Of a DNA stretch of 37,363 bases, positions 1 through 37,363 are shown one piece after another. Every line of letters starts with the position of its first letter. Within the stretch, counting starts at the first letter, position 1. Source of the stretch: an uncultured Lachnospiraceae bacterium (GTDB lineage Bacteria > Bacillota > Clostridia > Lachnospirales > Lachnospiraceae); the NCBI GenBank assembly GCA_947629565.1, contig CANREG010000025.1, positions 1 through 37,363 on the forward strand, in the 5' to 3' direction. The notes beneath the pieces are model-generated. The model was not told the origin of the DNA. It saw nothing but the letters and a program-made list of their open reading frames with translations, and ran no database searches. The translations under genes and the position numbers were made by a program.

Positions 1-1
1 A

Positions 2-1659
2 TCGGCTCTGCCCTTTAGTAACTATTCACATATCTTATATCAGATTTTTGAGTTTACACAAAACTTGAAACGGTCTCAAAGCAGATTCAACTTACAGGAA
101 TTAGTAAGCGCCATGTATCTGGAATTAATCAACGGACTTCAGATCTTTGCTATACAGCAGCAACAGCTTTGTTGGATAAGTTACAGTGGCATAAAAAAGA
201 TATTAAGATTCTTATATTTATAACACAAGGTAGTAATTATGTAATCCCATCTACGGCATTTTTTTTGCATAAAAGACTGGAACTATGTAAAGATTGTGTT
301 GCTTTTGATGTTAATCTGGGGTGTTCCAGTTTTAATGTAGGGGTACATATTGTATCAGCTCTTTTGCAAAATTGTCAGCAGTCGGATAAAGCATTATTGC
401 TTATAGGTGATACTGCTGCTCAGGTACTAAGACCAGAAACGAACATAAAGACAGAAGTAATAGCTGATCAGATGATATTTGGTTCTGCCGGAGCAGCAAT
501 TGCTATGGAGAAAGTGGAACAGCATAAAATTAGATTTTTTACTAAATCAGACGGAACGGGGTTTGATGCAATTATCAGACATAAAGATCGTCCTACTGCC
601 ATGGATGGAGAGAAAGTTTTTGAGTTTGCAATTAACGATGTGTCTGATGATGTAAAATCCTTTAAAAAACATTTTGATTTAAAAGAAGAGGATATTGATT
701 ACTATGTATTTCATCAAGCACAAAAATTAATATTGGACAATATAGCAGATAATTGTAAGATTCCTGAAAACAAAGAACTTAGATCTCTTTGTGAGTACGG
801 TAATACATCTGGAACATCTGTGGCGGTCTCAATATGTGCAAATATAGATAAATTTGCTGATAAAGATAATGTAAAATTTTTTTTGTGTGGGTTTGGAGTT
901 GGTCTGTCATGGGGTGGTGTTTACACAGAAATACCAACGAAAAATATTCTTCCCATTATTGAAACAGATGAGCATTATGATGAAGATAAACTTCCTGATT
1001 CCGATTTGCAGGATAAGTGCATTCTGGTTATGGATGCCGATCGGGGGCTGGGGGAATTTATGAGTTGCTATGTGAAGGAGCAAACGGCCTCTGTTGTGAT
1101 GGCGGGGATGGATATACGACGGATGAAAGAGGTTCAAAAGGATTTCATTTTGGAATCTCATGTAGTAGAGATAAATGAAAGAAATACAGCTTTTCGGGAT
1201 GTGATTTCGTATTGCCAAGAAAAGAAATTGGAGTTCGATGGAATAATATTTCCAGAGCAGACATGTGACATGAAGCAATATGTAGATGATATTCGTCTTC
1301 TGCAGTGCGCAGGTTTATTAAAAGAGAAATGTAGTCTTGTTTTCATATCGGATATAGAAGGTTTTAAGGAAATTGACAAGAAACGGTATCTGCAGGCAAA
1401 AGCCAGATTGGAAAACGATATTGATTTGCTGTCGGAAGGGCTTACAGAAAAGCAGAGGATCAATGCTGTTATGTATGATAGTTCTAAATTGGAACTGGTG
1501 GATATAATCGGCAGTGGCGGAGAATGGATGACAAAGTATTTGCAGTTAGGTTGCCCGGAAAAGATGGCGAGACAAATTTATATTGGACGTGCAGTAAAAT
1601 ACTTGTTGTCGGATGAATCGGCATATTCTACAGGAATGATACTGCCGGTCAATATGTAA
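2..1659 (+). pseudogene. Ketoacyl-ACP synthase III-SDR fusion, 5' partial with apparent frameshift
   Basis: This is a two-domain protein. The first domain is KAS III (thiolase fold) and would condense an acyl group with a malonyl-carrier-protein type extender. Counting residues from the TTG at 169, the Cys-His-Asn triad is C52 (GCSSF), H182 (FHQAQ) and N212 (GNTSG). From about residue 280 a short-chain dehydrogenase-like domain follows, with S394 and a Y407-x3-K411 pair, but its nucleotide loop reads DADRGLG instead of TGASSGIG. The TTG at 169 has no ribosome site and would delete about 50 residues of the fold. Homologous N-terminal sequence (SALP...Y) is readable from base 2 in another frame, and it joins the main frame if one base is added in the A-run at 60-63. 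I therefore annotate a gene cut by the window edge and frameshifted, either truly or by sequencing error. The gene at 2725 plus the SDR at 3747 form the unfused equivalent. Confidence 0.7.
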
Positions 1660-1704
1660 TGTAGAACAAGTCTAAGTATATTGATTTAGAAGGAAAGATT
1701 TAAG

Positions 1705-2415
1705 ATGAAAGAGAAATTAAAAAATATTTTAATTACGGGTGCTTCCTCAGGAATCGGAGAAGCAACTGCAAAATATTTGTCTGGACAGGGATATAATTTA
1801 ATACTGACTGGCAGAAACGAAGACAAGCTGGGTAAATTACAAAAGGAACTGGAATGTATAGTTTATCCTATGGATTTGGCAGATCTAGAAAAAATTCCGA
1901 AAGTATTTGAATTTTGTTATGACAGAGGCATAAAATTAGATGGTTTAGTACATAGTGCGGGTGTTGGAGGTTTCGATACGATAAGAACACTTGAATTAAA
2001 AGAAGTAGAGTATATGACAAGGGTTAATTATTTTTCGCTCGTTTCATTAGTAAAATATTTTATAAGAAAAAAATATTCTAATGATGGAGGCAGCATTGTA
2101 GCAATATCTTCATTGGCGGCATATACTGCGGATGCCAGCATGGCTGCTTATGCTGGGACTAAAAGCGCCATCAATACATTAATTAGAGTTACAGCTAACG
2201 AATGTGCAAAAAGGAAAATTCGTGCAAATGCCGTTCTTCCGGGGATGGTAAAGACAGCGATGGCAGAGGGCGCTGATAATTATGTTGCGGAAAATCAGCC
2301 ATATGGTTTTATTGAAAAAGAACAAGTAGCATATCTTATAGAATTTTTATTGTCTGATAAGGCGCAATACATAACAGGAAGTGAAATCCCTGTGTCGGGG
2401 GGATTAAAATTTTGA
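1705..2415 (+). CDS. Short-chain dehydrogenase/reductase, FabG-like
   Basis: A 236-aa classical SDR, the usual length for FabG-type 3-oxoacyl-ACP reductases. The Rossmann loop TGASSGIG lies near residues 11-18, and the catalytic Ser (AISSLAAY) and Tyr-x3-Lys (YAGTK) follow at about residues 135-155. The C-terminal ITGSEIPVSGG is typical of the family. An A/G-rich ribosome site (GAAGGAAAG) precedes the ATG. It lies between a KAS III-SDR fusion and an acyl carrier protein, which suggests that it reduces a carrier-bound 3-oxoacyl intermediate to the 3-hydroxyacyl form. A sugar dehydrogenase role cannot be excluded from sequence alone. The gene is AT-rich, like the whole 1-8300 segment. Confidence 0.85.
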   Translation: MKEKLKNILITGASSGIGEATAKYLSGQGYNLILTGRNEDKLGKLQKELECIVYPMDLADLEKIPKVFEFCYDRGIKLDGLVHSAGVGGFDTIRTLELKEVEYMTRVNYFSLVSLVKYFIRKKYSNDGGSIVAISSLAAYTADASMAAYAGTKSAINTLIRVTANECAKRKIRANAVLPGMVKTAMAEGADNYVAENQPYGFIEKEQVAYLIEFLLSDKAQYITGSEIPVSGGLKF

Positions 2416-2455
2416 TTTAAGTAACGTTATAAATATGTAAAGGAGAAATTGCCTA

Positions 2456-2674
2456 ATGACAAGAGATGAAATGTTAGAAATAATTGCGGATATTCTTGAA
2501 GTAGAAATAGATGAGGTTCAAGAAGACAAACGCTTAGAGGATTATGATACATGGGATTCAGTTGCTGTGTTGGGAGTTATTTCGGTGATCAACGAAAAAT
2601 TTAATAGATTTCCGCATGCTTCAGAGATCCAGAAATATGTGACAGTTAAAGATTTAATGGATAATTTTCGTTAA
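2456..2674 (+). CDS. Acyl carrier protein
   Basis: A 72-aa acidic, helical protein with the phosphopantetheine attachment serine in a WDSVAVL motif (the usual DSL core appears as DSV) near residues 34-36. Its length and helical pattern fit ACP/PCP-type carriers. The start follows AAAGGAGAAA. It lies downstream of an SDR and upstream of KAS III genes, so it is the likely carrier on which a short acyl chain is built and reduced. The housekeeping AcpP gene normally sits beside fabF, plsX or rnc. This context is different, which indicates a dedicated, pathway-specific carrier. Confidence 0.85.
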   Translation: MTRDEMLEIIADILEVEIDEVQEDKRLEDYDTWDSVAVLGVISVINEKFNRFPHASEIQKYVTVKDLMDNFR

Positions 2675-2724
2675 TTTTAGCACATGATTCACATGTAAAA
2701 ATTTGTGTGGAGTCCGGAGTGAAG

Positions 2725-3732
2725 ATGATGCAAGGAGAAATTACAAACATAAGCATAAGAGGGATTGTTTCAGCAGTACCGCAAAACAAGGTTGATAATG
2801 ATAAATATATAGACCTATTTTCTGAAAGAAGAATCAAAAAGCAAATTGATTTGACTGGGATTGAAAAAAGAAGAGTTACAAAGGAAGGGCAGAAGGCGTC
2901 GGATTTAGCGACAATAGCGGCTGATGATTTATTAGATCGACTGGGCTGGGAGAGAAACAGTATTGATGTTTTAGTTTTTGTAACACAATCTGAAGATTTG
3001 AGCAGACCAAGTTCGGCTTTTTTGATACAGGATCGCCTCAAGCTAGGTAACGATTGTTTGGTTTATGATATTAATATGGGCTGTTCCGGGTATATAGGAG
3101 GTTTAACTACGGTTTGTAGTATTTTGCAGCAGACGAAGGGAAGGGGCTTATTGCTTGTAGGCGAAAGCAATGCTCAAGCGGGCGAAGACATTGATAGAAA
3201 CCAATTGTTAGAGGGCGATGCAGCTGCAGCAACGGCTTTGGAATATTGCTTGCATGCAGAACCAATGCTTTTTTCGCATTATAGTGATGGATCCCGTGCT
3301 CATCTTTTATACAAAAACAATAAAGGTATGAGTTATATGGACGGCAATGGCGTGTTGTTGTTTGGTCTTGATACAGTAGCAGAAGAAATAATGAAATTCA
3401 TGGCAGAATATAACATAGCTGCAGATGAGGTTGATAATTATGTTTTTCATCAGGCGCAAAAGATGATAGTGGAGGGCATTGTTCAAGAAACACGAATTCC
3501 AGCAGATAAAGTGTTGATGTCTTGCAAAGATTTTGGAAATACATCTTCAGCATCTATTCCCTTAACTTTGTGTGTGAATGCAGATCAAAGAGGTAAGAAA
3601 AAGGTATTAATGTGTGGATATGGTATAGGATTATCTTGTGGGATTGCTTATGTGAAATTGGATTTTTCATCGGTATTTCCGCTAATAGAGACAGATTATG
3701 TATATGATGACAGGACAAAATTTGGATTATAA
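2725..3732 (+). CDS. Ketoacyl-ACP synthase III family protein
   Basis: About 335 aa from the ATG at 2725, which has GGAG five bases upstream. An in-frame GTG at 2707 and an ATG at 2728 are alternatives. KAS III features are all present: the catalytic C120 in MGCSGYIGG, H242 in VFHQAQK, N272 in DFGNTSSAS, and a C-terminal GYGIGLSCG loop. These enzymes start chains by condensing an acyl-CoA or acyl-ACP with malonyl-ACP, and some relatives instead transfer acyl groups. It ends 14 bases before the next SDR. Its C-terminus (PLIETDYVYDD) matches the linker of the fusion protein at the window start (PIIETDEHYDED), so the 2725/3747 pair is the unfused version of that protein. Confidence 0.85.
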   Translation: MMQGEITNISIRGIVSAVPQNKVDNDKYIDLFSERRIKKQIDLTGIEKRRVTKEGQKASDLATIAADDLLDRLGWERNSIDVLVFVTQSEDLSRPSSAFLIQDRLKLGNDCLVYDINMGCSGYIGGLTTVCSILQQTKGRGLLLVGESNAQAGEDIDRNQLLEGDAAAATALEYCLHAEPMLFSHYSDGSRAHLLYKNNKGMSYMDGNGVLLFGLDTVAEEIMKFMAEYNIAADEVDNYVFHQAQKMIVEGIVQETRIPADKVLMSCKDFGNTSSASIPLTLCVNADQRGKKKVLMCGYGIGLSCGIAYVKLDFSSVFPLIETDYVYDDRTKFGL

Positions 3733-3746
3733 AAGGAGACGGTATT

Positions 3747-4493
3747 ATGAATACGAAAAAGCAGGCATATCTTATTACCGGAGCTACATCTGGCATTGGG
3801 AAAGCTTGTGCATATTTGTTGGCGCATAATGGTTGTGATTTATATATCGTGGGAAGAAATCGAGAAATATTAGATACAATGGCGACAGAATTGCCAGGAA
3901 AAACTGTTCCAATATGTTATGATTTAAATGATTTAGAAAATATTAAAGAAATATTTGATGATTATGGGATAAATAAAGAAAAATTGGATGGACTTATATA
4001 TTGTGCGGGAGTAGATGCTGCTTGGCCAGTAAAAGTAAATTCTATTTCTGCTATGCAAGAAGTGATGAATGTGAACTGCTTTGCTTTTGTCGAGATGTCC
4101 AGAATTTTTTATAAAAAACAATATTCAAATCAAAATGCTTCTATTGTAGCAATTTCTTCTATTGCAAGCTTGACAAATGAGCCGGGAATGATTGCATATT
4201 CCGTTTCTAAAGCGGCACTAAATTCTGCAGTTAAGACAATGTCGAAGGAATTTATTCGTAGAGGAATACGAGTTAATGCAATCCTGCCGGGAGCAGTAAA
4301 AACTCCAATGTCAGAAAAAAAGGAAAAAGTTTTTTCAGAAATAGAAAAAACAGAAGAAAATAAAAGTAACATTCAGCCATTGGGAGTGATTCCAACAGAT
4401 ATAATTGCGAGACAAATAAAATTTCTATTGTCAGATGATTCAGGGTATACAACAGGAGAGTTAATAACTGTTAGTGGAGGAAGAAATTATTGA
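3747..4493 (+). CDS. Short-chain dehydrogenase/reductase
   Basis: A 248-aa classical SDR with TGATSGIG near residues 12-19, an AISSIAS serine motif, the catalytic YSVSK, an NAILPGAVKTPM loop after the active site, and a terminal TTGELITVSGG. All catalytic residues are intact. The start follows AAAAGGAGAC. It is probably translationally coupled to the KAS III gene 14 bases upstream. This KAS III-SDR pair has the same order as the fused protein at the left edge of the window. The likely role is reduction of a 3-oxoacyl carrier-bound intermediate. The exact substrate is unknown. Confidence 0.85.
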   Translation: MNTKKQAYLITGATSGIGKACAYLLAHNGCDLYIVGRNREILDTMATELPGKTVPICYDLNDLENIKEIFDDYGINKEKLDGLIYCAGVDAAWPVKVNSISAMQEVMNVNCFAFVEMSRIFYKKQYSNQNASIVAISSIASLTNEPGMIAYSVSKAALNSAVKTMSKEFIRRGIRVNAILPGAVKTPMSEKKEKVFSEIEKTEENKSNIQPLGVIPTDIIARQIKFLLSDDSGYTTGELITVSGGRNY

Positions 4494-4543
4494 TATGATA
4501 TTTTTAATAAAATGATAAAAGACTGAAGAAAGGAAGAATGTAA

Positions 4544-5602
4544 ATGTATTTTGAATTTGAGGATAAACAGATTACAGGAGTACTTTCTATTTTGCCTCAA
4601 TATGAGAGCGTTTTTGAAGATGAGACGGAAAATCCCTTTGATTCAAAAAATCGACGGTTGAGAAAAATTATCGGATTTGGAAATCGCAGGCGCGTAAAGG
4701 GAGATACGACACTTTCTGATATGTTGTTATATGGCATGAACCATTTGATTAATACAGGAAAACTAAAAAAGGAAGATATTGGAGCAATTGTGGTTGCAAC
4801 ATTATCTCAGGATTATCTATTGCCACAAGTCAGTATGATACTGCATGGTGAATTAGAATTATCTAAAGATGTGTTTTGCATTGATACGCCTCAAGCCTGT
4901 GCAGGATTTACGATGGGATTAATTGAGGCATTTATGCTTTTGGAACATATAAAAGATAAAAAGGTAATTTTGTGTACAGGGGAGATTTTTAATAGAAAAT
5001 CAGATCCTAATGAGCCTAAATTTGCTCATCCTTCTTTTGGAGGTGATGTGGCTAATATTACTATTATTGAAAACAAAATACAGAAACGTAAAATTTTTGC
5101 CAGTGTATATAATAACGGAAAGGATAGGAACGCATTATTTATAAAATATGGGGGCTTTAAATATCCTATGACAGAAGAACAATTAGCGGCTCAGACGAAT
5201 AACATTCCTACTATGGGTGTAGAGATGGATGGGTCGACAGTGTTTAATTTTGTGCAGAAAGAATTGCCGGATGCAATTAAAGAATTAATGGTTGAGGCTA
5301 ATGTTCTGGCAGAGAATATAGACTGGTGTTTGTTTCATCAACCTAATAAATTTATGTTGCAAAAGCTGGCAGAACGGATAGGAGTACCATATTCCAAAGT
5401 TCCAATGGACATTACAGAAAAATTGGGCAATTCTGATTCCGGAACCATACCGATTGTAATGACAACGGATGTTTCTAAAGATTTGTTAGAAAAAGATAAC
5501 ACTTGCTGTTTGTCCGGATTTGGCGGTGGGCTTACATGGGTGTCTATAATTATGGATATTGGCAATTTAGATTTCTGTGAAAACATTATTTCAAATTTAT
5601 AG
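4544..5602 (+). CDS. Ketoacyl-ACP synthase III family protein, divergent
   Basis: A 352-aa KAS III homologue with C119 in the classical ACAGF motif, H265 in FHQPNKF and N296 in GNSDSGTIP. It is clearly more distant from the other two KAS III proteins, which share HQAQ and GNTS motifs with each other. ACAGF and FHQPN are the forms seen in ordinary FabH and in flagellar or lipopolysaccharide-linked FabH2 proteins. Its stop codon at 5600-5602 overlaps the ribosome site of the following carrier protein, which suggests coupled expression. It may start or transfer a different acyl group from the first two enzymes. Confidence 0.82.
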   Translation: MYFEFEDKQITGVLSILPQYESVFEDETENPFDSKNRRLRKIIGFGNRRRVKGDTTLSDMLLYGMNHLINTGKLKKEDIGAIVVATLSQDYLLPQVSMILHGELELSKDVFCIDTPQACAGFTMGLIEAFMLLEHIKDKKVILCTGEIFNRKSDPNEPKFAHPSFGGDVANITIIENKIQKRKIFASVYNNGKDRNALFIKYGGFKYPMTEEQLAAQTNNIPTMGVEMDGSTVFNFVQKELPDAIKELMVEANVLAENIDWCLFHQPNKFMLQKLAERIGVPYSKVPMDITEKLGNSDSGTIPIVMTTDVSKDLLEKDNTCCLSGFGGGLTWVSIIMDIGNLDFCENIISNL

Positions 5603-5619
5603 AGAGGTGGATTTTGACT

Positions 5620-5859
5620 ATGGAAGAAATTTATTTGATTTTAGAAGATTTGAGGCCGGAATTTTCTTTTAGAGAAAGTGATAATTTTGTGGAGGATGGC
5701 TATTTGGATTCTTTTGATATAGTCTCCCTCGTCTCCATACTAGAAGAAAAATATAATATTATCATTGACGGTTTAGATGTGCTTCCGGAAAATTTTGAAA
5801 GTGTAGAAGCAATTATTAAGTTGATTCAAAAAAATGGAGGAAATATCCAAAGTATATAA
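5620..5859 (+). CDS. Acyl/peptidyl carrier protein, DltC-like
   Basis: About 79 aa from the ATG at 5620. A TTG at 5614 is too close to the GAGGTG ribosome site. The phosphopantetheine serine is in GYLDSFDIVSLV, the pattern typical of DltC and small stand-alone peptidyl carriers. It lies directly between a KAS III gene and an adenylation enzyme. The reading that fits best is that the next gene activates an amino acid and loads it on this protein, as in DltA-DltC. It differs clearly from the carrier at 2456, so the cluster has two non-equivalent carriers. Confidence 0.85.
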   Translation: MEEIYLILEDLRPEFSFRESDNFVEDGYLDSFDIVSLVSILEEKYNIIIDGLDVLPENFESVEAIIKLIQKNGGNIQSI

Positions 5860-5880
5860 ATATTTAAAGGAGACGTGTGT

Positions 5881-7404
5881 ATGCAGACATCTGTATTATC
5901 ATATTTGGAAGATATGGTAACCAAATTACCGAATAAGGTGGCTTTTTTTGATTTGGAAAACCAAATTACCTTTTTACAGTTGCGGAACCGTGCAGTTGAT
6001 TTGGCTTTTGAAATACAAAAAAAAGTAATAGACAGGAGAAATCCGATTTTAATTTATTTGCCCAAAACGGTTGATAGTATTGTGGCGTTTATGGGTGTTT
6101 TATATAGTGGTAACTTTTATACGCCGACGGATATAAGGTTTCCTGCAGAAAAGGTAAAAAGCATAATTGAGACATTAAATCCAACAGCGATTATTGTCAA
6201 CAGCAAAACGAAAGAAAAGCTTCAGCAAATAGAAGAAAAAGAATTAGATAATTTAATCAATATAGATACGGTTGAGATTTCAAACCGTTATGGGGAGTCA
6301 AAAGAATTAATTAGCAAGATATTAGATGTTGATCCGGTTTATACATTTTTTACTTCTGGTTCAACAGGCACCCCAAAGGGTGTAATTATTAATAATCATA
6401 ATATTATAGATTATATAGACTGGGCGGTAGATACATTTCATATTGACGAAAGTACGGTAATGGGAAATCAATCACCTTTTTATTTTGACATTTCAACGCA
6501 GGATATTTATGCAACACTAAAAACAGGGGCAACATTGGGAATTATTCCTGTTACATATTTTGCTTTTCCTATTAAGGCGTTGCAATTTATAAAAGAGAGA
6601 AATATTAACTTTTTATACTGGGTGCCTTCGGCATTTGTAAGTATTGCTAATTATGATTTGTTAAAGTCTATTGTGCTGGATAAAGTTGAATTGATTATGT
6701 TTGGCGGAGAAGTTATGCCGGTAAAACAGTTAAATTACTGGAAGAAATATTTGCCCAATCTAAAGACAATAGCGAATGTATATGGACCAACAGAAGCGAC
6801 GGTAAATTGTACTTATTATATAGTAGATAGGGAATTTAAGGATTCGGAAATGTTGCCGTTGGGGAAGGCGTGTGAAAATACAGGGTTATTGGTTTTAGAT
6901 GATAATAATATGCTGATTACGGATGCTCAACCTAACAAATTAGGTGAATTATGTATATATGGAAGTTCGCTTTCAGCGGGATATTGGAATGATGAAGAAA
7001 AAACCAATGAAAAATATATTGATAATCCATGTTGCAGGCATTATAAAGAAAAAATATATTTAACGGGAGATTTGGTTTATTACAACGAGAGAAAGGAACT
7101 TGTATTTGCAGGACGAAAAGATTTTCAAATTAAGCATTCCGGGTATCGCATTGAATTAGGTGAAATCGAAAATGCAGCCATGGGGAAAGAGGAGATTATT
7201 AATGTCTGTGCGGCATACCATCAAAAGCAAAAACAAATAGTATTGTTTTATCAAGGGAATATAGCTGAGGATGAGGTAAGGAATTATTTATTATCTGTAA
7301 TACCTAAATATATGGTTCCAACGATATACTATAATTTAAAAGCATTTCCATACAATGATAATGGGAAAATTGACAGAAAAAAATTGACTGAAGAATATTT
7401 ATGA
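5881..7404 (+). CDS. Amino-acid adenylation enzyme (NRPS A-domain/DltA-like)
   Basis: A 507-aa stand-alone adenylate-forming enzyme. The start is the ATG at 5881, eight bases after AAAGGAG. Core motifs in order: FFTSGSTGTPKG (A3, about residues 156-167), FDISTQDIYATL (A4, about 202), YGPTEATVNCTY (A5), LTGDL and GRKDFQIKHSGYRIELGEIE (A7-A8), and NDNGKIDRKKL with the C-terminal catalytic lysine (A10). The Asp of FDIS is the residue that binds the alpha-amino group in A domains, so an amino acid rather than a fatty acid is the likely substrate. There is no condensation or carrier domain. The small carrier directly upstream is the natural partner. Campylobacter jejuni Cj1307 is a comparable amino-acid-activating enzyme inside a flagellin glycosylation locus. 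Confidence 0.85.
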   Translation: MQTSVLSYLEDMVTKLPNKVAFFDLENQITFLQLRNRAVDLAFEIQKKVIDRRNPILIYLPKTVDSIVAFMGVLYSGNFYTPTDIRFPAEKVKSIIETLNPTAIIVNSKTKEKLQQIEEKELDNLINIDTVEISNRYGESKELISKILDVDPVYTFFTSGSTGTPKGVIINNHNIIDYIDWAVDTFHIDESTVMGNQSPFYFDISTQDIYATLKTGATLGIIPVTYFAFPIKALQFIKERNINFLYWVPSAFVSIANYDLLKSIVLDKVELIMFGGEVMPVKQLNYWKKYLPNLKTIANVYGPTEATVNCTYYIVDREFKDSEMLPLGKACENTGLLVLDDNNMLITDAQPNKLGELCIYGSSLSAGYWNDEEKTNEKYIDNPCCRHYKEKIYLTGDLVYYNERKELVFAGRKDFQIKHSGYRIELGEIENAAMGKEEIINVCAAYHQKQKQIVLFYQGNIAEDEVRNYLLSVIPKYMVPTIYYNLKAFPYNDNGKIDRKKLTEEYL

Positions 7405-7445
7405 TAATATGTTATAAGATATAACTTAGTTGAAGGGGTGAATTT

Positions 7446-8305
7446 ATGCGATTTGATAATATAATTATAATTGGTTCCGGCAAGATTGCCTGTGACTGTT
7501 TGGAACACCTTTTAACATTAGTGGATAAAAATAAATTATTAATATTGGAATCTGCTAAAAATAAGATTTCTATGCTTGAGCGAATTTGCAAAAAACAGAA
7601 TATAGTATATAAAAATATAGCTGGGGGGGTGTTGAAAATCTTGTTTTAGAATGGATACACAATAAATATACATTGATTATAAGTGCAAATAATCGATTTA
7701 TTTTTACACCAGCTATTATTAATTCAGCAAATACTGAAATTATTAATTTCCACTATGCATTACTTCCGCATTATCGAGGTATGAATATTCCTACATGGGT
7801 AATTTATAATGAGGAAACGCAAACAGGAATCACTTGGCATTATGTGACAGAGAAGATTGATTGTGGCAAAATAATTAGCCAAAAGGTAATAAAAATCGGA
7901 GAAAATACAACTGCATTTGATATTACCAGAGAAGGTATGCGTTTAGGAATAGAGGCATTTAAAGAGTTTATTGGGAAACTATTAGATACAAAGATAGACG
8001 GAAAAGAAGTTCAATACCCAATTGATGAACCAATATATAAAAATGCCATTTTACCCATGGATGGGAATCTGAATATTGATGAGTCAATGGATAAGATAGT
8101 CAGACTGCTTCATAGTTTTGATTATAGAGGAGCAGAAATTATTCCCAAGCTTAGAATGCAATACAAGGGAAAGAATTACTGTGTTGAAAGATATAGTGAA
8201 AAAGATACTGTATATTTTGACAAAAATATTATATTCAATAATAATGTATTGACCATTCAAGAGGGTGGAAAAGAGATTGTATTAATTTTAAAACAGTTAT
8301 CATAA
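7446..8305 (+). pseudogene. Formyltransferase-family protein, frame broken at a G7 tract
   Basis: Two adjacent reading frames make one protein of about 287 aa of the methionyl-tRNA/sugar formyltransferase fold. The first (7446-7649) has the N-terminal Rossmann start (IIIIGSGKIACDCL). The second continues in the +1 frame to 8305 and carries the catalytic Asn-x-His of INFHYALLPHYRG, the TGITWHY strand and the catalytic Asp of EKIDCGKII. The frames meet at the G-run 7623-7629, and one extra G restores a continuous gene. The family transfers formyl from 10-formyl-THF to an amine, and sugar N-formyltransferases act on dTDP- or UDP-aminosugars. At the end of a carrier/adenylation cluster next to pse genes, an amino-sugar or aminoacyl formylation role is plausible. 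The break may be phase variation, decay or a homopolymer sequencing error. Confidence 0.75.
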
Positions 8306-8322
8306 TGCTACGAACATTGTTC

Positions 8323-8351
8323 TTGCCTGTCTTTATCATCTTTGTTAAAAT
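8323..8351 (+). promoter_or_regulatory. Predicted sigma-A promoter of first ATPase unit
   Basis: TTGCCT (8323-8328), a 17-base spacer and TAAAAT (8346-8351), 74 bases from the -35 to the TTG start at 8397. The same hexamers, spacing and distance recur before the second copy of the gene (21832-21860), which supports conservation of a real promoter. It can also serve the pse genes, because only 21 bases separate the ATPase from pseC. Confidence 0.7.
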
Positions 8352-8396
8352 ATTACCAAACAATATATAATAACTATATATTCGGAGGTGAACGCA

Positions 8397-10061
8397 TTGG
8401 CAAGAACGGTTTCCATCGGAACGCAGGATTTTGAACAGCTTATTGTAAATAATTGTTTCTATATAGATAAGACAGACTTTATCAGGGAGTGGTGGGAAAG
8501 CCAGGACAGTGTCACCCTGATTACCCGTCCCAGGCGTTTTGGAAAGACGCTTAACATGAGTATGCTGGAACGTTTTTTCAGTATCCGCTATCAGGGACAG
8601 GGGGATTTGTTTCGAGAGCTTGCTGTCTGGAAGGATGAGAAATACAGAAAGCTTCAAGGAACCTATCCGGTAATCAGCCTGTCTTTTGCCGCCGTAAAAG
8701 AAACCGATTATGCCGGAACGATTTACAGTGTTTGCAGAATCTTAAAAAGGCTGTATGCGCAGCATAATTACCTGATGGAATCAGACAAGTTTTCGGCTGG
8801 GGAAAAAATGGAATTTCAAAAAATGGCAGATGAGATGCCGGAGAGGGATGCGCCTGTGGCTTTGAATCTGTTGTCTGAATATCTATGCCGTTATTATGGT
8901 AAAAAAGTAATCATTCTGCTGGATGAATATGATACGCCCATGCAGGAGGCGTATGTGAACGGTTACTGGAAAGAACTCATGTCCTTTACCAGAAATCTCT
9001 TTAATTCTACCTTTAAGACCAATCTTTATCTGGAACGCGCAATTATGACGGGAATTACCCGGGTTAGCAAGGAATCCATGTTTTCAGATTTGAACAACCT
9101 GAATGTAATCACTACCACATCCCAAAAGTATGCGGCTGCCTTTGGTTTTACGGCGGAGGAAGTGTTTGCGGCTATGGACGAGATGGGATTGCAGGATAAA
9201 GAAGGAGTAAAGGCATGGTATGACGGGTTTACCTTTGGTAAATACCGGGATATCTATAACCCATGGTCCGTCATCAATTATTTGGACAAGGGTGTGCTCA
9301 AACCCTACTGGGCCAATACCAGTTCCAATTCTTTAGTAGGGAGCCTGCTGCGGAAGAGTGATCAGGATATCAAGATGCAGTTTGAGCAGCTGTTATCCGG
9401 AAAGACGATACAGAGCCGGATTGATGAGGAGATTGTATATGATCAGTTGGATGCAGACCCGAACGCCATCTGGAGTCTGCTGCTTGCCAGCGGATATCTG
9501 AAGGTAAGGGCTGTCCATGGGGACGAATATGAATTGGAATTGACAAATTATGAAGTGAAGCAGATGTTTGAGAAAATGGTGCGGGACTGGTTCGCAGAAG
9601 ACGGCGCAAATTATAACCGGTTTCTCAAGGCTTTGCTGGCCGGAGATAAAAAGGCAATGAATGTGTACCTGAACCAATTTGCACTGTCGATGTTTAGTTC
9701 CTTTGACGGCGGAACAAAAGTCTTTCCGGTCAATAATCCGGAACGGTTCTACCACGGGTTTGTGTTGGGCCTGCTGGTAGATTTGGAAGGGCGCTATGTG
9801 GTAACTTCCAACCGGGAAAGCGGGTTTGGACGATATGATGTGCTGTTAGAGCCGTTGGATAAGGAAAAGGATGGGATTATTCTGGAGTTTAAGGTACATG
9901 ACCCGGAGGATGAAGCGGATTTAAAAGCAACCGTGCAGGCTGCCCTTGACCAGATAGAGGAGAAGCAATATGCGCAGGCGTTGCTTGACCATGGGATAAG
10001 ACCGGAGAAAATCCGCAAATATGGTTTTGCTTTTGAGGGAAAGACGGTACTGATTGGATAA
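8397..10061 (+). CDS. AAA-ATPase-like / PD-(D/E)XK nuclease family protein, copy 1
   Basis: 554 aa. The start is taken as the TTG at 8397, seven bases after GGAGGTG, because it aligns exactly with the ATG of the second copy (MAR.VSIGTQDFE). The N-terminal AAA-ATPase-like domain has a P-loop-like ITRPRRFGKTLNM and a Walker B-like VIILLDEYDTPM. The C-terminal PD-(D/E)XK-like domain shows FGRYDVLLEP...GIILEFK, with candidate metal-binding Asp, Glu and Lys. Genes of this type are abundant in Clostridia and Bacteroidetes genomes, and their function is not established. It has its own promoter and lies immediately before pseC. The link to glycosylation is probably positional only. Confidence 0.88.
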   Translation: MARTVSIGTQDFEQLIVNNCFYIDKTDFIREWWESQDSVTLITRPRRFGKTLNMSMLERFFSIRYQGQGDLFRELAVWKDEKYRKLQGTYPVISLSFAAVKETDYAGTIYSVCRILKRLYAQHNYLMESDKFSAGEKMEFQKMADEMPERDAPVALNLLSEYLCRYYGKKVIILLDEYDTPMQEAYVNGYWKELMSFTRNLFNSTFKTNLYLERAIMTGITRVSKESMFSDLNNLNVITTTSQKYAAAFGFTAEEVFAAMDEMGLQDKEGVKAWYDGFTFGKYRDIYNPWSVINYLDKGVLKPYWANTSSNSLVGSLLRKSDQDIKMQFEQLLSGKTIQSRIDEEIVYDQLDADPNAIWSLLLASGYLKVRAVHGDEYELELTNYEVKQMFEKMVRDWFAEDGANYNRFLKALLAGDKKAMNVYLNQFALSMFSSFDGGTKVFPVNNPERFYHGFVLGLLVDLEGRYVVTSNRESGFGRYDVLLEPLDKEKDGIILEFKVHDPEDEADLKATVQAALDQIEEKQYAQALLDHGIRPEKIRKYGFAFEGKTVLIG

Positions 10062-10082
10062 AAAGAGAGAAGGTGAAAGATC

Positions 10083-11213
10083 ATGTATATACCTTATGGA
10101 AGGCAGTCTATCAGAGAAGAGGATATAGAAGAAGTAGTCAGGGTCCTGCGTTCGGATTATTTGACGACAGGCCCCAAGGTTACGGAATTTGAAAAGGTCG
10201 TTGCCGATTATGTGGGGGCGAAGTATGCAGTGGCGGTATCGAACGGAACGGCGGCTTTGCACATTGCCTGTCTGGCAGCGGGAATCGGCGCCGGGGACGA
10301 GGTGATTACTTCCCCCATTACCTTTGCCGCATCTGCCAACTGCGTGTTATACTGCGGCGGTACGCCGGTCTTTGCAGATATTAAAAAAGATACCTATAAT
10401 ATTGATCCGGAGGATATTGAGCGGAAGATAACCCCTAAGACAAAGGCCATTATTCCCGTACACTATACGGGGCAGCCCTGTGAGATGGACGCCATTACGG
10501 AGATTGCGAAAAAGCATAACCTGATTGTGATTGAGGATGGAGCCCAGGTAATCAGCGGGGAATATAAGGGGAAGAAGATTGGTTCCATCTCGGATATGAC
10601 CACCTTCAGCTTTCATCCGGTGAAGCCGGTTACCACAGGGGAAGGCGGCATGGTGACGACCAACAATAAGAAGTTATATGAACGGCTGAAACTGTTCCAT
10701 ACCCATGGCATTACCAGGGAACCGGAGCTTATGGATAAGCAGGACGGCCCATGGTACTATGAGCAGTTAGAGCTTGGCTTCAATTACCGGATTACCGATA
10801 TCCAATGCGCCTTGGGGATTTCCCAGATGAGACGGCTGGACGCCTTTGCAAAACACAGAAGGGCGCTGGCGGCAAGATACAATCAAGGCTTTGCCGATTG
10901 TAAGAATGTTATCACGCCCTATCAGCATCCGGACTGTTTAAGCAGCTGGCATTTATATATGATTCAGGTACCTGCGGATATGCGAAAGGCTGTATTTGAA
11001 AAACTTCGGCAGGCAGGTATCGGCGTAAATGTACATTATATACCGGTTTACAAGCACCCGTATTATCAGGCGCATGGTTATCAGGATATATGCTGTCCCA
11101 ACGCAGAAACATTCTATGCGGGGGCAATTACCCTGCCTTTGTATGCAGATATGACAGAGGAGCAGGTGGATTATGTGGTGGAGAAGGTTGTAGATGCTGT
11201 GGGAAGTTGTTAA
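10083..11213 (+). CDS. pseC: UDP-4-amino-4,6-dideoxy-N-acetyl-beta-L-altrosamine transaminase
   Basis: A 376-aa DegT/DnrJ/EryC1/StrS-family PLP aminotransferase, the second step of pseudaminic acid synthesis: the 4-keto product of PseB is aminated with glutamate. The PLP lysine is K181 in FHPVKPVTTGEGGM, and D152 in VIEDGAQ should hold the pyridine nitrogen. The N-terminal YGRQSI...LTTGP and SNGTAALH motifs are typical of PseC. The start follows AGAAGGTGAAAG. It begins 21 bases after the ATPase gene and is followed by pseG, then pseB. The assignment over other StrS aminotransferases rests on the HPVKP-type active-site motif and the pse neighbours. Confidence 0.9.
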   Translation: MYIPYGRQSIREEDIEEVVRVLRSDYLTTGPKVTEFEKVVADYVGAKYAVAVSNGTAALHIACLAAGIGAGDEVITSPITFAASANCVLYCGGTPVFADIKKDTYNIDPEDIERKITPKTKAIIPVHYTGQPCEMDAITEIAKKHNLIVIEDGAQVISGEYKGKKIGSISDMTTFSFHPVKPVTTGEGGMVTTNNKKLYERLKLFHTHGITREPELMDKQDGPWYYEQLELGFNYRITDIQCALGISQMRRLDAFAKHRRALAARYNQGFADCKNVITPYQHPDCLSSWHLYMIQVPADMRKAVFEKLRQAGIGVNVHYIPVYKHPYYQAHGYQDICCPNAETFYAGAITLPLYADMTEEQVDYVVEKVVDAVGSC

Positions 11214-11250
11214 TGTGATAAACATAAAAATATGAGTGGTGTATGCAGTA

Positions 11251-12306
11251 ATGAAAAAGATATATATTCGGGTAGACGGCAACGAAATAATTGCAACCGG
11301 TCATGTCATGCGGTGCCTGTCCATTGCGGAACAGGTAAAAAAACTGGGCGCAGAGGTAGTTTTCCTGACCGCAGACGAAAGACCCCGTTCCCTGATTGAA
11401 AGCAGGGGATTTTCTGTGGAAGTACTAGATACCATATGGGACGATTTGGACGCAGAGACAGATATGCTCATCCGGTATATTCAAGAGCATAATGTGGAAC
11501 AGTTGTTGATTGACAGTTATTATGTGACGAAAGAATATTTGCAAAAATTAGCAGAGTGTACTAAAATAGTTTATATTGATGATTTATGCAGTTTTTTATA
11601 TCCGGTTCATGCCTTAATACATTATTGGGTTTTTGCTGATGAGGATGCCTATCGGAAACCTTATCATAACAGAGAATGCGATATGGATTTTCTTGTGGGA
11701 GGAAGGTATATTCCTTTGCGTGAGGAATTTACATATCAGCCTTATCAGGTGCGTGACAGCGTGAAGAAGGTGTTGGTTACTACCGGAGGAACAGATCGGC
11801 TGAATGTGGCCGGTAATCTGTTGAATCGGGTTATGCAAAACCCTGAATTACGGAAATTGGAATATCATGTAATTGTGGGCTGCTTTAACCTGAATAAAGA
11901 GAAACTCTACAGAGCGGCAGAACAGTATTCCAATATTTGTATCCATGAGAATGTAACAAATATGTCGAAATGGATGCGGGAATGTGATATCGCTGTTTCG
12001 GCCTCCGGCACAACGATATATGAGTTGTGCGCCTGTGGCATTCCCACTGTGTGTCTGGAAATTGCGGATAATCAGAAGGGAGCAGGGATTTGGGAGCAGT
12101 CCGGCTATATGCTGTATGCCGGTAATGCCGATATGGATATGGAAGATTGTATGAAAAGGTGTGAGAAAGCGCTTTTACAATATAACAATAGTTATGACCT
12201 GCGGAGCGAGAAATCTGTCCGGGTTCAATCCCTGGTGGATGGATGTGGTGCAAGGCGGATTGCACAGTATTTGGCAGATGGAGGGTTGGATAATGCTGAA
12301 CGATAA
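11251..12306 (+). CDS. pseG: UDP-2,4-diacetamido-2,4,6-trideoxy-beta-L-altropyranose hydrolase
   Basis: 351 aa from the ATG at 11251, which yields the usual PseG start MKKIYIRVDGNEIIATGHVMRC. A GTG at 11236 is possible but would add five atypical residues. No strong ribosome site is visible. PseG is a GT-B-fold hydrolase that removes UDP from the diacetamido sugar before condensation with phosphoenolpyruvate. The catalytic His is H18 in TGHVMRC. The C-terminal nucleotide-binding half has VTTGGTD, SASGTTIYELCACGIP and an ExxDNQ-type turn (EIADNQ). The 3' end overlaps pseB by 14 bases. PseH and PseI, the partner steps, are not in this window. Confidence 0.9.
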   Translation: MKKIYIRVDGNEIIATGHVMRCLSIAEQVKKLGAEVVFLTADERPRSLIESRGFSVEVLDTIWDDLDAETDMLIRYIQEHNVEQLLIDSYYVTKEYLQKLAECTKIVYIDDLCSFLYPVHALIHYWVFADEDAYRKPYHNRECDMDFLVGGRYIPLREEFTYQPYQVRDSVKKVLVTTGGTDRLNVAGNLLNRVMQNPELRKLEYHVIVGCFNLNKEKLYRAAEQYSNICIHENVTNMSKWMRECDIAVSASGTTIYELCACGIPTVCLEIADNQKGAGIWEQSGYMLYAGNADMDMEDCMKRCEKALLQYNNSYDLRSEKSVRVQSLVDGCGARRIAQYLADGGLDNAER

Positions 12307-13282
12307 AGTGATTTTGATTACCGGGGGAACAGGCTCCTTTGGTAAGAAATTTCTGGAGATGATTTTTGCAAAGTATACGCCGAAGAAGGTAATCATTTAT
12401 TCCAGAGATGAGTATAAGCAGAGTGTTATGCAAACAGAATACAGGAATAAGCTGGATATGAGCCGGGTGCGGTTTTTTATTGGTGACGTCCGGGATAAGG
12501 ACAGGTTGTACAGGGCTTTGGGTGGCGTCGATTATGTGATTCATGCAGCGGCGATGAAGCAGGTTCCCACCTGTGAATATAATCCTATGGAGGCAATTAA
12601 GACCAATATTCATGGAGCGCAGAATGTGATTGAAGCGGCGTTAGACCGGGGAGTTAAGAAGGTGGTTGCCCTTTCCACGGATAAGGCGGTGAATCCCATT
12701 AACTTATACGGCGGAACGAAGCTGGTGTCAGATAAATTATTCATTGCGGCCAATGCCTACAGCGGAGAGAACGGCACGGTGTTCTCTGTGGTGCGTTATG
12801 GCAATGTGGCAGGCAGCCGCGGTTCCGTAATCCCTATCTGGAAACGGATTATTGAAGAGGGCGGGACAACCTTGGGCGTGACAGATCTGCGTATGACCCG
12901 GTTCTGGATTACTTTGGAACAGGGGGTAGAATTAGTATTCAAGGCGTTGGAGGAATCAAGAGGCGGAGAGACCTATATTTCCAAGATTCCCTCCTTCCAC
13001 ATTGGGGATCTGGCAAAGGCTATGCTGCCGGGCTGCACCATTGATGAGTTTGGCATCAGAGAAGGGGAGAAGCTTCATGAGGTTATGGTGACCAAAGACG
13101 ATTCCCGCACTACATACGAATATGACAAACACTACATTATATATCCCAATTATTCTTGGGCAAAGGATAAGGATATTCTGCCCGGCGGCAAGCTGGTAGC
13201 GGACGGGTTTGAATATAATTCCGGGAACAATGTGGAGTGGCTGAGTGTGGAAGAATTGAAAGAAGCATTAAAACATATATAA
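12293..13282 (+). CDS. pseB: UDP-N-acetylglucosamine 4,6-dehydratase (inverting)
   Basis: 329 aa from the ATG at 12293, which has a GGAGGG site inside the end of pseG. An upstream GTG frame is ignored. This is the first committed step of pseudaminic acid synthesis (C4 oxidation, C6 dehydration and C5 inversion of UDP-GlcNAc). It is an extended SDR with TGGTGSFG near residues 10-17, D130-K131 in STDKAVNP, and Y139-x3-K143 in YGGTK. This D-K-Y arrangement is the PseB/FlaA1 catalytic set. The C-terminal EKLHE and the SRTTYEYDKHYII stretch are also typical. The overlap with pseG indicates coupled translation, and the order pseC-pseG-pseB is not the common pseB-first order. Confidence 0.92.
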   Translation: MLNDKVILITGGTGSFGKKFLEMIFAKYTPKKVIIYSRDEYKQSVMQTEYRNKLDMSRVRFFIGDVRDKDRLYRALGGVDYVIHAAAMKQVPTCEYNPMEAIKTNIHGAQNVIEAALDRGVKKVVALSTDKAVNPINLYGGTKLVSDKLFIAANAYSGENGTVFSVVRYGNVAGSRGSVIPIWKRIIEEGGTTLGVTDLRMTRFWITLEQGVELVFKALEESRGGETYISKIPSFHIGDLAKAMLPGCTIDEFGIREGEKLHEVMVTKDDSRTTYEYDKHYIIYPNYSWAKDKDILPGGKLVADGFEYNSGNNVEWLSVEELKEALKHI

Positions 13283-13288
13283 GGTATG

Positions 13289-13317
13289 TTAGCCGTTTTA
13301 TCTGATAGAACGGCTAA
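13289..13317 (+). promoter_or_regulatory. Strong intergenic hairpin between pseB and maf
   Basis: TTAGCCGTT (13289-13297) pairs perfectly with AACGGCTAA (13309-13317). Inside it, TAT/ATA can extend the stem to a small loop. No T-run follows, so it is not a normal intrinsic terminator. It may stabilise or separate the pse mRNA from the maf/GT part. The function is an inference. Confidence 0.5.
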
Positions 13318-13340
13318 TACTGCTTTAAAGGAGATATGGG

Positions 13341-14990
13341 ATGAAAAATTTGATTGTGTTGATTGCCGAGAACTTAACGCAGGCGGAAACCTGTGTGTAT
13401 AACTTAAGAAGGCAGAATTTTCATGCAGGTCTAAGGGGAATTAACGTATTAAGCGGACAGTTAATGCAGATTGTCAGCCGGATGATGGAGCAGGCGGAAT
13501 CGCTACAGGAATGGGGCTATGATGCGGATATGGGATATGTCGCCTCGGTGATTTCCGGCATAACGGACGCCCAGGAAAAGCAGGACTATGTTCTGATTGC
13601 AGATTTATTGGAATTACAGCTTCGTCCTATGCTGTTGCAGCTTCAGGAGACATTGATTGCCAATACGGCTGATTTGTTGCAGGAAAACAGATTGGAAGAT
13701 AATATAAAAGGGCTTTCAGCAGCAGATAAAAGGCTGGCAGAAGAGATTATGACGTATAAGGGAAATGGTACCTGCGTGGTAGAGCCCACCTCCTCAGGAT
13801 TTCTTACCCTGGCGGTAACGGATGACACCGGAACCTATTATTTTCATTCTAATGTGAATCCGGTAACGGAGGGAAGGATTTTTGCAGAGCAGTATTATTC
13901 TCTGGAGCATAGCCACTATGTTGTCTTTGGCTTAGGGCTTGGGTATCACATTAAAGCGTTGCTTGATTTGGATGATGGTCTGTACATAGATATTATTGAG
14001 CCGGATATGGAGATTATTCGCACGGCGTTTACGGTAATGGATATGGAATGGCTTTATGGAAATTCCAGAATCCGGCTGATATGGGATAAGGATTATAAAA
14101 ATTGGCATAAGATTTTGGGGGAGGGGAAGTGTCAGGTAATACACTACCCGTCGCTCCGCCATATTCAAAACGCTGAAACGAGGCTCTCTGTGGAGAAATT
14201 CTTCATCCATGACAGCGGCGTCCGTAATATGCAGATTCAGTTTGAAAATAATTTCCGGGACAATATTGTTAATTGTACCCGCTATGTTGATGAATTGAAT
14301 ACTGCGTTTCAGGATAAAAAAGCGGTAATTGTGGCGGCAGGGCCATCACTGGATAAAAATGTACAGCTGTTAAAAGACAGGTCAGAGGATACGATTATAG
14401 TCGCTGCGGGAACCGTATTCCGTAAGCTGATAAACCTGGGGATTCGTCCGGACTATGTTATATTTCTCGACGCCCAGCCCCACCTGTATCAGTTGCAGCT
14501 CAAAGGTTTGGAGCATATGGATATTCCGATTATATGTGCTTCTACTGCCTGCAAGAAAATTGCCGCAGCATATCAGGGGGAGAAATATCTGATTTGCCAG
14601 CGGGGATATAACCGGGCGGAGGATTATGCGCAAGAGAGAGGATATCAATTGTATGAAACCGGCGGTTCTGTCAGTACCATCGCATTGGATTTATGCATCA
14701 GACTGGGATGCAGGGCAATAGCTTATATAGGATTGGATCTGGCATTTACGGATAATCATTCCCACGCAGTAGGGACATCTGATTATGGGGAAGAATCAGA
14801 GGAGAACAAGATTAGGACATCTGCTGTGGACGGTGGGACAGTACCAACCAGCCGGATATTTATGATCTATAATAAGTGGATTGCAGACAGGGTAAAGAAA
14901 GAGGATGTGAAAGTACCGGTATATGATGCCACAGAGGGAGGAGCGTTGATACCGGGGTTAAAAGTAATTTACCTGAGTGAATTCTTATAA
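13341..14990 (+). CDS. maf: Motility accessory factor, flagellin nonulosonate transferase (DUF115)
   Basis: A 549-aa Maf/DUF115 (MptE-like) protein. Maf proteins transfer pseudaminic or legionaminic acid from the CMP sugar to Ser/Thr of flagellin in the cytoplasm. The conserved core begins at about residue 330 with AVIVAAGPSLDKN, continues with IIVAAGTVFRKL and PDYVIFLDAQP, then GSVSTIALDL and AYIGLDLAFTDNHSHA, and ends with EGG. The N-terminal 300 residues contain the usual variable domain (VVFGLGLGYHIKAL). The start follows AAAGGAGATAT. Its position directly after pseC-G-B ties this locus to flagellar glycosylation. No flagellin gene is in the window. Confidence 0.88.
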   Translation: MKNLIVLIAENLTQAETCVYNLRRQNFHAGLRGINVLSGQLMQIVSRMMEQAESLQEWGYDADMGYVASVISGITDAQEKQDYVLIADLLELQLRPMLLQLQETLIANTADLLQENRLEDNIKGLSAADKRLAEEIMTYKGNGTCVVEPTSSGFLTLAVTDDTGTYYFHSNVNPVTEGRIFAEQYYSLEHSHYVVFGLGLGYHIKALLDLDDGLYIDIIEPDMEIIRTAFTVMDMEWLYGNSRIRLIWDKDYKNWHKILGEGKCQVIHYPSLRHIQNAETRLSVEKFFIHDSGVRNMQIQFENNFRDNIVNCTRYVDELNTAFQDKKAVIVAAGPSLDKNVQLLKDRSEDTIIVAAGTVFRKLINLGIRPDYVIFLDAQPHLYQLQLKGLEHMDIPIICASTACKKIAAAYQGEKYLICQRGYNRAEDYAQERGYQLYETGGSVSTIALDLCIRLGCRAIAYIGLDLAFTDNHSHAVGTSDYGEESEENKIRTSAVDGGTVPTSRIFMIYNKWIADRVKKEDVKVPVYDATEGGALIPGLKVIYLSEFL

Positions 14991-15010
14991 AATATATAGG
15001 AGATATTTGT

Positions 15011-16576
15011 ATGATTGAAACAGTTACAGTGGATCAAGTGGTTTTATGCCTGCAGGAATATTGCAGCGGTTTAAAGGGAGATTTGTTTTCCCTTAGAGAT
15101 ATTTTCGTAAAATATATTAAAAATGATGATAATTATAAGAAAGAGTGGGCGGATTATTTAGGGATTCGAGGTCTGAATATTCTTTGTATGAGTAAAACAG
15201 AAGATAATTTTTACTATATAATGACATTTCTTCTTCATGCAACAAAAAAGAAAGAAATTTATAAAGCATTAATACAGTATTGTATGTTAGATGAATCTAT
15301 ATCCAAGGAGACGAAGTATTATCTGTATTACCAACTTGTGGGATATAATTTTTTAAATCCGGAGGTGCCGGATAATGAAATAGGAGATTTAATGGATGAC
15401 CTGTACAGCCAAATATATCAGGGATATAAAAAAGAATTTTCAGATATGATGTATATTCCAAAAGAGAAGAGAAACAGAAATTTTGTCATCGCATTTATAT
15501 CACAGGTATTGGAAATAGAACATGGTCCAACAAAGACGCTGCTTGATCGGTGTTATATTCTTGAAAAGTATCTCCGAAAGAAAGTTTTTATTGTAAATAC
15601 GGCAGAGTATCTTACCTGGTATCGATCCATACCCTGTTTTTCTGCTATGTCGGGAAATTATAAGGAAGAATATAACCAGACGGATAATTTAATCTGGAGA
15701 GACAAAAAATTAGCTTTTATGCAGTGCCCTCCGGAAATGCCGGATGTAGCAATTATAAAAGAAATTTTGGATGTGGTTAAAAGTGAAAAACCGTGGTTTG
15801 TGTTAAATATAGGGGGAAACAGTATTGTCAGTGATTTGTGCAGCAACACAGTACCGACACTTACAGTTGCTACAGTTTTTTCTGGCAGAACTACTACCAG
15901 AGGACAATTTCAGATTATAGGGAGAAAAATAACGGATGCCGACAGAAAATGGTTGTCAAAGCATCATATGAAAGATAGCGCAATGATAGAAAGTCTTTTT
16001 ACGTTCTCTTTTAAACAACAAACTCATCACTTTACACGAAAGGAATTGGGATTGCCAGAAAACCGATTTATTGCGATTTTAATAGGTGGCAGATTGGATC
16101 AGGAGATAGATTCGGAATGTATGGCGTTATTGGAAAAGTTAATCGCGGCAGGAATCTTTATCGCATTTATGGGTAAGTTTGATCAGTATAAAGAATATAC
16201 GGATAAGAATAGTTTGTTTGGGGAAAATACGGCTTATCTTGGATTTCAGGATGATGCATTGGCTGTAGATGAGGTCTGCGATTTATACATAAACCCTAAA
16301 AGGATTGGTGGTGGTGGCTCTGCAGCAGAGGCAATGTACAAGGGACTTCCGGTAGTAACCTTTGATTTTGGAGATGTGGGCCTTGGCGCAGGGGCAGATT
16401 TTCATGTGAAGGATTATGATGATATGTATAATCAGGTTTTACGATATGCGACTGATAAGGATTATTATGCTGAGATGAGCCAAAAGGCAAAGCAAAGAGC
16501 GGCGCAGTTAACGGACAGTAAGACAGAATTTATGCGGGTGGTTCATGTTATGGAACAGAGTGAAGAGTTTAAATAA
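15011..16576 (+). CDS. GT-B-like glycosyltransferase, tandem copy 1
   Basis: A 521-aa protein, closely related over its full length to the next gene. The N-terminal 160 residues look helical and match nothing I can name. The C-terminal half resembles a GT-B nucleotide-sugar domain: ILIGGRLDQEID near residue 357, a central GFQDD, then CDLYINPKRIGGGGSAAEAMYKGLPVVTFDFGD, which is the Gly-rich plus Glu signature of retaining/GT41-like enzymes. The start follows AGGAGATATTTGT. It lies 20 bases after maf and is expected to add or extend sugars on flagellin. The acceptor and sugar are unknown. Confidence 0.7.
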   Translation: MIETVTVDQVVLCLQEYCSGLKGDLFSLRDIFVKYIKNDDNYKKEWADYLGIRGLNILCMSKTEDNFYYIMTFLLHATKKKEIYKALIQYCMLDESISKETKYYLYYQLVGYNFLNPEVPDNEIGDLMDDLYSQIYQGYKKEFSDMMYIPKEKRNRNFVIAFISQVLEIEHGPTKTLLDRCYILEKYLRKKVFIVNTAEYLTWYRSIPCFSAMSGNYKEEYNQTDNLIWRDKKLAFMQCPPEMPDVAIIKEILDVVKSEKPWFVLNIGGNSIVSDLCSNTVPTLTVATVFSGRTTTRGQFQIIGRKITDADRKWLSKHHMKDSAMIESLFTFSFKQQTHHFTRKELGLPENRFIAILIGGRLDQEIDSECMALLEKLIAAGIFIAFMGKFDQYKEYTDKNSLFGENTAYLGFQDDALAVDEVCDLYINPKRIGGGGSAAEAMYKGLPVVTFDFGDVGLGAGADFHVKDYDDMYNQVLRYATDKDYYAEMSQKAKQRAAQLTDSKTEFMRVVHVMEQSEEFK

Positions 16577-16599
16577 TTGAAAAAATTAAGGGGAATAAA

Positions 16600-18153
16600 A
16601 TGGTTAATGCAGAAGAGGTGTTACAGAAAATTCAAGACTTTTGCGAGGGTACAGTTAGTGATGCACAGACGTTAGTCAACACGTTTAATAAATATATCGG
16701 CAATGATGAGGAATATAAAAAGGAACAGGCAGAGTATCTAAGCGTACAAGGTTTAAAAATACTTTCAGAAAACCAGGTAAGCAGCTATTATTATTTAATG
16801 ACTTTTCTTCTTCACGCTACAAAAAGCAAGGCGATATATAAAGAATTGATAATACATTGTATTGGGGATAATACGATTTCAAAAGAGACCAGATATTATC
16901 TGTTCAGCCAATTTTCGGGATATGCGTTTACTAATCCGAAAGTTTCTGATGATGAGACAGGGTATCTGATGAGTAATCTGTATTATAATATATATCTTCA
17001 ATATAAGGAAGAACTTGAAGGAGAGCTGACTTTTGTTCCGAAAGAAAATAGAAATAAGGATTTTGTAATAGTGACAATTGCCCAAGCATTGGGGAAAAAT
17101 CATGCGCCAACCAGAATATTGCTTGATACCTGTTATACTCTCGAAAAGTATTTGAATAAAAAGGTATATATTATTAATACGGCGGAAGGTTCGGTACAAT
17201 ATGGCGCTATCTCATGTTTTCATGCATTGAAAGGTAATTACATAGATGCTTATAATCAGATCGGTTATCTTACCTGGAAAGACAGCAGTTTTCCTCTTAT
17301 GCAATGTCCTAAGAATATGCCGGATGTGTCAATTATAAAAGAAATTTTAGATGTGATAAAGAGTGAAAAACCGTATTTTATGATTAATATAGGCGGGAAA
17401 AGCATTGTGGCAGATCTGTGCAGCAATATAGTGCCGCTTTTGTCCCTGGGGACCACTTCCTCTAAGATGATTACAACAATAGGACAATTTCAGGCGATAG
17501 CAGGAGAGATACCTGCCGGGGATAAAAAATGGATGGAGCAGCACCACATGCCGGAAGAAACAATTATAAAATGTCCCCATAGCTCAATTCTTTCAGAACA
17601 GTCACACCATTATAAAAGGCAGGAATTTAATCTGCCTCAGGAACAGTTTGTTTCTGTTATTGTCAGCAACCGGCTGGATATGGAAATTGATGCGGAATGT
17701 CAGACATTTTTAGACCGGTTAGTGGCGGAGGATATTTTTGTAGTGTTTGTTGGAAAGTTTGATGCCTACGAAAAATATATTCACAATAATAAAAATTGGG
17801 AGCGTAATACTCGGTGTCTGGGCTATCAGGAAGATATCATGGCGATTTATGAACTGTGTGATTTGTATATTAACCCAAGGCGCACAGGCGGAGGCACTTC
17901 CGCAGTGGAGGCGTTATACAAGGGGTTGCCTGTAGTAACCTGCAATTATGGCGACGTGGGACTTGCTGTGGGTAATGATTATCGGGTAGAAGATTATGAA
18001 GCGATGTACGAACAGGTCCTGCGGTATGCCAAAGATAAGGTATATTATGAAAATATGAGTAATAAGGCGAAAGAAAAGGCAAAGACTTTAACAGGCGATC
18101 ATTCTGAGTTTATGCGGATTATTGGTATTATGGAAAAAAGTGAACGGTTTTGA
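16600..18153 (+). CDS. GT-B-like glycosyltransferase, tandem copy 2
   Basis: A 517-aa paralogue of the preceding protein. Many stretches are shared: MTFLLHATK, ISKETRYYL, the MPDVSIIKEILDV block and the LYINPRRTGGGTSAVEALYKGLPVV signature. The C-terminal GT-B-type donor-binding half is intact. The gap is 23 bases, with an AAGGGGAATAAA ribosome site. Divergence is spread along the whole length, so this is an old tandem duplication, and the two enzymes may have distinct acceptors or donors. The HMW1C-like (GT41) N-glycosyltransferases have a similar C-terminal GGTSAVEAL pattern, but I cannot assign that family with confidence. Confidence 0.7.
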   Translation: MVNAEEVLQKIQDFCEGTVSDAQTLVNTFNKYIGNDEEYKKEQAEYLSVQGLKILSENQVSSYYYLMTFLLHATKSKAIYKELIIHCIGDNTISKETRYYLFSQFSGYAFTNPKVSDDETGYLMSNLYYNIYLQYKEELEGELTFVPKENRNKDFVIVTIAQALGKNHAPTRILLDTCYTLEKYLNKKVYIINTAEGSVQYGAISCFHALKGNYIDAYNQIGYLTWKDSSFPLMQCPKNMPDVSIIKEILDVIKSEKPYFMINIGGKSIVADLCSNIVPLLSLGTTSSKMITTIGQFQAIAGEIPAGDKKWMEQHHMPEETIIKCPHSSILSEQSHHYKRQEFNLPQEQFVSVIVSNRLDMEIDAECQTFLDRLVAEDIFVVFVGKFDAYEKYIHNNKNWERNTRCLGYQEDIMAIYELCDLYINPRRTGGGTSAVEALYKGLPVVTCNYGDVGLAVGNDYRVEDYEAMYEQVLRYAKDKVYYENMSNKAKEKAKTLTGDHSEFMRIIGIMEKSERF

Positions 18154-18169
18154 GAGGGTGAAGAATATC

Positions 18170-19552
18170 ATGTCTAATGAAGAACTGTCAGAATTATATT
18201 TTGGGAATCTATATGATTTTTCTAATGAAAATGATGTGCATCAATTACAGGATCGCAATAGAGATTTAGTTTTAAACGATAAGCCTGTGTTTTCTTTTAT
18301 GATGTGCGTTTATAATGATATGAGTCTGTTTAACAGTGCCGTAAATTCTCTTCTTAAGCAGAGCTTTACAGATTGGGAACTGGTTATTTTAGATAATAGT
18401 GACAGCAATCCTATGGCCTGGGAAATAATTTGCAATGCAGTTAAAGCAGACCCCAGAATCAGAGCATATAAAAGTGAAAAGAATGTAGGCTGGCCCAAAG
18501 GTGCATCCATACTATTGCAATATGTAAAAGGGGAATACACTACCTTTCTGGCAGCGGATGACTGTATTAATCTTGGGGCGTTAGAGTGGATTTATAAAGA
18601 AATTGTCAATGAGGAGCCGGATATAATTTGGGTTGGCAACATATATGTCAATCGGATTGCAGATGAAAAAATAGGATATATTAATCAGAATATTCCATTG
18701 TATAGAATGATAAAAGGGGAAGGGATAAATCAATCAGAAATTGTTTTTCAGATTATGAGTACGGTTTATTATAATTCTTTTTTTCATTATATGAAGGTGG
18801 CCTTTCTCAAAGAGCAGGGGATTGATTTTTTTGAACCGTATTATGCAGATTGTGCAGGGATGACGAGGGCAATGGTTAAAGCGGGCAATATGGTTATATT
18901 GGATAAACCTGCATATGCATTAACCTTAAATACATCACAGACGGTTGGGAGATATACCTGGGGAAGCTGGGATTATATTTTTTGCAGTCAATGGCGTAGT
19001 GTTTGTGAAGTTTTTCAAAAAGAACAATATAAAAATGTAGAACAGATAAGATATGTTTCCGAAAGGATTTTAAATAATTTGATTGGTAATATGGTTGCAT
19101 TGTGTCAGGCGCACTGCAGGGATAAATATATGCGTCCTATTGAAAAGAGTACAAATGAAATTATTGCAGAATTGGAAGCTTGTTTGTCCAGTGACGAAGT
19201 CGGGCAAATGTTTCAAGTTGCAGGGATTCAATATTTTGAAAAATTGCTTGATGCGCTGGCGCATTTTGTAATTCCCGACATTGAGAAATATAAAAACAGT
19301 TGGATTTACTCTTGTTTGGTTCTGGCTTTATATAGAGAACAATTATCAATAGAACAATTGCTTGGCGTGGTTTTTGATTGGCTGCTACAAGAGAATAATG
19401 CAAAATGCATAGGTTTTGCTTACTGCATAGAAATTTTAAATGAATCGGATGATTCTGTATTAATACCACATTATGCAGATATTCAAAGATTGATAGAAAA
19501 ATATGATGAAACCTATGAGAAGTTTTTGCAAATTGATAACGAGAAGAAATAA
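18170..19552 (+). CDS. GT2-family glycosyltransferase
   Basis: 460 aa from the ATG at 18170, 10 bases after GAGAGGGTG. A GTG frame open further upstream overlaps the previous gene and is less likely. The N-terminal GT-A domain has FSFMMCVYNDMSLFNSAVNSLL, then WELVILDNSDSN, and a DXD-type FLAADD about 120 residues in, which fits GT2 inverting glycosyltransferases. The C-terminal 200 residues are helical and unrecognised. No membrane segment is seen, so it acts in the cytosol, as expected for flagellin glycan extension. It ends the run of genes that starts at pseC and converges on a minus-strand gene 37 bases away, with no obvious terminator between them. Confidence 0.85.
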   Translation: MSNEELSELYFGNLYDFSNENDVHQLQDRNRDLVLNDKPVFSFMMCVYNDMSLFNSAVNSLLKQSFTDWELVILDNSDSNPMAWEIICNAVKADPRIRAYKSEKNVGWPKGASILLQYVKGEYTTFLAADDCINLGALEWIYKEIVNEEPDIIWVGNIYVNRIADEKIGYINQNIPLYRMIKGEGINQSEIVFQIMSTVYYNSFFHYMKVAFLKEQGIDFFEPYYADCAGMTRAMVKAGNMVILDKPAYALTLNTSQTVGRYTWGSWDYIFCSQWRSVCEVFQKEQYKNVEQIRYVSERILNNLIGNMVALCQAHCRDKYMRPIEKSTNEIIAELEACLSSDEVGQMFQVAGIQYFEKLLDALAHFVIPDIEKYKNSWIYSCLVLALYREQLSIEQLLGVVFDWLLQENNAKCIGFAYCIEILNESDDSVLIPHYADIQRLIEKYDETYEKFLQIDNEKK

Positions 19553-19589
19553 AATGGAAAGCAGGAAGTAGTCTGAAATATAGAAATCA

Positions 19590-21644
19590 TTAAATAATAT
19601 GCGCAATAATTTGACTCTCATACACAGGATTATGAATATCTTCCACCATATAACCGTCTTTTGCTTCGTTTACATATTTATTGTGGATAGCAACCTTGTC
19701 GCCGGCGCGCATCCATTCGTATTCGATATCAATATGGCCGATATCCAAAGCCTGAAATCCCGCATTAGCCAGATCGTAGGCAAGCACTGTAGCAGCGGCG
19801 CCTAAAGCAATCAGAACCAAGCGGTCTTTCTCCTGCTTAAGCGCTTCTGCGAGGATATCGTCGTAGCGGTCAAAAGCGGATTCAGCCGGGCCAAGGATGC
19901 GGACAATATCAGCGGCATTATCAAATAAATCGTTGCCAATACCCATTCGGGTTTTTTCTCCCTCAATAATTAACAGTTTTCGGTTGTCCCATATTTTTTT
20001 CAGAGCGGCAAAGCGTTCTCTGGGTGCAGAGGTATGATTGTCTGCATACATCGCATATGGGCGGGTAATGTAGCTATTATGATAATGACGGTTCATATCT
20101 AACAGGGCGTAATGCTGCTGTCGTACCTCATTGGTTAGATAAAGTCGTATATTATATTTGCCATCCATATTATATTGTGACAAATCGCCATACATATCTG
20201 AGATACAGATTAATATATGCGGGTTATTCGAGTGGAGGACTTCCAAAAGCCGTTCTGTAAGCTGGAGGCTTGGCGCATGAAAACGGTGCCGTTGTTTCCC
20301 GGCAATCAGAGAAAATTCCCCATCGCCAAAACGGCACATAGACTTTCCTTCATTTATAATTTGGGAAATTGTGTTTTCAATAGGTTCAATAATCGGATAG
20401 ACCGGTTTGTCAGTATCTAATATTTCATATTGCAGATTATCAATTGTACTATCCAAAGCGGCCTGGTTTCTGGATAGCTGAATGATGGTGTTTTGCAGAT
20501 AGTCCTGATTATCCTGTATGGTTCCTAAAGTTTTGGTGATGGTTTTTAAGGTATCCAGGTTCAGACTGTTATTTGGCGTCTGCGCTGTGGGTTTACGCAC
20601 CATATGAGATATGGCAGTCTCATGAAAGACCGGCATATCCACTGAAGAATAGACTGGCAGATGAAACAAATCAGCCATATCCATACAGATTACATTATTA
20701 AGGCTGCGGTTGGTGATGTAGGCGTCTGTCTGGCATAGGATTGTCCGCAAATCCTCTATGTTGCCAACATACAGATTGATGTAACAGTTGGCGTCTTCAT
20801 ATTTGGAAAATAGTTCATCTAATAAAGCCAGTTTATGTTGAAGAAAATCGTCTTCCTCAACATATAATAATAATTCATAATTGGTATCAGCATAAGATTG
20901 AATATAGGTCTCGATTACCCTTGGCCAGGTCGGATAATCCTGCTCAAAATCCGGAATATAGAAAAGGCGCTTTTCTTCGCCTTGGTTATGTTTTTCAATT
21001 GGGGCAATATCAACGGGGCTTATGGCAGAGAGTTCCTGTGTTGCCTCGTCAATATGCTTGCTGATAAAAGCATCAATATCGCCATATAATTCTTCTGCGC
21101 AGGAGGTTATTTTTTCCGGAGACCAATTCCACCAGCGGATAAGTTGCAAAGCCTCAATCTGTTGTGGCCCAAAACGATAGCCGATAATTTGTGCCGGATT
21201 TCCTTCTACAATAGCATAGGCAGGAACATCTTTGGTAACAACGGAACCGGCAGACACAACGGCACCGTTTCCAATGGTAACGCCGCTCATTATGGTAGTC
21301 TTTGCCCCAATCCAGCAATCATTCATAATAATGATTTGCCCTTTTCGTCTGCTTAATTCAGGCCGTCTATAGGGAATGTCGTGGATTCTGCCCTGGCACA
21401 CTCTTTTATAATCGTGGTTTAAATCTATGATGAATGTAACATCAGAGCCGATAGCCGAGTAACGGCCAATTTGCAGATTATAGATAAGCTGGGAATCCAG
21501 TACATTTTCCACCATGGCTTCTTCTATATAGCTGTCTTTTCCGATAGTGAGAATGGGAAATCTTTTCTGCTCATTTAACACGTCATGAGTATAAGCATAT
21601 TCTGTTTCGATACTGTATTCAGGTATATTTAACTTAAAACGCAT
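19590..21644 (-). CDS. Hexapeptide acetyltransferase-GT-D (DUF1792) fusion
   Basis: 684 aa. The ATG at 21644 has GGAG eight bases upstream, while the ATG at 21650 is only two bases from it. Residues 1-160 are a left-handed beta-helix acyltransferase (hexapeptide turns such as [25 protein letters not shown], then the [11 protein letters not shown] ending of the Xat/CAT class). Residues about 220-345 look like a Rossmann-type glycosyltransferase half. A short linker region (365-405) could be coiled. Residues about 410-684 match the GT-D fold family first known as DUF1792, with the DxE metal motif in [16 protein letters not shown] enzymes act in serine-rich adhesin O-glycosylation. The fusion suggests one protein that both acylates and adds a sugar. 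Confidence 0.8.
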
Positions 21645-21705
21645 AAGCATATCTCCGTATTTTTATTGTATTTCGTAAAAATATCAGTCGCAAATATTTT
21701 TAATT

Positions 21706-21734
21706 ATTATATCGTAACCTTAACTAACATTCAA
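21706..21734 (-). promoter_or_regulatory. Predicted promoter of the acetyltransferase-GT-D gene
   Basis: Read on the minus strand: TTGAAT (21734-21729), a 17-base spacer, then a perfect TATAAT (21711-21706). This puts the transcript start about 55 bases before the ATG at 21644. The 261-base gap 21645-21905 otherwise holds only this promoter, the divergent ATPase promoter and an AT-rich stretch. Confidence 0.65.
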
Positions 21735-21831
21735 TAAAAATTGTCTTGGGTTTTATGTCAACCATTCGTTGCCAACTTTTTCCTTTTTTATATTTTTCCA
21801 TTTTACCAATCAAACAAATTATATGCTAACC

Positions 21832-21860
21832 TTGCCTGTTCTTATTATCTTTGTTAAAAT
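21832..21860 (+). promoter_or_regulatory. Predicted sigma-A promoter of second ATPase unit
   Basis: TTGCCT (21832-21837), a 17-base spacer and TAAAAT (21855-21860), 74 bases from the -35 to the ATG at 21906. It is the exact counterpart of the promoter at 8323-8351. The surrounding bases (CTTTGTTAAAAT, TTACC) are also shared. Confidence 0.7.
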
Positions 21861-21905
21861 GTTACCTAAGGACATATAATAACCCCATACCGGGAGGTGA
21901 GGAGC

Positions 21906-23570
21906 ATGGCAAGAGTAGTTTCCATTGGGACGCAGGATTTTGAAAAGATTGTTGCAAACAATTGTTTTTATGTAGATAAGACGGGCTTTATCAAAGACTG
22001 GTGGGAAAGCCGGGACGAGGTTACGCTGATTACCCGTCCGAGACGATTTGGAAAGACTTTGAACATGAATATGCTGGAACGGTTCTGGAGCGTACAGTAC
22101 AAAGATCAAGGGAAGCTCTTTGAGGGGCTTGCTATCTGGCAGGAGGAGAAATACAGAAGCCTGCAGGGAACTTATCCGGTAATTAGCCTGTCCTTTGCCT
22201 CTGTGAAGGAAAATACATGTCAGGACGCCATAAGAAGCATTTGTCAGATTTTGTCAGATTTGTATAATAAGAATGCATTTTTGCTGGGAAATGAAATCTT
22301 GACAAAAGAGGAGGAAGAATATTTCCGCAGTGTCACGGACCATATGGATAAGGTGACAGCCAGTGTATCGATTCGCAGACTGTCGGATTACCTCAGCCGG
22401 TATTACGGCAAAAAGGTGATTATTCTGTTAGACGAATATGATACGCCCATGCAGGAGGCATATGTGGGCGGTTACTGGAAAGAACTGGCGTCTTTTACAA
22501 GGAGCCTTTTTAATGCTACCTTTAAGACCAACCCCTATATGGAGCGGGCTGTGATGACAGGAATCACCCGGGTGAGCAGGGAATCCATGTTTTCGGATTT
22601 GAATAACCTGAATGTGATTACGACTACTTCCGACCGGTATGCCACAGCGTTTGGATTTACGGAGGAAGAGGTGTTTGCCGCCATGGATGAAATGGGCCTG
22701 CCGGACAAAGAAGGAGTAAAAAGCTGGTATGATGGCTTTACCTTTGGCGGGTATCAGGATATCTATAATCCGTGGTCCGTAATCAATTATCTGGATAAAG
22801 GGGTTCTGAAACCGTACTGGGCGAATACCAGTTCCAACTCCTTAGCCGGGAGCCTGCTGCGGAAAAGCGACCAGGATATCAAGATGCAGTTTGAACAGCT
22901 GCTTTCGGGGCAGTCCATACAAAGTGAGATTGATGAAGAGATTGTATATAACCAGTTAGATGGGAATCCGAATGCCATCTGGAGCCTGCTGCTTGCCAGT
23001 GGGTATCTGAAGCTACAAAAGAAAGCAGGAGAGACATATGAACTGGTTCTGACCAACTATGAAGTGAAGAAAATGTTTGAGAAAATGGTGCAGGGCTGGT
23101 TTGCAAAGGACAGTGCAGATTACAACCGGTTTATTAAGGCTTTACTGAGAGGGGACTTAGAAGAAATGAACGCCTATATGGAACGGGTCACATTGTCTAT
23201 GTTCAGTTCTTTTGATGGCGGCACCCACCCGTCGGAAGAGGGGAATCCGGAGCGGTTCTACCATGGTTTTGTATTAGGGCTTTTGGTGGATCTTGCGGGG
23301 CGCTATGTGGTGACTTCGAACCGGGAGAGCGGTTTCGGGAGATATGATGTGATGTTGGAGCCGAGAAACCTTGAGGATGATGGAATCATACTGGAATTTA
23401 AGGTGTATAACCCGCGAAAGGAAACCGGTCTGGAGGAGACAGTGCAGGCGGCTTTGCGGCAGATTGAGGAAAAGCGGTATGCGCAGACACTGCTAGACCA
23501 TGGGGTAAAGCCGGAGAATATCCGAAAGTATGGTTTTGCCTTCGAGGGGAAAAAAGTGCTCATCGGATAA
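21906..23570 (+). CDS. AAA-ATPase-like / PD-(D/E)XK nuclease family protein, copy 2
   Basis: 554 aa, exactly the same length as the copy at 8397. The ATG at 21906 follows GGGAGGTGAGGAGC. The same motifs are present: ITRPRRFGKTLNMNML (P-loop-like), VIILLDEYDTPMQEAY (Walker B-like), and the C-terminal FGRYDVMLEP...GIILEFK nuclease-like signature. The proteins differ most in a helical stretch around residues 100-160 and near 365-375, and are near-identical around YDTPMQEAY and YNPWSVINYLDKGVLKPYWANTSS (about residues 270-295). The gene stands alone between two minus-strand genes with its own promoter and a hairpin after it. Function is unknown. Confidence 0.88.
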   Translation: MARVVSIGTQDFEKIVANNCFYVDKTGFIKDWWESRDEVTLITRPRRFGKTLNMNMLERFWSVQYKDQGKLFEGLAIWQEEKYRSLQGTYPVISLSFASVKENTCQDAIRSICQILSDLYNKNAFLLGNEILTKEEEEYFRSVTDHMDKVTASVSIRRLSDYLSRYYGKKVIILLDEYDTPMQEAYVGGYWKELASFTRSLFNATFKTNPYMERAVMTGITRVSRESMFSDLNNLNVITTTSDRYATAFGFTEEEVFAAMDEMGLPDKEGVKSWYDGFTFGGYQDIYNPWSVINYLDKGVLKPYWANTSSNSLAGSLLRKSDQDIKMQFEQLLSGQSIQSEIDEEIVYNQLDGNPNAIWSLLLASGYLKLQKKAGETYELVLTNYEVKKMFEKMVQGWFAKDSADYNRFIKALLRGDLEEMNAYMERVTLSMFSSFDGGTHPSEEGNPERFYHGFVLGLLVDLAGRYVVTSNRESGFGRYDVMLEPRNLEDDGIILEFKVYNPRKETGLEETVQAALRQIEEKRYAQTLLDHGVKPENIRKYGFAFEGKKVLIG

Positions 23571-23590
23571 CAGACCATATTATAACAACA

Positions 23591-23622
23591 GGGCCTGCGC
23601 TTCACCGCGCAAGCCCTATTTT
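23591..23622 (+). terminator. Hairpin terminator after ATPase copy 2
   Basis: GGGCCTGCGC (23591-23600) pairs with GCGCAAGCCC (23607-23616) around a TTCACC loop with one mismatch, followed by TATTTT. It overlaps the end of the convergent minus-strand gene (stop at 23602) and could end transcription from both sides, although the T-run is weak on the minus side. Confidence 0.5.
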
Positions 23623-25857
23623 CAACATCTCCGCCAGCTTTATCTTATAGCTGTGTCTCTCCCGCACCTTCTTCTGTCCGTTAGCGGCAATTTCCATTCG
23701 CTCATCCTCGTGCTCCAAATAATAGGCAATCTGGGATAAGAGGTCTTCCTGGCTCTCATAGGCCGCAAGGTCCTTTCCAATCTCAAAAATCTCCGGAAGC
23801 TCCGCCTGATAATTCGTGAGAAGGAATCCACCAGCCCCCATAATATCAAAGATGCGCAGGGGCAGACCGGTGCGGATTGGCCGGTTGGTCATATTCAGGT
23901 TAATCTTGCTGCATTTAAAGATTTGGGGCATCATATTTACAGAATCCGCTCCGCCCCGGTTGTGAATATGAGGCAGCATGGATACATCGCTTAGGGTGTA
24001 GATATCCATGTTAAAATGCTCGGATATATTTTTAAGGGTTAAAAGCCGTTCCTGTTCGGTACATTTGTAGCCGATATAGGTGTCTGCAATAATGGCTTTG
24101 GTGTCCTCCTCATAGTCCGGCCCTAAAGGATACCAGTCGGCCCATTCCTTAAACTGCCGGCAGAAATCCTCATTTAATGAATCTTCAATAAAGTTATATC
24201 CATAGACATTTAACTGGGCCTTAATCAGTCCGTCCACATACCCGGAAATATAATCCGGCACGTTTTCCAGTTGGTTGTAGCGGCATTTTTCCGCATAGGT
24301 GGAGCCGATAAAGGAGATATCGCAGTCGTACCGCTTATGGTCTTCTTCGGTCAGGCGGATGGAGTTCCAGGCTTCGTAATCGCAGGCCAACGGCATGTGG
24401 AAAATGCAGTCCGGGTTTTTGGGATGAAATTTTTCATACTGGCTTTTGTCAAACATAAAAATCCGGTTCCATGGATTTTTAATGGTCTCGGAATACAGCT
24501 GAAAGCAGGGGTTGTCCACAGTCCAGCAGAGATAGGGCACCTTCATGACGTTGCACACTCTGGATACAATCGGAATGAAATTGACGGTAAAGACGCAGTC
24601 GTACCGTTTTTTCTTAAGGGTGGCGGCCAGCTCGCTGAGATACCCCTGATCGTAATCCACGCTGTCAAACAGCCGCGTCATATAATCGATTCGGTGTCCT
24701 AACTGCTGGAAGCCATGGTCTATTCCGGTCTCGCATATGCTGGTCCATTTGCAGAACAGGATATGCAGGGGCCGGGCTTTGGAAGCCTTGTTCTTTCCTG
24801 CGGTTGAGCGCTCCGTTTTGGCGCTTTCGCCGGTTCCCCATTTTTTCAGCATTTGTTCCTTTAAGTCCAACAGGGTAGGTTCATCTAAAAGATGGTCGAG
24901 AAGCTTTAACATCAGATTGTCAAAGGCGTTGCTCTCCCATTGCCGGTAGGGATTCGTCCGGTAGTCGGGTACCAGCTCTAAGACCGTTTCCCGCATCTGC
25001 AGATAACAGGAATAAGCGCGCTCCGGAAATTCCTGAAACACCTCCCACAGCATATAGATATAGTATTTTTCCAGGAACAGCCATTCTACAGCAGCTTTGT
25101 TCTCTTTATCCAGTCCCCGCTCACGGCAGGTCTGAAGGAAGCCTAAGGCAATGTCCATCTTGTCAAACTGATACTCCTGGCTGCGCCGCTGTACCGTACC
25201 CTCCGGGTTGACAAAATAGTGATAAAGGGCTTCGTCGATGCGGTAATAGGATTTCGCATATAAGAAAGCCAGATAGCAGAAGAAAATATCCTCGTACCGG
25301 ATCTGCTCCGGGCAGAAAATATCGTTCTCTACTAAAAAGGATTTCTTGAAGACTTTATTCCATAGGGCAGTCAGTCCCACCTGGGTGCCGATAAATTCAT
25401 CCTTTGCGGCTTTGTCCGATAAATCCAGATACCCAGGCTTGCCTAGCTTCTTCACAGGAGATTTGTGGTTTTCACTGCGGGCTAAATCCCAGCGGCATTC
25501 CACAAAATCGCAGTCGTATTTTTCCATGGCAGCGAGCATTTTCTCAAACATGGTAACGTCTACCCAGTCATCGGAATCCACATAGCCGATGTAGGGAGCG
25601 GAAGCATATTCCAAGGCCACGTTTCTTGCGGCGCCCTGCCGCCGGTTCTCGGTAAAGTTGATGACAATGATGTTGTCGGGATACTGCTGCTCCAAATCCG
25701 TAAGCTTGTCAAGGGTGCCGTCTGTGGAGGCGTCATTGACAAAAATCAGCTCCATATGCTCAAAACCTAAGGTCTGCCCACGCAGGCTTTGAAAACAGCG
25801 GTCCAGATATTTCTCTACATTGTAACAGGGAATGATAATACTGATTTTCTTGTCCAT
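23602..25857 (-). CDS. GT2-CgeB-like glycosyltransferase fusion
   Basis: 751 aa. The start at 25857 follows AGGAGGCGCCA and yields MDKKISIIIPCYNVEKYLDRC. The N-terminal GT2 domain (residues 1-240) has the IIPCYN start, ELIFVNDASTDGT and GYVDSDDWV (DXD). From about residue 350 a second unit begins, of the DUF3880/CgeB type: HILFCKWTSICETG, YLCWTVDNPCFQLYS, DISFIGSTYAEK, and a final glycosyl-transferase-1-like block (NLNMTNRPIRTGLPLRIFDIMGAGGFLLTNY). CgeB-like proteins are linked to surface glycosylation of spores and cells. No signal peptide or membrane helix is seen. No clear promoter is visible in the 132-base gap to the divergent recombinase gene. Confidence 0.82.
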   Translation of the reverse strand: MDKKISIIIPCYNVEKYLDRCFQSLRGQTLGFEHMELIFVNDASTDGTLDKLTDLEQQYPDNIIVINFTENRRQGAARNVALEYASAPYIGYVDSDDWVDVTMFEKMLAAMEKYDCDFVECRWDLARSENHKSPVKKLGKPGYLDLSDKAAKDEFIGTQVGLTALWNKVFKKSFLVENDIFCPEQIRYEDIFFCYLAFLYAKSYYRIDEALYHYFVNPEGTVQRRSQEYQFDKMDIALGFLQTCRERGLDKENKAAVEWLFLEKYYIYMLWEVFQEFPERAYSCYLQMRETVLELVPDYRTNPYRQWESNAFDNLMLKLLDHLLDEPTLLDLKEQMLKKWGTGESAKTERSTAGKNKASKARPLHILFCKWTSICETGIDHGFQQLGHRIDYMTRLFDSVDYDQGYLSELAATLKKKRYDCVFTVNFIPIVSRVCNVMKVPYLCWTVDNPCFQLYSETIKNPWNRIFMFDKSQYEKFHPKNPDCIFHMPLACDYEAWNSIRLTEEDHKRYDCDISFIGSTYAEKCRYNQLENVPDYISGYVDGLIKAQLNVYGYNFIEDSLNEDFCRQFKEWADWYPLGPDYEEDTKAIIADTYIGYKCTEQERLLTLKNISEHFNMDIYTLSDVSMLPHIHNRGGADSVNMMPQIFKCSKINLNMTNRPIRTGLPLRIFDIMGAGGFLLTNYQAELPEIFEIGKDLAAYESQEDLLSQIAYYLEHEDERMEIAANGQKKVRERHSYKIKLAEMLKIGLAR

Positions 25858-25946
25858 TGGCGCCTCCTGATAATATGATAAGTTGAGTTTAACATATATG
25901 CATAAATTTTTCCAGTAGGACACATGACTTATAACCATTTGTCAAA

Positions 25947-25958
25947 TATAAGCTTATA
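25947..25958. repeat. Perfect 12-bp palindrome upstream of recombinase
   Basis: TATAAGCTTATA lies 32 bases before the recombinase start, next to TTTGTCAAA. It contains the left part of a TATAAT but no -35 at suitable spacing. It might be a regulator or recombinase binding site. The evidence is weak. Confidence 0.25.
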
Positions 25959-25989
25959 ATGAATGATTAAACGAAAGGAGAGATTAACA

Positions 25990-26808
25990 ATGGGGAAAAA
26001 TTTATGTGATTATGAGATGTATTTGTATCAACAGGAGCTTGCCGATGCCACCATAGCCCTGTATATGAGGGAGGCGGGAAAGTTTATTCAATTTGCCGGA
26101 GACAGGAAGATGAATAAGGCGCTGGTATTGGAATACAAAAAGTACATGGCCGGACAAAAACTGGCAGCGACTACAATTAATCAGCGTATAATTGCGGTCA
26201 ACCGTTATCTGCGGTTTGGCGGATATGAAGATTGTGTAATTAAGACAAATCGGATCCAGCGACATGTGAGTATTGATAATGTGATTACAGACAACGACTA
26301 TATTTGTCTTTTGGAATACGCAAAAAAAACAGGAGATGATAAATATTTTGCTATTATGAAAACTTTGGCGCTGACGGGAATCCGGGTAAGCGAGCTGCGT
26401 TACATTACTGTGGAGAATATGGAAACCGGTCATATTGTTGTGGAGAATAAAGGGAAAATACGGGAGGTGTTTTTGCCGGATAGCCTGATTAAGATATTAA
26501 AAGATTATTGTGAAAATCATCATATTACGACAGGCAGTGTATTTCAAGGTAATAAGGGGGCGCCTATCAGCCGAATGGCGGTATGGAATAAATTAAACCG
26601 TATGGCGGAAAAAGCGGGGGTGGACAGAAAGAAAGGGCATCCCCATGGGTTTCGGCATTACTTTGCCCTTCTGTATATGAAGAATTATTCTAATCTGTTT
26701 GAACTGGCAGATATCTTAGGACATTCCAGTCTGGAAACCACCAGAATATATGCAGCGGCTACTGTGGAGGATAAGAGAAGGCGAATGGATCAGTTGGATC
26801 GGGGTTGA
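25990..26808 (+). CDS. Tyrosine recombinase (integrase), probable DNA invertase
   Basis: 272 aa from the ATG at 25990, eight bases after GAAAGGAG. The N-terminal SAM-like core-binding domain spans residues 1-90. The C-terminal catalytic domain shows the full tyrosine recombinase set: R132 in LTGIRVSELR, a beta-hairpin Lys at about 154-156 in VENKGKIREV, H219 and R222 in HPHGFRHYF, H245 in LGHSSLETT and the nucleophile Y254 in TRIYAAA. It is shorter than phage integrases, with no arm-binding domain, as in XerC/D and in the invertases that flip promoters in Clostridia and Bacteroidetes. The stop codon is only three bases before an 18-bp inverted repeat. There are no phage or ICE genes nearby. 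Its job is most likely to flip the adjacent 141-bp segment. Confidence 0.88.
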   Translation: MGKNLCDYEMYLYQQELADATIALYMREAGKFIQFAGDRKMNKALVLEYKKYMAGQKLAATTINQRIIAVNRYLRFGGYEDCVIKTNRIQRHVSIDNVITDNDYICLLEYAKKTGDDKYFAIMKTLALTGIRVSELRYITVENMETGHIVVENKGKIREVFLPDSLIKILKDYCENHHITTGSVFQGNKGAPISRMAVWNKLNRMAEKAGVDRKKGHPHGFRHYFALLYMKNYSNLFELADILGHSSLETTRIYAAATVEDKRRRMDQLDRG

Positions 26809-26809
26809 C

Positions 26810-26838
26810 GAAATACAATATTCTGTAAAGAATGTCAA
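26810..26838 (-). promoter_or_regulatory. Outward antisense promoter in the drawn orientation
   Basis: On the minus strand, TTGACA (26838-26833), 17 bases and TATTTC (26815-26810) point into the 3' end of the recombinase gene. The -10 is poorer than the TATTCT available on the other side, so this may be weak. It would give an antisense RNA to the recombinase only in the OFF orientation. Confidence 0.4.
26812..26829 (+). repeat. Left inverted repeat (IRL) of invertible segment
   Basis: AATACAATATTCTGTAAA is the perfect reverse complement of 26971-26988, and the match extends to 21 bp with one mismatch (26812-26832 against 26968-26988). Each repeat has an internal partial dyad, TACA-ATATTC-TGTA: two arms around a 6-bp centre, as in Xer-type crossover sites. 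Confidence 0.9.
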
Positions 26839-26970
26839 GTGGTTTATTTGATATTTTTTCCTTTTTTATGGAAGTTTATTTAAATATAGGCCAGAAAGCC
26901 GTTAAATACATATGTATAATATTTAATATTACTATATACGAGATATTTAGTAAATAATACAAACTGCTTT

Positions 26971-26988
26971 TTTACAGAATATTGTATT
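26971..26988 (-). repeat. Right inverted repeat (IRR) of invertible segment
   Basis: TTTACAGAATATTGTATT is the exact inverse of 26812-26829. Its last four bases (TATT) plus the outside CT form the TATTCT -10 hexamer used after inversion, with the start site expected near 26997, about 48 bases before the first gene. Confidence 0.9.
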
Positions 26989-27044
26989 CTGTATCATGTA
27001 ACATAAAACACCGTCCTTAAGGGACACATAGAAAGGAGAAAGCT

Positions 27045-27593
27045 ATGGCGAGTACAGTAAATCCAATAAGTGTCAATGTGGGAATTGATTTTTCTCTGTT
27101 AACGACGAAACTTCATGCTGTGTATGAAAAAAGAGAAGCAGGGGAATATGCAGTTTTACTGGCACCCTCAGAATCGACGGCGGATAAAGGCGTTTCCATG
27201 AAAGCGGCAATTGAAGATATCAAGAAATTGATAAATGGGGTAGACAAGGAGGCAGATACCAGCCAGATGGAAACGGATATGCAGAAGGAGTTATCGAGAT
27301 TAGGAGATGAGCAAGCAAATGGTTTTAATTTTGATAACTTGGTGGTCAAGCTCAGTATGGCCTATCTGTATATTAGTAAAACGGGGGAGAATTCCACTGT
27401 AGAGTATGCATTTCAACTGCAAATCATAACAGAGGGCGTAATACCTAAAGAAATTAAGGGATTAATTGACGTTGATACTATTTCCATTTCTATATGGAAT
27501 ACCCAACGGAAAAGAATCACTGAACAAATGGGATTGGTATCTGTTAATGAATACCTGGGGATTTCTAAGCAGGAGACGGAACCGGTAGAATAG
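27045..27593 (+). CDS. Hypothetical protein, first gene of the switched operon
   Basis: 182 aa, not recognised. The start follows GAAAGGAGAAAGCT. There is no signal peptide or membrane segment. The N-terminal 50 residues look beta-rich, residues about 50-100 are helical and charged (AAIEDIKKLINGVDKEAD...), and a beta-rich part follows (LVVKLSMAYLYISKTGENSTVEYAFQLQIITEG). It is the gene nearest the invertible promoter, 56 bases after IRR, and lies 43 bases before the 1061-aa gene, so the two are probably made together and may interact. Chaperone, adaptor or structural roles are all possible; nothing in the sequence decides this. Confidence 0.75.
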   Translation: MASTVNPISVNVGIDFSLLTTKLHAVYEKREAGEYAVLLAPSESTADKGVSMKAAIEDIKKLINGVDKEADTSQMETDMQKELSRLGDEQANGFNFDNLVVKLSMAYLYISKTGENSTVEYAFQLQIITEGVIPKEIKGLIDVDTISISIWNTQRKRITEQMGLVSVNEYLGISKQETEPVE

Positions 27594-27636
27594 CAGAGTT
27601 AATAAGAACAAAGAGCATGAAAGGGGGCAGGCGGTT

Positions 27637-30600
27637 ATGATAAACAACAGAATTTCCTGTGAAGTTACAATTGAAGGACAGATTTTTCAATGTCCCGCCC
27701 GGATAACAGCCGGTACTCTGAATGGGGAGCCGGTCTATGGAGGTATTATCGAGTGGGGTAATAAACCTGTTGAGGACATTGTAACACGAGTAGATAATAA
27801 AATGAAAGAAAACCTTGGGGATTACATGAATGGTCTGCTCCCGGCCTGCGCTCCGAACGAACTGGGATTTTGCTACCGCAAAGGAATAACAATAATTGAG
27901 GTAAAGGAAGAAGGTGTGTGTTTTAAGCTGGCAAAAGCAGGTGAAGGAGGCGCATTGTTATTTTCTTTTAAAAGAGAAACAGCTGCAGGACAGCAAAACT
28001 CACTATTGGGGGAGATAATAAATGCCGCCGCAGATTTTTTTGGGCTTCAGAAGTTGTTTTTCTATGGACAATCAGGAAAACGGTATCTGCTTCCACAGAT
28101 AAAACCAGAGGAAATCAATATTGATAATGTCCCGGAACTTTTAAAAAATTCCAGTTTTTTTGTCTATACGCACTTTGATTTTTCTGGGGAGAGTATTTTT
28201 ATAAAAAGTGTCCGGACACTGTTTGGACTAACGGAAACAGATATTTTTATTGGCAAAGGCCAAGAGGGAATTGCCTGTGTATTGACCATTCCCACTGTTG
28301 AGAATAGCATTTTAAAAAGTGAAAATCTATATATGGTAATGGTGACTGGAAAGAATCTGAAATTTGGATTAAAGGGAGAGTTTACATTTTCTTTTTTATC
28401 GGCAATGACCTTTAAGACAGATTGTATGGTTTCGGCAGATGGTTTTGAATTTGAAGCGATAGCTGTTGTTAAAGCCCCTGTTCCGCTGTTTGGACCGTTT
28501 AAGCTTGGGGATACCTGTCTGATGATAAAGACAGGGCGAGGTTTAACCTTTGGTATGTATGTAGATTTATGCATAGGCAAGCTAAAAATATTTGGAGCAA
28601 TTATGTTGGAAAATCAGGGTTCTGTTATACAACTGGATCTTTTATCAGCGGCTTTTACTGATATTTCCATATTGGATTTGGTGGATAACCTGTTAATGGT
28701 GAATACAACGGATAAAAAAGATATAAGAGATAAGATAGACTTTATTAAGATTTTAGGACTGCATTTTCAGGAAATGGAGTTATTTGACCGGAATATGATT
28801 CAGCAAAAAGATATTACGGGGATTGTGAATCATTTTAATACACAGGCAAAAAGTAAAGAGTTCCAATTAGACGCTTCCCGGGTGAGGCTTACTTCCTTGC
28901 AGGGAGGAATAGAACTGACGGACTTAAAGAGGATGCGGCACTATTATATAAATTCTTCCGGAACCATACAGTTACAGGCCCAATTTTATTATGCGAGCAC
29001 CGATACAGAATTGGGAGATTACACCATAAAAAAAGGAATTTTTATCTGTGGTATACTGGACTTGTTTGGAAAAAAATTTGAGGTATTATTTTCATTTAAT
29101 GAATCAGAGGGACTGCTGGCCTATGCAAAGATTCCCGAGATAGATTTAAAATTTTTAAAAATAGGCCCGTCCTCTTTTAACGATAAGAATCCGAAACAGC
29201 TTCCTCTTGAAGAACACAGTATATTAAAACAGTTTATTAATTATGAGCAGGATGGGATGGTGTTTTTCCTGTCAGCCAGAAAAAATAATATTTCTTTTTA
29301 TTTCGACGGTGGAATAGATATAGTGGGATTACTTCAAGTGGATGCCAGAATAGTTTTTTGCAACGGATCAGTATCTGTTGATTTGCAGACGGAATGGCTT
29401 GATATTTTAGAGATTCGGCTGCAGCTTAAAGTGGATTATCAAAAATTCACAAAAGGTGAATTTGAGTTTTATCTGTCTATTGACACTTCCAAACTGAAAG
29501 AGAAACTGACGGCGGTTACTCAAAGAATTGATACCGCCATTGGAAAACTGCGGGAAAAAATTGACAATGCCAACAGAGAAATTGACCAGGCGCAGGCCCA
29601 TGTCAATGAGTTATATAGGCAGATAGAAGATTTGGATCGAAAAATTGCAAATTGCTGTGATGCCATTAACCATGCAAGCCTGTGGAAAAAGGCGTTTGTA
29701 GCCATCGCAAAAGGAATTGAAATCGGAGCCTATGAGGTGGCCAAGGCCGGAGTTTATGCGGCGATTGGCGTTGCTACGGCGGCTTTAGAGGTGGCAAGGG
29801 GAGCGCTCAAGCTGGGGGGTGAGGTCAGCGAAGGAGTAATGCAGGCGGTAAAAGGAGTAATACAGGGCGCTATGGCGATATTCTATCTGAACAAAATAGA
29901 ATTAAGGGTAGACGCAGACTCAAACAAGAAATGTTTTCAGGCTAGTATTAGCTTTACAGCATTGGGAAAAACCTATAATTATGATACTGAAATCGGAATG
30001 GATGCTCTGGAGAAATCTCCGGATAATGCCTTGTCAGACAGTATTAATAAAGAACTGGAACCCGATTTAAAAAATTTGGAAAGTACGGCTTCCAGAAGCA
30101 ATTGGAAAAAATATCGGCACGAAAGTTATACCATAGAGCAGAATTGCAGCAGGCTTGAAGAAGCGAATAGTCAGATGGCGGCATCTGTACATTTATTACA
30201 ATATATGCAAAATGCATATATCGATGAATATCATGTGGTAGATGGAAGCTTTGACGAAATGAATGTGTCCCTGAGGGGCGCTCTTGCGGATGCAGAAAAT
30301 ATTATGGCCGCAGGGACATGCGTCGGCGATGTGGAAAAATTGTCATGTGCTATGGACGGCTTAAGGGACAGTGTGAGAGACAGGGAAGAAAAGGGGGTGT
30401 ATCGCGATGAGGAACTAAATCAGATAAAGGATGTTTTATCAGATTATGATCAGGCAAGAATTTTGTATGACAAGGTGTCAGACAGCATGCGTGCTATGCA
30501 GGAACAGCAGGAACTAATGAAGCAGCATTGCAATAGCATAAAAACAAAGGGCTCTGAGGGAGATGTGGTTGTAGAGCAGACAAATATGGATGCAGACCGC

Positions 30601-30822
30601 CTAATGAATAAGATAGAGGAGCAGATGTATAAAGATTTCCCTGTGGATCGAAGCGGAGCGAATTTTATAAATTTATCCAGAGAACCGCTTATCAGGCAAT
30701 GTTTTGAGGAAGCGGAAAAGAGGAGAGGAGCTGTACCTTCCGACCAGATTCTTCGCATGCGGGACAGCAGCAGGAAGGGAAATTATAAAATTAGATTACA
30801 AAAAATGGTTGAAAATCAATAG
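27637..30822 (+). CDS. Large beta-rich, coiled-coil, hydrophobic-helix protein of unknown function
   Basis: 1061 aa, not recognised as a named family. No signal peptide is present. Residues about 1-610 alternate hydrophobic and polar residues in many predicted beta strands with recurrent short blocks (for example FKLGDTCLMIKTGRGLTFGMYVD), suggesting a long beta-structure. Residues about 615-675 form a coiled coil (KEKLTAVTQRIDTAIGKLREK...). Residues about 685-755 are Ala/Gly/Val-rich and hydrophobic (AIGVATAALEVARGALKLGGEV), able to make amphipathic or membrane-inserting helices. After another beta part, the last 250 residues are mostly helical and charged. The ribosome site is AAGGGGGC. The architecture recalls pore- or tail-forming toxin components, but that is an inference. 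It lies between the 182-aa gene and a protease. Confidence 0.8.
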   Translation: MINNRISCEVTIEGQIFQCPARITAGTLNGEPVYGGIIEWGNKPVEDIVTRVDNKMKENLGDYMNGLLPACAPNELGFCYRKGITIIEVKEEGVCFKLAKAGEGGALLFSFKRETAAGQQNSLLGEIINAAADFFGLQKLFFYGQSGKRYLLPQIKPEEINIDNVPELLKNSSFFVYTHFDFSGESIFIKSVRTLFGLTETDIFIGKGQEGIACVLTIPTVENSILKSENLYMVMVTGKNLKFGLKGEFTFSFLSAMTFKTDCMVSADGFEFEAIAVVKAPVPLFGPFKLGDTCLMIKTGRGLTFGMYVDLCIGKLKIFGAIMLENQGSVIQLDLLSAAFTDISILDLVDNLLMVNTTDKKDIRDKIDFIKILGLHFQEMELFDRNMIQQKDITGIVNHFNTQAKSKEFQLDASRVRLTSLQGGIELTDLKRMRHYYINSSGTIQLQAQFYYASTDTELGDYTIKKGIFICGILDLFGKKFEVLFSFNESEGLLAYAKIPEIDLKFLKIGPSSFNDKNPKQLPLEEHSILKQFINYEQDGMVFFLSARKNNISFYFDGGIDIVGLLQVDARIVFCNGSVSVDLQTEWLDILEIRLQLKVDYQKFTKGEFEFYLSIDTSKLKEKLTAVTQRIDTAIGKLREKIDNANREIDQAQAHVNELYRQIEDLDRKIANCCDAINHASLWKKAFVAIAKGIEIGAYEVAKAGVYAAIGVATAALEVARGALKLGGEVSEGVMQAVKGVIQGAMAIFYLNKIELRVDADSNKKCFQASISFTALGKTYNYDTEIGMDALEKSPDNALSDSINKELEPDLKNLESTASRSNWKKYRHESYTIEQNCSRLEEANSQMAASVHLLQYMQNAYIDEYHVVDGSFDEMNVSLRGALADAENIMAAGTCVGDVEKLSCAMDGLRDSVRDREEKGVYRDEELNQIKDVLSDYDQARILYDKVSDSMRAMQEQQELMKQHCNSIKTKGSEGDVVVEQTNMDADRLMNKIEEQMYKDFPVDRSGANFINLSREPLIRQCFEEAEKRRGAVPSDQILRMRDSSRKGNYKIRLQKMVENQ

Positions 30823-30855
30823 AAACGGTCATGAAAGGAAAGGAGAGGAGATAGC

Positions 30856-32862
30856 ATGGATGAAAAAAGTGAGATGAAAAAAAAGAACAAAGAAAAGGAA
30901 AAGTCACCGCCATTTATAAATACAATAAAAATTCTATTGGCGGGAGCAGCTCTGGTTACAATAGGCGCTGTTGTAAAAAAAGGAATTCAAATCCAGGATT
31001 ATCCACCCAAAGATGATAATACGGTATATAGTACGATTTTGGTGTATATGGATGGAAGCAACCTGGAAAGCGATTATTATGCGGCAACGGATGATTTGCA
31101 TGAGATGGAGCAGGCGTTAAGGGACAGCGGATTAACCAATGAAGATGTCCATATTGTTGTGGAGGCCGGAGGTGCAAAGCGGTGGGTTTACGACGCAATG
31201 GCAGATAAGAAATACGGAAGGTTCTGTGTCTCTGCCGAGGGAAGCTATAATGTAGAGGGAATGGAGGCCAGAGACATGGGGGAGTCGGATACATTGGCGG
31301 ATTTTATTAATTACGGGACGCAGTCTTATCCGGCCGAGAATTATGGATTGGTTTTTTGGAATCATGGTTCCGGGCAAATTGACGGATTTGGATGTGACGA
31401 GCAGTTTGAAGAGTCGTCACTTACCTTGCAGGAAATAGAAGAAGGCTTCCAAAAATCGCATATGAAACAGCCCTTTTCCTTTATCAGCATGGATGCCTGT
31501 CTGATGGGGGATATAGAACTGGCTTCTGTGTTAAAGAGCTATGCCCGTTACCTGATTGCTTCTGAGGAAGTGGAGCCGCAGCAGGGATATGATTATTCAT
31601 GGATGAAAACTATATATGATGAGATGCATAAGACACAGGAAGACTTAGGGGAAGCAATAGGGGAATCCATGGTTCGCACTTATAAAAATTATTATAAGGA
31701 TAAGGACTATAAACTGACGCTGACACTTATGGATTTAGCTGCTTATGATGGGTTTCATGAACAATTTCATAAAATGATGGATCAAGTGGCAGACGGCGCA
31801 AATGATAATTTTTACCGAAATCTTGGAAAGAAAAGACTGGCATTACAGGGATTTAACAGAAGCGGTTCGGAAGCGGCCGAGATCATTGACATGATGAGTT
31901 TTTTGAAGCTGTTGGCCGGATTGACCGGAAAGACTGCCGAGTATGCTGAACTGCAGAACCAGTATAAAAAGCTGGTTATATGCAAGATTGTTAAAGGATA
32001 TGTAAAATCCCCCTCCGGGGTTAGCATCTATCTGCCAAGCGGGGCTGACGAGTGGATGTTAAAGGATTTAACTGTATATAACAATATTGATTTTTGCACA
32101 TCATATAAAAATTTTTTGGATAAATATAAGAATTATCTGAAAAAAGAAAGCCATATTCAGTGGTTTGATGTGGACGGAGATCAAAAAGAGATAAAGGTAC
32201 GGGTAAATCCGGATTCCATTGAAGAAATTGCCGCCGCCTATCTGACGACATTTATTCAGCCGGATAAGGGAGGTCCTGCCTATCTGTTAAGTACGGACAG
32301 TGATTTGATAATAAATCGTTCCGGGTATCTGAAAGCAGAACCGGATAAGCAGTATTGGGGAATAAAAGATAAATTTCTATGCATGATTGAGGTTATAAAC
32401 AATAGCGCATACACAGAATATCTGGCACCTGTGCTGTATCGGAGTAAGTCTGGCAGATATCAGCTTTGTACCATACATATACAGTTTGATGATGACCATG
32501 AAGACGGTAAAGTAGTAGCTATTACTCCAGTCGGGGGCAAAAAACAGCAATATGAACTGAAGGAAGGGGATACGTTTTATCCACTGTATCCTTTAAAAGA
32601 AAAGTATGAAGATGATATGGCTGGTATAAAGAAAGATGAAAACCAGGCGATGCAAAATGGACAGACCGAAGAGGAAATCAGGAGTGGCAGCATATATATG
32701 GACTCCTATTATATTGGAGACAGGGTTTCCATAGACAGCATGGAGGATGGCAAATTAATGCTGATAGATGCCAAGATTGAAGACTGCATATTTGGATTTA
32801 TGTTACAGGACACAAAACAAAGGTTGTCCTGCACGGATTTTATATCAGGAAAAGAAATGTGA
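30856..32862 (+). CDS. Membrane-anchored clostripain-family (C11) cysteine protease
   Basis: 668 aa. The N-terminus is Lys-rich, followed by one hydrophobic helix (about residues 21-40, TIKILLAGAALVTIGAVV), so it is an N-in, C-out signal anchor with the protease outside the cell. The C11 catalytic dyad is H170 in FWNHGSGQ and C215 in SMDACLMGDIE. ILVYMDGSNLE marks the start of the caspase-like fold. C11 enzymes generally cut after Arg or Lys and are often self-activated. The C-terminal 250 residues are beta-rich and unrecognised. The start follows AAAGGAGAGGAG. It sits in the switched operon, so it may process the operon's own products or external targets. Confidence 0.88.
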   Translation: MDEKSEMKKKNKEKEKSPPFINTIKILLAGAALVTIGAVVKKGIQIQDYPPKDDNTVYSTILVYMDGSNLESDYYAATDDLHEMEQALRDSGLTNEDVHIVVEAGGAKRWVYDAMADKKYGRFCVSAEGSYNVEGMEARDMGESDTLADFINYGTQSYPAENYGLVFWNHGSGQIDGFGCDEQFEESSLTLQEIEEGFQKSHMKQPFSFISMDACLMGDIELASVLKSYARYLIASEEVEPQQGYDYSWMKTIYDEMHKTQEDLGEAIGESMVRTYKNYYKDKDYKLTLTLMDLAAYDGFHEQFHKMMDQVADGANDNFYRNLGKKRLALQGFNRSGSEAAEIIDMMSFLKLLAGLTGKTAEYAELQNQYKKLVICKIVKGYVKSPSGVSIYLPSGADEWMLKDLTVYNNIDFCTSYKNFLDKYKNYLKKESHIQWFDVDGDQKEIKVRVNPDSIEEIAAAYLTTFIQPDKGGPAYLLSTDSDLIINRSGYLKAEPDKQYWGIKDKFLCMIEVINNSAYTEYLAPVLYRSKSGRYQLCTIHIQFDDDHEDGKVVAITPVGGKKQQYELKEGDTFYPLYPLKEKYEDDMAGIKKDENQAMQNGQTEEEIRSGSIYMDSYYIGDRVSIDSMEDGKLMLIDAKIEDCIFGFMLQDTKQRLSCTDFISGKEM

Positions 32863-32881
32863 GAACAAGGGAGGTTTTAAA

Positions 32882-33649
32882 ATGTGTAATGTATCAAATC
32901 AAGAACTAATATTACGTTTATATGATGTTAAAAAGAAAAAAGGTGGAGATGGAAATAGAGATAGTTCAATATTTGATAATAAACAACTCCACGAGGATTT
33001 AATGGCAATTCGGTTATGGAGATTGGAACATAAAAATTATACGCTGGACAATAAAGTAGACATAAAGGTGTATTGGGGCAAGAGTGACTCTTCTAAAAAT
33101 ATAACAGTACTGGCGTATGGCAACCAATTATGGATTAAGGGGTTCCAGGTAGGTGGGGGTAAACCGGTATACTTTGATAACCTTAATTATGAAAGAGATA
33201 CAAAAACCTTTTCTCTTAATCCCTACGAAGCCTGGAAATATCTGGACACTCTCGTTGAAAAAAATGACGCAAAAAGCAGCAGAGAAGAATATCTGATGTG
33301 TACATTTTTAACGTCAGAAATGGTGAGGAATGAAATGTTGGAATGCATTTTTTTAAATTGTCCGAAAACTATGAAGGAAAGATGGGTTGATTATAAACTT
33401 ATATATCAAAACTGGAAATCCACAGCTAATGCCATAGATAAATTGTTAAAAAAGGAGCAAGAAATCCCGTCGAATTATATAGAAACGATTACGAAAGAGA
33501 ATCTGGAACAGATATGGAGCGATTTTTCTAAAAATAATGATAAGGATAATCCCGAATGTTGGCGCCAATATTGGGAAAATTCTGTTCGGGGTTTTAGTCC
33601 ACAGGTTTTAGACATTTATTATAATTTTTTACAATCAGATGTTAAATAA
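32882..33649 (+). CDS. Ribosome-inactivating-protein-like rRNA N-glycosidase
   Basis: 255 aa from the ATG at 32882, seven bases after GGGAGG. The length equals a RIP A chain. By eye, the RIP pattern is present in order: NQLWIKGFQVGGGKPVYFDN (81-100) resembles the NxYVVGF...YYF strand pair, Y115 in NPYEAWKYL fits ricin Tyr123, the catalytic E146 and R149 lie in LTSEMVRNEM (ricin Glu177/Arg180, SEAAR), and W178 in IYQNWKSTANAI fits Trp211 of the NSWGRLSTAI motif. The residue at the ricin Tyr80 position is W84, an unusual change. RIPs depurinate the sarcin-ricin loop adenine and stop translation. There is no signal peptide and no obvious immunity gene, so export or target is unknown. The assignment is from motifs only. 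Confidence 0.62.
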   Translation: MCNVSNQELILRLYDVKKKKGGDGNRDSSIFDNKQLHEDLMAIRLWRLEHKNYTLDNKVDIKVYWGKSDSSKNITVLAYGNQLWIKGFQVGGGKPVYFDNLNYERDTKTFSLNPYEAWKYLDTLVEKNDAKSSREEYLMCTFLTSEMVRNEMLECIFLNCPKTMKERWVDYKLIYQNWKSTANAIDKLLKKEQEIPSNYIETITKENLEQIWSDFSKNNDKDNPECWRQYWENSVRGFSPQVLDIYYNFLQSDVK

Positions 33650-33671
33650 AAATTCAAAAAGGAGACGAACT

Positions 33672-34238
33672 ATGGCAAAAATATTAAATATTGGATTTAT
33701 AAATGACAGTGTTCATGGCATTCCGATAAATACAAGTGTACAATGTAATGGTAGTAATTTTAAAAGCAGCCCGTCGAGGAATGCAGCCTATGTGGTCATG
33801 CATTATACCGGAAACGAAAAAGATCAGGCAAAAGCAAACGCCCAATATTTTACAGGAGCTAACCGCAATGCGTCCGCACATTTTTTTGTAGATGATAAAG
33901 AAATTTATCAGAGTGTGGCATTACATAATATTGCATGGCATTGCGGCGCCCAGACATACTATCACGGTGACTGTAGAAATACGAACAGCATAGGAATAGA
34001 AATGTGTTGTACGGCAGGGAATTATAAAATATCAGACGAAACCGAAAAAAATGCGGCATATCTATGCGCATATATTTGTAAGCAGCTTGGAATTACGGCG
34101 GGAACAGTTGATACCTGCGTTTTAAGACACTATGATGTAACCCATAAAAACTGTCCGGCCCAGATGGTGAATAACCCGCAGGAGTGGAAGGCTTTTAAGG
34201 AGCTGGTCAAAACTATTTTAAAAAATGGCGCTTTTTAA
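33672..34238 (+). CDS. N-acetylmuramoyl-L-alanine amidase (amidase_2/T7 lysozyme type)
   Basis: 188 aa from the ATG at 33672, after AAAAAGGAGACGAACT; an in-frame TTG further upstream overlaps the RIP-like gene. The zinc ligands are H44 (VVMHYTG), H153 (LRHYDVTHKNC) and C161. Tyr45 and Lys159 fit the catalytic Tyr and Lys of T7 lysozyme (K-x-C). SIGIEMC is also typical. The family cuts the bond between muramic acid and L-Ala in peptidoglycan. There is no signal peptide and no wall-binding domain, so like phage endolysins it needs another way out of the cell or acts on lysis. It is the last gene of the switched operon. Confidence 0.88.
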   Translation: MAKILNIGFINDSVHGIPINTSVQCNGSNFKSSPSRNAAYVVMHYTGNEKDQAKANAQYFTGANRNASAHFFVDDKEIYQSVALHNIAWHCGAQTYYHGDCRNTNSIGIEMCCTAGNYKISDETEKNAAYLCAYICKQLGITAGTVDTCVLRHYDVTHKNCPAQMVNNPQEWKAFKELVKTILKNGAF

Positions 34239-34316
34239 TTTAATCCGGGCCTGTCCTTTTGTTTCTCAGAGGATGACGGGATTAATCCACAGTGTCAAAA
34301 GAAATACCAACCCCTC

Positions 34317-34345
34317 TTGACATTTTATCTTCAATATCTTATAGT
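34317..34345 (+). promoter_or_regulatory. Promoter of the valS T-box transcript
   Basis: TTGACA (34317-34322), a 17-base spacer and TATAGT (34340-34345), with transcription expected from about 34352. It separates valS from the amidase gene upstream. Confidence 0.8.
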
Positions 34346-34351
34346 TAAACC

Positions 34352-34626
34352 GGATTTGAAAAAGGTAGTGAGAAAGAGGAGTAGAAGCCGTTCCTTGCCA
34401 GAGAGAATAACCCGCAGGCTGGAAGGTTATTTCAAGAAGAAGACTTTGAAGGTAGCTTTTGAACTGCATGGCTGAAGGCTGTATTGCCGCCTTTGCAAAG
34501 CGCGCAGGGAGCGTTTGCAGCACATAGGCCATGACGATTCGTCCCCGTTACAGGACAAGATGAGTGACAAATTAAGGTGGTACCGCGGATTTTCGCCCTT
34601 TATCGGCAACGATAGAGGGCTTTTTT
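34352..34626 (+). promoter_or_regulatory. Valine T-box riboswitch leader
   Basis: A leader of about 300 bases before valS. The T-box bulge sequence is at 34574-34588 (AAGGTGGTACCGCGG), followed by a terminator hairpin. The stem I distal region is readable as AGAGAG...GGCTGG near 34402-34424, and the likely specifier is the Val codon GTA at 34452-34454. Uncharged tRNA-Val should pair with the specifier and the bulge, open the terminator and switch on valS. The specifier position is by eye and is the least certain part. Confidence 0.88.
34595..34626 (+). terminator. T-box intrinsic terminator
   Basis: GCCCTTTATCG pairs with CGATAGAGGGC (one G-U pair) around GCAA, followed by six T. It is the regulated terminator of the valS T-box. 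Confidence 0.88.
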
Positions 34627-34669
34627 ATTGGCCGGAATACAGCGTTATATGTGAAAAAGGAGAGAGATT

Positions 34670-37315
34670 ATGCCAAAGGAATTAGAAAAGACTTATAACC
34701 CTTCGGAAATCGAAGACAGGATTTACAAGAACTGGTTAGACAAAAAATATTTCCATGCCGAGGTGGATCGAAGTAAGAAACCGTTTACCATTGTCATGCC
34801 GCCGCCAAACATTACGGGACAGCTCCATATGGGACATGCCCTGGATAACACAATGCAGGATATTTTAATCCGCTACAAGAGAATGCAGGGCTATAATGCG
34901 CTGTGGCAGCCGGGAACGGATCATGCGGCCATTGCCACAGAGGTTAAGATTATCGAGTCCTTAAAGGAGCAGGGCATTGATAAGGAAGACCTCGGCCGGG
35001 AAGGGTTCTTAGAAAAGGCATGGGATTGGAGAAGAGAGTACGGCGGACGGATTATCAATCAGTTAAAGAAGTTAGGCTCCTCTGCCGATTGGGACAGAGA
35101 GCGTTTTACCATGGACGAGGGGAACAACGAGGCGGTCAACGAGGTGTTCTGCAAGCTCTATGAAAAGGGCTGGATATACAAGGGCTCCCGGATTGTCAAC
35201 TGGTGTCCGGTGTGCCAGACCACCATATCCGACGCGGAGGTGGAGCATGTGGATCAGGACGGCTTTTTCTGGCATATCAACTATCCGATTGTCGGCGAGG
35301 AGGGCCGTTTCGTGGAGATTGCCACGACGCGTCCGGAAACCCTGCTTGGAGATACGGCGGTGGCTGTGAATCCGGAGGACGAGCGGTACACGGATATTGT
35401 GGGCAAAATGTTGGAGCTGCCTCTTACGGGCAGGCAAATTCCGGTCATTGCAGACGCCTATGTGGATAAGGAGTTTGGAACCGGTTGTGTGAAGATTACC
35501 CCGGCCCATGACCCCAACGATTTCGAGGTGGGTAAGCGCCATAATTTAGAGGAAATCAACATCATGAATGACGACGCCACCATTAACGCCATAGGCGGCA
35601 AATACGCTGGTATGGACCGTTATGAGGCGAGAAAGGCAATGGTTGCAGATTTGGAGGCAGCGGGACTGTTGGTAAAGGTGGTTCCCCACAGCCATAACGT
35701 AGGTACGCATGACCGCTGTAAGACGACGGTGGAGCCGTTAGTCAAGCCGCAGTGGTTTGTGAAAATGTCAGAGATGGCAAAGCCCGCTTTGGAGGCGGTG
35801 AAGAGTGGGGAATTGAAACTGATTCCCGAACGGATGAATAAGAATTACTATAACTGGCTGGAAAATATACGCGACTGGTGCGTATCGAGACAGCTCTGGT
35901 GGGGACATCGGATTCCGGCGTATTACTGTCAGGACTGCGGTGAGATTACCGTGGCAAAGGAGGCGGTTTCTGCCTGCCCGAAATGCGGTTCTTCCAATAT
36001 GAAGCAGGATGAGGACACGCTGGATACTTGGTTTTCTTCTGCGCTGTGGCCGTTTTCAACGCTTGGCTGGCCGCAAAAGACGGAGGAGATGGATTATTTC
36101 TTCCCAACGGACGTGCTGGTAACGGGTTATGATATCATTTTCTTCTGGGTAATCCGAATGGTATTTTCTTCTCTGGAGCAGACCGGCAAGCTGCCCTTCC
36201 ATACAGTGCTGTTCCATGGTCTGGTAAGGGATGAGCAGGGAAGAAAGATGTCGAAGTCCCTGGGAAATGGCATTGACCCGCTGGAGGTTATCGACAAATA
36301 TGGCGCCGATGCCTTGCGGTTTACATTGATTACCGGAAATGCGCCGGGCAACGATATGCGTTTTTACTGGGAGAGAGTGGAGGCCAGCCGGAATTTTGCC
36401 AATAAGGTGTGGAATGCCTCACGCTTTATCATGATGAATATGGAAAAGGCGGGGGAGAAGGATGTGGATTTGTCCTCGCTGACGCTGGCTGACCGCTGGA
36501 TTTTATCCAAGGTCAACACGCTTGCTAAGGATATGACGGAAAACTTAGATAAGTATGAGCTGGGAATTGCAGCCTCTAAGGTATATGATTTTATCTGGGA
36601 GGAGTTCTGCGACTGGTACATTGAGATGGTAAAGCCAAGACTTTACAGCGATACGGATAATACCAAGGCAGCGGCTCTCTGGACGTTAAAGACGGTGCTT
36701 GGCAACGCCTTAAAGCTGTTACACCCGTATATGCCTTTTGTTACCGAGGAGATTTATACAAACCTCATGGAAGATGAGGAGTCCATTATGATTGCGCCAT
36801 GGCCGGAATTTAAGGACGAGTGGAATTTTGCGCAGGACGAGCAGGCTGTGGACACGATTAAGGACGCGGTAAGGGGAATCCGGAACCTGCGGGCGGAAAT
36901 GAATGTGCCAAACAGCAAGAAGGCGACTGTGTATGTGGTCTCTGAAAAAGAGGAGGTCAGAAGAATCTTTGAGGATGCAAAAGTGTTCTTTGCCACATTG
37001 GGATTTGCCTCAGAGGTGTTTGTGCAGGCAGACAAGGCGGGAATTGCCGATGACGCAGTATCAACGGTAATCCATGACGCAGTGGTCTATATGCCTTTTG
37101 CGGAGCTGGTGGATATTGCAAAGGAAATCGAGCGCCTTAAGAAAGAACAGAAGCGCTTAGAGGGAGAAATCAAGCGCTGCAACAGCATGCTGAACAATCC
37201 GAATTTTGTGGGCAAGGCGCCGGAGGCAAAGATTGCCGAGGAGAAAGAAAAGCTTGCAAAATACACAGGTATGCTGGAGACGGTGGAGGAACGGCTAGGG
37301 CAACTTAAATCATAA
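34670..37315 (+). CDS. valS: Valyl-tRNA synthetase
   Basis: An 881-aa class I aminoacyl-tRNA synthetase that charges tRNA-Val with valine in the cytosol. The HIGH motif is H53-M-G-H56 in [17 protein letters not shown], and KMSKS is at about 526-530 ([10 protein letters not shown]). A CP1 editing domain ([14 protein letters not shown]) and a zinc-type cluster CQDCGE...CPKCG lie between them. The C-terminus ends in the Val-specific coiled-coil arm ([17 protein letters not shown]...). Length is normal for bacteria. The start follows AAAAGGAGAGAG. It is controlled by the T-box upstream. Codon use and GC are higher than in the left part of the window, as expected for a core gene. The 48 bases after it hold nothing I can name. 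Confidence 0.97.
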
Positions 37316-37363
37316 AAAATGGAATAAATGATTCCGGCATTTCACTTCATTTACACCGTGATT

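Follow-up and report, generated by a model that had tools for sequence, protein, structure and literature searches.

A putative invertible promoter beside a tyrosine recombinase gene in an uncultured Lachnospiraceae bacterium and its relatives

Invertible promoters are well known, chiefly as controls of surface structures. In the window studied here (the whole stretch of 37,363 nt analysed, from an uncultured Lachnospiraceae bacterium, contig CANREG010000025.1), an inverted-repeat element at positions 26812–26988 is very probably a promoter that the adjacent tyrosine recombinase inverts by site-specific recombination, and it was sequenced in its OFF form; we put the probability of this reading at about 0.86. 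It is preceded by the recombinase gene and followed by an operon that includes genes for a protease and a phage-type cell wall hydrolase. Further copies of the switch, 20 in total, were found in 11 other genomes (21 copies in 12 genomes with that of the window). The initial annotation had interpreted the element as an invertible promoter, and the sequence comparisons described below support that interpretation.

Parts and geometry of the element

The element begins three bases past the stop of the recombinase gene (ORF end 26808). Its left arm (26812–26829, plus strand) and right arm (26971–26988, minus strand) are perfect over 18 bp and enclose an interior of 141 bp (26830–26970, no strand assigned), as had been annotated base for base; the extended pair is 21 nt long and 95% complementary. 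The left arm carries the core AATACAATATT at 26812–26822, which is common to relatives, and the core in the right arm reads AATATTGTATT (26978–26988). A -35 hexamer TTGACA (CTTGACA in context) lies inside the invertible segment on the minus strand at 26833–26838, where the plus strand reads TGTCAA, ten bases inside of the left core. The -10 hexamer TATTCT of the predicted ON promoter (26985–26990, plus strand) has four bases in the right arm; its last two are supplied by the operon-side outer flank. As sequenced, AACTGC (26962–26967) occupies the -35 place before TATTCT. A virtual flip of 26812–26988 yields TTGACA-17-TATTCT directed at the operon from 27045. The initial annotation had described each of these placements correctly, and some of its wording needs to be narrowed. 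It called the flipped promoter ideal, which is true of the -35 and the spacing; the -10 matches at 4 of 6 positions. It described the two hexamers as unpaired in the sequenced form, which holds in the rightward direction; leftward, the -35 is already 17 bp from a weak -10, TATTTC (26810–26815, minus strand). The statement that functional spacing arises solely after a flip was too strong, since this weaker promoter, directed toward the recombinase 3' end, already exists. On a simple consensus score the flipped promoter of the window reaches 10/12 and the leftward promoter 9/12. Judged by its sequence, the segment carries a promoter that points outward and is completed by the flank it adjoins, less well on the left than on the right.

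Perfect inverted repeats of at least 18 bp with 30–500 bp between the arms occur once in the window and in 0 of 150 block-shuffled windows (longest repeat, 15 bp). When the arms were fixed and the interior was shuffled, the flip made a junction-spanning promoter scoring at least 10/12 in 2 of 5000 trials; TTGACA was placed at the exact position in 1 of 20000 interior shuffles. The paired inverted repeats around a short intergenic segment, together with the promoter placement, are beyond chance, and the annotated claim that the arrangement is hard to obtain by chance was borne out by shuffles that rarely or never reproduced it.

In the proposed mechanism the recombinase would exchange strands inside the core, where TACAATA is the candidate 7-bp overlap. 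Idealised, the full site reads TTAACACAA-TACAATA-TTGTGTTAA and is palindromic except at its centre, which suggests that the overlap is flanked by enzyme-binding half-sites. The -35 would then lie just beyond the inner half-site and the -10 would reach into the outer half-site, making the promoter spacer the crossover site. Inversion would turn the promoter from leftward (OFF, -10 TATTTC) to rightward (ON, -10 TATTCT), and the ON transcript would start near 26997 and run through orf182, orf1061 and the C11 protease, orf293 and amidase genes. Because the recombination site is also the promoter spacer, recombinase and RNA polymerase should be unable to occupy the ON junction at the same time.

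Related switches and their orientation

The 21 copies consist of 19 that were scored together (window included) and two, in genomes G751 and G752, that were read separately. Their interiors differ in sequence and are 140–330 bp long, and two core sequences are present. The recombinases beside or near the copies, where one was found, go down to about 42% identity. In each copy TTGAC[A/T] lies immediately within one arm, and a spacer of exactly 17 bp separates it from a -10 formed by the core and the outer flank. This -35 is on the side away from the downstream gene in all 21 copies, and from the sequence the -10 would be completed toward that gene only after inversion. CTTGAC is found at the same place in all seven switch types compared. 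Both arms carry the core AATACAATATT, one base of which is changed in some copies.

At three loci a switch of this kind precedes a homologous operon: L019 in G739, an uncultured Roseburia (interior 177 bp), L020 in G024, a rumen Lachnospiraceae (330 bp), and L026 in G745 (238 bp). A search with a junction-derived pattern found four paired switches with one common core in G739; of the 38 other genomes in that genus, six have copies as well. One genus (seven genomes) accounts for sixteen of the comparison copies, a count that leaves out G765:C20, G774:C33, G774:C56 and G783:C202. In that genus, copies on the same core scheme precede other operons or a reduced version of the window's operon. In G764 and G776 the L019-type switch precedes a 237–238 aa homologue of the L019 gene that follows C11; orf182, orf1061 and C11 were not found in the stretches fetched at this switch. 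The same switch is followed by the orf182-orf1061-C11 block at L019 and stands without it at L233 and L246, as if the block had been gained or lost beside a switch already in place. Another type precedes a run of DUF6765, DUF2589, DUF4231 and CHAP genes and then a recombinase gene. Another directly precedes a thiol-activated cytolysin family gene (L155:6731–8224), which has homologues in five sister genomes (OFF switch) and whose product has no N-terminal hydrophobic segment. The fourth type precedes a gene without an assigned family.

The copies in G752 (L191:1501–1689) and G751 (L214:1378–1527) have the core AATACTATATT, a 42–43% identical recombinase directly upstream and DUF2589 genes downstream. 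Their -10 is TATTTT leftward and TATTAT after the flip. By core sequence they form a putative second specificity group. Seven loci (L157 on G739:C155, L236, L237, L240, L244, L247 and L249) carry a conserved TTGACT-17-TATTAT-like site with the same core and no partner arm; it may be an ordinary promoter, or a recombinase site standing alone. Other pattern matches, in 13 genomes, were dropped for want of a convincing partner arm. Among the viral-contig stretches, 80 of 104 were examined (L050–L129) and gave three weak partner arms, none convincing. An exact match occurs in 15 genomes of the family; the 14 besides the window's were checked and gave only one borderline candidate, L224 (G193). In the genera of G745 and of the window, the only hits besides already-known copies were matches that appear unpaired, a part of which were checked for a partner arm.

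The promoter reading was weighed against two others that assign the element a different activity. Position 6 of the -10 is T in the flipped promoter of all 19 copies scored together; the leftward promoter has T there in 7 copies and C in the other 12. The leftward promoter might itself be the working one, giving in the OFF form an RNA antisense to the 3' end of the recombinase gene, the repeats being incidental; TTGACA-17-TATTTC does face the recombinase gene in the window, and the same arrangement is seen in G745, G751 and G752. The element is nevertheless kept in G739, G024 and their relatives, where the left gene is not a recombinase, and with the frequent C at position 6 this makes the antisense explanation very unlikely. 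A leftward promoter might also exist alongside the switch and stabilise its OFF form. The leftward and flipped promoters are tied on a simple 12-point score in 10 of the 19 copies, so that the size of the ON/OFF difference is not fixed by sequence alone.

Some Clostridioides difficile RecV switches act after initiation via a terminator or RNA structure. Inversion here might likewise move such a structure and not the promoter, and a terminator-like hairpin, placed to stop OFF-state read-through, is indeed found inside three of the seven switch types. No such hairpin was found in the 141-bp interior of the window or in three other types, while the promoter geometry is present in every copy; we give this explanation very little weight.

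All 21 copies are in the OFF orientation, which agrees with the annotated prediction that the sequenced form is OFF. No ON-orientation copy was found among the 21 copies in 12 genomes, so that inversion was never seen; the comparison across related genomes proposed in the initial annotation bore out the OFF state and yielded no inverted copy. Many copies are homologous between sister species and the 21 are therefore not independent, and most of the titled genomes are metagenome assemblies, which report the majority form. When the collected loci were scanned for ON-type junctions, the only hits were unpaired matches and the OFF junctions of switches already known, which differ from the pattern by one base. 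Since two mismatches could have let ON copies of the G739-C75 type escape this pattern, that locus was also searched for at the DNA level. It was found in seven genomes, in one of which (G776) the assembly breaks precisely at the switch, leaving the copy split between the ends of two contigs. The break fits a mixture of orientations, but the ends are 4–5 bases off the position of a strict mixture, and it is taken as a weak hint only.

The same orientation in all 21 copies and the lack of an ON junction in the searched genomes would also be expected of a fixed element, in which the repeats are binding sites of a recombinase-like protein or the relic of a switch that no longer inverts. We consider this improbable, though less so than the two preceding explanations. 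The interiors vary in sequence and length, yet the cores, the -35 position and the operon-side completion of the -10 persist. A catalytic-type recombinase is kept beside or near the switches, and selection for a promoter facing away makes little sense without occasional flipping. An invertible promoter is the preferred reading.

The recombinase, the operon and a possible role in lysis

The proposed invertase is encoded at 25963–26808 on the plus strand (Pfam Phage_integrase, 3.7e-25); ATG 25990, behind AAAGGAG, is a likelier start than 25963. Residues R141, K163/K165, H228, R231, H254 and Y263 are invariant in seven aligned homologues, and we take this R-K-H-R-H-Y set to be the catalytic residues of the tyrosine family. 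The nearest solved chain is 4a8e, an archaeal XerC-like protein. Close homologues (E ≤ 3e-89) are present in all four genomes with a switch-bearing operon; in the other nine operon genomes searched the best homologue was no better than E 2.6e-28. G745 has a 66% identical recombinase directly upstream of the switch, as in the window, and in G024 the recombinase gene lies between orf1066 and C11 on the opposite strand. No homologue was found in the 16.8 kb of L019 (G739) examined; this genome has one close homologue elsewhere, on contig C75. Two further homologues in G739 are weak (E 5e-17 and 1.5e-11); one lies about 0.7 kb from the C30 switch, and their presence counts against assuming that a single enzyme has sole control. 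In the window genome the pattern search returned a single switch site, so that the recombinase there looks dedicated. From these sequences, several scattered switches with one common site appear in G739 (four sites) and not in the window genome. The window genome encodes two close recombinase paralogues, at G000:C65:12472–13287 and G000:C46:368–1183 (E about 1e-67).

The initial annotation had placed an operon downstream of the element, and gene order and spacing point to one at 27045–34238. All five genes are on the plus strand and are followed by a T-box leader (34359–34603) and then the valyl-tRNA synthetase gene. The first gene, orf182 (27045–27593), has a ribosome-binding site AAAGGAG at 27032–27038. 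Its product had no hit in Pfam; ten homologues were aligned. The AlphaFold model (mean pLDDT 76.6) had no match in the PDB at E ≤ 0.001 and no informative fold. The second gene product, orf1061 (27637–30822; 11 homologues aligned), matched no Pfam family above its cut-off. Its model (mean pLDDT 74.6, pTM 0.49) is predicted to be beta-rich to about residue 600, followed by a long helical hairpin and further helices. Structure searches listed apolipoprotein B-100 first in Foldseek (E 6e-6, rmsd 64) and porins first in VIA (rmsd near 20); with a pTM of 0.49, no fold was drawn from either.

The third gene (30856–32862) encodes a C11 (clostripain-family) protease (Peptidase_C11, 5e-37), which scores 128.7 bits against the curated cut-off of 25.8 and falls far below the cut-off of the NCBI equivalog 'clostripain' (23 vs 550). 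It has an N-terminal hydrophobic segment (hydropathy 1.86 at residue 21), and the N-terminal values of five C11 proteases range from 1.56 to 2.16. The nearest solved chains are 6mzo and 6n9j. The fourth gene, orf293, is an ORF call at 32768–33649 with no family assigned; its true start is probably near 32858 or later, and a gene next to the L013 operon matches it at 26%. The last gene (33639–34238) encodes an N-acetylmuramoyl-L-alanine amidase (Amidase_2, 2.1e-27) with no N-terminal hydrophobic segment and no evident signal peptide in a hydropathy scan. No holin or other membrane-permeabilising partner was recognised by Pfam among the operon proteins of the window. A prophage or phage module was rejected (orf1061 had no tblastn match among 50,697 phage records), as was a known defence system (no PADLOC family for six window proteins).

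Matches to orf182 were found in 4 of 397 genomes of the family, the window's included. The orf1061 profile matched 3 of 26 genomes of the genus (one weak and partial) and 2 of 392 of the order (one weak and partial). As a single query the 182-aa protein found nothing in genome_contigs, and alignment A2 was used for that search instead. Twelve loci with operon relatives were found there, three of which (L019, L020 and L026) have the switch, besides the window. A phage-type peptidoglycan hydrolase is encoded at 8 of 12 distinct operon loci (window, L020–L023 and L025–L027), the 12 being the window and the genome_contigs loci less L029; with L029 kept the count is 8/13. The hydrolase families are Amidase_2, phage lysozyme, GH25, ELLD and an amidase-lysozyme fusion. 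No hydrolase was recognised in L019, and L024 and L028 end too early for its presence to be judged. L029 and L030 have neither an aligned C11 gene nor a hydrolase gene among the genes examined. In a hydropathy scan, all eight hydrolases tested were without a segment of at least 1.6 in the first 60 residues. The repeat was searched for without success in eight relatives, five of which (L021, L022, L027, L028 and L030) have a LytTR gene beside or within the operon. At the four switch-bearing loci the genes scanned, a part of the neighbours, included no LytTR gene. This distribution suggests that the core genes are shared but differently controlled, inducibly in some lineages and by a DNA switch in others, as though lineages had exchanged inducible for stochastic control.

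From the gene content and the uniform OFF state we tentatively propose, as a bold and rather unlikely possibility, a rarely-ON switch for self-lysis and release: a few cells would invert the segment, make the cargo proteins, lyse and release products for kin. The cargo would then comprise the large proteins of unknown family, the C11 protease and, in the cytosol, a phage-type wall hydrolase. If so, ON genomes would never be the majority because ON cells die, which would explain why 21 of 21 copies are OFF. On this reading, one genus would use a single recombinase to control several operons of this kind, including one whose first gene is cytolysin-like and lacks a signal peptide.

Comparison with known systems

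In the literature searched, which covered few subscription journals, we found no paper on this switch family or on a lysis operon controlled by inversion in this way. Within that literature the switch family, the promoter built across the recombination site and the cargo are new. The family is coherent and conserved in position to the base across distant relatives, and it appears to govern operons that encode proteins of unknown family together with a protease and phage-type wall hydrolases. Should ON cells indeed lyse, the family would give a model of programmed altruistic lysis among common gut commensals that is both simple and testable. The mechanism itself is already known from promoter invertons, and recombinases that serve several switches are known from RecV and Mpi, as far as the excerpts of PMC5903667 describe them.

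The element resembles the cmr-type promoter invertons of gut bacteria in being a short intergenic inverted-repeat segment with a tyrosine recombinase and a promoter that is productive in one orientation (PMC8844915, in the portion describing the switch). According to the same portion, the reference genome of Clostridioides difficile carries the cmr switch in the OFF orientation, and the ON start maps inside the invertible segment. Here, unlike in cmr, the -10 would be completed by the fixed flank and the recombination core would form the promoter spacer; the cargo is a protease and a phage-type wall hydrolase, whereas that of cmr is a signalling system (PMC8844915).

C. difficile RecV and Bacteroides fragilis Mpi each serve several scattered switches with one recombinase (PMC5903667, same excerpts). 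G739 is similar, with four switches, one core and one close recombinase homologue; the window genome differs in having one site only and an enzyme that looks dedicated. In that account the RecV repeats are mostly unrelated to each other (PMC5903667). Mpi is a serine recombinase, unlike the tyrosine recombinase of the window. In the gonococcal nap island, as presented in the passages of PMC11798529 drawn on here, napC is reported to be OFF in 86% of strains and the nap genes promote self-lysis. The resemblance is that of genes that are likely phase-variable and mostly OFF. The nap island differs in that its variation arises by slipped-strand events in homopolymer tracts and its effectors are peptides (PMC11798529), whereas the window has a predicted DNA inversion and lysis is a hypothesis.
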